From contig NZ_CAUI01000005.1 in the NCBI RefSeq assembly GCF_000350165.1, forward strand, positions 558,001 to 622,000: a stretch of DNA of 64,000 bases, given 5' to 3'. Below are positions 1 to 64,000 of this stretch, in pieces. The position numbers and the translations under genes are program-made. A model generated the notes under the pieces. It ran no database searches. It worked only from the letters and a program-made list of their open reading frames with translations, and was not told the origin of the DNA. The DNA is from Halanaerobium saccharolyticum subsp. saccharolyticum DSM 6643. Lineage in GTDB: Bacteria > Bacillota > Halanaerobiia > Halanaerobiales > Halanaerobiaceae. Positions within the stretch are counted from its first letter, which is position 1. Every line of letters starts with the position of its first letter.

Positions 1-1126
1 GATTCTGCTGTTGAAGATTGATCAACTTTTGCCCTAAAAGATTATCTGCTATTTCTTCTTCGGCTTTACCGCCAATTTTGTTAAAAAGCTCAAGTATTTG
101 ATCTGAAATTTTGCTTTGTGCAGCAAGAGACTCAGTTATTTGAGCGGTAGAATCATTTAAATTAACAGCAGCTTCATTTTTGTTAATAAGGGGCTGTTTG
201 GTATTATTTAAATTAGCAAAAAGTTGATTTTTATTATTTAAATTATCGTTATATTGAATTATATTCTTGTTAAAATGAATTGATATTTCTTTGATTAAAC
301 TTTCAGTCAAGGGTAGGTTATTATTTTCTAGAAAAGATAAAGCTTTTAACAGGGATATTTTTTCAGCAGTTCCATCAATATTATTATTAGCTAAAAAATT
401 ATTTAAAATCTTAACAGTGTTTTGGTCAAAATTTTCTCTAAAACTATTTGAATCATTTAAAATAATATCCTTTAATTCTTGATCTAGATGCATAAAATTA
501 TTTAAAATTTGAGAATCAATATTCTTATTTTGAATTGTACCCGGCTGAGAAGTCTGTTCGGGTTCAACAGAATTAGTTTGCTGAGATGCAGAAGCAGTAG
601 TTTCTTGATTTTGAGCACTAAAATCATCAATGTTTAATAGAGATTTTTTAAGATCTTCAAGACCAAGCTGTTCAAGTAAATTATTTAGTTGATTGTGATT
701 TAAAAAATTTTCTGAAGCTAAAAATTGTTCAAAAGTAGAACTTAAATTACCATTGTTATTGAAAATAGAACGCAGTGCATTTATTAATTTTTCAGAAAAA
801 GGAAGGTTATTACTTTCTAAAAAAGCGAATGCTTTAATTACTGCCATTTTATCTTCAGTAGTTAAAGCAGGATTATTATCTAAATATTGCAGCAGATTTT
901 CCACAGTTTTTTCAGTTAAAGACATTCCCATTTTAGCCCAACTGTCTAAAAGCATTTTTTGAGTATCATCTTCTAAAGATGCTATTAAACGAAAAATTTC
1001 TGGCAAAAGCTCTATACCTTTATTTTCAATCTGACTGTCATCAGTATTAATGTTATCTGTGTTTAAAGTTTGTCTTAAAATACCTATATCTAATTTTCTG
1101 ATTGGTGCTAAGCCATTCATATTCAT
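1..1126 (-). CDS. Asn/Gln-rich hypothetical protein with two internal repeats (3' end outside window)
   Basis: The reverse strand is open from the window edge to an ATG at 1126, at least 375 codons, with GAGGAG 8 nt upstream of the start. The C terminus lies outside the window. The protein is hydrophilic, rich in Asn, Gln, Leu and Glu, and has no signal peptide or membrane segment. Two related blocks are visible: one with the core AFLESNNLPFSEKLI (about residues 100-115) and one with SFLENNNLPLTESLI (about residues 265-280). They are separated by a Ser/Thr/Gln-rich linker around residues 180-205. A helical block with a conserved LPxT/S turn recalls the N-terminal parts of some clostridial FliK-like hook-length proteins, but this is only a resemblance. 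No function is assigned. Confidence 0.75.
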   Translation of the reverse strand, partial: MNMNGLAPIRKLDIGILRQTLNTDNINTDDSQIENKGIELLPEIFRLIASLEDDTQKMLLDSWAKMGMSLTEKTVENLLQYLDNNPALTTEDKMAVIKAFAFLESNNLPFSEKLINALRSIFNNNGNLSSTFEQFLASENFLNHNQLNNLLEQLGLEDLKKSLLNIDDFSAQNQETTASASQQTNSVEPEQTSQPGTIQNKNIDSQILNNFMHLDQELKDIILNDSNSFRENFDQNTVKILNNFLANNNIDGTAEKISLLKALSFLENNNLPLTESLIKEISIHFNKNIIQYNDNLNNKNQLFANLNNTKQPLINKNEAAVNLNDSTAQITESLAAQSKISDQILELFNKIGGKAEEEIADNLLGQKLINLQQQN

Positions 1127-1284
1127 AATGTGCACTCCTCGAATATTAAAAAATTGTTATATTAGTACATATTTCTATAAATTCGATTGAAATCCTTTAA
1201 AAACTAATATATTATTATATTAGATAGTAAAGTTTTATAAAATTAATTGTACAAATATAGAAATTAAAATAAGGAGGTTCATTT

Positions 1285-1584
1285 ATGTCAGAAAATTGTG
1301 GAAGTTGCGGTTGTGGTTCTCATAATAATAACTGTGGCAGTCATCAATTAAATGAAGAAGAAATAGAAGCAAGATTAAGAGAAAAAGAAAATCACAGCAG
1401 AAAATATACTGTTGAATATAGAATTAGTTTAGACGAAATGGAGTGTCAGTCAGAAGAATTAATTGAGAGGGTTAAAGCTTATTATGGTATTGTTGATGAG
1501 CTTGAATTTACAGAAAACGAATTAATAATATCTTATGATGACCGTTTAATTACTCCTGCTGAAATTTCAGATTTAGTTCAATAA
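1285..1584 (+). CDS. Small protein with Cys/His-rich N terminus
   Basis: A 99-residue protein preceded by a near-perfect AAGGAGG ribosome site. The first 20 residues are CGSCGCGSHNNNCGSH-like, with four Cys and two His, a plausible metal-binding patch. A charged helix follows, and then about 55 residues (YTVEYRISLDEM to ISDLVQ) look like a small alpha/beta fold, possibly heavy-metal-associated-like. It stands alone, divergent from the Asn-rich gene upstream and 76 bases before the AIM24-like gene. I do not recognise a named family. Metal binding is inferred only from the composition of the N terminus. Confidence 0.7.
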   Translation: MSENCGSCGCGSHNNNCGSHQLNEEEIEARLREKENHSRKYTVEYRISLDEMECQSEELIERVKAYYGIVDELEFTENELIISYDDRLITPAEISDLVQ

Positions 1585-1660
1585 TTTTTTCGCCTAATGT
1601 ATAGCTTGAATGGAAGTTTCTTGGCTGTTTTAGATAAAAAAAGAAAAGAGGGAGATTAAA

Positions 1661-2458
1661 ATGCTAAGTCACGAGATAGATTACGAAATAATTGGTGATG
1701 ACATGCAGGTAGTAGAGGTAGAATTGGATCCCGAGGAAACAGTTGTTGCAGAAGCTGGGGCGATGAACTGGATGGATAATGGAATATCTTTTGAAACCAA
1801 AATGGGTGATGGCAGTGAGGTGAATGAATCATTATTAGGAAAGGTTTTTGGAGCTGGTAAAAGAGCAATTACTGGTGAATCAATTTTTATGACTCATTTT
1901 ACTAATAAGGATTATTCAAAAAAGAAAATTGCATTTGCTGCGCCGTATCCAGGTAAAATAATTGCTTTAGAACTTTCCGAACTACCACAAAACCAATTTA
2001 CCTGTCAAAAAGATGCTTTTTTATGTGCTGCTTTAGGAACAAAATTGAATATCACTTTTAATAAAAGATTTGGTAGTGGTTTATTTGGTGGTGAAGGATT
2101 TATACTTCAAAAATTGAGTGGAGATGGAAGAGCTTTTGTTCATGCAGGTGGAACTGTAGTTAAAAAGGAATTGAAAAATGAAAAATTAAAAGTTGATACT
2201 GGTTGTTTGGTTGGATTTACAGCAGGTATTGATTATAATATTGAAAGAGCAGGAGAGTTAAAGTCAATGCTTTTTGGTGGGGAAGGCTTATTTTTAGCAA
2301 CGCTACAGGGGACAGGTACAGTTTATTTACAAAGTTTACCCTTTTCTAGGCTTGCTGATAGAATTATTAAAAATGCACCCCGTGTTTCCGGCAAACAAAA
2401 AGGTGAAGGCTCAATTTTAGGTCAGATTGGAAATATGCTTGATGGTGATAATTTCTAA
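1661..2458 (+). CDS. AIM24/TIGR00266 family protein
   Basis: A 265-residue soluble protein. The N-terminal [12 protein letters not shown] segment, the repeated Gly-rich strands ([26 protein letters not shown]) and the overall length match the AIM24/TIGR00266 family, whose members fold as a double beta-roll. The bacterial role is not established; the mitochondrial namesake affects inner-membrane organisation. The start is an ATG with GAGGGAGA just upstream. The C-terminal 30 residues are Gly-rich and probably flexible. Neighbours are unrelated single genes, so context adds nothing. Confidence 0.85.
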
Positions 2459-2568
2459 TTAAATTGTAATCTTCTTTACTTGCATTACCTTCCTAAGTAT
2501 TAGATAATATATATTAATACCCATAAAAATTAGAAATTTGTTTAATAATAGATAAGGGAGGTAATACT

Positions 2569-3243
2569 ATGTTGACTTTAAAAGAAATAAAATCTAATCC
2601 AGATTTTCAGCATATGATCAAAGAAGCTAATCATTATCTTTCAGAAAAAGGATATACAGAACATGGATTCAGACATGTTAATTTTGTTTCGGAAACAACT
2701 GAAAGAATTTTGAAAGATTTGGGTTTTGATAAAAAAACTGTTGAACTTGGTGCTATTACAGGATATTTACATGATGTTGGTAATATGTTTAATCGCAAAC
2801 ATCACGGTATTTCTGGTGCCAATATAGTCTATACAGAACTCAGACGGATGGAAGTGCCTCTGGAGGATATAACAAAAATTACAACAGCAATTGCAAACCA
2901 TGATGTAGAAATTGGACAACCAATAAGTCCAATTACAGCTGCTTTAATTCTGGCTGATAAAAGTGATGCTCATAGAACTAGGGTTAACAAGAAAGACTCC
3001 ACTTTTATTCACGATCGAGTTAATCTTGCAATCAGAGATTCCAAAATTTCTGTAGATTCAGAAGAAGATACTATTACTTTAAGCATAGACTATGATTCTT
3101 CTATCAGTCAGGTAATGGATTATTTTGAAATATATTTATACAGAATGGAGTTATGTAAAGAGGCAGCTAAATATTTAGGCTGCAGATTTAGACTTTTAAT
3201 CAATGAGCTGGAACTTTTAGGTCATGTTAACTTTAAGGAGTAA
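2569..3243 (+). CDS. HD-domain phosphohydrolase
   Basis: A 224-residue HD-superfamily metal-dependent hydrolase. Visible ligands are H36 (HGFRHVNF), the H68-D69 doublet (YLHDVGN), a His pair near 78-79, NHDVE near 110, and an Asp in ADKSDAHR near 133. This is the usual H...HD...H...D arrangement of the superfamily. Members cleave phosphate esters of nucleotides or second messengers, but the substrate here cannot be told. There is no sensor, GGDEF or membrane domain. It has a GGGAGGT ribosome site. It is followed 45 bases later by the FxsA gene and may be cotranscribed with it. Confidence 0.85.
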   Translation: MLTLKEIKSNPDFQHMIKEANHYLSEKGYTEHGFRHVNFVSETTERILKDLGFDKKTVELGAITGYLHDVGNMFNRKHHGISGANIVYTELRRMEVPLEDITKITTAIANHDVEIGQPISPITAALILADKSDAHRTRVNKKDSTFIHDRVNLAIRDSKISVDSEEDTITLSIDYDSSISQVMDYFEIYLYRMELCKEAAKYLGCRFRLLINELELLGHVNFKE

Positions 3244-3288
3244 GGAAGCAAAAACAAATAAAATTAATCTTAATTGAGGAAGGTAATT

Positions 3289-3789
3289 ATGTTTTTTAAA
3301 TTCTTATTGATATTTATTTTGGTACCACTGATTGAATTATATTTTCTATTAGAAATTAGTCAATTTATTGGTGTTTTTACAACTGTAATGGTAATTGTTT
3401 TTACTGGTGCTGCTGGAGTTAGTATTGCTAAAAGGCAGGGCTATCAGGTTGTCAATAATATTCGTTCAACTTTAAATTCTGGTAAAATGCCAACAGATGA
3501 TTTAATAAGTGCTCTACTAATTTTAATTGGTGGTGTGACTTTATTAACACCTGGATTTTTAACAGATATAACAGGATTTTTATTAATTTTACCAGGTTCA
3601 AGAGATCTAATTGGATCAGTTGTAAAAAAATACTTCCTCAAGTATGTTAAAGAAAACAAAGTGGAAGTGCATTATGGAAATCAATTCAATCAGAGAAGAG
3701 ATAACAGTCAATATAAAAATAATAATAGTGATCAAAGCTATAAAGATGATTTTATTGACGTAGAAGCTGAAAAAGTAGAAGAAGATTAA
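3289..3789 (+). CDS. fxsA: FxsA family membrane protein
   Basis: A 166-residue inner-membrane protein with three to four hydrophobic segments and a charged, Asn-rich C-terminal tail. The motif spread LIELYFLLEIS, TGAAGVSIAKRQG and LLTPGFLTDITGFLLILP is characteristic of FxsA, named from suppression of F exclusion of phage T7 in E. coli. The normal cellular function is unknown. The ATG at 3289 is preferred because GAGGAAGG lies 5 nt before it; a TTG 15 bases upstream would overlap that ribosome site. The gene ends before a strong terminator at 3812. Confidence 0.88.
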   Translation: MFFKFLLIFILVPLIELYFLLEISQFIGVFTTVMVIVFTGAAGVSIAKRQGYQVVNNIRSTLNSGKMPTDDLISALLILIGGVTLLTPGFLTDITGFLLILPGSRDLIGSVVKKYFLKYVKENKVEVHYGNQFNQRRDNSQYKNNNSDQSYKDDFIDVEAEKVEED

Positions 3790-3811
3790 TTAAAATAAAT
3801 ATCTGCATAAA

Positions 3812-3850
3812 AAAAGAGGAGCCAGTTTAGACTGAGCTCCTCTTTTAATT
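3812..3850 (+). terminator. Rho-independent terminator, bidirectional
   Basis: AAAAGAGGAGC pairs with GCTCCTCTTTT. An inner CAGT/ACTG stem lies above a single bulged A, with a TTAG loop. A-tract on the left and T-tract on the right let it serve both fxsA and the converging phospholipase-like gene. Confidence 0.9.
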
Positions 3851-3862
3851 ATTTTATTTAAT

Positions 3863-4504
3863 TTATGCATTTTGATAGAGTAGTCGATGTCTTAAATTAA
3901 ATACATGAGCAAAGGAATAATTTTTTTCCAACTGCATTTCATATACTAATTTATTAGTCATTAAAACACAAATTCTAAAAGCTGATTCAATATCATTTTT
4001 AAAACTGTATTCTCTATTTATAAATTCAACATGTTCTTTTTCAATAAATGTTTCTAAATCATTTCTATAAACAAATTTTTCTTCTAATTCTTTTTTGAAA
4101 AAATCTGGATGTAGATTTTGAGCAACTTGATTTAACTGCCATTCATGAAAAATATGAACTGTCTTTTCCCATATTGTACCTGGATTAAGTTCCGGATCAT
4201 TATGAGCTCTACAAAAATAGTCTGCAATATAATGAAATAATTCTCCAAGTTTAACTGCAAATTTATATGGTCTTTTATCTGGATTCATTTTCTTTAATTC
4301 ATCAAATTGTCTATAAAAATTTTCCATTGTTTCATCTTTAAAGTGACTTATATTTCCCTCAATAAAATCGGGTTTCATACTTCCCCAGGCCAGTGCCATT
4401 TTTGAAAGCCAAATATCATTTTTAGCAAAATGATCATGGATTTTATAAGCCAGCATCTTGTGTGTTCTAGTGTCCAGTTTAAATACCTCCCGGTAAATTG
4501 ACAT
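3863..4504 (-). CDS. Zinc-dependent phospholipase C family protein
   Basis: About 204-213 residues, His-rich, with motifs of the bacterial zinc-dependent phospholipase C family: an N-terminal H-K-M-L-A-Y-K-I-H-D helix, WGSMKPDFI, GELFHYIADYFCRAHND and FHEWQL. These resemble the His/Asp/Trp zinc ligands of the family. There is no signal peptide, so the protein is probably cytoplasmic, unlike secreted alpha-toxin types. The start is uncertain. The ATG at 4504 has no visible ribosome site, whereas GGGAGG inside the reading frame sits 8 nt before an in-frame CTG at 4477. The start at 4504 is listed by convention. It converges on fxsA and diverges from rpiA. Confidence 0.78.
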   Translation of the reverse strand: MSIYREVFKLDTRTHKMLAYKIHDHFAKNDIWLSKMALAWGSMKPDFIEGNISHFKDETMENFYRQFDELKKMNPDKRPYKFAVKLGELFHYIADYFCRAHNDPELNPGTIWEKTVHIFHEWQLNQVAQNLHPDFFKKELEEKFVYRNDLETFIEKEHVEFINREYSFKNDIESAFRICVLMTNKLVYEMQLEKNYSFAHVFNLRHRLLYQNA

Positions 4505-4654
4505 AATTTCAAAAAGCTACGATATTTTAATACTATCACAAAGCAATTAACATATCAAGTTGAATATAGATAAGACTTTTGATAAGATTTTACTTGAAAG
4601 TAATTTTTAAAACTTACATTGAAGACATATTTTTATAGTACTCTTTTTAGTTTT

Positions 4655-4681
4655 TTTAAATAAATTCACTATTTATTTAAA
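4655..4681. repeat. Perfect inverted repeat in the rpiA upstream region
   Basis: TTTAAATAAAT and ATTTATTTAAA form 11-bp arms around a TCACT loop, in the 245-base divergent region between the phospholipase-like gene and rpiA. No T-tract follows, so it is not a clear terminator. It may be an operator or a chance AT palindrome. Confidence 0.45.
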
Positions 4682-4749
4682 ATTGTCAAATGAAATCTAA
4701 AAATTTTAGAAAAATAAAGCAAATAAAAATTAAATGAGGAGAGATTTTG

Positions 4750-5421
4750 ATGAAAGCAAAAAAATTAACAGGAGAAAAGGCAGCAGAATATATCGAAGAT
4801 GGAATGATAATCGGTTTAGGAACAGGTTCAACCGCTTATTATGCTATTAAAAAAGTAGGAGAAATGGTTCGAAATGGTCTTAAAATAAAAGCTGTACCTA
4901 CTTCTAAAGAAACAGCTGAACTAGCTGCAGCCGAAGGAATAGAGCTTGTGGAATTAGCTGATGTAGAGGCTCTTGATTTAACTATTGATGGAGCAGATGA
5001 GGTTGATCCAGATTTTAATTTAATTAAGGGTGGTGGTGGAGCATTACTTAGAGAAAAAATAGTTGCCTCTGCTACTGAAAAATTAATTATTGTTATTGAT
5101 GAATCAAAGCTTGTTGAGCATTTAGGCTCATTTCATTTACCCATAGAAATTACTCCTTTTAGCTGGCAGTATACCCAGCGGATGGTTGAAAAATTTAGCT
5201 GCAGCAGTAAAATCAGAAAAAAAGATGGAGAAATATTTGTAACTGATAATGGAAATTATATTTTAGATTGTGATTTTGGAAAAATTGAAGATCCATTAAA
5301 AATAAGTGTAGAATTAAATAAGCTGCCTGGAGTAGTAGAAAATGGAATTTTTGCAGAAATGGCTGAGATAGTTGTTGTTGGCTATAATGATGGTCATATT
5401 GATGTTTTAGCTAAAGAATAA
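4750..5421 (+). CDS. rpiA: Ribose-5-phosphate isomerase A
   Basis: A 223-residue enzyme interconverting ribose 5-phosphate and ribulose 5-phosphate in the non-oxidative pentose phosphate pathway. Diagnostic motifs are GLGTGSTAYYAI (residues 22-33), DGADEVD (80-86) and KGGGGALLREK (93-103), which include the catalytic Glu and phosphate-binding Lys of the family. The length is typical for RpiA. AGGAG lies 8 nt before the ATG; a TTG three bases upstream is a less likely start. It is a monocistronic gene with its own terminator. A transketolase of the same pathway is elsewhere in the window at 41.7 kb. Confidence 0.97.
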   Translation: MKAKKLTGEKAAEYIEDGMIIGLGTGSTAYYAIKKVGEMVRNGLKIKAVPTSKETAELAAAEGIELVELADVEALDLTIDGADEVDPDFNLIKGGGGALLREKIVASATEKLIIVIDESKLVEHLGSFHLPIEITPFSWQYTQRMVEKFSCSSKIRKKDGEIFVTDNGNYILDCDFGKIEDPLKISVELNKLPGVVENGIFAEMAEIVVVGYNDGHIDVLAKE

Positions 5422-5468
5422 TATTTTGAAATTTTAGTTTAATAATTTTAATTAGATTAATATACTGA

Positions 5469-5503
5469 AGGGAGCCTGGCATAAAAGCTGAGGCTCCTTT
5501 TCA
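5469..5503 (+). terminator. rpiA terminator
   Basis: GGAGCCT pairs with AGGCTCC around an A-rich loop and is followed by TTTT, 48 bases after the rpiA stop. Confidence 0.85.
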
Positions 5504-5539
5504 AAATTTAATTTTAATATAAGAATAATTATATCTTAA

Positions 5540-6064
5540 TTAGGCAGCATCGGAAATGTTAGCCAAGTCTTTTTCTGAAATGAATTTCTCCATTAAAATA
5601 CTGCTGATGACAACCAAAGGTATCGAAACTAACCACCGAATCGCAGTAAAAGAAACACCAACATAACTAGCTTCAAAAAGAGTCATTGGAATTCTACAGA
5701 TGGCTGCAGTTCCAATATAGCTAAATATTATTCGAGGACTGGCCCCTTTTTTATATAAAGCAGAAGCGACTGGAAAAGCTACATATAAGCCACCGACTGT
5801 TGTGCTGGCTAAAATAAGAACCCAAAAATAAGCTAGGAAACCGGAATCTTTTCCTAAGTGTTTTTCTATCAGATCTTTATCAATCCATACTTCAAAGAGA
5901 CCAATTAAAAGAAAAACAGCTGGTACAAACTTAAGCATTGTTAGAAAAAAAGAATAAAAATTAGCAAAAACTCCTCGAGCAATATTTAAATCTAAAATAA
6001 AGCCGACTCCTATCAAAATACTAAAAATAATAAATAACCAGTATTTTTTTAAGTTTATTTTCAT
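5540..6064 (-). CDS. Permease, C-terminal half of split ArsP/YraQ-type pair
   Basis: A 174-residue integral membrane protein with about five hydrophobic segments. The loop STTVGGLYVAFPVASALYKKGAS and the AAICRIPMTLFEA stretch resemble half of the permease superfamily that includes ArsP/YraQ (DUF318). The ATG overlaps the stop of the preceding gene in TAATG, so the two halves are translationally coupled and probably form one transporter. The substrate is unknown; arsenicals, metal compounds or metabolites are known or proposed for relatives. Confidence 0.78.
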   Translation of the reverse strand: MKINLKKYWLFIIFSILIGVGFILDLNIARGVFANFYSFFLTMLKFVPAVFLLIGLFEVWIDKDLIEKHLGKDSGFLAYFWVLILASTTVGGLYVAFPVASALYKKGASPRIIFSYIGTAAICRIPMTLFEASYVGVSFTAIRWLVSIPLVVISSILMEKFISEKDLANISDAA

Positions 6065-6543
6065 TAAATAAACAGCTCCCCATAGAAAAGGCCAATTATT
6101 ATAGATACTATAATTGCCATTATTAAAGAAATAATATTTCTGATAACTGTAATTTTAATTCCAAAAAAATCTTTTTCGACTGGATAGGTTACTATACCGA
6201 CCATCATTAAAGTTGTAGTAAAAGCTGCTATTACTGTGTAACTTACACCCTTTTCTAATAAAATACCTGCCAGGGGGAATGCTACAAATCCGGGAATAAA
6301 AGCAATTGAACCTAAAGTTCCAGCAAGTGCTACTCCTATTGCTCCACTACCATCACCTAAAAATCTTAAAATCAGTTCATCAGAAACAAAATATAGTGAT
6401 AAAGCAATTAATATAATCATATTTAAAAACACAGGAGAGTTTTTTCTTATTTTTTTAAAACCAATTTTCAAGCCCTTAATCGTTTTTTCGCTGTCAATCA
6501 TAAATAATACTGCAGTTAAGGCAGCAGTAAAATAATAAATCAT
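6064..6543 (-). CDS. Permease, N-terminal half of split ArsP/YraQ-type pair
   Basis: A 159-residue membrane protein with four to five hydrophobic segments. The motif GSIAFIPGFVAFPLAGILLEKG is the counterpart of the GGLYVAFPVASALYKKG loop in the downstream gene, as expected for the two repeats of an inverted-repeat transporter. The ATG at 6543 is the first start after an in-frame stop. Its only good ribosome site, GGGAGG, lies about 35 nt upstream and is separated from it by a perfect palindrome at 6552-6575. This suggests a structured leader that folds the two together, or controls access. Confidence 0.72.
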   Translation of the reverse strand: MIYYFTAALTAVLFMIDSEKTIKGLKIGFKKIRKNSPVFLNMIILIALSLYFVSDELILRFLGDGSGAIGVALAGTLGSIAFIPGFVAFPLAGILLEKGVSYTVIAAFTTTLMMVGIVTYPVEKDFFGIKITVIRNIISLIMAIIVSIIIGLFYGELFI

Positions 6544-6551
6544 ATATTTTT

Positions 6552-6575
6552 GTTTTTAATTTTAAAATTAAAAAC
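6552..6575 (-). promoter_or_regulatory. Perfect 24-nt palindrome between ribosome site and start codon
   Basis: The 12-base arm GTTTTTAATTTT is followed directly by its exact reverse complement. On the minus-strand mRNA it lies between GGGAGG (6578-6583) and the permease ATG (6543). If folded, it brings the ribosome site to about 11 nt from the ATG; if unfolded, the spacing is about 34 nt. Its role is inferred. Confidence 0.6.
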
Positions 6576-6594
6576 AATCCTCCCTTCTAAAATT

Positions 6595-6612
6595 TGATTC
6601 CGAATCATTATA
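6595..6612 (-). promoter_or_regulatory. Putative -10 box and operator for the permease pair
   Basis: On the minus strand TATAAT (6612-6607) runs straight into TGATTC-G-GAATCA, a perfect inverted repeat with 6-base arms. A -35 element at 17 nt (GTTATA) is weak, as expected for an activated or tightly regulated promoter. The regulator is unknown. Confidence 0.5.
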
Positions 6613-6677
6613 AATTTAATAAAAATAATTATAACTTTAATAAAATTGTTTTTCTATGTTCTAGCTCACATAATATT

Positions 6678-6715
6678 TAAAAACATCAGCCTCCCTATTT
6701 TGAGCGACTGATGTT
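6678..6715 (-). terminator. Terminator of the glutaredoxin gene
   Basis: Read on the minus strand, AACATCAG and CTGATGTT form an 8-bp stem with an 18-base loop, followed by TTTAAATA. Confidence 0.75.
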
Positions 6716-6736
6716 AAGTATATAAATTAAAATTAA

Positions 6737-6982
6737 TTAACTATCTATAACATGGGTTTTAAGCCAGTTTATGATATCATCAGACTCATATAAAGGATCA
6801 CCATCAATGAATAAACAGGGAACCTGCCTTTTGCCACCAATTTCAATGAGCTCAGACTCAGCCTGTTCATCTTGATTAATGTTTTTCAATTCAATTTCTT
6901 CTAAGTTATGTTTATCAATTAATCTTGTAACTTTTCGACAATAAGGGCAGGTTGGATAGTAATATAAGACAAGATTAAACAT
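6737..6982 (-). CDS. Glutaredoxin-like thioredoxin-fold protein
   Basis: An 81-residue thioredoxin-fold protein. The redox motif CPYC is at about residues 12-15 (YYYPTCPYCRKV), followed by the cis-Pro segment RQVPCLFIDGDPLYESDDIINWL. This is the layout of small glutaredoxins and glutathione-S-transferase N-terminal domains. It probably catalyses dithiol-disulfide exchange in the cytoplasm; glutathione need not be the partner. An extra Cys next to the cis-Pro is unusual. GAAAGGATG precedes the ATG. The gene is monocistronic with a terminator, and is upstream of but not coupled to the permease pair. Confidence 0.88.
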   Translation of the reverse strand: MFNLVLYYYPTCPYCRKVTRLIDKHNLEEIELKNINQDEQAESELIEIGGKRQVPCLFIDGDPLYESDDIINWLKTHVIDS

Positions 6983-7219
6983 TTTATCATCCTTTCTATA
7001 TTTAATATTGTTCCTTAAGCTATTATTTCTCTTTAAATGTTCTGATTCCTTTATAAAATCTAAAAAAATAAGATGAATATTGTTTTATATTAGTTATTTT
7101 AAATATTCTTTTTAATTTTGTTAGAATAATCTTTAAATAGAAGCAAATTTCTGTTATAATGTTAAATAGGTAACAAGTTTAATTAATTTTTATAACTGAT
7201 CAAAAAGGTGGAGGAGAAA

Positions 7220-8242
7220 TTGAGAAGACGAGAACGTTTAACTGGGTTTTTAATCATATTTATTTTACTTACTTTTTCGGCCTACAGTAATTCAATGAAT
7301 GTAGGTGGAAGAATGTCACAGACTAATATTCAGCCTAAAGTTATCAATCAAAATAACACAAAAAATGTTAATTCTAATTTAACAAATAATTCGAATATCA
7401 ATAGAAAAAATGAGAATGAAAAAAATTTAGATAGAAGTATTAATCTAGATAATTCTAGAGATAAAAATAATGATCAGGGTAAGAAAAAAGAGAATTTGGA
7501 TAGAACTTTCGAGAAAATTCAGAAAAAACCATTGATTGAGAGAGTCAAGGTACATACTGTTGAAAGTGGAGAAACCTTATGGGATATAGCTCATAAGCAT
7601 AATTTAAATATTGATTCACTGATTGGTGCTAATAATATTAGTAATATGAACAGCATCAAACCTGGGCAGGAGTTTAAAGTTTTACCTATTAAAGGAATTC
7701 TATATCGAGTTTCACCTGGAGAAAGTCTAGGTAGTATAGCCAGTAAATTTAAACTTAAAAAAGAAACTATTATGAAAGATAACAATTTAGATAATCCTTC
7801 AAATTTAAAAATAGATCAGGAATTAATTTTAAGGGGCGCTAAACCAGAATTCAGCTATCGAGATCGTCTGGATCAGAAATTCATGTATCCTATAAATACA
7901 CGTATAACTTCATATTATGGACCTCGCTGGGGTAGAATACATGAAGGGATTGATTTTGCAGCTCCAATGGGTAGTCCAATTAGAGCCGTTAGTTCTGGTA
8001 GAGTTGTCTACAGTGGTTGGGCTAATGGATATGGTTATGTTGTAATTGTTGAACACCAAAAAGGATTAAGAACACTTTATGCCCATAACTCTAAATTATT
8101 AGTTAGAGTTGGCGAATCAGTTGGCAGAGGTGAGGTTATATCTCGTTCCGGTAACACTGGGAATTCTACAGGGCCACACTTGCATTTTGAAGTGCAGGTT
8201 AATGGACGTCCGGAAAATCCACTAGATTATATTCATCGTTAA
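7220..8242 (+). CDS. LysM-repeat M23 metallopeptidase (cell-wall endopeptidase)
   Basis: About 340 residues: an N-terminal signal or anchor (GFLIIFILLTFSAYS), a 70-residue Asn/Lys-rich linker, two LysM peptidoglycan-binding modules (HTVESGETLWDIAHKHNL and YRVSPGESLGSIASKF), then an M23 (LytM/NlpD type) domain. Zinc ligands are seen as HEGIDF, YAHNS and HLHFEVQ, so the enzyme is likely active rather than an EnvC/NlpD-like activator. The TTG at 7220 has GGAGG 5 nt upstream; a GTG at 7208 would lie inside that site. A possible -10 TATAAT is at 7155. A terminator follows. Confidence 0.9.
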   Translation: MRRRERLTGFLIIFILLTFSAYSNSMNVGGRMSQTNIQPKVINQNNTKNVNSNLTNNSNINRKNENEKNLDRSINLDNSRDKNNDQGKKKENLDRTFEKIQKKPLIERVKVHTVESGETLWDIAHKHNLNIDSLIGANNISNMNSIKPGQEFKVLPIKGILYRVSPGESLGSIASKFKLKKETIMKDNNLDNPSNLKIDQELILRGAKPEFSYRDRLDQKFMYPINTRITSYYGPRWGRIHEGIDFAAPMGSPIRAVSSGRVVYSGWANGYGYVVIVEHQKGLRTLYAHNSKLLVRVGESVGRGEVISRSGNTGNSTGPHLHFEVQVNGRPENPLDYIHR

Positions 8243-8259
8243 AATTTAATATAAATACT

Positions 8260-8293
8260 ACTCCTCATTATTAATTTAGTGGGGAGTTTTTTT
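8260..8293 (+). terminator. Terminator after the M23 gene
   Basis: ACTCCTCA pairs with TGGGGAGT (one G-U pair) around an AT loop, then a run of T. Confidence 0.85.
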
Positions 8294-8358
8294 ATGTAAA
8301 ATAATAAGCCAGGACAGAAATTTTAAAATGCGTTATAAATTAAAGAGTATGAAAATTC

Positions 8359-8387
8359 TTGACATTAATAAATATAAGTTATATAGT
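8359..8387 (+). promoter_or_regulatory. Sigma-70 promoter of the 8.4-kb catabolic operon
   Basis: TTGACA (8359-8364), a 17-base spacer and TATAGT (8382-8387). Transcription would start at about 8394, inside the tandem operators that follow, consistent with repression. Confidence 0.85.
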
Positions 8388-8390
8388 ATT

Positions 8391-8422
8391 GTTATAAGGT
8401 TATAACGTTATTTTGTCATAAC
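8391..8422. promoter_or_regulatory. Tandem operator, two copies of GTTAT-N6-ATAAC
   Basis: Copy 1 is GTTATAAGGTTATAAC (8391-8406) and copy 2 is GTTATTTTGTCATAAC (8407-8422), placed back to back right after the -10 box. The same motif lies in front of the gntR gene at 10567. By position and shape this is the likely binding site of the GntR/UTRA protein encoded at 10610. Confidence 0.75.
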
Positions 8423-8448
8423 TTTAAATTTCAATTAGAGGTGAAATT

Positions 8449-9201
8449 ATGAAAAAAACAAAAATATTATTTGCGGGAGAGTCCTGGCATTCGAATATTA
8501 CTGAAGGTAAAGGGTTCAATTTTTTTTCAATAGGAATATATGAGGAAGCTGTAAAGTGGATTAAACAAGCATTAAATACATCAGAATTTGATTTTGTTTA
8601 TCTGCCATCTCACAAAGTTCCAGCTGAATTCCCAAAATCTAAAGAAGCATTGAATGAATTTGATGTTATAATACTGAGTGATGTAGGAGCAGATTCTTTA
8701 CTTTTGTCACCCGAAACTTTTCAACAATCAATTAGAATGCCTAATAGAATAAAGTTAATTAAAGATTTTGTTTATAATGGTGGTTCTTTATGTATGATTG
8801 GAGGCTATCTGACTTTCCAAGGAATAGATGCTAAAGGTCGGTATCATAATACAGAGATTGAAGAAATACTACCAATTAAAATGTCAGCATATGATGATCG
8901 TAAAGAAGTTCCAGAAGGCTTCAATTTAGAGTTATCAGATATTAATCATCCAATAACAAAAAATATACCTAAAAAATGGCCTTATTTTTTGGGTTATAAT
9001 AAATTAGAATTAAAAGAAGATGCAAAACTGCTGGCGGAATATGATGGTGATCCAATTATATCAGTAGCAGAATTTGGTGAAGGTAGAACTATGGCCTTTG
9101 CATCTGATTGTGCTCCACATTGGGGTTCTCCAGAATTCTGTGAATGGGAATATTATTCTGTTTTTTGGCAGCAGGCAGTTAGATGGTTAGCTAATAATTA
9201 A
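8449..9201 (+). CDS. Glutamine-amidotransferase-like protein (GATase1-like, PF07090 type)
   Basis: A 250-residue cytoplasmic protein of the class-I glutamine amidotransferase-like fold. Typical elements are KILFAGESWHSN at the N terminus, DVIILSDVGADSLLL, FVYNGGSLCMIGGYLTFQG (nucleophile-elbow region with a Cys) and FGEGRTMAFASDCAPHWG near the end. It resembles the putative amidotransferase family PF07090 and ThuA-like proteins; the reaction is not known. It is the first gene after the operator-controlled promoter, 17 bases before the M20 gene, so both probably act on the same imported compound. An amidase or isomerase-like role is conjecture. Confidence 0.8.
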   Translation: MKKTKILFAGESWHSNITEGKGFNFFSIGIYEEAVKWIKQALNTSEFDFVYLPSHKVPAEFPKSKEALNEFDVIILSDVGADSLLLSPETFQQSIRMPNRIKLIKDFVYNGGSLCMIGGYLTFQGIDAKGRYHNTEIEEILPIKMSAYDDRKEVPEGFNLELSDINHPITKNIPKKWPYFLGYNKLELKEDAKLLAEYDGDPIISVAEFGEGRTMAFASDCAPHWGSPEFCEWEYYSVFWQQAVRWLANN

Positions 9202-9218
9202 GAAAAGAGGACTAGATT

Positions 9219-10496
9219 ATGAAATCTAAAAAAATAATAAATTATATAGAGGAAAATAAAGATGTTTTTATAGATTTTTTAAAAACCTTAATTTCTAAAG
9301 ATACAACAAATATCAATCATGGTCTTGATGGAGGAAATGAAAAGAATGGTCAAGAAATAATAATTTCTAAATTTAAAGAATTGGGATTAGATATAGAGGT
9401 TTTTGAACCAGATAATAATAAACTCAAAAAATATAAAGAGTCTTCTTTGGGTCATAATTATAAAAATAGGCCAAATGTTGTAGGGATTTTAAAAGGGGAA
9501 GATAAAGAGAATTATAAATCTGTTATTTTAAATGGACATATTGATACAATGCCCTTTGCTAGCATAGATAAGTGGTTTTCACACCCTTTAGATCCAATAA
9601 TCATTGATAATAAAATATATGGACGAGGCTCCTGTGATATGAAAGGTGGGCTAGCAGCCCTGATTTTGGCTGTTGAAGTATTAATTAAATTAAATTGTGA
9701 CATTAAAGGCGATATAATTATAGAAAGTGTTGTTGATGAAGAAGGGGGAGGCAATGGAACTCTTGCTTGTGTTGATAAAGGATACAAAGCTGATTTAGCA
9801 ATTGTAGCTGAGCCAACTGAACTGAAACTGATGAAAGCTCATATGGGATGGGTATTTTTTAAAATGGATATAGAAGGAAAATCTTTACATTCAGGCTTGA
9901 AATGGCTTGGTGTTAATGCTATAGAGAAAACTATTAAAGTTATGGATGGATTAAAAGAACTTGAAAAAGAGTGGCTTCTTGAAAAAAGAGATTCAATTCT
10001 GCCACCTCCAACTATAAATTTTGGTACAATTAATGGCGGAACTGCAGGTTCAGTAGTTCCTGATAATTGCAGACTGGATTTTGGTATTCATTTTTTACCA
10101 ACTGATGCGGATGAAAATGGTCTGGGTTCAAAAGTTGAAAAAGAAATAATTGATAGAATCAATTTAATATCCAATGGTGATGCATGGCTAAAAGATCACA
10201 AGCCTAAGTTAACAAAATATCAGGAAGGCAGTCCTTTTGAAATGAAAAGCAAAAAAGGTTTTTTGCAAATATTTAGTGATAATTTCAAGAAAATCAGGAA
10301 AGAGGAGTCTTTAATTAGTGGTTCTGAATATGGTTGTGATGCTCGCTTACTTCAAAATTATTCTAAGGTGCCGACATTAATGTTTGGACCAGGGAGTATA
10401 AAACAAGCACATGGAATCAATGAATATCTAGATCTTGATCAATATATTGATTATATAAAAATAATTGCCCTCAGTCTTAATGATTTAAATAAATAG
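9219..10496 (+). CDS. M20 family metallopeptidase / amidohydrolase (ArgE/DapE type)
   Basis: A 425-residue zinc-dependent amidohydrolase of the M20 family, whose known members remove N-acyl groups (ArgE, DapE) or cleave small peptides. Ligand motifs are in order: LNGHIDTMPF, GRGSCDMKGGLAA, VVDEEGGGNGT, VAEPTELKL and PGSIKQAHGINEY. The dimerisation domain lies in the middle (SLHSGLKWLGVNAIEK). The length fits ArgE/DapE rather than the longer carnosinases. It stands between the amidotransferase-like gene and gntR in a catabolic cluster, so deacylation or amide cleavage of the imported substrate is more likely than biosynthesis. The exact substrate cannot be predicted. Confidence 0.88.
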   Translation: MKSKKIINYIEENKDVFIDFLKTLISKDTTNINHGLDGGNEKNGQEIIISKFKELGLDIEVFEPDNNKLKKYKESSLGHNYKNRPNVVGILKGEDKENYKSVILNGHIDTMPFASIDKWFSHPLDPIIIDNKIYGRGSCDMKGGLAALILAVEVLIKLNCDIKGDIIIESVVDEEGGGNGTLACVDKGYKADLAIVAEPTELKLMKAHMGWVFFKMDIEGKSLHSGLKWLGVNAIEKTIKVMDGLKELEKEWLLEKRDSILPPPTINFGTINGGTAGSVVPDNCRLDFGIHFLPTDADENGLGSKVEKEIIDRINLISNGDAWLKDHKPKLTKYQEGSPFEMKSKKGFLQIFSDNFKKIRKEESLISGSEYGCDARLLQNYSKVPTLMFGPGSIKQAHGINEYLDLDQYIDYIKIIALSLNDLNK

Positions 10497-10523
10497 TTTA
10501 ATTATAAAAATATTGAAAATATA

Positions 10524-10552
10524 TTGACTTTAATAGAAAAATGAAGTATTAT
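10524..10552 (+). promoter_or_regulatory. Promoter of the gntR gene
   Basis: TTGACT (10524-10529), 17-base spacer and TATTAT (10547-10552), followed 15 bases later by one operator copy. Confidence 0.75.
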
Positions 10553-10566
10553 ATAAACATAGAGAC

Positions 10567-10582
10567 GTTATAATGACATAAT
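10567..10582. promoter_or_regulatory. Single operator copy at gntR, GTTAT-N6-ATAAT
   Basis: GTTATAATGACATAAT matches the two copies at 8391-8422 except for the last base of the right arm. Its place just after the -10 box suggests autoregulation of gntR. Confidence 0.7.
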
Positions 10583-10609
10583 AATTAAATACAAGGAGGG
10601 CGTTTATTT

Positions 10610-11347
10610 ATGAAAGTCGATAGAAATGATCATTTACCACTGTATATTCAATTAAAAAATATTATAGAAAATAAGATAAAAGAAAAAGATTGGAAACCAG
10701 GAGATATTATACCTTCAGAAAAAGAACTTCAAAAACAGTTTGAAGTTAGTAGAATTACAGTGAGACAGGCTGTTAAAGAATTAGAAAATGAGGGACTTGT
10801 TAAGAAAAAACAAGGGAAAGGAACTTATGTTTCGTTTCCTAAATTATCACATGAGTTGCCAAATTTAACAAGTTTTACAGAAGATATAGAGTCTAAAGGC
10901 TTAAATCCTGAATCAAAAATAATTAGTATTGAGAAATTAATTGATTCAGAAATAGCAGAAAAATTAGGTGCAAATTCCAAAACTGTTTTTTTAAATGTCA
11001 AAAGATTAAGATTAATAAATGGAGAAGCAGTTGGAATTCATGATTGTTATTTAGATACTAATATCTTAGATCAAAAAGCAGTACATGAAATTAAAAATAT
11101 GGATAATGAGACGTCACTTTATGATATTATAGAAAAATATAACATAACTATAAGCCATGCCGATGAAACTTTAGAAGGTGGTATATCTGATCCTTATGTA
11201 AGCAAATTACTAGGGATAAAAAAAGATTTCCCACTACTTATTTTAGAAAGAATCACTTTTACAGATAACAATGAAGCATTCGAGTTTGTTAAAATGCATT
11301 ATAGAGCTGATAAATATAAATACTCAATTAGATTAAATCGTAATTAA
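10610..11347 (+). CDS. GntR family regulator, HutC/UTRA subfamily
   Basis: A 245-residue transcription factor. The N-terminal winged helix (residues 1-70) shows LYIQLKNIIENKI, GDIIPSEKELQKQFEVSRITVRQAVKELENEGLV and KKQGKGTYV, a textbook GntR DNA-binding domain. Residues 85-240 form a UTRA ligand-binding domain (PNLTSFTEDIESKGL onward), whose effectors in this subfamily are often sugar phosphates or other pathway metabolites. A GGAGGG ribosome site precedes it. It lies between the hydrolase pair and the ABC importer genes, and the shared GTTAT-N6-ATAAY motif at both promoters is its probable operator. The effector is probably the phosphorylated product of the PfkB kinase, but this is unproven. 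Confidence 0.93.
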   Translation: MKVDRNDHLPLYIQLKNIIENKIKEKDWKPGDIIPSEKELQKQFEVSRITVRQAVKELENEGLVKKKQGKGTYVSFPKLSHELPNLTSFTEDIESKGLNPESKIISIEKLIDSEIAEKLGANSKTVFLNVKRLRLINGEAVGIHDCYLDTNILDQKAVHEIKNMDNETSLYDIIEKYNITISHADETLEGGISDPYVSKLLGIKKDFPLLILERITFTDNNEAFEFVKMHYRADKYKYSIRLNRN

Positions 11348-11520
11348 AAAGATTTTATAAAAAAGTTAATTTATATGCAGATTAATTAAATTTTAGTCTG
11401 GATATTTATTATAGAACCAAAAATTGTTGTTTAGTCAAATGAATTAGTAAGATGCAGGGAGGGGATAAACTTATAATCTTCAGTAAATTTTTGAATAATA
11501 AAACTAAAAGGAGAGATAAT

Positions 11521-12444
11521 ATGAAAAAGAAAATGTTAATTTTATTGTTAGTTAGTTTTATGATTTTAGGAATGAATGTATCGATAGCTGCTCAAGATGA
11601 CCAGTTAACTGTTGGAGTTACAACTGTTACTTTAAGACACCAGTTTTTTATTGATATTGATGAAGGAATAAAAGAAGCGGCTGCAGAACATGGAGTAGAA
11701 CTTTTTACAAACGATCCCAATGTTAATGCACAGGAACAGGTTTCTGCAATTGAAGATTATATGGTAATGGGTGTAGATGGTCTTATTGTTATCGGTACAG
11801 ACCCTGCGGCTATTGTTCCAGCTGTTAATGAGGCGGCTGAACAGATGCCTATAGTGACAATTGATATGAAATTAGAAACAGATAAAGTTGATTCATTTGT
11901 TGGTACTTTAAATGAAGATGCTGGTGAGCAATTAGGTCAGTATACTAGAAAATATATAGAAAATGAATTAGATGGAAATGCTAAAGTTGCTATTGTAAGT
12001 TGGTTAGAATCAAATATTCAGCAGCAGCGAGTGGCAGGTTTTGAAAAGGCTCTAGAAGGTATGGGGAATGTTGAAATTTTACAACCACAACCAGGTTATG
12101 ATAGAGAAGAATCTATGAACACTGTAGAAAATATTTTGCAGTCAAACCCTGATGTTGATATTATTTATTCTACTGCAGAAAATAGTGTTCTTGGTGCAAA
12201 ATCTGCACTTGAATCAGCTAGAGCAGAAGGTGTTAAAATTGTAGGTTTTGATTTAACTCCTGAAGCAGCGGATGGAATTAAAGATGGTAGAATTTTGGCT
12301 ATGATTCAGCAGCAGCCAAAAGAAATGGGTAGAAGAGCATTAAATGCACTTGTTGAAAAAATTAATGGAAATGAAATAGAGCCATTAATTCCTGTTCCAG
12401 TATTATTATATGATGAAGAAAATGTTGATGAGTTTTTAAACTAA
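11521..12444 (+). CDS. Ribose-type ABC transporter substrate-binding protein
   Basis: A 307-residue periplasmic binding protein of the RbsB/type-1 fold. A signal peptide (KKKMLILLLVSFMILGMNVSIAA) ends at an AAQ-like cleavage site with no lipobox Cys, suggesting a soluble periplasmic protein in a diderm cell. The mature part shows FFIDIDEGIKEAA, DGLIVIGTDPAAIVPAVNEA and KIVGFDLTPEAADGI, typical of pentose, hexose or autoinducer-2 binders. The ATG at 11521 follows AGGAGAGATAAT; an ATG at 11452 lacks a ribosome site and would precede the signal peptide. It is followed by a stable hairpin and then the ATPase and permease genes. Confidence 0.93.
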   Translation: MKKKMLILLLVSFMILGMNVSIAAQDDQLTVGVTTVTLRHQFFIDIDEGIKEAAAEHGVELFTNDPNVNAQEQVSAIEDYMVMGVDGLIVIGTDPAAIVPAVNEAAEQMPIVTIDMKLETDKVDSFVGTLNEDAGEQLGQYTRKYIENELDGNAKVAIVSWLESNIQQQRVAGFEKALEGMGNVEILQPQPGYDREESMNTVENILQSNPDVDIIYSTAENSVLGAKSALESARAEGVKIVGFDLTPEAADGIKDGRILAMIQQQPKEMGRRALNALVEKINGNEIEPLIPVPVLLYDEENVDEFLN

Positions 12445-12454
12445 AATAAAATTT

Positions 12455-12512
12455 AAATCCTTACTTAGTGGCAAATTGTTTGGCGACGATTAAATGCCAC
12501 TAAGAAGGATTT
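12455..12512 (+). promoter_or_regulatory. Stable hairpin between binding protein and ATPase genes
   Basis: AAATCCTT-A-CTTAGTGGCA pairs with TGCCACTAAG-AAGGATTT: 18 bp with one bulged A, 11 bases after the stop. No T-run follows. It probably stabilises the upstream mRNA or partly terminates, giving more binding protein than ATPase, as is known for many ABC operons. Confidence 0.75.
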
Positions 12513-12639
12513 ATTAAATCACTTAATATATAATTTCTATACAGTATTACAAAATCCTTCAATAAATTATAAATTAGAGAAAAATATTAAAGTTATAATT
12601 ATTAAGGAATGTAATTATAAAAAAAGATAGGGTGAAATT

Positions 12640-14148
12640 ATGGATAACGAAATATTAAGATTAGAAGGACTTTCTAAATATTTTCCAGGTGTAAAAGCTT
12701 TAGATGATATCAGTTTTGATTTGATAGAAGGAGAAATTCATGCTTTGATTGGAGAAAATGGTGCTGGAAAATCAACATTAATCAAAGTTCTTACCGGTGC
12801 ATATCAAAAAACACACGGTAAAGTTTTTTATAGAGGCAATGAAGTAAAAAAACTTAATCCTACAAAGGCAAAAAGTTTAGGTATTAGCGCTATTTATCAG
12901 GAACTTACTTTATTTCCAGATTTAACTGTTGCTCAAAATATATTTATGGGTAATGAAAAAGTCTATAATAAAAGTAATATTGTCAAAGATAAAGAGATGA
13001 TGAATGAAGTCAGAAAAATATTTGAAAAAATTAAGTTAGATATTTCGCCTGAAATACTTGTTAAAAATCTTAGTATTGCCCAACAACAGATGATTGAAAT
13101 TGCAAGAGCCATTTCTTTAGATGCTGATATATTAATAATGGATGAGCCTACTTCTTCAATTAGTAATAAAGAAACTGAAATTTTATTTGAAATAATAGAA
13201 GATCTAAAAAAACAGGGAGTTACAATTATTTATATATCACATAGATTAGAAGAGATTTTTGAAATTGCTAATCGAGTTACTGTCTTAAGAAACGGTAAAA
13301 AGATAAAAACTCTTAAAATTGATGAGATAAAAAATAAAGATCAACTTGTAAATTTAATGGTAGGAAAAGAAGTTACTGATCTTTTTCCAAAAAAAGAAGT
13401 TAAAATAGGTGATACTATATTAAAAGTTCAAAATCTATCAGCTCAAAATAAATTTGAAGATATTAATTTTGAATTAAAAAAAGGTGAGATTTTAGGTGTA
13501 GGTGGACTTGTAGGAAGCCAAAGAACTGAAGTGATGGAAACTATATTTGGTTTAAGAAATTTTGATAATGGAGAAATAATTTTGAATGGACATAAAGTTA
13601 AAATTTCTAATCCTCAAAATGCTATTGACCTTGGTTTGGGATTGATTTCTGAAGATAGAAAAGGTACTGGAATTATAAAAACTATGAGTGTAAAAGAAAA
13701 CATTACCTTGCCAGGTTTAGATTTAATAGATAGAAAATACAGTGTTCTAATAGATAATAAATCTGAAGAAATTGCTGCCGATGCTTTGGTAGATCGCTTG
13801 AATGTTAAAACACCTTCCTTACGCCAAAAAATTGATAAGTTGAGTGGAGGAAATCAGCAAAAAGCAATTATTGCAAGATGGATATTGCTGGCACCAGAGA
13901 TTTTGATTATGGATGAGCCAACACGAGGAATTGATGTGGGTGCTAAATCCGAAATTTACGAATTAATGGGTGAATTAGTAGCTAAGGGTATTAGCATAAT
14001 AATGATTTCATCTGAAAACCCTGAGTTATTAGCAATGAGTGATCGAATTATGGTCATGCGAGAAGGAAAAATCTCTGGATTTTTAGAAGGAAAAAAACAA
14101 ACAGAAGAAAATATTCTTAAGCTTGCCTTTGGAGGTGTAGTTAATTAA
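12640..14148 (+). CDS. Sugar ABC transporter ATP-binding protein (RbsA type, two ABC domains)
   Basis: A 502-residue cytoplasmic ATPase with two fused ABC modules. The first has Walker A GENGAGKST (about 38-46), signature LSIAQQQMIEIARA and Walker B ILIMDEPTSS. The second has the degenerate Walker A usual in RbsA (GGLVGSQRTE), signature LSGGNQQKAIIARW and ILIMDEPTRGID. It energises uptake through the permease encoded immediately downstream; the stop and next start overlap as TAATG. It belongs to the carbohydrate uptake type 2 class, for pentoses, galactosides or nucleosides. Confidence 0.95.
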   Translation: MDNEILRLEGLSKYFPGVKALDDISFDLIEGEIHALIGENGAGKSTLIKVLTGAYQKTHGKVFYRGNEVKKLNPTKAKSLGISAIYQELTLFPDLTVAQNIFMGNEKVYNKSNIVKDKEMMNEVRKIFEKIKLDISPEILVKNLSIAQQQMIEIARAISLDADILIMDEPTSSISNKETEILFEIIEDLKKQGVTIIYISHRLEEIFEIANRVTVLRNGKKIKTLKIDEIKNKDQLVNLMVGKEVTDLFPKKEVKIGDTILKVQNLSAQNKFEDINFELKKGEILGVGGLVGSQRTEVMETIFGLRNFDNGEIILNGHKVKISNPQNAIDLGLGLISEDRKGTGIIKTMSVKENITLPGLDLIDRKYSVLIDNKSEEIAADALVDRLNVKTPSLRQKIDKLSGGNQQKAIIARWILLAPEILIMDEPTRGIDVGAKSEIYELMGELVAKGISIIMISSENPELLAMSDRIMVMREGKISGFLEGKKQTEENILKLAFGGVVN

Positions 14149-15131
14149 TGAATCAGTTAGAAAATAAAATATCATTTAAAGATAGAATAAAAAACTTTTT
14201 TGGTGAAAAAGGTAGTGCAGCTTTAGGATTAATAATATTATTTGTATTTATGACATTTATGTCAGATAGATTTTTGACATTTTCTAATTTATTAAATGTA
14301 GCAAGACAAGCTTCGATAAATGGAATAATAGCTGTTGGAATGACCTATATCATCATTACAAAAGGAATTGATTTGAGTGCTGGTGCTTTAGTTGCTTTAA
14401 CTGGTACTGTAGCAGCCGGTTTAATAATGAACATGGGTTTACCAATAATGATAGCAATAATTTTAACACTAATAGTAGGTGCTTTAGTAGGTTCTTTTAC
14501 AGGTTTGATGGTTTCAAAACAAAATATTCCTCCTTTTATTGTAACTTTAGCTTTAATGACTATTTTAAGAGGTTTAAGTTTTGTTTATACATCTGGAAGA
14601 CCAATTTATGTCTCAAATGAACTTTTTAGAGTTATAGGTAGAGGTTATTTAGGACCTATTCCGATTCCTGTAATTATTGCAATTTTTATTGGGATAATTG
14701 GACATATTGTGCTAAAGAAAACTAAATTTGGTAGACATATTTATTCAGTTGGTGGAAATGAAGAAGCTGCTCGACTTTGTGGTGTAAATATTGATAGAAC
14801 TATAATTTATGTATATACTTCTGCAGGTTTTTTAACAGCAATTAGTGGTATTATTTTAGCTTCAAGACTCTCAACCGGTTCTCCTAATGCAGGTGATGGT
14901 GCAGAATTAGATGCTATTGCTGCTGTTATATTAGGTGGTACAAGCTTTGCAGGTGGAATTGGTAGTGTGTCTGGAACATTTATCGGTGTTGCAATTATAG
15001 GTATTTTAGGAAATGGTTTAAATTTATTGAATGTTTCTTCATATAATCAGATGATGGTTAAAGGTTTAGTAATTTTATTAGCAGTTCTTGTTAATAATAT
15101 TAAATTAAAAAAGCAAAATATTAGTAGATAA
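14148..15131 (+). CDS. Sugar ABC transporter permease (RbsC type)
   Basis: A 327-residue integral membrane protein with about eight to ten hydrophobic segments. The RbsC/BPD_transp_2 hallmarks are ASINGIIAVGMTYIIITKGIDLSAGALVAL, GRHIYSVGGNEEAARLCGVN and AAVILGGTSFAGGIGSVSGT. A single permease gene suggests a homodimeric channel, as in the ribose system. It is coupled to the ATPase gene by a one-base overlap, with GGAGGT upstream, and is followed 18 bases later by the BtpA/SgcQ gene, so the imported substrate probably meets that protein and the kinase. Confidence 0.94.
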   Translation: MNQLENKISFKDRIKNFFGEKGSAALGLIILFVFMTFMSDRFLTFSNLLNVARQASINGIIAVGMTYIIITKGIDLSAGALVALTGTVAAGLIMNMGLPIMIAIILTLIVGALVGSFTGLMVSKQNIPPFIVTLALMTILRGLSFVYTSGRPIYVSNELFRVIGRGYLGPIPIPVIIAIFIGIIGHIVLKKTKFGRHIYSVGGNEEAARLCGVNIDRTIIYVYTSAGFLTAISGIILASRLSTGSPNAGDGAELDAIAAVILGGTSFAGGIGSVSGTFIGVAIIGILGNGLNLLNVSSYNQMMVKGLVILLAVLVNNIKLKKQNISR

Positions 15132-15148
15132 TAAAAGGGGAGAACAAA

Positions 15149-15991
15149 ATGGCTGATATAGGAATTTTACCACAAAAAAAGAATCCAGTTAAAAATATTT
15201 TTGGAAAAGAAAAAGCAATTATTGGTATGATACACACTAAAGCATTACCAGGAGCTCCAAGATATAATGGTGAAAGCATGGAAGAAATTATAGAGTTTTC
15301 AATTAATGATGCTAAAGCTTTAAAAGCAGGTGGGGTTGATGGCTTAATGTTTGAAAACGCCTGGGATGTTCCTTTTTCTAAACCAGAAGATATTGGTTAT
15401 GAAACTGTTGCAGCATTAACTGTTTTGGCAAATGAAGTAACAAAAGAAGTTGATTTACCATTTGGATTCAATTTTTTAGCAAATGGAGTTATTCAGTCTT
15501 TAGCAGCAGCAAAAGCAACAAATGCAGATTGGGTTAGATGTAATCAATGGGTTAATGCTTATGTTGCTAATGAAGGAATTTTAGAAGGTGCTTCTGCTGA
15601 AGCTATGCGTTATAAAAAAATGTTACACGGTGAAGACATTAGAGTTTTAGCTGATGTTCATGTTAAACATGGAAGCCATTCTATAGTAGCAGACAGATCT
15701 TTAGCAGAGCAAACAAGAGATAATATATTTTTTGATGCAGATATATTAATTGCAACTGGAAGTAGAACAGGAGATGAAACTTCTTTAGATGAATTGATAG
15801 GGATTAGTAATAACACACAACTTCCAGTTATTGTTGGAAGCGGTCTTAATGATAATAATGCCAAGAAAATATTAGAAATTGCCAGTGGTGCAGTTGTAGG
15901 TTCGTATTTAAAAGAAGATGGTGTTTGGTGGAATCCTGTTGATGTAGAAAGAGTAAAAAGATTAATGGAAATAGTAAATAAACTAAGATAA
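15149..15991 (+). CDS. BtpA/SgcQ family TIM-barrel protein
   Basis: A 280-residue soluble protein of the BtpA/SgcQ family (PF03437). Visible features are AIIGMIHTKALPGAPRY, GVDGLMFENAWDVPF, DWVRCNQWVNAYVANEGILEG, VLADVHVKHGSHSI and GSGLNDNNAKKILEIASGAVVGSYLKEDG. The last is a phosphate-binding-like end of a (beta/alpha)8 barrel. BtpA was linked to photosystem I stability in cyanobacteria, and SgcQ lies in a cryptic E. coli sugar operon; the reaction is not established for either. Between a sugar importer and a PfkB kinase, a catabolic role on a sugar or nucleoside-like phosphate is the reasonable inference. Confidence 0.9.
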   Translation: MADIGILPQKKNPVKNIFGKEKAIIGMIHTKALPGAPRYNGESMEEIIEFSINDAKALKAGGVDGLMFENAWDVPFSKPEDIGYETVAALTVLANEVTKEVDLPFGFNFLANGVIQSLAAAKATNADWVRCNQWVNAYVANEGILEGASAEAMRYKKMLHGEDIRVLADVHVKHGSHSIVADRSLAEQTRDNIFFDADILIATGSRTGDETSLDELIGISNNTQLPVIVGSGLNDNNAKKILEIASGAVVGSYLKEDGVWWNPVDVERVKRLMEIVNKLR

Positions 15992-16018
15992 AGATTTTAT
16001 GGAAGAAGGTTAGATTAA

Positions 16019-16945
16019 ATGGATTCTAAATTTGATGTAATTTGTTTTGGAGATATCAATGTAGATTATATAGGAAGAATGGATAGACTTCCTGATATTG
16101 ATGAAGAATTACCAATATATAATTTAGAAAAATTTTGTGGAGGTGCAGCTACTAATGTAGCTGTAACTCTAGCCCGTTTAGGGAAAAATACAGCTTATAT
16201 TGGAAGTATAGGTGATGATTATAACGGTAAAGAATTAATTGATCGTCTTCAAAATGAAGGTGTAGATGTATCCAAAGTTAATAAAAAAGAGGGCTATTTA
16301 TCAGGCACAGTATTTGCTATTATAGATAATGATGGAGAAAGAAGACTCTTAAGTTATTTAGGAGCAAATCTTCAAACAAAAAAGGAAGACTTTGATCAGG
16401 ATTATCTAAGTAAAACAAAAGTTTTACATATGAGTAATCCTTTATTATCTATTGTTCCGACACTGCTTTCATATGCCAGAGAAAATAATTTAATAGTTTC
16501 ATTTGATCCTGGAACTTTAATATCTTCTAAAGGTTTAGAAGAAATTGAATATATTTTAAGAGAAACTGATATATTATTTTTAAATAGAGTAGAGTATAAT
16601 GATTTAGTTAATAATAGTGAAAAAGGTTTAGATATATTTTTGGAATTAGGATGTGAAATGGTTGTTTATAAAAAAGGTAAAGAGGGTAGTCTTTTAAAAA
16701 CAGCTAAAGGAGAAGAAATAATTAGTCCTGGCTTTAAGGTTGAAGTTGTCGATACAACAGGTGCTGGAGATGCATTTGCCGGCGGATTTTTAACAGCTTA
16801 TCTAAATGATTTAAATTTGAAAGATTTAATGAGATTTGCTAATGCTGTTGCTGCAATTTCTGTAACCAGCAAAGGAGCTAAAGAGGCACTTCCAAATTTA
16901 GATGAAGTATTAGATTTTATCTCAAAAAATAGTCCAAATAATTAA
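16019..16945 (+). CDS. PfkB/ribokinase family carbohydrate kinase
   Basis: A 308-residue kinase of the ribokinase fold. The N-terminal signature CGGAATNVAVTLARLGKNTAYIGSIGDDYNG and the C-terminal DTTGAGDAFAGGF (catalytic Asp and anion hole) are intact. Substrates in this family include ribose, fructose, 2-keto-3-deoxygluconate, nucleosides and pseudouridine; none can be chosen from sequence alone. It is the last gene of the island, 27 bases after the BtpA-like gene and before a strong terminator. It probably phosphorylates the imported sugar or the sugar released by the preceding enzymes. Confidence 0.92.
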   Translation: MDSKFDVICFGDINVDYIGRMDRLPDIDEELPIYNLEKFCGGAATNVAVTLARLGKNTAYIGSIGDDYNGKELIDRLQNEGVDVSKVNKKEGYLSGTVFAIIDNDGERRLLSYLGANLQTKKEDFDQDYLSKTKVLHMSNPLLSIVPTLLSYARENNLIVSFDPGTLISSKGLEEIEYILRETDILFLNRVEYNDLVNNSEKGLDIFLELGCEMVVYKKGKEGSLLKTAKGEEIISPGFKVEVVDTTGAGDAFAGGFLTAYLNDLNLKDLMRFANAVAAISVTSKGAKEALPNLDEVLDFISKNSPNN

Positions 16946-16983
16946 AGAAATTTCAAACATAAAAATGAATATATAAATTTACT

Positions 16984-17015
16984 AACCTGTGGATAATAGA
17001 TCTACAGGTTTTGTT
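16984..17015 (+). terminator. Terminator ending the catabolic island
   Basis: AACCTGTGGAT pairs with ATCTACAGGTT (one G-U) around AATAG, followed by TTGTTTATTT. Confidence 0.85.
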
Positions 17016-17061
17016 TATTTAAAGTCAGATTAATTTTTAACTGATAAATTCTATTTTCATC

Positions 17062-17090
17062 TTGACAGTACTCAGTAAATATTCTATAAT
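17062..17090 (+). promoter_or_regulatory. Promoter of the cadA-cadC unit
   Basis: TTGACA (17062-17067), exactly 17 bases, TATAAT (17085-17090): a consensus sigma-70 promoter. Confidence 0.9.
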
Positions 17091-17103
17091 TAATCCAACA
17101 AAC

Positions 17104-17123
17104 ATTTGAATAATTGTTCATAT
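17104..17123. promoter_or_regulatory. ArsR/SmtB-type (CadC) operator
   Basis: ATTTGAATAATTGTTCATAT carries TGAA-N6-TTCA with AT-rich flanks, the known SmtB/CadC/ZiaR operator form. It overlaps the start region downstream of the -10 box. The ArsR-type repressor is encoded in the same unit at 19349. Confidence 0.75.
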
Positions 17124-17152
17124 ATAATAAATATAAAACTGAGGTGTAAAAA

Positions 17153-19309
17153 ATGCAAAATACGATGAAAAAGAAGACAAAAAAAAATGAAAAAGAATTT
17201 GAACTTGAAGGTTTAAATTGTTCTAATTGTGCCTTGAAAATAGAAGATCAGGTTAAAAAGCTTGATGGAATGGAAAAGGTAGAACTAAATTTTGCAACAT
17301 CTACTTTGAAAGTGGCAGCTGAAGATGCAAAATTAGAAAAAATAAAGGAAGAATTACAAAAAATTTCAGATAGAATAGAACCAGGAGTTAAGGTTAGAGA
17401 TAAATCTGAGCCTAAAGCTGATAATCAGGCAGAAAAATCATCACTCAAATCTTATCTCTGGCAAAAGAAAAATATTTTTATAGGGGCTTTATTTTTTGCT
17501 TTTGCCCTTAGTTTTTCCCATCTTAATGTTTTTAACAATACAATTTTTAGTAGTTTAGCTCTCCCTGCTTACATAACAGCATATTTTTTGATAGGTTATC
17601 CGGTCCTTAAAGCAGCTTTTTTTAATATTGGTCAGGGTCAAATTTTTGATGAAAATTTTTTAATGGTTATTGCAACCTTAGGTGCCTTTGGGATTAGAGA
17701 ATATCCAGAAGCAGTAGCTGTAATGCTCTTTTACATGGTTGGTGAATTGTTTCAGGAAAGAGCAGTTAATAATTCTCGGCGCTCAATTAAAGATTTAATG
17801 GATATTAAAGCTGAGTCTGCAAATTTGATTAAAGATGAGAAAATTATAGAAATAAAACCTGAAAAATTAAAAATTGGAGATTTAATTGCAGTTAAAGCCG
17901 GTGAAAAAATTCCTGTTGATGGTGAAATAGTAAGTGGAGAAACAGCACTGGAAACATCAGCTCTGACAGGAGAAGCACTGCCTAAAGATGTGGCAGAAGG
18001 GGATCAAGTTTTAAGTGGAATGATTAATTTAAATAAATTAATAACAGTTAGAGTGACCAAAGAGTATAAAGATTCTACTGTAAAAAAAATATTAGAACTT
18101 GTAGAAAATGCCAGCTCCAAAAAAGCTCCAACAGAGCAGTTTATCAGTAAATTTGCTCGTTATTATACTCCTTTTGTAGTTTTAACAGCAGCTTTAGTTG
18201 CCCTGTTGCCACCACTATTTACCGGGGCAGCTTTTAGTCAGTGGTTTTATAGAGCTTTAATCTTTTTAGTTGTTTCCTGCCCCTGTGCGCTTGTGGTTTC
18301 AATTCCACTTGGTTTCTTTGGTGGAATTGGACTTGCTTCAAAAAATGGAATTCTAGTTAAAGGTGGAAACTACCTTGAAGCCTTAAACGAGCTTGATACA
18401 ATAGTATTTGATAAGACAGGAACAATAACAGAAGGTAACTTCAAAGTAACAGAAGTTAATATTCACAGCAATTACAGTCGTCAGCAAATACTTAAAATAG
18501 CTGCAGAGGTTGAGCAGTTTTCAAATCATCCAATAGCTCAATCGATTGTAGCGGCTGCAGATGATTATACAAAACATTCTGCTGAAAGTGATTATCAAGA
18601 AATTTCAGGAGCAGGTATTAAGGCTGTTTTAGATAATAATCATATTTTAGCAGGAAATGAGAGACTTATGCAGAAAAATAATATTGACTTCAAAAAAGTT
18701 AAAAGTACAGGTACTGCGATCTATTTAGCAAAAAATGGAGAGTTTTTAGCTTCTATTGTAATTTCTGATCAATTAAAAGCAGATGCAGAATCTACAGTTT
18801 CTGCACTTAAAGCTTTTGGTATTGATAATTTATCGATTCTGACTGGTGATAATAATTCAACTGCGGCGGAAGTTGCTTCCCAACTTGGTTTAGATAATTT
18901 CTATGCAGAATTATTACCTGATCAAAAAGTTGAAAAAGTAGAAGAGCTTTTAAGTAAATCAAAAAAATTAGCATTTGTTGGTGATGGTATTAATGATGCA
19001 CCTGTGCTGGCTCGCTCTGATCTGGGAATAGCTATGGGCGGACTTGGATCAGATGCAGCAATTGAAGCAGCTGATGTTGTTTTAATGACAGATGAACCTT
19101 CAAAAATTGTTACTGCCTTAAAAATTGCCGCCAAGACAAAAAAGCTTGTTTGGCAGAATATTATTATGGCTCTTTCTATCAAAGCTGTAGTTATGATTTT
19201 AAGTATTTTTGGAATGGCTTCAATGTGGGCAGCAGTGTTTGCGGATGTTGGAGTTGCTTTAATGGCTGTATTTAATGTAATGAGAATTTTAAAAACAGAG
19301 GATATTTAG
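17153..19309 (+). CDS. cadA: P1B-type heavy-metal ATPase (Cd/Zn/Pb exporter)
   Basis: A 718-residue P-type ATPase. The N-terminal metal-binding domain carries GLNCSNC (Cys 23 and 26). About eight membrane segments follow, with the intramembrane metal motif SCPCAL (near 376), phosphorylation motif DKTGTITEG (Asp near 420), SNHPIAQSI (HP motif) and GDGINDAPVLARSDLGIAMG (near 610). CPC with these flanks and the TGES-like TGEALP segment fit the Zn/Cd/Pb class (CadA/ZntA) better than the Cu class. GAGGTG precedes the ATG. The CadC-like repressor gene follows 39 bases later and a matching operator sits at the promoter, giving a self-contained metal-resistance unit. Confidence 0.93.
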   Translation: MQNTMKKKTKKNEKEFELEGLNCSNCALKIEDQVKKLDGMEKVELNFATSTLKVAAEDAKLEKIKEELQKISDRIEPGVKVRDKSEPKADNQAEKSSLKSYLWQKKNIFIGALFFAFALSFSHLNVFNNTIFSSLALPAYITAYFLIGYPVLKAAFFNIGQGQIFDENFLMVIATLGAFGIREYPEAVAVMLFYMVGELFQERAVNNSRRSIKDLMDIKAESANLIKDEKIIEIKPEKLKIGDLIAVKAGEKIPVDGEIVSGETALETSALTGEALPKDVAEGDQVLSGMINLNKLITVRVTKEYKDSTVKKILELVENASSKKAPTEQFISKFARYYTPFVVLTAALVALLPPLFTGAAFSQWFYRALIFLVVSCPCALVVSIPLGFFGGIGLASKNGILVKGGNYLEALNELDTIVFDKTGTITEGNFKVTEVNIHSNYSRQQILKIAAEVEQFSNHPIAQSIVAAADDYTKHSAESDYQEISGAGIKAVLDNNHILAGNERLMQKNNIDFKKVKSTGTAIYLAKNGEFLASIVISDQLKADAESTVSALKAFGIDNLSILTGDNNSTAAEVASQLGLDNFYAELLPDQKVEKVEELLSKSKKLAFVGDGINDAPVLARSDLGIAMGGLGSDAAIEAADVVLMTDEPSKIVTALKIAAKTKKLVWQNIIMALSIKAVVMILSIFGMASMWAAVFADVGVALMAVFNVMRILKTEDI

Positions 19310-19348
19310 AAATTATTTAATAGAAGATACTTAACTGGAGTGGATAAT

Positions 19349-19729
19349 ATGAAAGCAGAACTTAAAGATAAGAAAATATGTGATATATGCGAGGTTTTTG
19401 ACCCAAATAATCAGGTAGTTCAGTTGATGAAGGAAAAGACTCTTAAAGATGATGTTGTCTATGATCTGGCAGAATTATTTAAAACCATGGGAGATCCAAC
19501 TCGAATCAAGATTCTTTATGCATTAAAAGAGCGAGAATTATGTGTTTGTGATCTTTCGGAATTGCTTGATATGAGTGCCTCGGCTATATCTCACCAGCTG
19601 CGGGTATTAAGAAATAATAAACTGGTTAAGTATCGTAAAGAAGGACGCTCAGTCTATTATTCACTTGACGATGACCATGTTATGTGTCTTTTTGGTCAGG
19701 GTCTTGAGCATGTACTTGAAGATAGATAA
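19349..19729 (+). CDS. cadC: ArsR/SmtB family metal-responsive repressor (CadC-like)
   Basis: A 126-residue winged-helix repressor. The DNA-binding part reads MGDPTRIKILYALKERELCVCDLSELLDMSASAISHQLRVLRNNKLV. The ELCVCDL motif supplies the alpha-3 Cys pair, and further Cys residues near the N terminus (CDICEVF) complete a CadC-like soft-metal site. DDDHVMCLFGQGLEHV at the end matches the alpha-5 Zn site of SmtB/CadC. The ATG at 19349 lies 8 nt after GGAG; an upstream GTG is inside that site. It likely releases the cadA promoter on binding Cd, Zn or Pb. Confidence 0.92.
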   Translation: MKAELKDKKICDICEVFDPNNQVVQLMKEKTLKDDVVYDLAELFKTMGDPTRIKILYALKERELCVCDLSELLDMSASAISHQLRVLRNNKLVKYRKEGRSVYYSLDDDHVMCLFGQGLEHVLEDR

Positions 19730-19740
19730 AGGAAGGTTAT

Positions 19741-20354
19741 ATGCCTAATATAAATGCAATACTTTTAGCAGGAGGTCAGAGCAGACGTTTTGGTAGTGAT
19801 AAGGCTTTGATTTCTTTTGCTGGAATGAAATTAATTGAATACATTTATAGGAATTTAGATCAGAATTTCAAGAAGGTTATAGTTGTGGGCTCAAAAACTG
19901 AATATTCTTTTCTTAAAGACGCAGAAATAAGAGAAGACATTTTTCAGAATAAGGGGCCTCTGGCTGGAATTTATACCGGTCTTTATTTTTCTAAGAGCAG
20001 ATATAATTTTATCTGTGGTTGTGATATGCCTTTTTTAAATAATCAATATTTTAGTTTTTTAAAGGAAGAAATAAGAATACACCCAAAAAAGAAATAATTG
20101 TTCCCCGATATAATAATTACTTGGAACCTTTAGCTGCTATTTATCAGCAGTCATTACTTACAAAAATTAAAGCTGAAATTCTGAATGATAATTTAAAAAT
20201 TAAATCTTTCTATAATAATAGCAGTAAAAAGGTGATCAGTGAGGAATTACTAAAAAGAAATTTTGATTTAGAAAAATTATTTTTTAACCTAAATTACCCA
20301 AAAGACCTAGCTAAGGCTTTAACATATTTAAAGGAGGTAGATAAAATTGAATAA
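19741..20354 (+). pseudogene. mobA: mobA, molybdenum cofactor guanylyltransferase, interrupted by a -1 frameshift
   Basis: MobA links GMP to molybdopterin. The first frame (19741-20097) encodes LAGGQSRRFGSDKALISF, EDIFQNKGPLAGIYTGL and CGCDMPFL, then stops. The second frame carries EIIVPRYNNYLEPLAAIY onward, the normal C-terminal half, to the stop at 20354. The break is at CCC followed by six A and GAAATAA (20082-20097). One extra A would restore a normal protein of about 204 residues. The junction is an A AAA AAG heptamer (20085-20091), so programmed -1 slippage, transcriptional slippage, a true mutation or a homopolymer sequencing error are all possible. AAGGAAGG precedes the ATG. The end overlaps the M16 gene. 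Confidence 0.85.
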
Positions 20355-21723
20355 AAATCTAAATAAATTAATGCCAATAAATAAAAAACTATTAATTTTA
20401 ATCCCCATTATAGTAATAACTTTAATTTTTTCAGTATCAACTTCAGCAGAAATACAATTAGAACAGCCAGAATATCAGAGTTTTAAACTGGATAATGGTT
20501 TAGAGTTTATGGTTTTTCCTGATCATTCAATTCCTCTAATCAAGTATTCAATTTATTATAATGTAGGTTCCATAGACGAAAAGGATGGCCAAACTGGGAT
20601 TTCTCATTTTTTAGAGCACCTGATGTTTTTAGGAACAAAAAATGTTCCTGATGGTGAAATTGATGATTTGATTTCATCGGTTGGTGGTCAGCTCAATGCT
20701 GCTACAAGTTTTGATTATACTTATTACTATCATGAAGTGCCATCTTCTACCTTGGAGCTGGTAATGGCTTTAGAATCAGATAGAATGCATAATTTAAGAT
20801 TCAATGATCAGGAAATTAACAGAGAACGTGAAGTTATTAAACAAGAAAGAAGAATGAGAACAGAAAATAATATATTTGCTCGCGGTTTTGAAGAAATTAA
20901 AGCACATGCTTTTCAAGATAGTTATTTAGAGCATAACGTTATAGGTTGGATGGATGATATTAATAGTATTTCCACATCAGAATTAAAAAGTTACTATCAG
21001 CGTTATTATTCTCCTAATAATGCATTAGTTGTTGTCAGTGGTGATGCGGAAGTAAAACAGGTAAAAAAATTTGCTGAAAAATATTATGCTGATTATCAGC
21101 CACAGAAGTTAAAGCGTAGAGAATTTGAGCTGCCAGAGCAGCTGGCTGAGAAAACCCATACAGTTCATTTAAACACAAATATTCCTTATGCTCTTCAGCT
21201 TTACAAAATACCAGCAGCTGATAATTTAGACCTCACTGCCTTAGAAATTTTTCTTGATATACTGGCAAATAATCAGAGTTCACGTCTAAAAGAAAAATTG
21301 CAAAAAGAAGCTGGGATTATTTTAAATAGTGGTGCTTTTATGTATCCACTGCGCACAGAATCTTTTGCCTTAATTTATTTTATTCCTTCAAACCAGAATC
21401 TGGTAGAAAAGGCTCAGCAGGCTTTTGATAAAGAGCTGCAGAAAATTTTTGAAGAAGGAATAACTGCTCAAGAATTTGAAATAGTAAAAAAACATTATCA
21501 AAAATCATTAATATTCTCTCAAAAAAACATTAATTCAGCCGCTTCTAATTATGCCCTAAACGAACTGCGTTTTAATAGACCGGATCTAATTGAAGCTAAA
21601 ATTGAGTATCTTAATAATTTAAATAAAGAAGATGTTGTTCAAGTTGCTCAAAAATATTTTAATAATAGTCAGCGGACAAAAGGCTATATTTTACCTGAAA
21701 ATAAAGGCGGTGCTCAACAGTGA
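20347..21723 (+). CDS. M16B zinc peptidase, catalytic subunit, exported
   Basis: A 458-residue M16 (insulinase/processing peptidase) family protein with a signal peptide (LLILIPIIVITLIFSVSTSA). The inverted zinc motif is intact: HFLEH in GISHFLEHLMFLGT, with the distal Glu in the NREREVIKQERR region. The substrate-binding Arg/Tyr motif of the C-terminal domain is not evident (KLQKEAGIILNSGA). The TTG at 20347 is supported by AAGGAGGT 8 nt upstream. It overlaps mobA by 8 bases and the next M16 gene in GTGA. It probably works as a heterodimer with the downstream partner in the periplasm. Confidence 0.9.
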   Translation: MNKNLNKLMPINKKLLILIPIIVITLIFSVSTSAEIQLEQPEYQSFKLDNGLEFMVFPDHSIPLIKYSIYYNVGSIDEKDGQTGISHFLEHLMFLGTKNVPDGEIDDLISSVGGQLNAATSFDYTYYYHEVPSSTLELVMALESDRMHNLRFNDQEINREREVIKQERRMRTENNIFARGFEEIKAHAFQDSYLEHNVIGWMDDINSISTSELKSYYQRYYSPNNALVVVSGDAEVKQVKKFAEKYYADYQPQKLKRREFELPEQLAEKTHTVHLNTNIPYALQLYKIPAADNLDLTALEIFLDILANNQSSRLKEKLQKEAGIILNSGAFMYPLRTESFALIYFIPSNQNLVEKAQQAFDKELQKIFEEGITAQEFEIVKKHYQKSLIFSQKNINSAASNYALNELRFNRPDLIEAKIEYLNNLNKEDVVQVAQKYFNNSQRTKGYILPENKGGAQQ

Positions 21724-23180
21724 AAAAAGTAAATAAAATTATCTTTTACACATTAATTATCTTATTTTTATTAACTTTAAGTACGGCTGCTCAAAATCAA
21801 AATTTTAGTCCAGAATTTTTTAGAGAGCTGGCAGATGTAGTCAACAAAAAACCTGAGATTGAAGTGCCCGACTATCAGCTTTTTAAATTAGATAATGGAA
21901 TGAAATTTTATTTAGCTCAGGACAAAAGCCTGCCAATTTTTGAAGTACAGGGATACATTGAAGGTGGTAAAATTAACGAAAATAAAAATAATGCAGGCAT
22001 AACATCTTTAATGACAGAGACTATGCTTTTAGCAACAGAAAACTATACTGAAAGAGAACTTTCACTTTTTAAGGAACTCAATGCTTTATCCTTAAATTTA
22101 AGTGTCGGCTCTGATCGGATCTCTATTCGGGGTAACTCTCTTAAAACTGAAAGCACTAAACTTATCTCACTCTTAAATGAAGTGTTGAGAAGACCTAAAT
22201 TTGAAGGAAAGCATTTTGAGAGAACTGTTAATGAATCAAAGCAGTTTTATAAACAGCAGTTTTATAATGATTCTTCGCTTTTAAATATGTATTTTTTCAA
22301 AAATTTATATGGAGAACACCCTTATGGTTATAATTATAATTACAATTTAATTCTTGATTTTTTGGACCAAGTTAATTCAAAAGAAGTAAATAATTATTAT
22401 CAACAGCTTGTTAATCCAGAAGACATTGTCATTGCTATCAGTGGAGATTTCAAATTAGAAGAAATAAAAAAAGAACTACAAAATAATTTTTCTGATTGGA
22501 GAAATAGTAAAAAAGAATTTAGTGAAAAATACGTAAATGTTCAGCCGAAATTGCATCAAAAAATTATAGTTGTCAATAAAACTGATGCAACCCAGGCCAA
22601 TATGAGAATGGGATATAATTTCTACAGCAGTAAATTTCCTAAAAGAATTCCTTTTATGATGGGGAATAGAATTTTTGGTGGTGGTTCATTTAACAGCCGC
22701 CTGATGGAAAATTTGCGCAGTGACAAAGGTTATGTCTATGGAATTAACGCTCAGACTCAATATCATGATTTTGGGGGCGCTTATTATATTAATTTAAGCC
22801 TGGAGCCCCAAAAAGCTCTGCTGGGAATGAAAGCGGTTAAAGAAGAAGTGAAAAAAATAAAAACAGGGGATCAACCTTTTAAAGAGCAGGAACTATTTGA
22901 AAATATCAATTTATATAATGCAATTTTTCCCAAGGCATATCAGCATCAGATCGATGTCTTAAATGAAATAGTTTATCAAAAAGAATATAATAATAACTCA
23001 GAGAACTATCTAAATGATTTTATCAAACAGTATAATGGGCTTGAAGCTTCTGAAGTACAGAAGATTTTTGCAGAAGAACTGTATCCAGAGATTATATTCA
23101 CTGTTATAGTTGGGCCAGCAGAAAAAATAACCCCTCAGTTTAAAGAGGCTGGGATAGAGTTTGAATTAATTAATAATTAA
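21720..23180 (+). CDS. M16B peptidase partner subunit without zinc motif, exported
   Basis: A 486-residue M16 homologue with an N-terminal signal (IIFYTLIILFLLTLSTAA). At the position of HxxEH it reads SLMTE (GITSLMTETMLLAT), so it cannot bind catalytic zinc. It keeps the substrate-binding Arg/Tyr motif (ENLRSDKGYVYGI) that the upstream subunit lacks. Such complementary pairs are known in mitochondrial processing peptidase and in a Sphingomonas M16B heterodimer. Its GTG start overlaps the upstream stop (GTGA), consistent with equal, coupled synthesis. The substrate is unknown. Confidence 0.88.
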   Translation: MKKVNKIIFYTLIILFLLTLSTAAQNQNFSPEFFRELADVVNKKPEIEVPDYQLFKLDNGMKFYLAQDKSLPIFEVQGYIEGGKINENKNNAGITSLMTETMLLATENYTERELSLFKELNALSLNLSVGSDRISIRGNSLKTESTKLISLLNEVLRRPKFEGKHFERTVNESKQFYKQQFYNDSSLLNMYFFKNLYGEHPYGYNYNYNLILDFLDQVNSKEVNNYYQQLVNPEDIVIAISGDFKLEEIKKELQNNFSDWRNSKKEFSEKYVNVQPKLHQKIIVVNKTDATQANMRMGYNFYSSKFPKRIPFMMGNRIFGGGSFNSRLMENLRSDKGYVYGINAQTQYHDFGGAYYINLSLEPQKALLGMKAVKEEVKKIKTGDQPFKEQELFENINLYNAIFPKAYQHQIDVLNEIVYQKEYNNNSENYLNDFIKQYNGLEASEVQKIFAEELYPEIIFTVIVGPAEKITPQFKEAGIEFELINN

Positions 23181-23239
23181 TTAATATATTTTTGATTGCT
23201 GGATTCATAGTGTAAAATAAGTTTTGGAGATTTTAATTC

Positions 23240-23269
23240 TTGACAGAAGACCGCTTAATAAGATATTAT
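23240..23269 (+). promoter_or_regulatory. Promoter of the valS leader
   Basis: TTGACA (23240-23245), then TATTAT after 18 bases (23264-23269), about 30 bases before the T-box RNA. Confidence 0.7.
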
Positions 23270-23299
23270 AATAACGATAGCTGAATAATTAAAAACTAA

Positions 23300-23562
23300 G
23301 ATGAGAAGTAGTAATTTTCCTGCAGCTGAAAGAGAACGGAGTCCAGCGGCTGAAAGATTCCGGCAGTTAAAGAAAATGAAGTCGTCTCTGAGTTTTACTG
23401 GTGAACTAAAATATTGAATTTCTTAATTTTATTTTGTTTAAGTAATCAGTAACGGCAAAGCAGTCGTTAAAAAATGAGAGCTTCTTGGATTAACAAGGAG
23501 AACTAAGGTGGTACCGCGAATTTAATGCTCTTTCGTCCTTAACTGGATGGAGGAGCTTTTTT
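23300..23562 (+). ncRNA. T-box riboswitch for valS
   Basis: This leader fills most of the 453-base gap between the M16 pair and valS. It starts with a Stem I region (GAGAAGTAGTAA), includes a candidate specifier GTC (Val) at 23381-23383 after AATGAA, and carries the conserved T-box AAGGTGGTACCGCG (about 23505-23518). Its TGGT can pair with the ACCA end of uncharged tRNA-Val. An intrinsic terminator follows (23527-23562), with GCTCTTTCGTCC pairing GGATGGAGGAGC, then TTTTTT. Uncharged tRNA-Val should favour the antiterminator and turn valS on. Confidence 0.93.
23527..23562 (+). terminator. T-box attenuator terminator
   Basis: A 12-bp stem (three G-U pairs) with the loop TTAACT and a T6 tail; mutually exclusive with the T-box antiterminator. 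Confidence 0.88.
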
Positions 23563-23633
23563 ATTTTTAAAAAATAATACTAACTCAAAATCTGTTATAA
23601 AATGAAGAGTTGGTGACAACGGAGGGAATTAAT

Positions 23634-26288
23634 GTGGAAAATTTAGAAAAAACTTATGATCCAGCTAAAAGTGAAGATAAATGGTATGATTACTGGCTGG
23701 AAAACAATTATTTTGCACCAAGAGAAGAAATAGAAGATGAGAAGGGGACTTTTAGTATTGTAATGCCGCCCCCAAATATTACAGGCCAATTACATATGGG
23801 ACATGCTTTAGATAACACCTTACAGGATATTTTAACCCGCTGGAAGAGAATGCAGGGTTATCGTTCTTTATGGCTGCCTGGTACTGATCACGCAAGTATT
23901 GCAACTGAGGTTAAGGTTGTAGATAAACTACGGGATGAAGGAATTGAAAAAGAAGATATTACAAGAAATGAATTCTTAGAAAAAGCCTGGGAATGGAAAG
24001 AAGAATATGGAACTAGAATTACAAATCAACTTAAAAAAATGGGTTCTTCCTGTGACTGGTCACGTGAAAGATTTACCCTTGATGAGGGCTGCTCAGATGC
24101 TGTAGAAGAAGTTTTTATCAAATTATATGAGGAAGGATTAATTTATCAGGGAGACTATATTGTTAACTGGTGTCCAAGCTGCCACACAACTCTAAGTGAT
24201 ATTGAGGTTGAGCATCAGGAAACAGAAGGTAAGTTTTATCATTACAAATATCCATATAAAGATCGAGAAGGATATATTACTATCGCTACCACCAGACCGG
24301 AAACAATGCTTGGAGATACTGCAATTGCAGTTCATCCATCTGATGAGCGCTACAAAGATCTGGTTGGCGAAAAGGTGATTGTACCACTAGTTAATAGAGA
24401 AATTGAAATTATAGCTGATGAATATGTAGATAGTGAATTTGGAACAGGAATGGTTAAAGTTACTCCGGCTCATGACCCGAATGACTTTGAAATCGGACGC
24501 CGTAATGATTTAGAGATTGTAGAAGTTATTGATGAAGACGCTCAGATGACAGAAGCAGCTGGAGAAGCTTATGCCGGTCTCGACCGCTATCAAGCCCGAA
24601 AAAAGGTAATTGAAGATCTTGAAAAAGAAGGTCTCTTGGTAAAAATTGAAGACCACATGCATAATGTTGGAGAATGCTACCGCTGTGATACAGTAATTGA
24701 ACCCTTAATTTCAAAACAGTGGTTTGTTAAGATGCAGCCGCTGGCAGAACCAGCGATTGAGGCAGTAGAAGAGAGTGACATTAACTTTGTGCCTGACCGC
24801 TTCTCTAAAGTCTATATGAACTGGATGAACAACATCCGCGACTGGTGTATTTCCCGTCAGCTCTGGTGGGGCCACCGGATTCCAGTTTATTACTGTAATG
24901 ACTGTGATGAGGTAATAGTTAGCAAGGAAGAACCTGAAAGCTGTCCTAACTGCGGCAGCAGCAACCTGCGTCAGGATGAAGACGTATTAGATACCTGGTT
25001 TTCATCTGCACTCTGGCCATTTTCAACTTTAGGCTGGCCGGAAGACACAGATGATCTGGAAAGTTTTTATCCGACTGATGTTTTAGTAACAGGTAGAGAT
25101 ATTATTTTCTTCTGGGTGGCCCGGATGATCTTTATGGGACTTAAATTCCAGGATGAAAAACCTTTTTCAGATATCTACATCCACGGTTTGATTCGTGATG
25201 CTCAGGGAAGAAAGATGAGTAAATCCTTGGGTAATGGAATTGATCCTCTAGATATTATAGATCAATTTGGAGCCGATGCACTGCGCTTTACCTTAATTAC
25301 AGGTAATACACCTGGTAATGATATGCGTTTTAGAGAAGAAAGACTTGAGGCCAGCCGCAATTTCGCCAACAAGATCTGGAATGCCTCCCGTTTTGTGCTG
25401 ATGAATTTAGAGGACTTCGATCTAGCTGATGTTGAGGAGCAGGATCTTAAACCAACACTTGCTGACAACTGGATGCAGAGCCGTCTAAATACAGTAGCAG
25501 GAGAAATTGATGAAGCATTAGAAAAGTATAATTTTGGTGAAATGTCAAACTCCCTCTATGATTTCATTTGGAATGAATTTTGTGACTGGTATATTGAACT
25601 TCTAAAAGCAAGATTATATCAGGATCAAGACCCTCAGGCAAAATTAACTGCTCAGTACTATGCACTTAATACTTTAGAGAGTCTGCTTAGATTATTACAC
25701 CCTGTAATGCCTTTTATCACAGAAGAGATCTGGCAGAAACTGCCTGGAACAGAAGGAACCATTATGAGGGCTCAGTATCCAGCCAAAGAAGAAAGTAGTT
25801 TAGACGCTGAGGCTGAAGAAAAAATGGAGCTGGTAATGAGTGTTATTAAATCAGTAAGAAATATCAGAAATGAAATGAAGGTTAATCCAGGCCGGCGAAT
25901 AAAAGCAATTTTTGCTGCACCAGATGCTAAAATTGATATTTTGAAAGAGGGTAGAGAATATATAGAGAACCTAGCCAGGATCAAAGAATTAACAATCGGA
26001 AGTGATGATCTGGATCGTCCAGATAAAGTTTCAACTTCAATTGTTAAAGAGGTTGAGGTTATACTGCCGCTTGAGGGAATGATTGATCTGGATAAAGAGA
26101 TAGAAAGAATGGAAAAAGAAATAGAAGAAATGGAATTTGAGATTAAAAGAGCCGAAGGTAAACTAAATAATGAAGGCTTTGTTAATAATGCTCCAGCAGA
26201 TTTAGTTGAAGGTGAAAAAGAAAAACTTAAAGAATATAAAGAAAAGAAAGAAAAGTTGATTGAACGAAAAAAAGAATTAGCTAAATAA
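23634..26288 (+). CDS. valS: Valyl-tRNA synthetase
   Basis: A class Ia aminoacyl-tRNA synthetase of 884 residues, the usual ValRS length, charging tRNA-Val with valine in the cytoplasm. It has the HIGH motif as HMGHA after PPPNITGQL (about residues 48-58), the editing domain with TTRPETMLGDTAIAVHP, a zinc-ribbon-like segment CNDCDEV...CPNCGSS, KMSKS near 526-530, and the C-terminal coiled-coil arm (EIERMEKEIEEMEFEIKRAEGKL) specific to ValRS. The GTG at 23634 follows GGAGGG by 7 nt; a nearby ATG is out of frame and stops at once. Expression is controlled by the T-box leader. Confidence 0.97.
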   Translation: MENLEKTYDPAKSEDKWYDYWLENNYFAPREEIEDEKGTFSIVMPPPNITGQLHMGHALDNTLQDILTRWKRMQGYRSLWLPGTDHASIATEVKVVDKLRDEGIEKEDITRNEFLEKAWEWKEEYGTRITNQLKKMGSSCDWSRERFTLDEGCSDAVEEVFIKLYEEGLIYQGDYIVNWCPSCHTTLSDIEVEHQETEGKFYHYKYPYKDREGYITIATTRPETMLGDTAIAVHPSDERYKDLVGEKVIVPLVNREIEIIADEYVDSEFGTGMVKVTPAHDPNDFEIGRRNDLEIVEVIDEDAQMTEAAGEAYAGLDRYQARKKVIEDLEKEGLLVKIEDHMHNVGECYRCDTVIEPLISKQWFVKMQPLAEPAIEAVEESDINFVPDRFSKVYMNWMNNIRDWCISRQLWWGHRIPVYYCNDCDEVIVSKEEPESCPNCGSSNLRQDEDVLDTWFSSALWPFSTLGWPEDTDDLESFYPTDVLVTGRDIIFFWVARMIFMGLKFQDEKPFSDIYIHGLIRDAQGRKMSKSLGNGIDPLDIIDQFGADALRFTLITGNTPGNDMRFREERLEASRNFANKIWNASRFVLMNLEDFDLADVEEQDLKPTLADNWMQSRLNTVAGEIDEALEKYNFGEMSNSLYDFIWNEFCDWYIELLKARLYQDQDPQAKLTAQYYALNTLESLLRLLHPVMPFITEEIWQKLPGTEGTIMRAQYPAKEESSLDAEAEEKMELVMSVIKSVRNIRNEMKVNPGRRIKAIFAAPDAKIDILKEGREYIENLARIKELTIGSDDLDRPDKVSTSIVKEVEVILPLEGMIDLDKEIERMEKEIEEMEFEIKRAEGKLNNEGFVNNAPADLVEGEKEKLKEYKEKKEKLIERKKELAK

Positions 26289-26299
26289 ATTTAGAAGTC

Positions 26300-26328
26300 A
26301 AAAGGCCGGCATTTGTCGGTCTTTTTTC
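26300..26328 (+). terminator. valS terminator
   Basis: AAAGGCCGGCA pairs with TGTCGGTCTTT (G-U pairs included), followed by a T-run. Confidence 0.85.
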
Positions 26329-26472
26329 TATCTATAGATGTGGTGAACAATAATATCGCTTTTCTTCAATATTAAAAGAGGATTTAAAGTTGATATCTAG
26401 AATATATTTTATAAAGGTAAAATACTTAATTTTCTAACAAATCTAACTTTGATTTTACTAGGAGTGGAGTAG

Positions 26473-27852
26473 TTGAAAAAATATAAAAATGAAATACTTT
26501 TTGTCCTGGGCATATTATTAGCAGCAGTTATTTGGAATTTGGAACTGCCTTCTTTACCTGAAGCAGGTCAGCGAACTTTAGCTTTAAGTCTAATGACCGT
26601 TCTTTTTTGGGCTTCTAAAGTGGCACACCCAGGTTATATCTCTGCTTTGTTTTTATCATCACTGCTGGTTTTTGATATTGCTGATCCAGAAGCAGTGTTT
26701 TCGCTCTGGTCATCTTCTTTAATCTATATTATTATCGGCGCCTATTTAATTGCTTCTGCTGTTAAATCCTCTGGTTTAGGGGAAAGAATTGCTTATAATT
26801 TTATTTTAAAATTTGTTAATTCCTATAAAAGCATAATTTTTTCAATTTTCTTTTTAACATTAATTTTAAGTTTAATTATTCCTCATCCCTGGCCGAGATC
26901 TTTTTTGATAATGTCAGTAATGGCTGTAGTAATAGATAGTGCATCACTTTCAAAAAATGATGGAGCCAAAATTGGCTTTGCAGTTTTTGCTTTTTCAGTA
27001 CCTGTGTCAATGATTTTTATGACAGGAGATAGCACAATAAATATTTTAGCTGTAGAAATGTCTGGGGAGAGTTTAAGCTGGTTGGGCTGGCTTTATCAGA
27101 TGGGAGTTCCAGCTTTACTGGCATCTATTTTGACTCTGCTCCTATTTTTAAAAATATTTAAACCAGAAAAGGAAGTTAATATTAATAAAGAAGAAATATC
27201 AAAAAAACTAAAAGAATTAGGCAGCTTTTCCAGTAAGGAAATAAGGATGATATTTTGGATAACCACTGCAATAATTTTTTGGACAACGGATTCATTCCAT
27301 GGTATTGACTTGGGCTGGATAACACTTATAATTGCTGCTTTAATGGGAATGCCTTTGGTGGGAGATGTATTAGAAGCTAAAGACTGGGCAAATGTTCCCA
27401 TTGGTATCTTATTTTTTCTGACAGCTGCAGTTGCCATTGGAAGAATTGGTAGTAGTACAGGTATGAATTCCTGGATTGCTTCTGTAATTTTACCGGCTGA
27501 ACTTCCAGCAAATATTTTTATTTTTGCTTTAATGATAGTTTTAATATCAATAACTATGCATATGTTTTTGGGAAGTGTTATAGCTGTTATGGGAATTGCA
27601 ATTCCTGCATTTATTATTTTTGCTGAAGGTTATGGAATTAATCCTTTAGTACCTGCTCTAATGGCTTATTCATCAATAGCACTTCATTATGTTTTTCCTT
27701 TTCACCACTTAAATATTTTAGTTGGAATTGGAGAAAATAATGGAATGTATGATAATAAAACTGTGATTAAATTTGGTTTGCCGCTAACAGCTGTAATAAT
27801 AATCGTAGTTTTATTTCAGGCATTGTGGTGGCAGGTTACTTCACTAATTTAA
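26473..27852 (+). CDS. SLC13/DASS family anion symporter
   Basis: A 459-residue membrane protein with about 11-12 hydrophobic segments, matching the divalent-anion:sodium symporter (DASS/SLC13) family. Family-like stretches are the duplicated helical hairpins around SLIIPHPWPRSFLIMSVMAVVIDSAS and MFLGSVIAVMGIAIPAFIIFAEGYGINPLVPALM. Members carry dicarboxylates, citrate, tartrate or sulfate. Sulfate or another oxyanion would suit its place just before molybdenum cofactor genes, but there is no direct evidence for that. The TTG start follows GGAGTGGAG. It is separated by about 95 bases from moeA. Confidence 0.82.
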   Translation: MKKYKNEILFVLGILLAAVIWNLELPSLPEAGQRTLALSLMTVLFWASKVAHPGYISALFLSSLLVFDIADPEAVFSLWSSSLIYIIIGAYLIASAVKSSGLGERIAYNFILKFVNSYKSIIFSIFFLTLILSLIIPHPWPRSFLIMSVMAVVIDSASLSKNDGAKIGFAVFAFSVPVSMIFMTGDSTINILAVEMSGESLSWLGWLYQMGVPALLASILTLLLFLKIFKPEKEVNINKEEISKKLKELGSFSSKEIRMIFWITTAIIFWTTDSFHGIDLGWITLIIAALMGMPLVGDVLEAKDWANVPIGILFFLTAAVAIGRIGSSTGMNSWIASVILPAELPANIFIFALMIVLISITMHMFLGSVIAVMGIAIPAFIIFAEGYGINPLVPALMAYSSIALHYVFPFHHLNILVGIGENNGMYDNKTVIKFGLPLTAVIIIVVLFQALWWQVTSLI

Positions 27853-27946
27853 GAATAGTTTAAGGAATTTATAAATTGCTATTTAAAATATGATTTTTAA
27901 ACTTTTAAGATATTATTGAATAATTGGAAGGAATGAAAATTTAAAT

Positions 27947-29200
27947 ATGAGAGAGTTCTTAGAATTAAATCCACCCGAAAAATTCTGGCAGCAGCTAAAA
28001 CATTTTTTAAAAAACAAAAATTTAAGAACCGAAAATATAAAGCTGGATAATGCTTTAGATAGAATTCTAGCAGAAGATATTTTTTCTCCGGTTAATCTAC
28101 CGCCATTTAGCCGTTCAACTGTCGATGGCTATGCAGTTAGAGCTGCTGATACGGCTGGTGCATCAGCTTCTATGCCCACTTATTTAGATCTAATTGGAAG
28201 CGTAGAGATAGGTAAAAATACTGAACTTAAATTAAAAGCTGGTCAGGCAGCAGCTATTCCGACTGGAGGAATGATTCCAAAAGAGGCAGATGCTGTGTTA
28301 ATGATTGAGGATACAGAAAAGATTGAAGAAAATATTATTGAAAGTTTTAAATCACTGGCTGCTGGAGAAAACATTGTTAAAAAAGCAGAAGATATTGCTC
28401 AAGGAGAATTACTTTTTAAAAAGGGCCATAAAATAATGGCCAGAGATATCGGTGCCTTAGCTGGTTTAGGGATTACAGAATTTAAAGTATTTAACAAAGC
28501 AAAAATTTCAGTTATTTCAACCGGTGATGAACTAATTTCAGCAGAAGCAGAAGCAAAAGCTGGTCAGATTAGAGATATTAATAGTTATTCTATAACTTCC
28601 TATTTAAATAAAATCGGAGGAGATGCAAAAAAAGTAGGGATAATTAAAGATGAATTTAATAGTTTAAAAGAGGCTTTACAAAAGGAGCTTGATCAAGATT
28701 TAGTTTTAATTTCAGGTGGAAGCTCAGTTGGAATTAAAGATATGACAATTGAGCTGCTTAATTCTTTGGGAGAACCTGGAGTATTATTACATGGGCTGAC
28801 AATCAAACCAGGCAAACCAACAATTTTAGCAGTAATCGAAAGAACAATAGTTCTTGGTTTACCGGGCCATCCAGCCTCAGCCTGGACTGTAAATAATATT
28901 TTAGCTGCAGAAATAGTAAGAGTTTTAAATGGAGCAAAAGAAGCAGCTGAAATTGGCAGTGAAAATCAAAAATATTTAATTAAAGCAAAATTAACCAGAA
29001 ATTTAGTTTCAGATAAGGGAAGAGAAGAATATATACCTGTTAAAATAGTCAAAAAAAATGACAAACTATTTGCAGAACCATTACTTGCTAAATCAAGTTT
29101 AATTACCAATTTGGCTTATGGTGATGCAATGCTTAAAATACCCAGAAATCAAGAGGGTAAAGACAAAGGAGAAATTGTAGAATTAACTTTAATCGAGTGA
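27947..29200 (+). CDS. moeA: Molybdopterin molybdotransferase MoeA
   Basis: A 417-residue MoeA, inserting molybdate (or tungstate) into adenylylated molybdopterin. N-terminal PPFSRSTVDGYAVRAADT carries the Thr/Ser-Val-Asp-Gly-Tyr-Ala active segment, followed by AAAIPTGGMIPKEADAVLMIEDTE, the MoCF domain ISTGDELI...LISGGSSVGIKD and GLPGHPASAW. All domains I-IV are present at normal length. It is the first gene of a moeA-moeA2-moaA-moaC-mogA series. The second MoeA-like gene follows 33 bases later. Confidence 0.95.
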   Translation: MREFLELNPPEKFWQQLKHFLKNKNLRTENIKLDNALDRILAEDIFSPVNLPPFSRSTVDGYAVRAADTAGASASMPTYLDLIGSVEIGKNTELKLKAGQAAAIPTGGMIPKEADAVLMIEDTEKIEENIIESFKSLAAGENIVKKAEDIAQGELLFKKGHKIMARDIGALAGLGITEFKVFNKAKISVISTGDELISAEAEAKAGQIRDINSYSITSYLNKIGGDAKKVGIIKDEFNSLKEALQKELDQDLVLISGGSSVGIKDMTIELLNSLGEPGVLLHGLTIKPGKPTILAVIERTIVLGLPGHPASAWTVNNILAAEIVRVLNGAKEAAEIGSENQKYLIKAKLTRNLVSDKGREEYIPVKIVKKNDKLFAEPLLAKSSLITNLAYGDAMLKIPRNQEGKDKGEIVELTLIE

Positions 29201-29233
29201 ATTTAAATATATATAACAGAAAGGAAATAGACT

Positions 29234-31147
29234 ATGGTCAAAAAATATTTAAATAAGATTTCACTAACTGATGCACTTAAAAAATTAAAAGATCGTTTCA
29301 AAGATTTTAGAACTGAAAGTGAAAAAATAAAAACTGTAGATGCCGAGGGTAGAGTTACAGTTAATGCTGTAATGGCCAAACGCTCAGCTCCAGACTTTTA
29401 TGCAGCAGCTATGGATGGAATTGCAGTAGAAGCTCAAAAAACTGCAGGCGCCAGTGAGAGGGCACCAATTCAGCTTGAAATTGGTAGTGAAGCACAAGCT
29501 GTTGATACAGGTGATCCAATCCCTGAGCAGTTTAATGCAGTTATAAAGATTGAAGAGGTAAATCAGACTGATGAAAATCATTATACTATAGAAAAAGCTG
29601 TACCTCCCTGGAATCATATTCGTTCGATTGGTGAAAGTACAGTTAAAGGTAATCTGTTAGTTACAGCCTCCCATAAGCTCAGTGATTATGATCTGGCAGC
29701 TCTTTTAGAGGCAGGAGTAACAGAAATAGAAGTTTATCAAAAACCATTAATAACAATAATTCCAACTGGGGATGAGCTAGTTAATGCATCAGAAAACCCT
29801 AAAATAGGAGAATTGGTAGAATTTAATTCACAGATGGTAAAAGCGGCTTTAAAAAAATGGGGAGCAGAAATTAGGGTAACAGAGATTATAGCAGATCAAA
29901 AAGAATTAATTGAAAAAGCTGTTGTTGAATCAGTTAAAGCAAGTGATATGGTAATTGTTTTATCTGGATCTTCAGCTGGCAGGGGCGATTATACAATTGA
30001 TATTTTGAAAAAACAGGGTAAAATATTATTTCATGGTGTAAATATCATGCCCGGGAAACCATTAATAGCAGCTGAAGTAAAGGGGATTCCGGTTTTTGGT
30101 TTACCTGGTTATCCATTATCAGCCTGGCTTGATAACCATTTATTTATTAGAGAATTAGTTTATTTAATGCAGGCTGAATCAGCACCTAATTTTAAGCAAA
30201 TTGAAGCTGAAGTCAAAAGAAAAGTTTCTTCAGAGATTGGTTTAGAAGAATTTTTAAGAGTTAATTTGATTAATCAGGCTGAAAATAAATTTACGGCAGT
30301 ACCTTTAAAAAGAGGTTCTTCAGCAATGGAGTCAATACTAAAAGCGGATGGAATAATGAGAATATCAGAAAACAAAGAGGGACTTCACCCTGGAGATAGG
30401 GCACCTGTTATTCTTTTGAAGGAAAAAAATAGAATTAAAAATGATCTGCTTTTAATTGGCAGTCATGATTTAAGTTTAGATTTAATTAGAAATGAAATTC
30501 GTAAAAGAAATTATAATTTTGATTTAAAATTGCAGACAGTTGGATCAATGGCAGGGCTTACAGCTTTAAGGCGAGGGGAATCTCATTTAGCAGGAGCACA
30601 TCTGCTAGATCCAGAAAATGGCGAATATAATGTTTCCTATTTGAGAAAATTTTTTAAAGGCCAGAAATTACTAGTAGTTAATTTAGTTTATAGAGAACAG
30701 GGTCTATATCTTAAAAAAGGTAATCCAAAAAATATAGCAAATATTGATGATCTAACTCAAAATAATATCAATTATATCAACAGACAGCGGGGAGCAGGTA
30801 CTAGAGTTCTATTTGATTTTTTACTTAGTCAAAATGAGATTGAAACTAATCAAATTTCAGGTTATGAAAAAGAAGAATACACTCATATTGCGGCAGCAGC
30901 AGCTGTTGGTAGAGGCTCTGCAGATGCAGCTTTAGGTATCAGAGCAGCAGCTGAAGTAATGGATGTTGATTTTCTGCCGCTAGCAGAAGAAAAATATGAT
31001 TTAATAATTAAAGCAGAAAATATAGATGATCCAAGAATAAATAAATTAATTAAACTGATCAGTGAAAATAAAATTAAATCTAAAATAGAAAATTTAGGCG
31101 GCTATAATTGTCAAGAAACAGGAAATATTAAAAAACTGCAATTATAA
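29234..31147 (+). CDS. MoeA fused to a periplasmic-binding-protein-like domain
   Basis: A 637-residue protein. Residues 1 to about 400 are a complete MoeA: AMDGIAVEAQKT, DTGDPIPEQFNAVIKIEEV, IPTGDELVN, VLSGSSAGRGDYTI and GLPGYPLSAWLDN. Residues from about 410 are a substrate-binding-like domain (LLLIGSHDLSLDLIRNEI, NYINRQRGAGTRVLFDFLL, YTHIAAAAAVGRGSADAALGIRAAAE), the PBP-like type seen in some archaeal and clostridial MoeA fusions and in ModE-linked proteins. It has no signal peptide, so the domain probably senses or delivers oxyanion inside the cell. Two MoeA proteins may divide Mo and W insertion; this is inference. Confidence 0.9.
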   Translation: MVKKYLNKISLTDALKKLKDRFKDFRTESEKIKTVDAEGRVTVNAVMAKRSAPDFYAAAMDGIAVEAQKTAGASERAPIQLEIGSEAQAVDTGDPIPEQFNAVIKIEEVNQTDENHYTIEKAVPPWNHIRSIGESTVKGNLLVTASHKLSDYDLAALLEAGVTEIEVYQKPLITIIPTGDELVNASENPKIGELVEFNSQMVKAALKKWGAEIRVTEIIADQKELIEKAVVESVKASDMVIVLSGSSAGRGDYTIDILKKQGKILFHGVNIMPGKPLIAAEVKGIPVFGLPGYPLSAWLDNHLFIRELVYLMQAESAPNFKQIEAEVKRKVSSEIGLEEFLRVNLINQAENKFTAVPLKRGSSAMESILKADGIMRISENKEGLHPGDRAPVILLKEKNRIKNDLLLIGSHDLSLDLIRNEIRKRNYNFDLKLQTVGSMAGLTALRRGESHLAGAHLLDPENGEYNVSYLRKFFKGQKLLVVNLVYREQGLYLKKGNPKNIANIDDLTQNNINYINRQRGAGTRVLFDFLLSQNEIETNQISGYEKEEYTHIAAAAAVGRGSADAALGIRAAAEVMDVDFLPLAEEKYDLIIKAENIDDPRINKLIKLISENKIKSKIENLGGYNCQETGNIKKLQL

Positions 31148-31161
31148 TTGGAGGCAATAAA

Positions 31162-32121
31162 ATGCAGAAATTAATTGATCAATTTGGAAGAAAAATAGAT
31201 TATTTAAGAATTTCAATAACTGATCGCTGTAACCTTCGCTGCCGCTACTGTATGCCTGCAGAAGGAGTAAAAAACAAAAAACATTCCGAAATCTTAACTT
31301 ATGAAGAAATAATCAAAATTGTAAAAACAGGGATTAAAATGGGTATCAAAAAAGTTAGACTGACAGGTGGTGAACCTTTAGTCAGGGAAAATGTCGAATT
31401 TCTTGTTTCAAAACTCAGCAGTTTGGGCTTAGAAGATCTTTCAATGACCTCTAATGCAGTATTGCTTAGTTCAAAAGCAGAGTCCTTAAAAAAGGCAGGC
31501 CTGGATCGTATAAATATCAGTCTTGATACTCTAGATAGGGAAAAATTCAAAAAAATAACAAGGCGCGATTTTCTGCCAAAAGTTTTAGCAGGTATAGAAG
31601 CTGCAGCAGCAGCTGAACTAAAACCTGTTAAAATAAATATGGTCGTTATGAAGGGAATTAATGATGATGAGTTATTAGATTTTGTAGACTTAAGTATAAA
31701 AAAAGAACTTCAACTTAGATTTATCGAATATATGCCGCTTGGAGGAGAGGCAGAAGCTGCAAAATTTATCAGCAGCAGAGAGATTAAAGCCTTAATAGCA
31801 GAAAAATATAAACTTTATCCAGCCTTTACTAAAGGAAATGGTCCTGCTGAATACTTTAAAATTAAAGGAGCAGCTGGTACTATTGGTTTTATTTCAGCTT
31901 TAAGTGAACATTTTTGCAGCAGCTGTAACCGACTGCGTTTAACTGCCGATGCTAAATTTAAACCCTGTCTGGCGGGGGAACAGGAAATAAAAATTAAGGG
32001 GATGAGCAGCAGTAAAATAGAATCAGCATATTTAAAAGCAATTGAGCTAAAACCTGCCTGTCATCAGCTTGATTTTAAAAAACAAAATTATCTGAGAAAC
32101 ATGTCGCAGATTGGAGGCTAA
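31162..32121 (+). CDS. moaA: GTP 3',8-cyclase MoaA
   Basis: A 319-residue radical-SAM enzyme that begins molybdopterin synthesis by converting GTP to 3',8-cyclo-GTP. The N-terminal cluster motif CNLRCRYC (about residues 23-30, ITDRCNLRCRYCMPAEG) and the C-terminal cluster Cys set (CSSCNRLRL...KPCLAG) are intact. LTGGEPLVR and the RFIEYMPLG segment are conserved. The usual final Gly-Gly is replaced by the ending QIGG, which keeps it. A GGAGGC ribosome site precedes it. moaC, the next enzyme, starts two bases after its stop. Confidence 0.96.
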   Translation: MQKLIDQFGRKIDYLRISITDRCNLRCRYCMPAEGVKNKKHSEILTYEEIIKIVKTGIKMGIKKVRLTGGEPLVRENVEFLVSKLSSLGLEDLSMTSNAVLLSSKAESLKKAGLDRINISLDTLDREKFKKITRRDFLPKVLAGIEAAAAAELKPVKINMVVMKGINDDELLDFVDLSIKKELQLRFIEYMPLGGEAEAAKFISSREIKALIAEKYKLYPAFTKGNGPAEYFKIKGAAGTIGFISALSEHFCSSCNRLRLTADAKFKPCLAGEQEIKIKGMSSSKIESAYLKAIELKPACHQLDFKKQNYLRNMSQIGG

Positions 32122-32123
32122 AA

Positions 32124-32603
32124 ATGGGAAAAGAATTTTCTCATGTAGATCAAAATGGTAAAGTACAGATGGTAGATGTTTCAAAAAAAGAAATAACTAA
32201 GCGGACTGCAAGAGCTGTGGGAGAAATAAAAATGCAGCCTGAAACTTTAAAATTAATAAAAGCAGGAAATATAAAAAAAGGGGCTGTGATTGAAACTGCA
32301 AGAATTGCAGGGATAACTGGTGCCAAAAAAACTTCGAATTTAATTCCAATGTGTCATCCGCTGCTTCTAAGCAGCATAAAAGTTGAATTTGACCTTGAAT
32401 ATCAAGATAAAATTAAAATAAAATCGGAAGTAAAAAATAGTGGTCAGACTGGTGTTGAAATGGAAGCATTGACAGCTGTGAATTTAGCTGCTCTCACAAT
32501 TTATGATATGGTCAAAGCAGTTGATAAATCAATGGAGATTGGCAGTATTAAATTAATCTATAAAGCCGGTGGAAAGAGTGGGATTTATGAACGAAAAGAA
32601 TAA
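32124..32603 (+). CDS. moaC: Cyclic pyranopterin monophosphate synthase MoaC
   Basis: A 159-residue enzyme taking the MoaA product to cyclic pyranopterin monophosphate. Motifs are FSHVDQNGKVQMVDVSKKEIT, TSNLIPMCHPLLLS with the conserved catalytic His, GVEMEALTAVNLAALTIYDMVKAVDKSM, and KAGGKSG (GGKSG end). Length is standard. It is tightly packed: moaA ends two bases before it and the mogA-type gene starts 17 bases before its stop, so translation is likely coupled. Confidence 0.97.
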   Translation: MGKEFSHVDQNGKVQMVDVSKKEITKRTARAVGEIKMQPETLKLIKAGNIKKGAVIETARIAGITGAKKTSNLIPMCHPLLLSSIKVEFDLEYQDKIKIKSEVKNSGQTGVEMEALTAVNLAALTIYDMVKAVDKSMEIGSIKLIYKAGGKSGIYERKE

Positions 32604-33165
32604 TAATTTTAAAATAAGGACAGCTGTTTTAACTATTAGTGATAAGGGAGCTCGAGGAGCAAGAAAAGATTTAAGTGGTCCTCTAATTAAAGAAATGATA
32701 GAAAATATAGGTTCTAGTGTTGTTTATGAGGATATTATTGCTGATGAAAAGTCAGAAATAAAAAAAGCTTTAATTAAAATCTCTGATCAAAATATTGCAG
32801 ATTTAATTTTAACAACTGGTGGCACTGGCTTTGCAGCACGCGATATTACACCTGAGGCTACCTTAGAAATTATAGAGAAAGAGGTGCCTGGAATTCCAGA
32901 AAAAATCAGAGCTGAAACAATGGCTATTACCCCAAAAGCTGCTTTATCAAGAGCTAGGGCTGGGATTAGAAAAAAAACTCTAATCATCAACTTTCCCGGC
33001 AGCCCAAAAGCTGTTGGTGAATGTCTGGAGTCAGTAATTGATATTATTCCCCATGGAGTAAAAATTCTAAAAGGGGAAATTACTGAACATCAGCCTAATC
33101 ATAATCATAGTCACAATCACAATCATAATCATAATCATAATCATAGTCACAATCATAATCATTAA
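32587..33165 (+). CDS. mogA: MogA/MoaB-type molybdopterin adenylyltransferase with His-rich tail
   Basis: A 192-residue protein. Residues 1-165 are a MoCF domain: VLTISDKGARGARKDLSGPLI, LILTTGGTGFAARDITPEAT and NFPGSPKAVGECL, expected to adenylylate molybdopterin. The last 22 residues are eleven two-residue units of Asn-His or Ser-His, giving 11 histidines in alternation, a likely metal-binding or storage tail. The ATG at 32587 is preferred because MoCF homology begins soon after it; a GTG 18 bases upstream lies deep in moaC. Adenylyltransferase and MoaB-like labels cannot be separated by eye. Confidence 0.9.
   Translation: MNEKNNNFKIRTAVLTISDKGARGARKDLSGPLIKEMIENIGSSVVYEDIIADEKSEIKKALIKISDQNIADLILTTGGTGFAARDITPEATLEIIEKEVPGIPEKIRAETMAITPKAALSRARAGIRKKTLIINFPGSPKAVGECLESVIDIIPHGVKILKGEITEHQPNHNHSHNHNHNHNHNHSHNHNH
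33097..33162 (+). repeat. Hexanucleotide coding repeat (AATCAT-type, 11 units)
   Basis: Eleven six-base units, mostly AATCAT with AGTCAC and AATCAC variants, encode the His-rich tail. Being in multiples of six, slippage would change tail length without breaking the frame. Confidence 0.9.
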
Positions 33166-33170
33166 TAAAA

Positions 33171-33198
33171 AACTAATTTTCACTAAAATTAGTTCTTT
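33171..33198 (+). terminator. Hairpin after the mo cluster
   Basis: AACTAATTTT pairs with AAAATTAGTT around CACT, followed by CTTTAT; a moderate terminator. Confidence 0.65.
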
Positions 33199-33308
33199 AT
33201 AATTTGATTTTTATCAACAGATGACTTAATATTTAATTGTAAATGATTTAAATTTTAATAGCTTACATAAAATTATGTAACGAATTTTTGTTATAAGGAG
33301 GAATAATA

Positions 33309-33914
33309 ATGGAAATGATAGGAGTCAGTGCGTCTTCGGGCAAGGCTGGCAAGACAACTTTAATTTCCTTAATGTTAAAAGACAGCTGTTCTAAAACTGC
33401 GGTGATTAAAACATCAGTTAACAATGATCTTGATCAATATAAGGTGATTAATGATCCTAGAATTATAAATAAAGCAGGAACTGACACAGCAAGAGTGGTA
33501 GATCATGGTGCAGATAAAGTAATGCTTTTAGAAAGCCCGGCAGCCGAACTACCAACTGCTTATCAGTTAGCCCGAAATCTTTTAGATGATGACATAGAAA
33601 GATTATTTATAGAAGGTAATACAATAATAAACTTTTTAAATCCTGACCTTATTTTCTATTTAAACAATAAAGATGAAGCCGAAAAAGATTCAGCTAAGAT
33701 GGTTAAAAACAGAGCTAATATCAAAATAAATACCAACACTTTACTTTCAGCTGGTAAACTTGGTGACATACCATTTACTATTCAATCAGATAAGCTGACC
33801 TGTTATCAGGCACATTTAATAGCAGAACTGCTCAAAATATCAGTTCCTCAATTTGGCAAAGTTGTAAAAGAACAAGATGTAAAGATCACAAAATGTCAGT
33901 TGGGACTATTTTAG
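33309..33914 (+). CDS. P-loop protein, MobB-like
   Basis: A 201-residue P-loop NTPase. The Walker A is SSGKAGKTTL (residues 9-18), and the N-terminal strand plus KTAVIKTS resemble MobB, the GTP-binding helper of molybdopterin guanine dinucleotide synthesis. Later parts (VMLLESPAAELPTAYQLARNLL, RLFIEGNTIINFLNPDLIFYLNN) fit a small G-protein-like sheet, and it ends in KCQLGLF. The usual MobB His segment is not clear, so function is uncertain. AAGGAGG precedes the ATG. It follows the Mo cofactor cluster but has its own terminators on both sides. Confidence 0.68.
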   Translation: MEMIGVSASSGKAGKTTLISLMLKDSCSKTAVIKTSVNNDLDQYKVINDPRIINKAGTDTARVVDHGADKVMLLESPAAELPTAYQLARNLLDDDIERLFIEGNTIINFLNPDLIFYLNNKDEAEKDSAKMVKNRANIKINTNTLLSAGKLGDIPFTIQSDKLTCYQAHLIAELLKISVPQFGKVVKEQDVKITKCQLGLF

Positions 33915-33942
33915 TCGATTATATATTTAATTAAAAAAATAG

Positions 33943-33986
33943 AAGAAGGGAGATATTTTCAAAAATAATCTCTTTTCTTTTTTTTT
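33943..33986 (+). terminator. Terminator after the MobB-like gene
   Basis: AAGGGAGAT pairs with ATCTCTTTT, with an inner ATTTT/AAAAT stem, followed by a long T-run. Confidence 0.85.
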
Positions 33987-33993
33987 GAAAAAC

Positions 33994-34022
33994 TTGACTA
34001 AGAGTCGAAAAAGTGATATAAA
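33994..34022 (+). promoter_or_regulatory. Promoter of the fab cluster with a GACT-N3-AGTC inverted repeat
   Basis: TTGACT (33994-33999), 17 bases, TATAAA (34017-34022). GACTAAGAGTC (33996-34006) overlaps the -35 box and may be an operator. It does not match the FapR site I know. Confidence 0.65.
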
Positions 34023-34054
34023 TTTATATAGACCAACTAAGGAAGGTGAAAATT

Positions 34055-35044
34055 TTGCGAAGAGCAACTATAACAGGTCTGGGAAAATATCTTCCAGACA
34101 AAGTAATGACAAATCATGATTTAGAAAAAATAGTAGATACAAGTGATGAGTGGATAAAAACGAGAACAGGAATAGAAAAGAGAAGAATTGCTTCTGAAGA
34201 TCAGGCAACATCCGATTTAGCTTATGAAGCTGCAAAAGATGCTTTAGAGGATGCAGGGCTTGAGGCTGAAGATTTAGATTTAATTATTGTAGCAACAATT
34301 ACACCAGATATGATGTTTCCAGCAACATCCTGTATTGTTCAGGAAAAACTGGGAGCTAAAAATGCAGCAGCATTTGATTTAGGAGCGGGCTGTTCAGGTT
34401 TTGTTTATGGTTTAAGCACCGCTGTTAACTTTATTGAATCAGGTATGTATGACAATGTACTTGTAATCGGTGCAGAAGTTTTATCTAAAATTTTAGATTG
34501 GGAAGACAGAGGTACCTGTGTCTTATTTGGAGATGGTGCAGGCGCAGCTGTGATTTCTGCTGCTGATAAAGGAGGATTTCTGGCTACTGATTTAGGAGCA
34601 GATGGTTCAGGTGCTGATACTTTATATCAACCTGCTGGTGGATCAAGAACTCCCGCTTCACATGAGAGTATTGATAATAAGGGTCATTTTCTGAAAATGG
34701 AAGGTACCCCTGTGTTTAAATTTGCAGTTAAAACAATGGGTAAAGCTTCACTAAAGGTTCTAAAAAAGGCTGGGGTTAAAAAAGAAGATGTAAATTTATT
34801 AGTACCTCACCAAGCAAATACTAGAATCATTGGAGCGGCAGCTAAAAGATTAAAATTAGATGATGACCAGGTATATGTTAACTTACCTGAATATGGTAAT
34901 ACATCAGCGGCTTCAGTTCCAATTGCTTTAGCTGAAGCTAAAGAAAAAGGATTAGTTAATAATGGAGATAAGATTGTTTTAGTAGCTTTTGGTGCAGGGT
35001 TAACCTGGGCTTCAGCTGTTATAGAATGGAATGACTTAAAATAA
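34055..35044 (+). CDS. fabH: 3-oxoacyl-ACP synthase III (FabH)
   Basis: A 329-residue ketoacyl-ACP synthase III that starts fatty acid elongation by condensing acyl-CoA with malonyl-ACP. The Cys-His-Asn triad is visible: GAGCSGF (Cys near 113), LVPHQANTRI and YGNTSAAS. The N-terminal TSDEWIKTRTGIEKRRIA is diagnostic. The TTG at 34055 lies 5-8 nt after GGAAGGTGA; an upstream GTG is within that site. It is first of fabH-fabD-fabF, with fabD 21 bases downstream. Confidence 0.96.
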   Translation: MRRATITGLGKYLPDKVMTNHDLEKIVDTSDEWIKTRTGIEKRRIASEDQATSDLAYEAAKDALEDAGLEAEDLDLIIVATITPDMMFPATSCIVQEKLGAKNAAAFDLGAGCSGFVYGLSTAVNFIESGMYDNVLVIGAEVLSKILDWEDRGTCVLFGDGAGAAVISAADKGGFLATDLGADGSGADTLYQPAGGSRTPASHESIDNKGHFLKMEGTPVFKFAVKTMGKASLKVLKKAGVKKEDVNLLVPHQANTRIIGAAAKRLKLDDDQVYVNLPEYGNTSAASVPIALAEAKEKGLVNNGDKIVLVAFGAGLTWASAVIEWNDLK

Positions 35045-35065
35045 TATTTAACTGGAGGCTTTCAA

Positions 35066-35995
35066 ATGAGTGATAACTTAGTTTTTATGTTTTCAGGACA
35101 GGGTTCACAGTATGTTGGAATGGGAAAAGAATTATATGAAAATTATGAGGCAGCAAAAGAAGTTTTAGATAAAGCAGATCAAATAATGGATTTTGATTTA
35201 AAAGATATGATTTTCAATGGTCCAGAAGAAGATTTGAATAATACTAAAAATACTCAACCTGCTATTTATACAGTAAGTGCAATGGTTAAAGCAGTACTGG
35301 CGGAAAATGGGATTACACCTGCAGCAGCAGCCGGTCATAGTTTAGGCGAATATTCTGCTCTTTATGCGGCAGGAGTTCTTTCTTTTGCAGATGGTTTAAA
35401 ATTAGTTCGTCGTAGAGGTGAGCTAATGGATCAGGCTGATCCAGAAGGAAAAGGAACTATGGCAGCTGTTATAGGTATGGCTGATCAAGATGTTGAAGCT
35501 GTTTTAGAAAAAATTGACGGTATTGTCACAGTTGCAAACTACAACTCTCCCGGTCAGGTAGTTATTTCTGGAGAAGTTGAAGCAGTGAGTGCAGCTGAGG
35601 AACTGCTGGCAGAAGCTGGTGCCAAAAAAGTAATATCTCTTTCTGTAAGTGGAGCTTTTCATTCACCACTAATGGAGCCAGCAAAAGAAGATCTTAAAAA
35701 TACTATTGAAGCAATCGATTTTAAAGATGCTCAAATTCCTTTAATTGCTAATGTTACAGCAGATTATGTAAAGGAAAGTAGTGAAATCAAATCTGCTTTA
35801 ATCAAACAGCTGAACAATAGTGTCCGCTGGGCAGAAAGTATTGAGCGTTTTAAAGAAGATGGTTACGAAGATTATGTTGAAGTTGGCCCGGGACGTGTTC
35901 TTAAAGGGTTAATGCGAAGAATTGACCGTTCACTTAATGCTTATAATGTTGAAGACGAAAAAAGTTTAAACAAAACATTGAAAAAATTGAAATAG
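35066..35995 (+). CDS. fabD: Malonyl-CoA:ACP transacylase (FabD)
   Basis: A 309-residue transacylase loading malonyl onto ACP. FMFSGQGSQYVGMG at the N terminus, the nucleophile elbow AGHSLGEYSAL (Ser near 92), SGAFHSPLMEPA with the catalytic His, and VEVGPGRVLKGLMRR are all present. Length is standard. It lies between fabH and fabF; the 80 bases to fabF contain no further gene, so fabG and acpP are absent from this cluster. Confidence 0.96.
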   Translation: MSDNLVFMFSGQGSQYVGMGKELYENYEAAKEVLDKADQIMDFDLKDMIFNGPEEDLNNTKNTQPAIYTVSAMVKAVLAENGITPAAAAGHSLGEYSALYAAGVLSFADGLKLVRRRGELMDQADPEGKGTMAAVIGMADQDVEAVLEKIDGIVTVANYNSPGQVVISGEVEAVSAAEELLAEAGAKKVISLSVSGAFHSPLMEPAKEDLKNTIEAIDFKDAQIPLIANVTADYVKESSEIKSALIKQLNNSVRWAESIERFKEDGYEDYVEVGPGRVLKGLMRRIDRSLNAYNVEDEKSLNKTLKKLK

Positions 35996-36075
35996 ACCGC
36001 AATAGCTTTGAAATTTAAAAAACAAAAGATAGATTTAAATGTATGATTATTTCGATTTAGGAGGAGATTAATTTA

Positions 36076-37317
36076 ATGAATAAAAGAGTTGTAATTACAG
36101 GTGCAGGTGTTGTACATTCATTAGGATTAGAATTAGATGAATTCTGGGAAAATATCAAGGCGGGTAAATCAGGAATTTCTAAAATTGAAAATTTTGATGC
36201 TTCAGATTATCCAAGTCAAATTGGAGCAGAATTAAAAGATTTTGATCCTGGAGAATACATAGACCGCAAGGAGGCAAAACGTTTAGCTAATTACAGTAAG
36301 TATGCTATAGTATCAGCTATGAAAGCTCTGGAAAATGCAGAGCTAGAAATCACTGATGATATTGCTGAAAGAGCTGGGGTTATGGTTGGATCAGGTATTG
36401 GTGGCATAGAAGTTTTTGAAGAGCAGGTGACAAAACTTAACAAAAGAGGACCTAGAAGAGTAAGTCCTTTCTTTATTCCAATGATGATTTCAAACATGGC
36501 AGCAGGTAATGTAGCAATCTACAGTGGAGCCAAGGGTCCAAATCTAAACCCAGTTACAGCCTGTGCTTCTGCTACAACAGCAATTGGTGAGGCATTTGAA
36601 ACTATTAAAAGAGGTGCTGCAGATATTATGATTGCCGGTGGTACAGAAGCTTCAATCACACCATCAGCTGTAGCAGGATTTGGTAATATGAAAGCTTTAT
36701 CAGGGCGAAATGATGATCCTGAAAAAGCAAGCCGTCCTTTTGATAAAGATAGAGATGGATTTGTAATTGGAGAAGGTGCTGGAATAGTAATTTTAGAAAC
36801 ATTAGAAAGTGCCAAAAAAAGAGGTGCTAATATTATAGCCGAGCTTGTTGGTTATGGTGCATCAGGTGATGCTTACCATATTACTTCTCCTGCTCCAGAA
36901 GGCGAAGGAGCAGTTAGAGCAATGAAAGCTGCTGTAGAAAGAGCCGGAATGAAACCAGAAGATATTAACTATATTAATGCACATGGTACATCTACACCTT
37001 TAAATGACCAGTACGAATCAACAGCAATAAAAAAATTATTTGGAGATCATGCCTATAACTTAAAGGTCTCATCTTCAAAATCAATGACAGGACATTTATT
37101 AGGAGCTGCTGGTGGAGTTGAAGCAATTATCACTGCAATGGCAGTTAAAGAAGATGTTGTACCACCTACAATGAATTTCGAAGAGGGTGGAGAAGGCTGC
37201 GACTTAGATTATCAGCCAAATAAAGCAGGAGAAGCAAAGTTAAATGCTGCTTTAAGTAACTCTTTTGGTTTTGGTGGTCAGAACGCGTGTATTATAATAA
37301 AAAAATATCAAGACTAA
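36076..37317 (+). CDS. fabF: 3-oxoacyl-ACP synthase II (FabF)
   Basis: A 413-residue condensing enzyme for chain elongation. The Cys-His-His triad is intact: VTACASATTA (Cys near 163), INAHGTSTPLND (His near 303) and KSMTGHLLGAAGG (His near 339). SFGFGGQNA near the end is typical. TAGGAGGAG precedes the ATG. It is the last gene of the cluster, followed by two hairpins. A KAS I/II decision by eye favours FabF because of the length and the GMTHLLG-like region. Confidence 0.95.
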   Translation: MNKRVVITGAGVVHSLGLELDEFWENIKAGKSGISKIENFDASDYPSQIGAELKDFDPGEYIDRKEAKRLANYSKYAIVSAMKALENAELEITDDIAERAGVMVGSGIGGIEVFEEQVTKLNKRGPRRVSPFFIPMMISNMAAGNVAIYSGAKGPNLNPVTACASATTAIGEAFETIKRGAADIMIAGGTEASITPSAVAGFGNMKALSGRNDDPEKASRPFDKDRDGFVIGEGAGIVILETLESAKKRGANIIAELVGYGASGDAYHITSPAPEGEGAVRAMKAAVERAGMKPEDINYINAHGTSTPLNDQYESTAIKKLFGDHAYNLKVSSSKSMTGHLLGAAGGVEAIITAMAVKEDVVPPTMNFEEGGEGCDLDYQPNKAGEAKLNAALSNSFGFGGQNACIIIKKYQD

Positions 37318-37352
37318 ATAATCAATAACTAATAACTAAAATTAAATAAAAT

Positions 37353-37385
37353 AACAGTTGATTTAAAATTATTAAATCTGCTGTT
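37353..37385 (+). other. First hairpin after fabF
   Basis: AACAG-TT-GATTTAA pairs with TTAAATC-TG-CTGTT with a small internal loop. There is no T-run, so it is probably an mRNA-stabilising hairpin ahead of the true terminator. Confidence 0.55.
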
Positions 37386-37399
37386 ATAAACTTATCTAA

Positions 37400-37436
37400 A
37401 GATCTGCTCAAGCAAAATTGGGCAGGTCTTTTTATT
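37400..37436 (+). terminator. Terminator of the fab cluster
   Basis: AGATCTGCTCAA pairs with TTGGGCAGGTCT (two G-U) around GCAAAA, followed by TTTTTATTT. Confidence 0.9.
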
Positions 37437-37552
37437 TGATTCCATTTTTAAACCCTTTACAAAACAAAAACATATTGAAATTATCACTAAAAGAATATAT
37501 AATCAACCTTAGGTCAGCAATTTATTTTGAGGAAAGAAGGTAATTTTAAATT

Positions 37553-38365
37553 ATGAAAGTATATTCTCTTGTTGGACCCAGTGGAACCGGAAAAAGTCAC
37601 CGCGCAGTTTTGCTGGCAAATGAACATCAGATCCCATTAATTGTTGATGATGGTCTTTTGATTTATGCAGGTAAAATTATGGCAGGGAGTTCTGCTAAAA
37701 GAGAAGAAAGCAAAATGGGAGCAATTAGAAGAGCCCTCTTTTATGATGAAAAACAAACAGAAGAGGTAAAAAATTGCATTAAAAAAATTGATGAAGATAA
37801 AATATTAATTTTAGGAACTTCACTTGGAATGGTAGAAAGAATAAATGATAGATTAGAATTGGGAGGAATTGATCAATACATAGATATTGAAGATATTTCC
37901 TCAGAAGAAGAAATAGAAAAGGCACTTTCAGTCAGGAATAATGAAGGAAAACATGTAATTCCAGTTCCGACTATTGAAGTTGAGCAGGATTTTTCCGGTT
38001 ATTTACTTCATTCTTTAGAATTGTTTTTTAAAAAAGATAATAAAACAGTAAGACATGAAAAAAGTATTGTCAGACCTAGATTTAGTTTTTATGGGAATTT
38101 AAGTATCAGCAACAGAGTACTGGTAAGTTTAATTGAGTATTTAATAAAAGATTTTAAAGATATAAGCTCTTTTAAAAAAATAAAAGTAGATGAAATAAAT
38201 AATCAATTAAATGTTGAGTTATCATTAGAAATTACTTATGGTTTAGTTATTAAAGATTTTATCAATAAATTTAGAGCTGCTTTAAAAGAGCATTTAGAAA
38301 ATAATACAGGAATAAATGTCAAAGAAATTAATGTTGAAGTTTATTCTTTAAAAGTTGAAAAATAA
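37553..38365 (+). CDS. P-loop ATPase fused to an Asp23/Gls24-like domain
   Basis: A 270-residue protein. The N-terminal 140 residues are a P-loop domain with Walker A GPSGTGKSH (residues 8-16) and a strand ILILGTSLGMVERI. The C-terminal 105 residues (RFSFYGNLSISNRVLVSLIEYLI to GINVKEINVEVYSL) resemble the Asp23/Gls24 envelope-stress fold, with its alternating helix and IKVDEINNQLNVELSLEITYG strands. The cellular role is unknown. The 19-base gap to the GH65 gene suggests cotranscription, though no functional link is obvious. Confidence 0.75.
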   Translation: MKVYSLVGPSGTGKSHRAVLLANEHQIPLIVDDGLLIYAGKIMAGSSAKREESKMGAIRRALFYDEKQTEEVKNCIKKIDEDKILILGTSLGMVERINDRLELGGIDQYIDIEDISSEEEIEKALSVRNNEGKHVIPVPTIEVEQDFSGYLLHSLELFFKKDNKTVRHEKSIVRPRFSFYGNLSISNRVLVSLIEYLIKDFKDISSFKKIKVDEINNQLNVELSLEITYGLVIKDFINKFRAALKEHLENNTGINVKEINVEVYSLKVEK

Positions 38366-38384
38366 AAATTTAGGAGGTAAAACA

Positions 38385-40718
38385 TTGCGAAATTATCATG
38401 CTCGAAAAATGGATAAGGAAGCTATTTATCCCTATCAAGCCTGGAAAATAACTGAAGAAGAATTTTTATTAGAAAATAACCATCACAATGAAGCTATATT
38501 TGCTCTTGGTAATGGTTACATGGGTCTGAGGGGAACTTTAGAAGAAGATTATCCAGGAAGTGAAGAAAGTACTACTCCAGGTTTTTATATCAATGGAGTT
38601 TATGCCTCTGAAAAAATTATTTATGGAGAGGAAGCACCTAACTTACCTAAAAAAGGGCAAACAATGATCAATTTAGCTGATTGGAGTGAAATAAACTTAT
38701 ATATAAATGAAGAAAAGTTAAATTTACTCAAAGGTAAGATTTTAGATTACAAAAGAGAACTTGATCTAAAACAGGGGCTTTTAAGCCGCAGAATACGTTG
38801 GGAAGATCGGCAGGGAAGAAAAATTGAAATTAAAATAACCCGTTTAATTTCCTTGAGCAGGGAGCATATAGGAGCAATTAGATATCAGTTTAAGCCAATT
38901 AATTTCTCAGGTAAAATCAGCCTTAATTCTGCAATTAATGGAGATGTCAGCAACCATCATCATTTAAGAGATAAAAAGGCATTAGAAGTTATAGAAAGTG
39001 AAGTTGATACAAATACCGGTCATCTTTTACATAAAGTAAAGAGCACAAAATTTAAAGTGGCCTATGTAGCAGAGCATTTAATGGATGAACATTCTAAAGA
39101 AAACTTCGAAGTAAAAAAAAGATCTTCAGATAATAGAGTGGATTGGGTTTTTGAAATTAGTGCTAATCAGGGTGAAGAATATACAATTGATAAAATTGTA
39201 GGGATTAATCACAGTCAGGAAGAAGGAGAAAATCCACTTAGTGATGCCAGAGCTTCAGCGGCTAGAGCATCTATTACTGGTTTCGAAAACCTAGTTGAGG
39301 AACAGACAGAGTTTATGTCGGGTTACTGGCAGGATGTAGATGTGAAAATTGATGGTGATGATGCTTTACAGCAGGCTTTTAGATTTAATGCTTTTCATAT
39401 TTTACAGGCAGCTGGCAAAGATGGTCAGACAAGTGTTGCTGCAAAAGGAATTAGTGGAGAATATTATGAGGGTCATTATTTCTGGGATACAGAAAGTTAT
39501 GTACTTCCTTTTTATGCGTTTCAGCGTCCAGAAGTAGCAAGAAATTTACTCTTGTTTAGATATAATACTCTTGCTAAAGCGCGGAAAAATGCTGAAAGGA
39601 TGAAACTTGATGGTGCATTGTTTCCCTGGAGAACAATTAATGGAGAAGAAGCATCTGGGTTTTTTATGGGTTCAACAGTTCAGTACCATATTAATGCTGA
39701 TATTGCCTATGCCCTCAATCTATATTATCAGGTAAGTCGTGACCAAGAATTTATGGAAAATTACGGGCTTGAAATTTTAATTGAAACAGCAAGAATGTGG
39801 ATCAGTCTCGGCAGCTATATTCCAATGAAAAATAATAAATTCTGCTTCAATGTTGTTTGTGGGCCAGATGAATATAAGCCCGGGGTTAATAACAATGCCT
39901 ATACAAATTATATGGCTAAGTTTAACCTTGATACTGCTGTGAAAATGGCAGAAATAATTAAAAATAAATCTCCAGAAAAATATAAAAGATTGGCAGAAAG
40001 AATAGATCTTAATCAAAAAGAAATTGAAAATATGAAGGAAGTAAAAGAAGATATTTATCTTCCCTACAATGAAGAATTGGAAATTACTCCTCAAGATGAT
40101 TCATTTCTTTATAAAAATCCAATAGAAGTTGATAATATTCCAGAAGAAGAATTACCACTAGTTAAGAACTGGCATCCACTTATAGTTTGGCGCTATCAGG
40201 TTATTAAACAGGCCGATGTTATTCTTTTGATGCTGCAGCTGGGAAATAAATTTAGTAATGAGCTAAAGATCAGAAATTATGATTATTATGAACCAAAGAC
40301 TACTCATGATTCTTCTTTATCACCAGCAATTTATAGCATCATTGCCTCAGAAATAGGCTATAAAAACCAGGCATATAATTATTTTATGCAGACTGCCCGT
40401 CTTGATCTAGATGATTATAACGAAAATGCATATCAGGGAGTACACACTGCCTGTATGGGCGGAACCTGGCTTTCACTTGTTCAAGGTTTTGCTGGCATGA
40501 GAATGTTTAATGGTAAATTATATTTTCATCCACATCTACCTGATGGCTGGAACAATTATCAATTCAGACTCCGATTTAAAGGTAGTCAGATAGAAATAAC
40601 TGTTAAAGAAAACACGGTTAAGTATATGTTACTCTCAGGCGATAAAGTAGAATTTAAACATTATGATCAGGTAGTTGTTTTAAAAGAAAGTAATTTAAGT
40701 CAGGAATTAGAAATATAA
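38385..40718 (+). CDS. Glycoside hydrolase family 65 protein (disaccharide phosphorylase)
   Basis: A 777-residue GH65 enzyme; members phosphorolyse alpha-linked disaccharides such as maltose, trehalose, kojibiose or nigerose to beta-glucose 1-phosphate. Seen are the N-terminal beta-sandwich (FALGNGYMGLRGTLEEDYPG), the catalytic barrel with HYFWDTESYVLPFY, CGPDEYKPGVNNNAYTNYMAKF carrying the general-acid Glu (near 493), KQADVILLM, YYEPKTTHDSSLSPAIYSI, and the C-terminal GMRMFNGKLYFHPHLP. There is no signal peptide, so it is intracellular. The TTG at 38385 follows TAGGAGGT. The usual partner beta-phosphoglucomutase is not next to it. Substrate cannot be told by eye. Confidence 0.9.
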   Translation: MRNYHARKMDKEAIYPYQAWKITEEEFLLENNHHNEAIFALGNGYMGLRGTLEEDYPGSEESTTPGFYINGVYASEKIIYGEEAPNLPKKGQTMINLADWSEINLYINEEKLNLLKGKILDYKRELDLKQGLLSRRIRWEDRQGRKIEIKITRLISLSREHIGAIRYQFKPINFSGKISLNSAINGDVSNHHHLRDKKALEVIESEVDTNTGHLLHKVKSTKFKVAYVAEHLMDEHSKENFEVKKRSSDNRVDWVFEISANQGEEYTIDKIVGINHSQEEGENPLSDARASAARASITGFENLVEEQTEFMSGYWQDVDVKIDGDDALQQAFRFNAFHILQAAGKDGQTSVAAKGISGEYYEGHYFWDTESYVLPFYAFQRPEVARNLLLFRYNTLAKARKNAERMKLDGALFPWRTINGEEASGFFMGSTVQYHINADIAYALNLYYQVSRDQEFMENYGLEILIETARMWISLGSYIPMKNNKFCFNVVCGPDEYKPGVNNNAYTNYMAKFNLDTAVKMAEIIKNKSPEKYKRLAERIDLNQKEIENMKEVKEDIYLPYNEELEITPQDDSFLYKNPIEVDNIPEEELPLVKNWHPLIVWRYQVIKQADVILLMLQLGNKFSNELKIRNYDYYEPKTTHDSSLSPAIYSIIASEIGYKNQAYNYFMQTARLDLDDYNENAYQGVHTACMGGTWLSLVQGFAGMRMFNGKLYFHPHLPDGWNNYQFRLRFKGSQIEITVKENTVKYMLLSGDKVEFKHYDQVVVLKESNLSQELEI

Positions 40719-40736
40719 AAAAAGCAGGTGTAAAAA

Positions 40737-41636
40737 ATGGATTATAAGAAAAAAATATATATATTGCTTGCTGTGGGCATTTTCTTTTTATCCACCTCAG
40801 GTATTTTAATCAAAGTAGCTTCTGCTCCACCGTTGATAACTGCTTTTTATAGGATGTTTTTAACTGTTTTAATTTTAACACCATACTTTGTTATTAAACA
40901 CAGAAGTGATGCTCGTTATTTTTTAGATTACCGACCAATGTTGGTCGGTTTTCTCTTGGCAGTACATTTTATTTTGTGGATTAGTTCAATTCAATATACA
41001 GATATATCTAACTCTGTTATTTTTGTGGCACTGCAGCCCTTATTCACAATAATTTTAGAATACTTTTTTGCCAGAGAAGATTTAAAAGAAGGAGCAATTA
41101 TTGGTATTGTTATGGCAGTTATTGGGAGTTCTATTATCAGCATTGGCGATTTTTATCAGCTGGGGGATAAATTATTTGGTAATTTCCTAGCTCTTTCAGC
41201 AGCTTTATTTGCTTCATCATATCTTTTTATAGGTAGGGGGGTTCGAAAAAAACTCAATTATTTTCCTTATCTATATATTTTATACAGTTATGCTGCCTTA
41301 TTTTTAGGGGTTGGGGTTTATCTTTTTGATATACCATTTACCGGTTATGGAACAAATAACTATTTAATATTTTTAGCTCTAGCTTTAGGCCCAACTTTAG
41401 TTGGCCACTCGATACTTAATCTGGCAGTTCGTTATCTTCCAACCTCAATTGTTTCATTATCTATACTTGGAGAGCCAATCTTAACAACCTTTCTGGCCTG
41501 GCTTTTATTGAATGAGCAGGTCCGAATCACAACAATGTTTGGTGGTGGTTTTATTTTGGGAGGAATTTATTTAGCATCCGTTTATAATAATCATCAAAAT
41601 AAAAAAAAGAATAAATTAAAGCAGGCTCAAAGCTAA
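40737..41636 (+). CDS. DMT superfamily (EamA) transporter
   Basis: A 299-residue membrane protein with ten predicted segments in two EamA repeats. Typical stretches are ITAFYRMFLTVLIL, NSVIFVALQPLFTIILEYFFARE and LPTSIVSLSILGEPILTTFLAWLLLNEQV. The C terminus is a Lys/Asn-rich tail. Family members export or import amino acids, nucleosides or other metabolites; direction and substrate are unknown here. It starts 19 bases after the GH65 gene and may share its transcript. Confidence 0.9.
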   Translation: MDYKKKIYILLAVGIFFLSTSGILIKVASAPPLITAFYRMFLTVLILTPYFVIKHRSDARYFLDYRPMLVGFLLAVHFILWISSIQYTDISNSVIFVALQPLFTIILEYFFAREDLKEGAIIGIVMAVIGSSIISIGDFYQLGDKLFGNFLALSAALFASSYLFIGRGVRKKLNYFPYLYILYSYAALFLGVGVYLFDIPFTGYGTNNYLIFLALALGPTLVGHSILNLAVRYLPTSIVSLSILGEPILTTFLAWLLLNEQVRITTMFGGGFILGGIYLASVYNNHQNKKKNKLKQAQS

Positions 41637-41723
41637 TTTATTTATCATAGGTCTGGACATTTGCAGCCATAAAGTATAAAATATTAATTGAAAGCTTTTA
41701 TTTTATTTTAGGAGGGGTAAGTT

Positions 41724-43691
41724 TTGTTAAAAGAAGTTGCTAAGATAGTAAGAGGTTTATCTGCAGATATTGTAGAAAAGGCAAATTCAGGACATCCAGG
41801 GATGCCGATTGGCTGTGCTGATATTGGTGCATTATTATTTGGAGAGGTAATGAATATTGATGCTTCAAAATCAGACTGGCCTGATAGAGATCGTTTTGTA
41901 CTCTCAGCCGGACATGGTTCAGCATTTTTATATTCATTTTTGCACCTTAACGGTTATGATATTTCAATGGATGATTTAAAAGAATTTAGACAGCTTCATT
42001 CTAAGACACCAGGCCATCCAGAGTACGCAGAAACTGATGGAGTAGAAACTACAACTGGACCATTAGGTCAGGGTTTTGCAAATGCAGTTGGTATGTCCTT
42101 AGCAGAAAAAATGTTAGCTGCTAAATATAATACTGAAAAGCATAATATTGTTGATCATTATACCTATACAATTATGGGTGATGGCTGTATGATGGAGGGT
42201 ATTACTTCTGAGGCCGCATCACTTGCAGGACATTTAGGACTAGATAAGTTAATTGCTATTTATGATGATAATGATATTTCAATTGCTGGAAACACAACCT
42301 TAGCTTTTACAGAATCTGTAGCTGATCGTTTTAAAGCTTTTGGCTGGCAGGTAATAGAAAATATTGATGGTCATGATATTGAGCAGCTAAGAGATGCAAT
42401 TAATCAGGCCAAATCAGATAAAGATAGACCGACAGTAATTATGGCTAAAACCCATATTGCTTTAGGAGCACCTACAAAGCAGGATACAAGCGATGCTCAT
42501 GGGGCACCATTAGGCGAAGAAGAAATTAAAGGTTTAAAAGAAAAATTTGATTTACCGGTAGATAAGAAATTTTATATTTCAGATGAAGTAAAGGAATTTT
42601 TCCGTGCTCATGCTGCAAAGATGCAGGATCAAAGATTGGCCTGGGAAAAAGAATTTGCTGAGTGGGCTAAAGAAAATCCTAAGCTCAAAAAAGAATGGGA
42701 TCAGGCAATGGAACTTAAACTGCCTGTAGATTTAAAAGAAGAAATAATGGATTTAGAAATAGAGGCTCCAATAGCAACTAGAAAATCAGCAGGAGCAGCT
42801 TTATCTAAAGCATTTGAAATTATTCCTTATTTAGTAGGTGGCTCAGCTGACCTGGCACCTTCTACTAAAACTTATAATGCTGAATATGGAGAAGTGCAAA
42901 AAGGTAGCTACAGCGGCAGAAACTTCCGTTTTGGAGTTAGAGAACATGCAATGGGAGCGATTACCAATGGTTTAGCCTTACATGCTGGTTTGCGCCCGTT
43001 TGCAGCGACTTTCCTTGTTTTCTCTGATTATATGCGACCTTCAATTAGACTGGCTGCTTTAATGAAACAGCCTGTGATTTATGTCTTTACCCATGATTCT
43101 GTTTTTGTTGGAGAAGATGGACCTACTCATCAGCCAATAGAACATGTGGAAGCATTAAGAATTATTCCAGGACTTAAAGTTTTAAGACCAGGAGATGAAG
43201 AAGAAGCAAAAGCTGCCTGGGTTGAAGCATTAGAAACAAAAGATCAGCCAACAGCTTTAATTTTAACCAGACAGAATCTAAATCATATTGAAAAATATCA
43301 GGGTCTTGATAACTATAATAATGGTGGCTATTTTGTTAGTGACCCTCAAGATGCAGATACAATTATCTTTGCCAGCGGTAGTGAGGTTAACTTAGCTGAA
43401 GCAAGTGCTAAACTTTTAGCAGATAAGGGGATCAAAGCAGCTGTTATGTCAGTACCAGAGAGACAGAAGTTAGAAAAATATGCTGCCGAACATCCATTAC
43501 CTGAAGCAAAATTAAAAGTAGCTATCGAAGCCGGAGTAACAGGTGGCTGGTATAAGTTAGTCGGTAGTGATGGTTTAGTAATTGGTCTGGACCGCTTTGG
43601 TTTAAGTGGAAAAGGTCAGGAAGTTGGAGAAGAACTAGGCTTTAAAGCTGAAAAAGTAACTGCAGAGATTGAAAAAGCTTTAAATAACTAA
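41724..43691 (+). CDS. tkt: Transketolase
   Basis: A 655-residue single-chain transketolase for the non-oxidative pentose phosphate pathway. Thiamine diphosphate binding is shown by GDGCMMEGITSEAASLAGHL...IYDDN, the N-terminal active region by ANSGHPGMPIG and TTGPLGQGFANAVGM, and the Pyr domain by FRFGVREHAMGAI and THDSVFVGEDGPTHQPIEHVEALR. Length matches full-size enzymes, not the split clostridial form. The TTG start is supported by AGGAGGGG 6 nt upstream. A possible promoter (TGGACA, 15-base spacer, TATAAA) lies at 41654. A strong terminator follows. Confidence 0.97.
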   Translation: MLKEVAKIVRGLSADIVEKANSGHPGMPIGCADIGALLFGEVMNIDASKSDWPDRDRFVLSAGHGSAFLYSFLHLNGYDISMDDLKEFRQLHSKTPGHPEYAETDGVETTTGPLGQGFANAVGMSLAEKMLAAKYNTEKHNIVDHYTYTIMGDGCMMEGITSEAASLAGHLGLDKLIAIYDDNDISIAGNTTLAFTESVADRFKAFGWQVIENIDGHDIEQLRDAINQAKSDKDRPTVIMAKTHIALGAPTKQDTSDAHGAPLGEEEIKGLKEKFDLPVDKKFYISDEVKEFFRAHAAKMQDQRLAWEKEFAEWAKENPKLKKEWDQAMELKLPVDLKEEIMDLEIEAPIATRKSAGAALSKAFEIIPYLVGGSADLAPSTKTYNAEYGEVQKGSYSGRNFRFGVREHAMGAITNGLALHAGLRPFAATFLVFSDYMRPSIRLAALMKQPVIYVFTHDSVFVGEDGPTHQPIEHVEALRIIPGLKVLRPGDEEEAKAAWVEALETKDQPTALILTRQNLNHIEKYQGLDNYNNGGYFVSDPQDADTIIFASGSEVNLAEASAKLLADKGIKAAVMSVPERQKLEKYAAEHPLPEAKLKVAIEAGVTGGWYKLVGSDGLVIGLDRFGLSGKGQEVGEELGFKAEKVTAEIEKALNN

Positions 43692-43756
43692 AAAAGTTAT
43701 AGGTTTAAAAAATTATAACTACTAATAGAATAAATATAAGGATATTGAGAAATGCT

Positions 43757-43805
43757 AAAATCCGTCCACTTAAAATCACTATAGGTGATTAAGGGACGGA
43801 TTTTT
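43757..43805 (+). terminator. Transketolase terminator
   Basis: AAAATCCGTCC pairs with GGACGGATTTT, with an inner CTTA-ATCAC/GTGATTAAG extension and a T-tail. Confidence 0.9.
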
Positions 43806-43861
43806 ATGTGAATCTTTATCTGTTTTCATGATTTTTTAAAAGCCAGCTATTTATTTTAATG

Positions 43862-43924
43862 ATAGAAGTTTTAGTCTGCTAGCAAACCTCATGGGCTTGC
43901 CTCGAGGAGAGCAATAGCTTCTAT
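43862..43924 (-). other. Structured unexplained element at the 3' end of the DUF212 gene
   Basis: GC-richer than its surroundings. ATAGAAG and CTTCTAT form the outer arms. On the minus strand an inner GCTA/TAGC and GCAAGCC/GGTTTGC (one G-U) can pair around CATGA, giving a branched-looking fold. There is no T-run on either strand. The outer arm touches the stop codon of the minus-strand gene. It matches no riboswitch that I can name. Confidence 0.4.
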
Positions 43925-44355
43925 TATAAAATGAAATACCAGTTTATCAGTGCAATCAATGCTCCCAGTAAAACACCGGCAAAGACTTCGAAAGGAGTAT
44001 GACCGATTAATTCCTTTAAATCTTCTTTGATTAACTGTTTATCATTAGCAAAACTTTTATCTTCAAGATGTTTAATTATATTATTTAAAACATTTGCCTG
44101 TAGTCCAACAGCTCTTCTTACACCACTAGCATCATAAGTAACAATTAGAGCAAATACGGTGACAATAGCAAAGAGGTCAGAGCCAAATCCATATTTTAAA
44201 CCAACTGTAATTGCTAGAGATGAAACAAATGAAGAATGAGAACTAGGCATTCCACCTGAGGTAAAAAAAGTATAGAAATTAATTGGACTAATAAAAAATA
44301 TTTTTAAAAACTGGGCAGTAAAGAGTGAAAACAGTGATATCTGCAGTAACGACAT
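43924..44355 (-). CDS. Divergent PAP2 family protein (DUF212, YuiD-like)
   Basis: A 143-residue membrane protein with three to four hydrophobic segments. TSGGMPSSHSSFVSSLAITVGL, YDASGVRRAVGLQANVLN and LKELIGHTPFEVFAGVLLGALIALI are the family signature; they resemble the conserved SxxH and RxxxxxH phosphatase parts of PAP2 enzymes. It may act on a lipid phosphate, but no activity is established for the family in general. GGGGGAG precedes the ATG. It is divergent from folC with 130 bases between them. Confidence 0.9.
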   Translation of the reverse strand: MSLLQISLFSLFTAQFLKIFFISPINFYTFFTSGGMPSSHSSFVSSLAITVGLKYGFGSDLFAIVTVFALIVTYDASGVRRAVGLQANVLNNIIKHLEDKSFANDKQLIKEDLKELIGHTPFEVFAGVLLGALIALINWYFIL

Positions 44356-44388
44356 ATAATCTCCCCCAAAATAATCAGTATATTAATT

Positions 44389-44417
44389 TTGTTCTTTTCT
44401 TTTATTTTGTGTATAAT
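44389..44417 (+). promoter_or_regulatory. Promoter of folC
   Basis: TTGTTC (44389-44394), 17 bases, TATAAT (44412-44417). Confidence 0.65.
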
Positions 44418-44485
44418 AATAATAGTGCTATATTACATTTTAACTTATTTATACTCTAGATTGCAAATAAGAATTGGAGGAGAAA

Positions 44486-45817
44486 ATGGATCTTTTTGAA
44501 TATATAAATTCTTTATCACTTTTTGGAAGCAAATCCGGCTACAACCCGGGTTTAGATCGAATAAAAAGATTACTTCATTATTTAGGTAATCCACACCAGG
44601 ATTTAAATGTGATTCACCTTGCGGGTACTAACGGAAAAGGATCAACTGCTGCAATTTTAGAGAGAATTTATAGAGAGGCTGGATTTAAAACAGCACTTTA
44701 CAGTTCACCTCATTACTTTCATTTTAATGAGAGAATAAAAATTAATGGTAGAGCCTGCTCAACCTATGAATTAACTGAAATTATGGATGAAGTGAGAAAT
44801 GCTGCAGCTAAATTAAAATCTGAAAATAATTTAGAGCCGAGTTTTTTTGAAATTGTAACAGCAGCAGCCTTTAAATATTTTAAACAGCATGAGCCCGAAA
44901 TAGTTATTTTAGAAACCGGGCTTGGTGGTAGGCTTGATGCTACCAATGTCATTAAAAAGCCGCTTCTTTCGATTATTACTAATATAAGTTTAGAACACCG
45001 AAAAATTTTAGGTGATAATGCTGCTCAAATTGCTGCAGAAAAAGCTGGAATAATTAAAGAAAATTCTAAAGTGATTACTGCAGTAAAACAAGCTGAAGCT
45101 TTGAAAGTAATTAAAAATAAGACTTTAGAAAAGAACTCTAAATTCATTGATTTAAAAAACGAATATGAGTTTATAAAAAGCTGTGGTACTTTAAAAGAAA
45201 ATATTATTAGTTTAAAACGGAGTGGAGAAGAAGTCGAAAATTATAGGCTTTCACTTTTAGGAGAACATCAAGCTGAAAATACAGCTTTAGCTTTAAGAGC
45301 GATAGAAGAATTAAATCAAGATTTTTCTGTTAATAACAAGGATATAAAAACTGCTCTAAAAAATATTTATTGGCCTGGAAGAATGGAAAAAATATCTGAA
45401 AAACCACTTGTTATTTTAGATGCTGCTCATAACCAGGCAGCTTTTAAGGAACTAGCTAAAAATATTACTAACTCCAGTTCTGAATTCAAAAACTTACATT
45501 TAATTTTTTCCATTTTAAGGGATAAAGATTTAGAATCTATTTTAGGAGAAATTTTAAAATTAAAGCAGCAGCCAAAATTCTATTTGGCAGAAAATACTTC
45601 ATTTCGGTCAATCAAAATCAAAGACTTAGAAAGAAAAATTAAATCTAGAAATTTTCAATATGAAGTTTTTAATAATTTAGCCGCAGCCAGCAGCAGGGCA
45701 CTAAAAAATGCTGATAAAGATGATTTAATAGTTGCAGCTGGCTCTTTTAATACAACTTTTGAAGCTGGAATTGAAATAATGACAAAAAAATTAGAGGTGG
45801 AAAATAATTATGAATAA
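44486..45817 (+). CDS. folC: Folylpolyglutamate synthase / dihydrofolate synthase
   Basis: A 443-residue Mur-ligase-like enzyme adding glutamate to folates (and possibly to dihydropteroate). Key motifs are HLAGTNGKGSTAAILERI (P-loop, near residues 47-64), YSSPHYFHFNERIKING, ILETGLGGRLDATNVI, ITNISLEHRKILGDN and LDAAHNQAAF. The ATG at 44486 follows GGAGGAG by three to four bases; a TTG upstream lies inside that site. The 3' end overlaps the SPOR gene by 8 bases. Confidence 0.95.
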   Translation: MDLFEYINSLSLFGSKSGYNPGLDRIKRLLHYLGNPHQDLNVIHLAGTNGKGSTAAILERIYREAGFKTALYSSPHYFHFNERIKINGRACSTYELTEIMDEVRNAAAKLKSENNLEPSFFEIVTAAAFKYFKQHEPEIVILETGLGGRLDATNVIKKPLLSIITNISLEHRKILGDNAAQIAAEKAGIIKENSKVITAVKQAEALKVIKNKTLEKNSKFIDLKNEYEFIKSCGTLKENIISLKRSGEEVENYRLSLLGEHQAENTALALRAIEELNQDFSVNNKDIKTALKNIYWPGRMEKISEKPLVILDAAHNQAAFKELAKNITNSSSEFKNLHLIFSILRDKDLESILGEILKLKQQPKFYLAENTSFRSIKIKDLERKIKSRNFQYEVFNNLAAASSRALKNADKDDLIVAAGSFNTTFEAGIEIMTKKLEVENNYE

Positions 45818-46397
45818 AAATGAAAATGGATTTTCTTTAATTATAGTTGTTATTTTTATGTCAATAGCAGCTTTATTTGTGGGCTATTTAATGGGTAGTT
45901 GGTTGATTTCTTTCTTAGTTGAAGATGATACAGAAATTGCCGAAGAACAGATGAATACATCTAATGTGAATCAGCAGTTGGCTTCCGAAAACAAAAGTCA
46001 GCCGGAAGAAGTAAATAATCAAAAAAATAACTTAACTGCTCCTAGCAGTGGTCAAGAAAATAATGTTTCATCAACTGAAAATACCGATGATTCAAGAATA
46101 AATGGTGATCAAAATAATCAAGTTCAAAATGACCAGGTAGAAACAGAAACTAATAATTCTTCAGAAAGGGGTGAATCTCAAGCTGGATTTGCTGTTCAAA
46201 TAGGTGCTTTTTCAAATTATAATAATGCCTTAACAGTAAAAAATGAAGTAGAAACATTAGGCTATGATCTTTTTATTACTGATACAACGCCTCATCAAGT
46301 TCAGGTTGTTGGATATTCGACTAGGAATCAGGCAGAAGCAGTACTTGAAGAATTGAAATCTAAAGGATATAATGGATTCATAGTAGTTCGTGAATAA
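45810..46397 (+). CDS. SPOR-domain membrane protein
   Basis: A 195-residue protein with one N-terminal membrane anchor (FSLIIVVIFMSIAALFVGYLMG), a low-complexity Asn/Gln/Ser/Glu linker of about 90 residues, and a C-terminal SPOR domain (GFAVQIGAFSNYNNALTVKNEVETLGY...QVVGYSTRNQAEAVLEELKSKGY). SPOR domains bind glycan strands lacking stem peptides at division septa, so a septal or wall role is likely. GAGGTGG precedes the ATG. The overlap with folC suggests a shared transcript. Confidence 0.9.
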   Translation: MNKNENGFSLIIVVIFMSIAALFVGYLMGSWLISFLVEDDTEIAEEQMNTSNVNQQLASENKSQPEEVNNQKNNLTAPSSGQENNVSSTENTDDSRINGDQNNQVQNDQVETETNNSSERGESQAGFAVQIGAFSNYNNALTVKNEVETLGYDLFITDTTPHQVQVVGYSTRNQAEAVLEELKSKGYNGFIVVRE

Positions 46398-46417
46398 AAT
46401 CTTTTTCTATTTTACTG

Positions 46418-46446
46418 TTGTTCTTATTTAACAATTAGTATATAAT
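46418..46446 (+). promoter_or_regulatory. Promoter of the rnf operon
   Basis: TTGTTC (46418-46423), 17 bases, TATAAT (46441-46446), the same boxes as at folC, about 85 bases before rnfC. Confidence 0.65.
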
Positions 46447-46537
46447 AATTATGGTTTGCATTCTAAAATGAAAATTTATAACAAAATTTTATTTTAAATT
46501 TTTCTTAGAAATAACATATAAGGGGTGAAATTTTATA

Positions 46538-47863
46538 GTGAAAGCTTTGACTTTTAAACAGGGTATACATCCTGCGTATAATAAAGACTTAACAAAGGAT
46601 AAACCCTTAAAAAATGCTAAAAGACCTGAAGAAGTTATAATACCAATAAAACAACATATTGGTGCACCTTTAAAGGCGCTTGTTAAAAAAGGTGATCAGG
46701 TTGATCTTGGACAAAAAATTGCTGATGGTGATAGTTTTGTTTGTGCTCCAATTCATGCTTCAGTTTCTGGAACTGTAAAGGAAATCAAAAAAGTAACTGA
46801 TCCAGGTGGAAATATTGTTGATGCTGTAGTAATTGAATCCGCAGCAGAAGATACTCTTAATTCTGGTTTAGAAAGACATGATAATTTAGATAATCTTAAT
46901 GCGGATGATATCAGAAATATTATTAGAGAAGCAGGTATTGTTGGGATGGGTGGAGCTATGTTTCCAACTCATGTTAAGGTATCTACTCCAGATGATAAAA
47001 ATGTAGATTATGTAATTTTAAATGGTGCAGAATGTGAACCATATTTAACTGTTGATCATCGGGTAATGGTTGAAAGACCCGAAAGTATTATTTTTGGTTT
47101 AAAAGCCTTAATGAAAGCATCGGGTGCTCCAAAAGGTATCATTGGTATTGAAGAAAATAAGCCTGAGGCTATAGAAAGTATGAAAGATGCTTCAAAAAAT
47201 GATACTAATATTGAAGTTCAGGCTTTAGAAACTAAGTACCCACAGGGTGGAGAAAAAATGCTGATTGATGCTCTAATTAGTAGAGAAGTTCCTGCTGGAG
47301 GTTTACCACTGGATGTAGGAGTTGTTGTTAACAATACTTCTACAGCAGCAGCAGTTGCAGATGCAATTAGAGATGGAAAACCCTTTTATGAAAGGTCGAT
47401 TACAATTACAGGTAGAGGAATTAATTCTCCTCAGAATTTGATTTACCGGATTGGTACTACTATTGGTGATCTGATTGAAGAAGCTGGTGGGCTTAAGGAA
47501 AATGCAGCTAAAGTTATTACAGGTGGACCAATGATGGGAGCTGCTCAAAAACAGCTCAATATTCCAGCAGTTAAAGGTACTTCCGGAATTTTAGTTTTAG
47601 TTGAAGACGAGGTCGAAGAGTTTGAACCGTCTCCCTGTATTAATTGTGCAAAATGTGTTGATGCATGTCCAATGTTTTTAATGCCTACACAGTTAGTTGA
47701 TTATGCAAAAAATGAAATGGTAGAAAAATTAGAAGAATGGCAGGTATTAAGCTGCATTGAATGTGGTTCATGTTCTTATGTTTGTCCGGCTAAAATACCT
47801 CTGGTACATCATCTGCGTCTTGGTAAGGCACAGGTAATGGCGAAAAAAAGAGAAGAGAATTAA
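46538..47863 (+). CDS. rnfC: Rnf complex subunit C
   Basis: A 441-residue peripheral subunit of the Na+/H+-translocating ferredoxin:NAD+ oxidoreductase, thought to carry FMN and the NADH site. The Gly-rich nucleotide region is GIVGMGGAMFPTHVK, with YVILNGAECEPYLTVDH close by. Two [4Fe-4S] motifs are CINCAKCVDACP and CIECGSCSYVCP near the C terminus. The GTG start is preceded by AAGGGGTG. It is the first gene of rnfCDGEAB, the order known from clostridia and acetogens. Confidence 0.96.
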   Translation: MKALTFKQGIHPAYNKDLTKDKPLKNAKRPEEVIIPIKQHIGAPLKALVKKGDQVDLGQKIADGDSFVCAPIHASVSGTVKEIKKVTDPGGNIVDAVVIESAAEDTLNSGLERHDNLDNLNADDIRNIIREAGIVGMGGAMFPTHVKVSTPDDKNVDYVILNGAECEPYLTVDHRVMVERPESIIFGLKALMKASGAPKGIIGIEENKPEAIESMKDASKNDTNIEVQALETKYPQGGEKMLIDALISREVPAGGLPLDVGVVVNNTSTAAAVADAIRDGKPFYERSITITGRGINSPQNLIYRIGTTIGDLIEEAGGLKENAAKVITGGPMMGAAQKQLNIPAVKGTSGILVLVEDEVEEFEPSPCINCAKCVDACPMFLMPTQLVDYAKNEMVEKLEEWQVLSCIECGSCSYVCPAKIPLVHHLRLGKAQVMAKKREEN

Positions 47864-47878
47864 GGAGGATAATCAATA

Positions 47879-48787
47879 ATGAATAACGAATTAATTGTAA
47901 CATCCTCACCACACGTCAGAGCCCAGGATTCTGTAAAAAAAATAATGTGGTCAGTTGTTCTTGCCCTGCTGCCAGCAGTATTTGCTGCAGTATATTTCTT
48001 TAAAGCAAGAGCAATATCTGTAGTTCTGACAGCTGTAGTTGGTGCGGTTTTAACAGAATATATATTTCAAAAAATTAGAAACAAGAAAATTACGATTGAA
48101 GACGGAAGTGCTGTTGTAACAGGTTTGCTTTTAGCACTTACACTTCCACCATCTATTCCGCTCTGGACAGCATTTTTTGGTTCAGTAGTAGCGATTGGAC
48201 TTGGTAAACAGGTATTTGGAGGTATTGGTCAAAATCCATTTAATCCAGCTCTGGTTGGTAGAGCTTTTTTAACAGCTGCTTATCCTGTTTTAATGACTAC
48301 CTGGACTGTAGATGGAGTTTCTACTGCTACCCCATTAAGTAAGATGAAAATGGATGGTGTTGCAACTGATACCTGGAATCTTTTCGTAGGTCAAATTGGT
48401 GGTTCACTGGGAGAGACTTCAGCTTTAGCACTTTTATTAGGTTTTGCTTATCTATTATATAAAGGTTATGTTAACTGGAGAATCCCAATGGCTATGCTTG
48501 GCTCAGTATTTATTGGGACTTTTGTCTTTGGTGCAGATCCAATTTTCCATCTTTTTGGTGGTGGACTTATGATCGGTGCACTATATATGGCTACTGACAT
48601 GGTTTCTAGTCCTACCACAAAATTAGGACGCTGGATTTTTGGAATTGGGGCTGGACTGCTTGTAGTTGTAATCAGACTCTGGGGTGGATATCCAGAAGGT
48701 GTAATGTACAGTATTTTATTAATGAACACTGCTGTGCCACTAATCGATCGTTACACAAGACCTCGCAGTTTGGGAGAGGTGAAATAA
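47879..48787 (+). CDS. rnfD: Rnf complex subunit D
   Basis: A 302-residue membrane subunit with about nine hydrophobic segments. The STATPL motif (GVSTATPLSKMKMDG) is the known covalent flavin site, where FMN is linked to Thr by a flavin transferase. NPFNPALVGRAFL and YPEGVMYSILLMNTAVPLIDR are conserved. Related to NqrB. It directly abuts rnfG, whose ATG follows the stop with no gap. Confidence 0.96.
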   Translation: MNNELIVTSSPHVRAQDSVKKIMWSVVLALLPAVFAAVYFFKARAISVVLTAVVGAVLTEYIFQKIRNKKITIEDGSAVVTGLLLALTLPPSIPLWTAFFGSVVAIGLGKQVFGGIGQNPFNPALVGRAFLTAAYPVLMTTWTVDGVSTATPLSKMKMDGVATDTWNLFVGQIGGSLGETSALALLLGFAYLLYKGYVNWRIPMAMLGSVFIGTFVFGADPIFHLFGGGLMIGALYMATDMVSSPTTKLGRWIFGIGAGLLVVVIRLWGGYPEGVMYSILLMNTAVPLIDRYTRPRSLGEVK

Positions 48788-49348
48788 ATGGAAAAGAACA
48801 GCAAAAGAAATTTAATTATTACTCTAGCTACAATTGGAATAATTTCTGCTTTAGTTTTAACCTTTGTTTATGAGTGGACAACACCATATATTGAGGCTAA
48901 TCAGGCTAAGGCACAAAAACAGGCAATTAACGAAGTTTTACCAAATGTAGAAGAAGTAGAGGAAGTAGAAAAAAATGGCAATATTTTCTATGAGGGATAT
49001 GACGCAAATGGAAACCAAATCGGTGTAGCTTTTCAAAACAGTGGTGGAGGCTATAATGGAATGATTGAGGTTATGATTGGTGTTGATCTTAAAGATAATA
49101 AAATATATAAAATTAGCGTTTTAAACCATCAAGAAACTCCTGGTTTAGGTGCTCGGATTACCGAGCCAGAATTCAAATCTAATTTTGAAAACAAAAATTT
49201 TGGAGATTATCAAGTTGTAAAAACTCCTCCTAAAAAAGAAACAGAAGTTCAGGCTATTGCAGGAGCAACGATTTCTTCAGATAGTATGACTGAAATAATT
49301 GAAGAAGGATTAGATATAGTGACTTCAGCTTATGGAGGTGGAAATTAA
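48788..49348 (+). CDS. rnfG: Rnf complex subunit G
   Basis: A 186-residue subunit with one N-terminal membrane anchor and a large outward domain carrying the FMN. HQETPGLGARITEPEF and AIAGATISSDSMTEII are the hallmarks; the Thr in GAT is the expected covalent FMN site (the usual Ser/Thr before GAT is Ala here). The stop overlaps the rnfE ATG by one base. No apbE-type flavin transferase gene is seen in the window. Confidence 0.95.
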   Translation: MEKNSKRNLIITLATIGIISALVLTFVYEWTTPYIEANQAKAQKQAINEVLPNVEEVEEVEKNGNIFYEGYDANGNQIGVAFQNSGGGYNGMIEVMIGVDLKDNKIYKISVLNHQETPGLGARITEPEFKSNFENKNFGDYQVVKTPPKKETEVQAIAGATISSDSMTEIIEEGLDIVTSAYGGGN

Positions 49349-49956
49349 TGTCTATAGATTTCAAAGAATTAATTAAAGATTTTACAAATGGACTCTGGGC
49401 AGAAAACCCAATTATACGTTTGGTAATTGGTATGTGTCCAACTCTTGCGGTAACAAACACAGCTTCAAATGGTTTGGCAATGGGTTTAGCAACATCATTT
49501 GTTTTAATTATGTCCGAAATAGTAATTTCAATTATTAAAAAGCTAATTCCAGCAAATGTAAGGATTCCAAGTTACATATTAATTATTGCAACTTTCGTTA
49601 CTTTTACAGATTATTTTTTAAAGGCATTTTTCCCTGGTATTGCAGCTTCATTGAGTATTTTTATTCCATTGATTGTAGTAAACTGTTTAATACTAGGACG
49701 TCAAGAAGCATTTGCCTCTAAAAATCCTACTCACAGAGCAATTGCCGATGGTCTTGGCATGGGTATCGGATTTACCTGGGTTTTAACTTTACTCGGTATG
49801 ATTAGAGAATTATTTGGTATGGGTTCAATGTTCGGATTTCAATTATTAGGCGAATGGTATCGTCCAATGGTTATTATGGTACTGCCTGCTGGAGCTTTTA
49901 TTACTTTAGGTATTCTGGTTGGTATCATGAATCAAATCAGCAGGGAGGGTAAATAA
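49348..49956 (+). CDS. rnfE: Rnf complex subunit E
   Basis: A 202-residue membrane subunit with six predicted helices, homologous to Nqr[36 protein letters not shown] and [16 protein letters not shown] are conserved; the two Cys in helices 1 and 4 belong to the intramembrane iron site known in Rnf/Nqr. It overlaps rnfA by one base. Confidence 0.96.
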
Positions 49957-50546
49957 TGGAAGAATTCAATCAGATATTATTATTATTTATTAGTACTGTT
50001 TTAATAAATAACTTTGTATTAATTAGATTTTTAGGTATTTGTCCTTTTTTAGGAGTTTCTAAACAAGTTGAAACAGCTTTCAGTATGGGGCTTGCTACGA
50101 CCTTTGTTATGACTCTTACTGCAGCAGCAACCTGGCTGATTAACACCTTTATTTTAGAGGCTCTAAACTTACCATTTTTGCAGTATGTATCTTTTATTAT
50201 TGTAATTGCATCTCTGGTACAGTTTGTAGAAATGTTTATTAAAAAAACAAGTCCGGTTTTATATAAAGCATTAGGTATCTTCCTCCCCTTAATTACAACA
50301 AACTGTGCTATTATGGGTTTAGCTTTATTAATTCCCCTTAATGGATACAGTTTTATTGCCAGTGTAGTTTTTGGTTTTGGTGCGGGAGTTGGTTTTACTT
50401 TAGCAATTGTTTTAATAGCAGGTCTGAGAGAAAAATTAGAATTTGGCGATGTGCCGGAAGTACTAAAAGGTGTGCCAGTTACCCTGATTGTTGCAGGTAT
50501 CATGGCAATGGCTTTTATGGGCTTTTCCGGTCTCATCTCAATGTAG
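49956..50546 (+). CDS. rnfA: Rnf complex subunit A
   Basis: A 196-residue membrane subunit, NqrE homologue and partner of RnfE in opposite topology. [37 protein letters not shown] and [15 protein letters not shown] contain the conserved Cys for the shared [2Fe-2S] centre. Six predicted helices. Its start overlaps the rnfE stop by one base, and rnfB follows 20 bases later with GGAGGTGG. Confidence 0.96.
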
Positions 50547-50566
50547 TGGAGGTGGCAGTAAATTAA

Positions 50567-51559
50567 ATGAATCCAACATATTTATATTCTTTGATTAGTA
50601 TGGGGGGGATTGCGGCATTATTAGCTGCAATTTTAGGTTTTGCCTCAGAACACTTTAAAGTAGAACAGGATCCAAGAGTTGGTAAGGTGGATGATGCTCT
50701 ACCAGGAGCCAATTGTGGTGCCTGTGGTTATGCAGGTTGTAGTGCTTTTGCAGAAGCAGTTGTTAGAGGAGAAGCACCTGTTGGTGGTTGTCCTGTAGGT
50801 GGAGACAAAGTAGCATCTGATATTGCTGATATTATGGGTGCTGATTCAGATAGTGCAGATAAAGTTGTTGCCGAGTTATTATGTGGTGGTGGAATTAAAG
50901 AAACTACTAAATCCGGTAAATACAAGGGTATTCAAACTTGTAAAGCAGCACATTCTGTTAATGGTGGAGAAAAGGAGTGTCAGTACAGCTGTCTTGGTTT
51001 TGGTGATTGTGAGGCAATTTGTCCTTTTGATGCTATAGAAATGAGTGAAAATGGATTACCTCAAATTAATCCCGAAAAATGTACAGGCTGTGGTAAATGT
51101 ATAGAAGAATGTCCACGAAATATTCTTTTACTGGCACCTTTGTCAGCAGAGACACATATTAGATGTTCATCTCACAATACTGGTAAAATTGTTCGAAAAT
51201 CGTGTGAGGTTGGCTGTATAGCTTGTGGTCTTTGTGCAAAAACCTGTCCAGTAGATGCGATCGAAATCAAAGATAATTTAGCTATTATTGATTATGAAAA
51301 ATGTGTTAATTGTGGTAAATGTGCAGAAGTATGTCCGACTGGAACAATAGAATTTGAAGCAAAAGTTATTGAAAAAGTAGAAATCAATGATAATTGTGTG
51401 GGCTGTACTCTTTGTGCAAAAGCTTGTCCGGTTGATGCAATAGAAGGAGAAGTTAAAAAACTGCATGAAATTGATCAGGAAAAATGTATACAGTGCGGTC
51501 TCTGTTTTGAAGCGTGTAATGTAAATGCAGTTGACATTTTCTATAAAGATGAAGACTAA
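50567..51559 (+). CDS. rnfB: Rnf complex subunit B, extended polyferredoxin form
   Basis: A 330-residue iron-sulfur subunit that takes electrons from ferredoxin. One N-terminal membrane helix is followed by the Rnf cluster motif CGACGYAGCSAFAEAV. After it, six ferredoxin-type Cys sets can be counted: the CQYSCLGFGDCEAICP set, then CTGCGKCIEECP, CIACGLCAKTCP, CVNCGKCAEVCP, CVGCTLCAKACP and CIQCGLCFEACN. The E. coli homologue has two. The extra clusters could give longer wiring or storage of electrons. It is last in the operon, before a terminator. Confidence 0.95.
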   Translation: MNPTYLYSLISMGGIAALLAAILGFASEHFKVEQDPRVGKVDDALPGANCGACGYAGCSAFAEAVVRGEAPVGGCPVGGDKVASDIADIMGADSDSADKVVAELLCGGGIKETTKSGKYKGIQTCKAAHSVNGGEKECQYSCLGFGDCEAICPFDAIEMSENGLPQINPEKCTGCGKCIEECPRNILLLAPLSAETHIRCSSHNTGKIVRKSCEVGCIACGLCAKTCPVDAIEIKDNLAIIDYEKCVNCGKCAEVCPTGTIEFEAKVIEKVEINDNCVGCTLCAKACPVDAIEGEVKKLHEIDQEKCIQCGLCFEACNVNAVDIFYKDED

Positions 51560-51575
51560 AATCAAAAGTTTTTTC

Positions 51576-51606
51576 AAACCCGTTCTTTTATAAGGACGGG
51601 TTTTTT
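51576..51606 (+). terminator. Terminator of the rnf operon
   Basis: AAACCCGTTC pairs with GGACGGGTTT (one G-U), followed by TTTTT. Confidence 0.92.
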
Positions 51607-51622
51607 CTTAAGCTTTAAATTG

Positions 51623-51651
51623 TGGACATCAGCAGCTAAAGATGTTAAAAT
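51623..51651 (+). promoter_or_regulatory. Promoter of the NusG-II/Gx gene pair
   Basis: TGGACA (51623-51628), 17 bases, TAAAAT (51646-51651), about 43 bases before the first gene. Confidence 0.55.
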
Positions 51652-51693
51652 ATATAGTAATGGTAGTAAAAAAGAAAAATGTGGTGAATTTAA

Positions 51694-52104
51694 TTGAAAA
51701 TAACAGATATTTTAACATTTTATGATAAAATTTTAATTATATTTGTAATTGTTCTAGCTTTGGTACTGCTGGTAATTCCTTTTTATTATTTTGGCTCACC
51801 TTCAGAATCAGGAGAATTAATATTAAAAGTTCAGCAGGGTGATGAATTAATTAAAACAGTTGCTGTAGCTGATAGTTATCAAGAAGCAATTATTTTTGAA
51901 GTAGAAGGGCCAATTGGAACCCATATTATTGAAGTTAATCAGGGAAGAGTAAGGGTAATGGAAGCACCTGCAGCTGATCCACTTAAAATTTGCGAAAAAA
52001 CGGGTTGGATTGATCGAGAAGGGCCAATTATTGTCTGTGTGCCCAATTCTTTAAGTCTCTGGCTGGAAAGCACAAATTCAGACATAGATGGGATGAGCTG
52101 GTAA
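51694..52104 (+). CDS. NusG domain II-containing membrane-anchored protein
   Basis: A 136-residue protein with one N-terminal helix (KILIIFVIVLALVLLVIPFYYFG) and an outward domain (VEGPIGTHIIEVNQGRVRVMEAPAADPLKICEKTGWI, then PIIVCVPNSLSLWL) of the NusG-II type (PF07009). Despite the name there is no KOW or NGN domain, so it is not a transcription factor. It is commonly found next to rnf and Gx transporter genes, as here; its function is unknown. Confidence 0.9.
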   Translation: MKITDILTFYDKILIIFVIVLALVLLVIPFYYFGSPSESGELILKVQQGDELIKTVAVADSYQEAIIFEVEGPIGTHIIEVNQGRVRVMEAPAADPLKICEKTGWIDREGPIIVCVPNSLSLWLESTNSDIDGMSW

Positions 52105-52105
52105 A

Positions 52106-52633
52106 ATGAAAAAGACTCGGAAAATTGTAGTAATTTCATTATTGATATCCTTAGGACTTGTCCTACATTTAGTAGAAAGTTTTTTTCCTTTATCTGCTGT
52201 TGTACCTGGGGCTAAATTAGGCCTGGCAAACATTGTATCTTTGATTGCAATTTCTTTATTTGCTTTCCCTGCAGCTTTTCAAATAGTGATTTTTAGGGTA
52301 GTACTTGGCTCACTTTTAGCAGGAACTTTTATGACAATCAATTTTTATTTAAGTTTTAGTGGTGGAATTTTAAGTTTTATCTTAATGTATCTTGCTTATT
52401 ATTATTTTAAAGATTATTTATCACTAATCGGAATTAGTATAATCGGAGCTGTGGTTCATAATACAGCTCAAATAACAGCAGCTTATTTTATTATAGCTAA
52501 TCCAGGTATATTTTATTATCTACCATTTTTAATTTTACTGGCGATTCCAACTGGATTTGGCGTTGGTTTGGTTAGCTATTTTACTCTTATGCATTTACCA
52601 TTTTCAATTACTGGAGGTAATTTTAATGATTAA
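52106..52633 (+). CDS. Gx transporter family membrane protein
   Basis: A 175-residue membrane protein with five to six helices, matching the family once labelled heptaprenyl diphosphate synthase component I (PF07456). VESFFPLSAVVPGAKLGLANIVSLIAI and GAVVHNTAQITAAYFI are typical. It probably is an ECF-like or small-solute transporter component; the synthase label is considered misleading. It starts one base after the NusG-II stop and overlaps maf by 8 bases. Confidence 0.85.
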   Translation: MKKTRKIVVISLLISLGLVLHLVESFFPLSAVVPGAKLGLANIVSLIAISLFAFPAAFQIVIFRVVLGSLLAGTFMTINFYLSFSGGILSFILMYLAYYYFKDYLSLIGISIIGAVVHNTAQITAAYFIIANPGIFYYLPFLILLAIPTGFGVGLVSYFTLMHLPFSITGGNFND

Positions 52634-53231
52634 AAAAGCAAATAATGTTACAAGTAATTTAAAATTGGTTTTAGCTTCTGCTTCTCCTCGTAGAGAAGAA
52701 ATTTTAAAGAAATTAAATTTAAAATTCACAATAGTACCAGCCAAAATTAATGAAGAAAATTTTTCTAATAGTGATCCAATTGAACTTGTAAAAACACTTG
52801 CCTTAGAGAAAGCTAAATCAGTTTCTGAGCTGGTAGAAGAGGCAATTGTCATTGCTGCGGATACAGTAGTAGTTTTTAAGGGCCAAATTCTTGGTAAGCC
52901 AGCAGATGAAGCTGATGCTAAGAATATGTTAAAATCTTTAAATTCTAATCAGCATCAGGTAATCACTGGTTTAGCAGTTTTGAATTCTAGCAAAGAAAAG
53001 ATTTTTGTTGAACATAATATAACTGATGTTAAAATGACAAATATGACTGAAAAAGAAATTGATAATTATATTGAGACTGGAGAGCCGATGGGTAAAGCTG
53101 GTTCTTATGCTATTCAGGGTTATGGAGGTCTTTTTGTAGAAGAGATTAAAGGCTCATATCATTCAGTTATGGGTTTACCGATTCATCAACTTGCTAAGTT
53201 ATTAGACAAATTTAATTATGGAATCCTATAA
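52626..53231 (+). CDS. maf: Maf family nucleotide pyrophosphatase
   Basis: A 201-residue Maf protein, a house-cleaning nucleoside triphosphate pyrophosphatase acting on dTTP/UTP or modified nucleotides. LASASPRREEILKKL at the N terminus, AADTVVVFKGQILGKP and GEPMGKAGSYAIQGYGG are diagnostic. The ATG at 52626 follows TGGAGGT; in-frame starts upstream lie within the Gx gene. Placed directly before radC and mreB, a common bacterial arrangement. Confidence 0.95.
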   Translation: MIKKANNVTSNLKLVLASASPRREEILKKLNLKFTIVPAKINEENFSNSDPIELVKTLALEKAKSVSELVEEAIVIAADTVVVFKGQILGKPADEADAKNMLKSLNSNQHQVITGLAVLNSSKEKIFVEHNITDVKMTNMTEKEIDNYIETGEPMGKAGSYAIQGYGGLFVEEIKGSYHSVMGLPIHQLAKLLDKFNYGIL

Positions 53232-53250
53232 GAGAAAGGAGCTAATTTTG

Positions 53251-53946
53251 ATGGATGGTCTACAGACCAATTTTACCATCAAAGAATTACCAGCTGAGGA
53301 GAGGCCAAGAGAAAAGCTTTTAAAAAAAGGCAGTGCATTTTTATCAACAGCAGAACTTTTGGCTCTAGTAATTAGAACTGGAAACAGAGAGAGAACTGCC
53401 GTTGAGCTGGCACAGGATTTGCTTAATTTTTATGGAGGACTAGAAGGGCTTCAGGATTTAAGTTGTGAAGAACTGCAGGTAATTAACGGAATTGGAACTG
53501 CCAAAGCTGCTCAAATTAATGCTGTTATAGAATTGAGTCGTCGAATTGCTGCTTTAAAAAATCAAAAAAAAGATCTGGTAAGCAATCCAATTCAGGCAGC
53601 AGAATTACTGGCAGGTGAGATGCGGTTTTTAAAGCAGGAAGTTTTGCGGGTAATACTTCTAGATGTAAAAAATAAGGTGATTGCTGTTCCGGAGATTTCT
53701 CGAGGAGGACTTTCAAGTTCAATTGTTCATCCAAGAGAAGTCTTTAAAGAAGCAATCAGACGCAGCAGTGCAGCTCTGATTTTAGTTCATAATCATCCAA
53801 GTGGTGATCCTACTCCCAGTGCTGATGATATCAGTATAACTAAAAAACTTGTTAAAACAGGAAAAATAATTGGGATAGAAGTAATGGACCATATTATAAT
53901 TGCTGGTGATAAGTATTTAAGCTTTAAAGAAAAGGGTTTATTTTAA
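53251..53946 (+). CDS. radC: RadC family JAB-domain protein
   Basis: A 231-residue protein with an N-terminal helix-hairpin-helix-like part (LSCEELQVINGIGTAKAAQINAVIELSRRI) and a C-terminal MPN+/JAB metal site: RSSAALILVHNHPSGDPTPSADD with HxH...D. Despite the name, a DNA-repair role is not established. The ATG at 53251 has AAAGGAG 9 nt upstream; an ATG at 53218 inside maf lacks this. It leads into the mre genes. Confidence 0.93.
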   Translation: MDGLQTNFTIKELPAEERPREKLLKKGSAFLSTAELLALVIRTGNRERTAVELAQDLLNFYGGLEGLQDLSCEELQVINGIGTAKAAQINAVIELSRRIAALKNQKKDLVSNPIQAAELLAGEMRFLKQEVLRVILLDVKNKVIAVPEISRGGLSSSIVHPREVFKEAIRRSSAALILVHNHPSGDPTPSADDISITKKLVKTGKIIGIEVMDHIIIAGDKYLSFKEKGLF

Positions 53947-53960
53947 ATTTGCTATAATTT

Positions 53961-53989
53961 TTTAGATTTTAATTTAATTTTTATATAAT
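53961..53989 (+). promoter_or_regulatory. Possible promoter of mreB
   Basis: TTTAGA (53961-53966), 17 bases, TATAAT (53984-53989) in the short gap before mreB. The -35 box is poor. Confidence 0.4.
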
Positions 53990-54008
53990 TTGAAAGGGGT
54001 TTAAGTAA

Positions 54009-55049
54009 ATGGTTTTTAAATTTTTAAGTGCACCATTCTCAAGGGACATGGGTGTTGATCTTGGGACGGCAAATACATTAGTTTATATCAAAGGTAAGGG
54101 GATCTTAATTAGAGAACCCTCAGTTGTTGCTTTGAAAAAAGATAAACAGGAAGTACTTGCTGTTGGTGATGAAGCAAAAAGAATGATTGGTAGAACACCT
54201 GGAAATATTGTTGCTGTAAGACCAATGAAGGATGGAGTTATTGCTGACTTTGATGTTACAGAATCAATGCTCCGTTATTTTATAACAAAGGCCCATAAAA
54301 GAAGCAGGATGGTTAGACCACGAATAATAATTTGCGTACCTTCTGGGGTAACAGAAGTTGAAAAAAGAGCTGTTATCGATGCAGCTGTTCACGCGGGAGC
54401 CAGGGAGGCATATCTGATAGAAGAGCCCATGGCCGCGGCCATTGGTGCTGGTTTACCTGTCCATGAGCCAACTGGTAATATGATTGTGGATATCGGTGGT
54501 GGTACTACAGAAGTTGCAGTTATCTCTTTAGGGGGAATTGTAACCAGCCGCTCAATTAGAATTGGTGGTGATGACATGGATGTTGCTATTGTGCAGTATG
54601 TAAAAAGAAAATATAATTTAATGATTGGTGAAAGAACAGCTGAAGAAATTAAAATAGATATTGGTGCTGCCTATACTGATAATCCTGAAGGCGTAAAAGA
54701 AATTAGAGGTCGTGATCTTGTGAGTGGCCTTCCAAAAACTATAGAAATTAATGGAGCAGAAATCCAAAAAGCTCTAGAAGAACCGGTTGTTAATATTATT
54801 GATGCCGTTAAAATGACTCTAGAAAAAACACCGCCTGAATTAGCATCTGATGTTATGGATAGAGGAATTATTTTAACCGGTGGTGGAGCATTACTGCAGG
54901 GCTTAGATAAATTATTAATAGACCAAACTCAAATGCCGGTGCATATTGCTGACGAACCTTTAGACTGTGTAGCTAAAGGAACTGGAATGGCTTTAGAAGA
55001 AATTGATTCTTTAAAAAAGATATTAATCACTCCTAAGAAACTTTCATAG
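54009..55049 (+). CDS. mreB: Rod-shape actin homologue MreB
   Basis: A 346-residue actin-like ATPase that organises lateral wall synthesis. The phosphate-1 loop [42 protein letters not shown], phosphate-2 [16 protein letters not shown] and [15 protein letters not shown] are all present. The N-terminal [17 protein letters not shown] has the membrane-near start usual in this family. It heads mreB-mreC-mreD-mrdA. The ribosome site is GAAAGGGG. Confidence 0.97.
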
Positions 55050-55061
55050 GGGGGATAACTG

Positions 55062-55997
55062 TTGTTTAATATTAACAGTGATACATTAATTGCAGCAGCC
55101 TTAATAGTTTTAATTATTTTATTTTTTGCTTTTCTCTATTTCACCGGAGTAGATCTACCGGTTTTTAATTGGTTGAGTGATCTTATTTATAATATTATTA
55201 CTCCTGTTTTAAATTTAGTTCATCAATTTGTTGAGAGTATACAGAATTTCTTTAACACCTTATTTTCTATTGATGAAGTTAACCAAGAAATTAAAGATTT
55301 AAGACAGAAAAATAGTATCTTAGAAAGGCAAATACTATTTTTAGAAAATATTAATAGAGAAAATGAAAGACTTAGAAAACTGCTTGATTTTAAAGAAAAA
55401 GTTGATTATCAAATGATTGGAGCTGAAGTAATAGCAAATTCTCCCTCTATCTGGGAAAAAACAATTACAATTAATCGAGGTAGTAAAGATGGTTTAGAAA
55501 AAAGGATGCCTGTTATTAGTTATCAGGGATATTTAGTTGGAAGAATAGAAAATACAGGTGTCAGCTCAGCTCAGGTCAGATTAATTACTGATCACGATTT
55601 TGTTGTGGGCGGGATTATTGCCAGAACTGATTCTAGAGAAATTGGATTAGTTAAAGGAAGTGGTAGAGCAGATCAGCCCAATATAATGGATAGTATAGCC
55701 TGGGATGCTGATATCGAATCAGGTGATATAATACTAACATCTGGTTTATCCAATAACTTCCCAGCAGGATTGAAAATTGGAGAGGTTGCAAAAGTTGAAA
55801 CAGATAATTATGGTCTTTCACAAAAAGCAGATATAAATCTATTGATACACCAGATAACTTTAGAAGAAGTAATGGTTATTAAAAACTTTAATCATAAAAA
55901 TAATATTAAAAATACTGAAGTAGAAAATGAAGCTGAAATTAATGATAATGAGGAAAGTGAAAATAATGATGGAAACGCAGAGAGTGAAAATATTTAG
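55062..55997 (+). CDS. mreC: Rod-shape protein MreC
   Basis: A 311-residue bitopic membrane protein linking MreB to the wall enzymes. One N-terminal helix, a coiled coil at about residues 70-110 (INEVNQEIKDLRQKNSILERQILFLENINRENERLR is its span), then beta-rich domains with NSPSIWEKTITINRGSKDGLEKRMPVIS and DIILTSGLSNNFPAGLKIGEV. The C-terminal 35 residues are very acidic and Asn-rich, an unusual tail. TTG start with GGGGGGAT upstream. Confidence 0.94.
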   Translation: MFNINSDTLIAAALIVLIILFFAFLYFTGVDLPVFNWLSDLIYNIITPVLNLVHQFVESIQNFFNTLFSIDEVNQEIKDLRQKNSILERQILFLENINRENERLRKLLDFKEKVDYQMIGAEVIANSPSIWEKTITINRGSKDGLEKRMPVISYQGYLVGRIENTGVSSAQVRLITDHDFVVGGIIARTDSREIGLVKGSGRADQPNIMDSIAWDADIESGDIILTSGLSNNFPAGLKIGEVAKVETDNYGLSQKADINLLIHQITLEEVMVIKNFNHKNNIKNTEVENEAEINDNEESENNDGNAESENI

Positions 55998-56027
55998 AGA
56001 AAAAATATTTATGATGGAGAGTTTAAA

Positions 56028-56525
56028 TTGAAAAAATATCTACTCAATATTTCAGTTTTAATTTTTCTGTTAATTTTTCAGCTGACAATAGCTATGTTTT
56101 TTCCAGCTTTAAATTTAATACCGGATTTTATATTAATTTATGTAGTTATTAGGGCAGTCATTTATGGAGCTAAAGATGCAATGATTTATGGAGCAGTCGG
56201 TGGTCTGCTTCAGGATGTTTTTATAACATCTTTTATAGGACTTTTTACTCCTGTAAAAACAGCTGTCGCCTTTTTAGCAGCTTTATTATCAGGGCGATTT
56301 TTTCCAGAAAACCTATTAATTCCGCCTCTTGCTGTATTTTTAGCAACAATAGTTCACGAACTTGTATATTTAATGCTCAAAGAAAATTATCTATTTGCAG
56401 CAAATTATTTAACTTTAATCAAAGAAATAATTTTGCCTATGGCAGCACTTAATGCCCTGATCACCTTCTTTGTTTATTTAATTTATTTTTTCTGGGGAAG
56501 GCGTGATCTAAGTGGACAGACATAA
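56028..56525 (+). CDS. mreD: Rod-shape protein MreD
   Basis: A 165-residue polytopic membrane protein with five to six helices. MFFPALNLIPDFILIYVVIRAVIYGAKDAMIYGAVGGLLQDVF matches MreD. It joins MreC and the elongation synthases in the elongasome. The TTG start follows GGAGAG. It overlaps the PBP2 gene by 14 bases. Confidence 0.92.
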   Translation: MKKYLLNISVLIFLLIFQLTIAMFFPALNLIPDFILIYVVIRAVIYGAKDAMIYGAVGGLLQDVFITSFIGLFTPVKTAVAFLAALLSGRFFPENLLIPPLAVFLATIVHELVYLMLKENYLFAANYLTLIKEIILPMAALNALITFFVYLIYFFWGRRDLSGQT

Positions 56526-58395
56526 AATTATAAAATTAGTGATAATTCTGATTTTTGTTATTTTACTTTCGAGAGCCGCTTATCTGCAGCTGGTACGTGG
56601 AGATTATTATTATGAATTATCAGAGGGTAATAGAATTTCAGTCAGGCCAATTAATGCACCTAGAGGCAGAATTTATGATCAACGTGGAGAAATTATTGTT
56701 TCAAATAGATTAAGCTATAATTTATATTTGATGCAAAATGAGATACCACCGGCTAGCTCTGTTAAAGAAATTTTAAATGAGCTTTCGAATATCAGCAGCT
56801 TAGCTGAATCACGTTTATTACTTAATTATAATAATTCAGAAGTTGATACAGCTGTTGAGCCTATTCTTTTAGCTCGACATTTAAATAAAGAAGATATGGT
56901 TATTATAGCAGAAAACAAAGATATTTTACCGGGCTTATTAGTTAAAGAATCTTCTATGAGAGATTATATTTATCCTAAAAAATTAGTTCACACTACCGGA
57001 TATATTGGTGAAATTAACAAAAAAGAATTAATTTCATTTAATGATAAAGGCTATAATTACCGTGGGGGCGATTTTGTTGGTAAGGGTGGACTTGAAAAAC
57101 AGTATGAATTTTATTTAAATGGAAAACGTGGGGCTGAGCAGATTGAGGTTAACAGCCGCGGTGAAAAAATTAAAACTATCGGAGTTAAAAATCCGGAACC
57201 TGGGAATGACTTAGTTTTAAATATTAATTTCACACTGCAGTCAGCTGTAGAAAAATTAGTTGAAGAAAACTATAATGAATTAAGAACATTATCATTAGAT
57301 GATGAAGATAGACCAACCCCCACAGGAATTTCTGCTGTGGTTATGGATATAGATACAGGTGGAATAATTTCCGCGATTAGTCTTCCAGATTACAATTTGA
57401 ATTTGTTTGCCAAAGGGATTAGTAATAGTGACTATCAAGAACTAATCAATGATCCCCTAAGACCAATGATTAACCGATATACAATGACAGCAGTTCCTCC
57501 CGGTTCTATTTTTAAATTAGTTACAGGTACTGCAGCTATGAAGGAATTAGGGGTTAGAGCAAATACAAGTTTTTATGATTCTGATGGTACCTTTTATATT
57601 CCTAACTGGTCTCGACCTTTTAGAAACTGGAATCCGGTTGGTGAGGGTAAATTAGATTTTGTTAAAGCTATAGCGCGTTCCAATAATGTTGTTTTTTACG
57701 AACTAGGTTATGAATTATATAAGGATTATAAAGGCGAAAAGCTGGCAGAATATGCCCATAAATATGGCTTAGGCAGCAAAACAAATATTGATTTACCATC
57801 AGAAAAAAGTGGTTTAGTACCTGATGATAGTTGGAAAAGAAGTGTTTTAAATCAAGGCTGGTATCCAGGTGATTCAGTAAATTTATCAATCGGTCAGGGA
57901 AGTCTTTTGACAACACCTGTTCAAATTGCATCTTTAATCTCTACAGTAGCTGCGGATGGAGTTTCTTATAAACCACAGCTTGTAAAAACGATTAGAGGAA
58001 CAGATGGAGAAATTATTAAAAAATTTGAGCCAGAGATTCGTATTGACCTCAGAGATGAAATTGATAACAGAGTTTTTTCAGCTTTAAAACAGGGGATGCA
58101 CGATGTTACAAATAAAAGTTATGGTACTGCATCCAGACATTTTAAAGGTTTTCCAATTACAACAGCTGGTAAAACAGGAACTGCCCAGACTGGAGGCGCC
58201 AATCACGGCTGGTTTGGAGGCTTTGCACCTTATGAAGACCCACAAATTGCTGTTGTTGTTTTTATAGAAAATGGAGGATCAAGTGCTTATTCAGTTCCTA
58301 TAGCTAGAGAAATAATGGAATATTATTTTGGATTTAAAAATTATCATAATAATAGAGATAAAATATATTATTACAGCAGCGAAAATTCGGAATAA
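56512..58395 (+). CDS. mrdA: Penicillin-binding protein 2 (elongation transpeptidase)
   Basis: A 627-residue class B PBP that crosslinks peptidoglycan during elongation. One N-terminal anchor, the pedestal domain (APRGRIYDQRGEIIVSNRLSYNLYL), then the transpeptidase with PPGSIFKLVTG (SxxK, Ser near 330), RSNNVVFYELGYE (SxN) and GKTGTAQTGG (KTG). The segment YRGGDFVGKGGLEKQYE is typical of MrdA. GTG start within the mreD end. Its partner rodA is not adjacent; minCDE lie between. Confidence 0.95.
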   Translation: MDRHKIIKLVIILIFVILLSRAAYLQLVRGDYYYELSEGNRISVRPINAPRGRIYDQRGEIIVSNRLSYNLYLMQNEIPPASSVKEILNELSNISSLAESRLLLNYNNSEVDTAVEPILLARHLNKEDMVIIAENKDILPGLLVKESSMRDYIYPKKLVHTTGYIGEINKKELISFNDKGYNYRGGDFVGKGGLEKQYEFYLNGKRGAEQIEVNSRGEKIKTIGVKNPEPGNDLVLNINFTLQSAVEKLVEENYNELRTLSLDDEDRPTPTGISAVVMDIDTGGIISAISLPDYNLNLFAKGISNSDYQELINDPLRPMINRYTMTAVPPGSIFKLVTGTAAMKELGVRANTSFYDSDGTFYIPNWSRPFRNWNPVGEGKLDFVKAIARSNNVVFYELGYELYKDYKGEKLAEYAHKYGLGSKTNIDLPSEKSGLVPDDSWKRSVLNQGWYPGDSVNLSIGQGSLLTTPVQIASLISTVAADGVSYKPQLVKTIRGTDGEIIKKFEPEIRIDLRDEIDNRVFSALKQGMHDVTNKSYGTASRHFKGFPITTAGKTGTAQTGGANHGWFGGFAPYEDPQIAVVVFIENGGSSAYSVPIAREIMEYYFGFKNYHNNRDKIYYYSSENSE

Positions 58396-58527
58396 TACGA
58401 TAATCTACTTAAATTAATAATTTAAAATAATCTTAAGTAAATTAATAAAGTATTTTGATCACTAAAGGCAGGAATTTTAAATTTATTAAAGAATATATTA
58501 AAAAGTGTTTAAATGAGGAGAGATTTT

Positions 58528-59133
58528 ATGGCTTCTGTGTTTTCTTTTCAGGCAGTTTCAGATGGTATAGTTATGAATTTTCGTGATGGCAGTACTTTTG
58601 GGAGCATAAAAAAAGCTGTCAACCTTCATGCTGCTGAAGCTTCTGATTTTTTTACAGGTGTTAATTTATATTTAAATTTAAGCGGACTTGAATTGACGTA
58701 TGAACAGCTAGAAGAACTGATGCAAATAGTAAAAAAATATAATAGAGTCAACAAGATCTATTTTACAGCCAGAAAAATCGAAAAAGAAGAAAAAAGTTCT
58801 GAAAATAGTTCGGAAGCAGTAATCATTAATCGGACTTTAAGATCTGGTCAAAGAGTAAAGCATCAGGCAAATGTTGTAATAGTTGGTGATGTAAATCCAG
58901 GTGCAGAAGTAATTGCTGGAGGAGATATAATAGTTTTTGGAAGGCTGAGAGGTGTTGTTCATGCAGGTGCCGGTGGTAGTAAAGAGGCTCAGGTTGCTGC
59001 TTTAAAGCTTAATCCAACTCAATTAAGGATTGCATCCTTAATTGCCAGATCACCTGATGATAGTGATAGTTCAAAGCTGCAGGCTGAAAGAGCATTTATC
59101 GAGAATGATCAAATTATTGTAGAGAAAATTTAG
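58528..59133 (+). CDS. minC: Septum site-determining protein MinC
   Basis: A 201-residue inhibitor of FtsZ rings. The short N-terminal domain (FSFQAVSDGIVMNFRDGSTFGSIKKAV) inhibits FtsZ; the C-terminal beta-helix (NRTLRSGQRVKHQANVVIVGDVNPGAEVIAGGDIIVFGRLRGVVHAG) binds MinD and dimerises. GAGGAG lies 7 nt before the ATG at 58528; an ATG 15 bases upstream is within that site. It is the first of minC-minD-minE-rodA. Confidence 0.96.
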   Translation: MASVFSFQAVSDGIVMNFRDGSTFGSIKKAVNLHAAEASDFFTGVNLYLNLSGLELTYEQLEELMQIVKKYNRVNKIYFTARKIEKEEKSSENSSEAVIINRTLRSGQRVKHQANVVIVGDVNPGAEVIAGGDIIVFGRLRGVVHAGAGGSKEAQVAALKLNPTQLRIASLIARSPDDSDSSKLQAERAFIENDQIIVEKI

Positions 59134-59157
59134 TTATAAATTCAGGGGGGATGAAAT

Positions 59158-59952
59158 TTGGCAGGCAAGACAATTGTTATTACTTCAGGTAAAGGTGGCG
59201 TAGGTAAAACTACTTCCTCAGCTAATATTGGAACTGCCCTGGCAATGCAGGGTAATAAAGTGTGCTTAATTGATGCTGATATTGGGCTCAGAAATTTGGA
59301 TGTAGTGATGGGTTTAGAAAATAGAATAGTTTATGACATAGTTGATGTAGTTGAAAATAACTGCAGACTTGAGCAGGCGATGATTAGAGATAAGCGTTAT
59401 GATGGCTTATATCTTTTGCCAGCAGCTCAAACAAGGGACAAAACTTCTGTAACACCTTTTCAGATGAAAGAACTAATTGATCAACTAAAAGAAGATATGG
59501 ATTTTGTGGTTGTTGATTCACCAGCTGGAATTGAGCAGGGATTTAAAAATGCAATTGCCGGAGCTGATCAGGCAATTATTGTTACTACACCAGAAATTTC
59601 TGCTGTTCGTGATGCTGACAGAATCATTGGTTTATTAGAAGCTGAAGGTTTAAGAGATCCAGAAGTTATTATCAATAGAATAAGAGCAGATATGGTTGAC
59701 CGTGGAGATATGATGGGTATTGATGATATGATAGAAATACTTGCTATTGATCTAATAGGTATAGTACCTGAAGATGAGGGTATTGTAGTTTCTACAAATA
59801 AAGGTGAACCTATTGCTTTAAACGATAAGGCTAAAGCAGGTCAGGCATATAGAAATATCGCTCGTAGAATTATGGGTGAAGATCTGCCGATGATGAAATT
59901 AGAAAAAGATGGTTTTATAACTAGATTTAAAAAATTAGTTGGTTTATCTTAA
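59158..59952 (+). CDS. minD: Septum site-determining ATPase MinD
   Basis: A 264-residue deviant-Walker ATPase. SGKGGVGKTTSSANIGTALA is the Walker A, DADIGLRNLDVVMGLENRIVYDIVDVVE and FVVVDSPAGIEQGFKNAIAGADQAIIVTTPEISAVRDADRIIGLLE are MinD hallmarks. The C-terminal ITRFKKLVGLS is the amphipathic membrane-targeting helix. TTG start with GGGGGG 7 nt upstream. minE follows 18 bases after the stop. Confidence 0.97.
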   Translation: MAGKTIVITSGKGGVGKTTSSANIGTALAMQGNKVCLIDADIGLRNLDVVMGLENRIVYDIVDVVENNCRLEQAMIRDKRYDGLYLLPAAQTRDKTSVTPFQMKELIDQLKEDMDFVVVDSPAGIEQGFKNAIAGADQAIIVTTPEISAVRDADRIIGLLEAEGLRDPEVIINRIRADMVDRGDMMGIDDMIEILAIDLIGIVPEDEGIVVSTNKGEPIALNDKAKAGQAYRNIARRIMGEDLPMMKLEKDGFITRFKKLVGLS

Positions 59953-59970
59953 TACAAGGGGGGGAGTAAA

Positions 59971-60234
59971 ATCGATATATTAAAGTGGCTCGGTTTAAAA
60001 AGTGATGATAAAGATAAGAAGAGTAAAAGTGTTGCAAAAGAAAGATTACAATTTGTACTTGTTCAGGACAGAGTAAAATTAACTCCAGATGAAATGGATG
60101 CAATGCGTGACGAATTAATAGGTGTTTTAAGTAAATATATAGATGTAGATTCTCAGAATATTGAAATGGATGTTAAACGTGAAGATGATATGACAGCCTT
60201 AGTTGCGAATTTCCCCCTTAAAGGTTCAAAATAG
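59971..60234 (+). CDS. minE: MinE, topological specificity factor, apparent AUC start
   Basis: An 87-residue MinE, which stimulates MinD ATPase and drives pole-to-pole oscillation. The start has no ATG, GTG, TTG or CTG: the stop TAA of MinD is in the same frame upstream at 59950, and the next in-frame ATG is codon 42. AUC at 59971 is preceded by a GGGGGGGAG ribosome site ending 4 bases earlier, and homology begins there: (M)DILKWLGL is the membrane-binding N-terminal helix, SKSVAKERLQFVLVQDRVKLTPDEMDAMRDELIGVLSKYIDV the MinD-contact and dimer part. An AUC start is known to be poor and IF3-sensitive. A sequencing error (ATG read as ATC) is the alternative. Confidence 0.88.
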   Translation: MDILKWLGLKSDDKDKKSKSVAKERLQFVLVQDRVKLTPDEMDAMRDELIGVLSKYIDVDSQNIEMDVKREDDMTALVANFPLKGSK

Positions 60235-60249
60235 AGGGGTTGCGCCATT

Positions 60250-61389
60250 ATGAACTGGAATAAGAAATTCCTGCATTATTTAAATTTTAATGTGCCCTTT
60301 GCTGTAATACTATTAATTATTATTGGTTTTATTAGTATTAGTTCTGCTGTAGAAATTAATCAGGTAGATAGCGGCGCATTAAGATTTTTACAAAAACAGG
60401 CAGTCTCAGTTGGGCTGGGGCTGCTAATAATATTTATTTTGCAGGCCTTTGATTATAAAATTTTTAAAGAATATGCGGTCTTGATTTATATCACAATGTT
60501 GTTGATTTTAACTGCTACCCTATTTTTAGGTAGCGGCGTTTCTGGGGGAGCACACTGGATTAGTATCGGGCGATTTAATCTGCAGACTTCAGAATTATCA
60601 AAAATAATGCTGATTTTAGTTTTAGCGGCAGTGATTGATAATAATTCTGATGATATGGGCTATTTAAAAGGGATGTTTTTACCTTCTCTGGTAGCTTTTA
60701 TACCATTTACTCTAGTAATACTGCAAAATGACTTAGGTACAGCCTTAGTCCTGTTTTTTATATATTTAATGATGCTTTTTGCAGGCGGAGGTAATTTCAA
60801 ATATATGGCTTCAGTCTTTGGAGGTGGGTTTTTATTTGTTGTGTCATTAATTACAGCCCATGTATTTTTTAATACACCACTTCCTTTTTTAAAAGAATAT
60901 CAGCTTAATCGATTAATAGTTTTTATTAATCCTAATATTGATCCCCACGGCAGCGGCTACAATATTATCCAATCTATTATTGCCCTTGGTTCGGGTAAAA
61001 CCTTTGGGAAGGGCCTTTTTGCTGGGACACAAAATCAGCTTAATTTTTTACCTGAAAAACATACAGATTTTATTTTTTCAGTAATTGGCGAAGAATTTGG
61101 ATTTATTGGAGCAGCAGTTGTAATTTTATTATTTTTATTTTTACTCTGGCAGTTTTTAAGCATTGCCGAAAATGCAAGGGATAGATATGGTTATTTAGTT
61201 ATGATAGGAATCATAGCAATGTTTCTATTTCATGTGCTGGAGAATATCGGAATGACAATGGGAATTATGCCAATAACAGGTATTCCACTTCCCTTTATTA
61301 GTTATGGAGGAACTTTTATGTTAACCTCTTTAACTGCAGTGGCAATAGCAATTAATATAAATTTAAGGAAAAACAAATTGATGTTTTAA
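60250..61389 (+). CDS. rodA: Rod-shape glycosyltransferase RodA
   Basis: A 379-residue SEDS-family membrane glycosyltransferase with about ten helices, polymerising peptidoglycan for elongation with PBP2. GGAHWISIGRFNLQTSELSKIMLIL, QNDLGTALVLFFIYLMMLFAGG, GLFAGTQNQLNFLPEKHTDFIFSVIGEEFGFIG and GIPLPFISYGGTFMLTSL are the family hallmarks. RodA is preferred to FtsW because of the mre/PBP2 neighbours. It starts 16 bases after minE and is likely in its transcript. Confidence 0.93.
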   Translation: MNWNKKFLHYLNFNVPFAVILLIIIGFISISSAVEINQVDSGALRFLQKQAVSVGLGLLIIFILQAFDYKIFKEYAVLIYITMLLILTATLFLGSGVSGGAHWISIGRFNLQTSELSKIMLILVLAAVIDNNSDDMGYLKGMFLPSLVAFIPFTLVILQNDLGTALVLFFIYLMMLFAGGGNFKYMASVFGGGFLFVVSLITAHVFFNTPLPFLKEYQLNRLIVFINPNIDPHGSGYNIIQSIIALGSGKTFGKGLFAGTQNQLNFLPEKHTDFIFSVIGEEFGFIGAAVVILLFLFLLWQFLSIAENARDRYGYLVMIGIIAMFLFHVLENIGMTMGIMPITGIPLPFISYGGTFMLTSLTAVAIAININLRKNKLMF

Positions 61390-61403
61390 CATGAGGTGAT
61401 TTT

Positions 61404-63281
61404 TTGCAATTTAAGAATAAAATTATAGAAAATTTATATAAAATATCCAGTCCGGAAAGATATACTGGTAATGAATGGAATACAATAAATAAGGACTGGA
61501 ATCAGGATAGATTAAAAGTGGCCCTGGCCTTTCCTGATGTTTATGAGATTGGGATGTCTCATTTAGGGCTTAAAATTTTATATCATTTAATTAACCGAGA
61601 AGATAATATGCTGGCAGAAAGAGTTTATGCTCCCTGGCAGGATATGGAAAATTTAATGAAAGAGGAGCAGATACCGCTTTATACTTTAGAATCTTACCAT
61701 GAAATTAAAGATTTTGATATCTTAGGTTTTACTCTGCAATATGAGATGAGTTACACTAATATTTTAAATATGCTTGATTTGAGTGGGCTTTCTATTTATG
61801 CTTCTGAAAGAGAAGAGGATGATCCGCTAATTATTGCTGGGGGTTCAACAGTTTTTAATTCTGAACCAATAGCAGACTTTATAGATTTATTTTTTATTGG
61901 GGAAGCAGAATCTTTTATTATTGAACTTTTGAATGAATATAAGAGCTTGAAGGCTGAAGGTTTAGCTAAGACTGAAATTTTAAGTAAGTTAAACAAAATG
62001 GATGGTGTTTATGTTCCTTCTTTATTTAGTGAAGAATATGGAGACAGTGGAGAAATTTTAGCCTTAAATTCTGCTGAAGGCGAAAAAGAAAGAGTGAAAA
62101 AGCAGGTGGTTCAAAATTTAGATCAGGCTTTTTATCCAACTGATTTTATTGTTCCTTATCGAGATACAGTTCATGAGCGAGTAGTATTAGAGATTTCTCG
62201 AGGTTGTACCAGAAGCTGTAGATTTTGTGCAGCTGGAATGGCCTACAGACCGGTTAGAGAACGCAGTGTTGAGCGTTTGATGGATCTGGCTGAAAAAGCT
62301 TTAAAATCAACTGGCTATGATGAAATTTCTTTAACTTCTTTAAGTACAGTAGATTATACCGAGGCCAAAAAATTGGTACAGGCAATGACTGAGAGATTTA
62401 GCGATCAGATGATAAGTGTATCTTTATCTTCACTTCGAGTCGATAAGTTTTCTGTGGAGCTGGCAGAAGAAGTTAATAAAGTTAGAAAAACTGGATTGAC
62501 TTTTGCTCCAGAAGCAGGAACTCAGCGCTTAAGAGATGTGATCAATAAAAACATTAGTGAAGATGATATTTACAGTGCAGCACGCTCCGCTTTTGAAAAT
62601 GGTTGGTCCAAGATAAAACTATATTTCATGATTGGTCTACCAACTGAAACTATGGAGGATGTAAAGGGAATTGCAGAAATGGCTCAAAAGATAAAAGACA
62701 TTGGTCAGGAAGTTCGCCGTAACACAAAGGAAAGAATGCGTAGGATTGAAGTTTCAGTCAGCGCCTCCACCTTTGTTCCCAAAGTTTTTACACCTTTTCA
62801 GTGGCATAAAATGGATGATATTGAAACAATCATCAAAAAACATGACTATTTAAGAGCTAACATTAAGGGCCGCAGTTTTTCTTTTAGCTGGAATGATCCA
62901 GAACTTTCGCGTTTGGAAGGGGTACTTGCCAGAGGCGATAGAAGATTATCAAAGGTTATTGCTTCAGCTTGGGAAAAGGGAAGTCGTTTTGAAGGCTGGC
63001 ATGAGTGTTTTGAACCAAGAATTTGGGGAGAGGCTTTTAGAGAAAATAATATTCAACCTGAAGATTATTTAAGAGAAAGAGGAGAAGCAGAAATTTTCTC
63101 CTGGGAAAAATTAGATATTGGTATTTCTAAATCTTTTTTAATCAATGAATATAAAAATGCACATAATGAAGTATTGATTGATGACTGCAGATTTGCTGAC
63201 TGTCATGGTTGCGGAGTTTGTGGAAATTTTGAAGTTGATTTAGAGTTAGTAGGTGGTAGAAGCAATGAATTACAGAATTAA
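61404..63281 (+). CDS. TIGR03960-type B12-binding radical SAM protein
   Basis: A 625-residue protein. The N-terminal part is B12-binding-like (KVALAFPDVYEIGMSHLGLKILYHLIN), followed by a radical-SAM core with CTRSCRFCAAG (Cys near 267, 271 and 274) and SGLTFAPEAGTQRLRDVINK. The C terminus has CRFADCHGCGVC, an extra Cys group. This family is regularly followed by the TIGR03936 gene, as here, and by rng. Its reaction is not established; RNA or tRNA-related modification is a guess from the context. TTG start after GAGGTGATT. Confidence 0.9.
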   Translation: MQFKNKIIENLYKISSPERYTGNEWNTINKDWNQDRLKVALAFPDVYEIGMSHLGLKILYHLINREDNMLAERVYAPWQDMENLMKEEQIPLYTLESYHEIKDFDILGFTLQYEMSYTNILNMLDLSGLSIYASEREEDDPLIIAGGSTVFNSEPIADFIDLFFIGEAESFIIELLNEYKSLKAEGLAKTEILSKLNKMDGVYVPSLFSEEYGDSGEILALNSAEGEKERVKKQVVQNLDQAFYPTDFIVPYRDTVHERVVLEISRGCTRSCRFCAAGMAYRPVRERSVERLMDLAEKALKSTGYDEISLTSLSTVDYTEAKKLVQAMTERFSDQMISVSLSSLRVDKFSVELAEEVNKVRKTGLTFAPEAGTQRLRDVINKNISEDDIYSAARSAFENGWSKIKLYFMIGLPTETMEDVKGIAEMAQKIKDIGQEVRRNTKERMRRIEVSVSASTFVPKVFTPFQWHKMDDIETIIKKHDYLRANIKGRSFSFSWNDPELSRLEGVLARGDRRLSKVIASAWEKGSRFEGWHECFEPRIWGEAFRENNIQPEDYLRERGEAEIFSWEKLDIGISKSFLINEYKNAHNEVLIDDCRFADCHGCGVCGNFEVDLELVGGRSNELQN

Positions 63282-63966
63282 ATTTGCTAAATTAGAAGAT
63301 TTAATGTATATTTCTCATTTAGAGGTCATTAAAACACTGAGGAGGATAATTAGAAGGGCAGAACTGCCCGCAGCTTTTTCTCAGGGATATAATCCAAGGA
63401 TAAATCTTGCAATTGGTCCTCCGCTTGCTGTTGGTCTAATTAGTAAGGGAGAATATTTTGATCTAGAATTAGAGGAAGAAATGGAGCCCGAAAAATTAAT
63501 TGAGGCTTTAAATACTGCCTCACCTAAAGATTTAAGATTTTTAAAAGCAGCTGCAGTACCAGATGATATAAGATCACTGTCATCACTTTTAGATACAGCA
63601 ATTTATACAATTAATTTTGATTACGCTGCCGAAAAAAGTTTAGAAGAAGCAGAGGCAATGTTAAAAGAATTTATGGGACAGGAAGAAATTATGATAATAA
63701 GACATAGACGAAAGAAATCGGACAGAAAAATAGATTTAAAGAAAAGAATATTTTCTGCAGAAATAGTAGATAAAAACAATTGGAAATTTGCAGTTGTAAC
63801 AGGGAGTAGAGGTAATGTGAGACCTGAGGAACTTAACAGGGCTTTAAGAGAAAAGTATCCAGAAATTAAGGACTTTTCACCGCTACAAGTTATTAGAGAG
63901 GGAGTTTTTGTTAGAGATGGAGAAGAATTCAAGCCTCCCTATGCAGAAAAATTCATCGGGAGTTGA
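63265..63966 (+). CDS. TIGR03936 family radical-SAM-associated protein (DUF2344)
   Basis: A 233-residue soluble protein with KFAKLEDLMYISHLEVIKTLRRIIRRAELP and SQGYNPRINLAIGPPLAVGL, typical of DUF2344/TIGR03936. It always accompanies the radical-SAM protein, and the 17-base overlap suggests a coupled partner. The ATG at 63265 follows AGGTGG by 8 nt; a GTG four codons upstream lies within that site. Function unknown. Confidence 0.9.
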   Translation: MNYRIKFAKLEDLMYISHLEVIKTLRRIIRRAELPAAFSQGYNPRINLAIGPPLAVGLISKGEYFDLELEEEMEPEKLIEALNTASPKDLRFLKAAAVPDDIRSLSSLLDTAIYTINFDYAAEKSLEEAEAMLKEFMGQEEIMIIRHRRKKSDRKIDLKKRIFSAEIVDKNNWKFAVVTGSRGNVRPEELNRALREKYPEIKDFSPLQVIREGVFVRDGEEFKPPYAEKFIGS

Positions 63967-63971
63967 AATAG

Positions 63972-64000
63972 ATGAGCAGACAAATAATTATTAATTCGGA
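63972..64000 (+). CDS. rng: Start of a probable ribonuclease E/G gene (truncated by window end)
   Basis: Only about nine codons are visible: MSRQIIINS after GGGAG. The short start and the position after the radical-SAM/TIGR03936 pair agree with rng (RNase G), which often begins with a basic residue then IIIN. Too little to confirm. Confidence 0.45.

Follow-up and report, generated by a model that had tools for sequence, protein, structure and literature searches.

Histidine-rich ends are known on proteins that assemble metal centres. The His-rich C-terminal tails of SlyD bind metal, including several Ni; according to the sections of the source used here, such a tail matters in SlyD and is dispensable in UreE (PMC7055735), so that there is precedent for either outcome. 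MogA, a molybdopterin adenylyltransferase, readies the pterin moiety of the Mo/W cofactor in bacteria. In E. coli MogA, Asp49 and Asp82 have been named as catalytic, and the catalytic centres of G domains are suggested to form at inter-subunit contacts (PMC9458074, in the passages cited here). The excerpted text on P. furiosus MoaB gives the GGTG motif as the active site and describes contacts between the β3-α4 loop and C-terminal residues of the neighbouring subunit's last helix (PMC3896444). A His-rich tail on MogA itself appears to be unreported in the open literature searched, at the level of titles and abstracts.

Here we describe a mogA-type gene from Halanaerobium saccharolyticum subsp. 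saccharolyticum DSM 6643, analysed within a stretch of 64,000 nucleotides (contig NZ_CAUI01000005.1, positions 558,001 to 622,000), which we call the window. Its product resembles E. coli MogA, gephyrin G and Cnx1G in its PF00994 domain, GGTG motif, two Asp residues and pathway operon, and differs from them in a His-rich C-terminal tail that extends beyond the TEH end. We tentatively read this tail as a disordered metal-binding extension that borders the molybdopterin site and owes its length to duplication of the repeat, a reading that we prefer without giving it quite an even chance.

Results

An ordinary enzyme among its pathway genes

The genes moeA, moeA/PBP, moaA, moaC and mogA follow one another on one strand, in an order kept in the genus. 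The features of the region (window coordinates) are:

27947..32603, + strand: moeA, a moeA/PBP fusion, moaA and moaC, upstream genes of the common pathway (domain and model scans)
32569, in frame: GTG, a possible second start for the mogA-type gene
32590..33165, + strand: mogA-type gene, encoding 191 aa when read from ATG 32590, overlapping the end of moaC
32818..32829, + strand: codons of the GGTG motif (residues 77-80), which does not vary among 70 aligned MogA sequences
33171..33194, + strand: A+T-rich inverted repeat directly 3′ of mogA, with 10-base arms and a 4-base loop (sequence reading)
33309..33914, + strand: 201-aa protein encoded after mogA, matching MobB weakly (TIGR00176, 22.9 bits, cut-off 76.2)

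The inverted repeat is a possible transcript end. In the Pfam scan the mogA product matched only the MoCF_biosynth domain (PF00994; E 8.7e-31, 107 bits, cut-off 26.6), and no SlyD (FKBP) or UreE core domain was found. Among NCBIfam models, TIGR00177 scored above its cut-off, the best model, MogA PRK09417, reached 147.1 bits, below its cut-off of 158, and TIGR02667 (MoaB of the proteobacterial type) reached 92.8 bits against a cut-off of 222.4. Because PRK09417 stays below its cut-off, we file the protein, on the basis of domain, motif and operon, as MogA-type and not as a certified equivalog. The MogA/MoaB-type identity proposed in the earlier note on this DNA is borne out by the PF00994 and TIGR00177 matches and by the place of the gene in the run from moeA to mogA.

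The closest solved-sequence matches are gephyrin G, MoaB/MogA and Cnx1G; the gephyrin match also covers a few residues of an apparent purification tag. Residues D52 and D85 are invariant across the 70 aligned rows and are equated with E. coli Asp49 and Asp82 by the 33-residue spacing, not by direct alignment. The enzyme itself, so far as these matches describe it, is ordinary.

A repeat-encoded tail of eleven histidines

The end of the gene contains:

33088..33090, + strand: codon of the near-terminal residue His167; 169 of the 177 MogA rows aligned carry Cys or His there
33097..33162, + strand: eleven in-frame hexamers coding for (N/S)H eleven times (sequence, TRF), followed by a TAA stop at 33163-33165

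The earlier note described an eleven-His alternating tail encoded by AATCAT-type hexamers, and eleven in-frame units are indeed present. It placed them at 33090-33165; the array and stop codon lie inside that interval, but the array begins at 33097, base 33090 being the last of the His167 codon, after which come Gln and Pro codons. The hexamers are AATCAT (eight), AATCAC (one) and AGTCAC (two), so that the final 22 residues of the protein comprise nine NH and two SH pairs. The partner residue varies between Asn and Ser and the His codon varies silently; His is kept in all eleven units.

Several comparisons set the array apart within the window. It has the top TRF scores among 55 window rows (99 at period 6 and 111 at period 18). 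Its (CAY NNN)n run of 66 bases is not a product of chance, since the longest such run on the + strand of 200 first-order Markov windows was 24 bases. The last 25 residues of MogA hold 12 His, against at most three in the others of the 59 ATG-started window ORFs of at least 100 aa.

Within the array, a 36-base shift aligns 29 of 30 bases identically. Such an internal duplication makes plausible the suggestion of the earlier note that tail length can change in two-residue steps and without frameshift. This near-perfect duplication would also suit neutral slippage, in which the end of the protein after residue 167 is unconstrained and a harmless A+T-rich AATCAT unit expanded in replication; so would the disorder predicted for residues 167-191 (pLDDT below 50 in the ColabFold monomer). 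The retention of His in every unit fits that explanation poorly.

His-bearing tails in relatives

For comparison we used the nine other mogA-bearing Halanaerobium genomes, one genome per species. At least one His follows the shared TEH end in seven of them: one each in G011, G013, G015 and G017, two each in G016 and G020, and five in G010, whose tail, RHSNDNSHQHDHNH, is encoded by non-repeat DNA. AATCAT units number two in G020 and one in G011. No His follows the site in the other two (G012 and G019), nor in G021, G022 or families f3, f4 and f7. Families f2 and f6 have His-bearing tails as well, in part without repeat DNA; MogA of G032, from another family, ends in DHHNHNHQ, which is not repeat-encoded, and that of G001, from a third family, in NHKDE. 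Two genus genomes, G014 and G018, are without MogA of this type. The related locus L001, from H. saccharolyticum, is 84% identical.

More widely, 32 of the 38 order genomes searched matched the MogA core with an E-value of 0.001 or lower, a few through MoeA-like matches only. No tail with more than two His was found among the 78 readable ends of 80 phylum regions surveyed. A phylum search with the tailed query markedly improved the match of one genome, G227, where MogA ends in LHEPSHRHEP.

According to the earlier note, absence of the tail from all relatives, together with a lack of metal binding, would have pointed to a local repeat expansion. His residues past the end are present in seven of the nine genus genomes, mostly one or two in number, and in G032 and G001. 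Judged from these sequences, the eleven-unit length is a local expansion and the His-bearing tail itself is not local. We therefore set less store by a pure local repeat artefact, since some relatives have tails that are His-rich without repeat DNA. Neutral slippage is favoured by the species differences in AATCAT count, by the variable length of the tail and by the two genus members without His after 167; the His bias of the non-repeat tails of G010 and G032 counts against it.

The His bias singles out MogA

We compared the C-terminal 15 residues of 175 ORFs (ATG start, 150 residues or more) from 16 genus and order loci, with MogA included and the window left out; the six ends richest in His all belong to MogA. 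This confinement of the bias is a further difficulty for neutral slippage, which explains the differences in length well and the singling-out of His and of MogA less well. We regard neutral growth as a possible origin of the tail, nearly as likely as the metal-binding extension.

Six-fold alternating His-codon runs occur in the window genome (G000) in mogA and at one other place only (C5:718681). This place and the pattern match in G020 were rejected as His repeats, since they lie opposite Asp-rich ORFs and so code for no His in an evident gene. The ORFs concerned (L091, G000 C5:717500-720500; L092, in G020) have long Asp-rich C-terminal stretches whose reverse strand mimics His repeats.

The other coding His-rich stretches seen in the genus are in the LarC nickel insertion protein (L271, PF01969) and in a 78-aa open frame (L272, G017 C30:17000-21000) that ends in HGDHDHQHQHNHEHHHGNHKH and matched no Pfam family. 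Alternating His stretches were also seen in a LarC-like protein (L093, in G001) and a ZnuA-like protein (L046, in G040, of the same class), both named by eye. LarC resembles MogA in having an alternating His stretch, in assembling an organic metal cofactor and in being found in the same genus; it differs in that the stretch is internal and in its fold and cofactor.

The stretches in LarC (L271) and, by eye, in the LarC-like and ZnuA-like proteins, like the several Ni bound by SlyD tails, would agree with a general metal store, in which the tail buffers cellular Ni, Zn or Cu in the manner of SlyD and MogA is simply its carrier. Such a store does not account for the rooting of the tail in a Cys/His position that tail-less MogA proteins share (see below), and we consider it unlikely.

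The tail is rooted in a Cys/His position

We aligned 177 MogA rows, namely 29 from the order, 138 from the best-scoring places of the phylum survey and 10 picked for their better score with the tailed query; four short rows were left out. In this alignment the tail starts out from a single near-terminal position, 167, which is Cys in 139 rows, His in 30, Tyr in three, a gap in two, and Gln, Glu and Ser in one each. The 138 phylum-survey rows have Cys in 136, His in one (L249) and Ser in one (L256); the 29 Halanaerobiales rows have His in 22, Cys in one (L038) and neither in six diverged rows (L040-L045). Where Cys is present, Ala or Gly follows in all 139 rows, and the preceding residue is Glu, Asp or Asn. 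Six loci from other lineages (L002-L007), compared by eye, have Cys at or near the position in five cases and His in one.

His at 167 goes with further His after it: these make up 20 of the 100 following residues in His-type rows (window left out) versus 16 of 602 in Cys-type rows (Fisher p 2e-9, with kinship ignored and the ten chosen rows included). A quick tree, built with the columns of this site left out and with L201 set to His by eye, calls for at least six Cys/His changes at the position; starred branches force three for the His group. In one fully supported set, L193 (His) is grouped with L208 and L235 (Cys).

The interchange of Cys and His suggests that position 167 is a metal- or thiol-type ligand. 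The gephyrin G domain, a working relative, has neither Cys nor His at the corresponding place in the alignment, so the residue is dispensable for catalysis in general.

The same interchange bears on whether the tail might instead dock MogA to a partner, MoeA for instance, or bind an oxyanion substrate in place of a cation. Protonated His could bind anions, and mogA adjoins two moeA-type genes. An exchange of Cys and His is more in keeping with cation or thiol chemistry, this analysis found no sign of the molybdate-related chaperoning raised by the earlier note, and the cited part of PMC9458074 reports no evidence that molybdate binds to MogA or Cnx1G. We hold docking or oxyanion binding to be the least probable of the readings weighed here.

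The root of the tail may lie near a neighbouring active site

A monomer model of the window MogA (ColabFold, 70 rows) has a mean pLDDT of 84.5 and a confident core. In it the GGTG motif (residues 77-80) lies between a strand (72-76) and a helix (87-94), and it appears to lie in what corresponds to the β3-α4 loop of P. furiosus MoaB. If the structural elements do correspond, the tail would begin beside the active site of the neighbouring subunit. We infer this nearness from the published text on another MoaB in combination with the monomer model.

Tungsten-type enzymes and the MOSC gene

The window genome encodes one AFOR-family protein. Beside its gene are a radical SAM protein nearest to a tungsten-oxidoreductase maturase model (309.3 bits, below the cut-off of 380) and MoaD-type and ThiF/MoeB-type proteins. 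FwdD/FwdB/FwdA-like formylmethanofuran dehydrogenase proteins are also encoded (G000 C5, locus L264 4449-7775), with TIGR03129 (508.2 bits) and TIGR03121 (710 bits) above cut-off and the FwdD model below its own; the FwdB-like protein is the sole PF00384 match of the genome (49.3 bits). Weak PF00384 matches in frames of similar length (427-439 aa) were noted in G010, G011, G013, G020 and G022. From the AFOR protein, the maturase-like radical SAM protein and the Fwd-like set, we judge that the cofactor more probably contains tungsten than molybdenum.

The two genus genomes without MogA of this type are also without AFOR-family or PF00384 matches. A tie between MogA and tungsten-type enzymes proved loose across the order: G025, G027, G033 and G034 have AFOR and G030 has PF00384 without a MogA-core match of this type, some of the genomes being incomplete.

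A MOSC-domain gene (PF03473; L001 6540-6980) lies 3′ of mogA in eight of 12 genus genomes. No MOSC match was found anywhere in the window genome, where the gap after mogA spans 33166-33308, or in G020 (75% complete), G014 or G018. We rejected the idea that the His tail compensates for a lost MOSC protein: since G010 has MOSC as well as a His-rich tail, the two are not simply traded for each other. In L193 and L199 the frame ahead of mogA ends MOSC-like (GKECHxRC...), and the frames that hold phylum MogA matches are in many cases 300-385 aa long; by eye, MOSC-MogA fusions possibly exist in the phylum.

No Mo/W-cofactor riboswitch was found in the window at Rfam gathering scores. The only match was a T-box leader (RF00230, 112.7 bits, 23289-23543) upstream of an 892-aa ORF at 23610 that resembles, by eye, valyl-tRNA synthetase.

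Discussion

In the reading that we prefer, position 167 would act as a ligand that, in the trimer, comes close to the GGTG loop of the neighbouring subunit, where molybdopterin binds. Most sampled Halanaerobiales have His at this position and extra His after it, and in the window genome duplication of an AATCAT unit brought the tail up to eleven His. The tail would probably retain or intercept ions of Cu, Zn, Ni or a similar metal beside the molybdopterin dithiolate, and would keep wrong metals off the dithiolate or occupy it until the insertion of tungstate or molybdate by MoeA. We infer metal binding by the tail, and its benefit, from the sequence comparisons.

In a bolder version, the near-terminal [ED]-[CH] residue of bacterial MogA would be a so far unrecognised ligand of metal or dithiolate and would reach the molybdopterin site of the neighbouring subunit, as the counterpart of the copper of plant Cnx1G, with the Halanaerobium tail as an extended loading or guarding arm; we think this version quite improbable. 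Kuper and colleagues are said to have found, in 2004, copper on the molybdopterin bound to Cnx1G. A colour for copper is listed in figure legends of PMC9458074, among the parts cited here. The tails of SlyD and UreE, as described in the cited portion of PMC7055735, resemble that of MogA in being variable, disordered, His-rich ends on proteins of metal-centre assembly. Their folds and their pathway, nickel maturation, differ from those of MogA, and metal binding by the MogA tail is putative.

The shorter His-bearing tails that arise from the same spot in relatives hint that the MogA end may handle metal. The window tail is an extreme and easily deleted version of them, and its repeat could change length by two-residue steps. 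The two-state Cys/His end of MogA is a more interesting by-product than the tail. Ends of the Cys type and of the His type represent natural variation at a single position. If the MogA end binds metal, it would provide a sequence handle on what, if anything, occupies or protects the molybdopterin dithiolate after its synthesis and before Mo or W is inserted.
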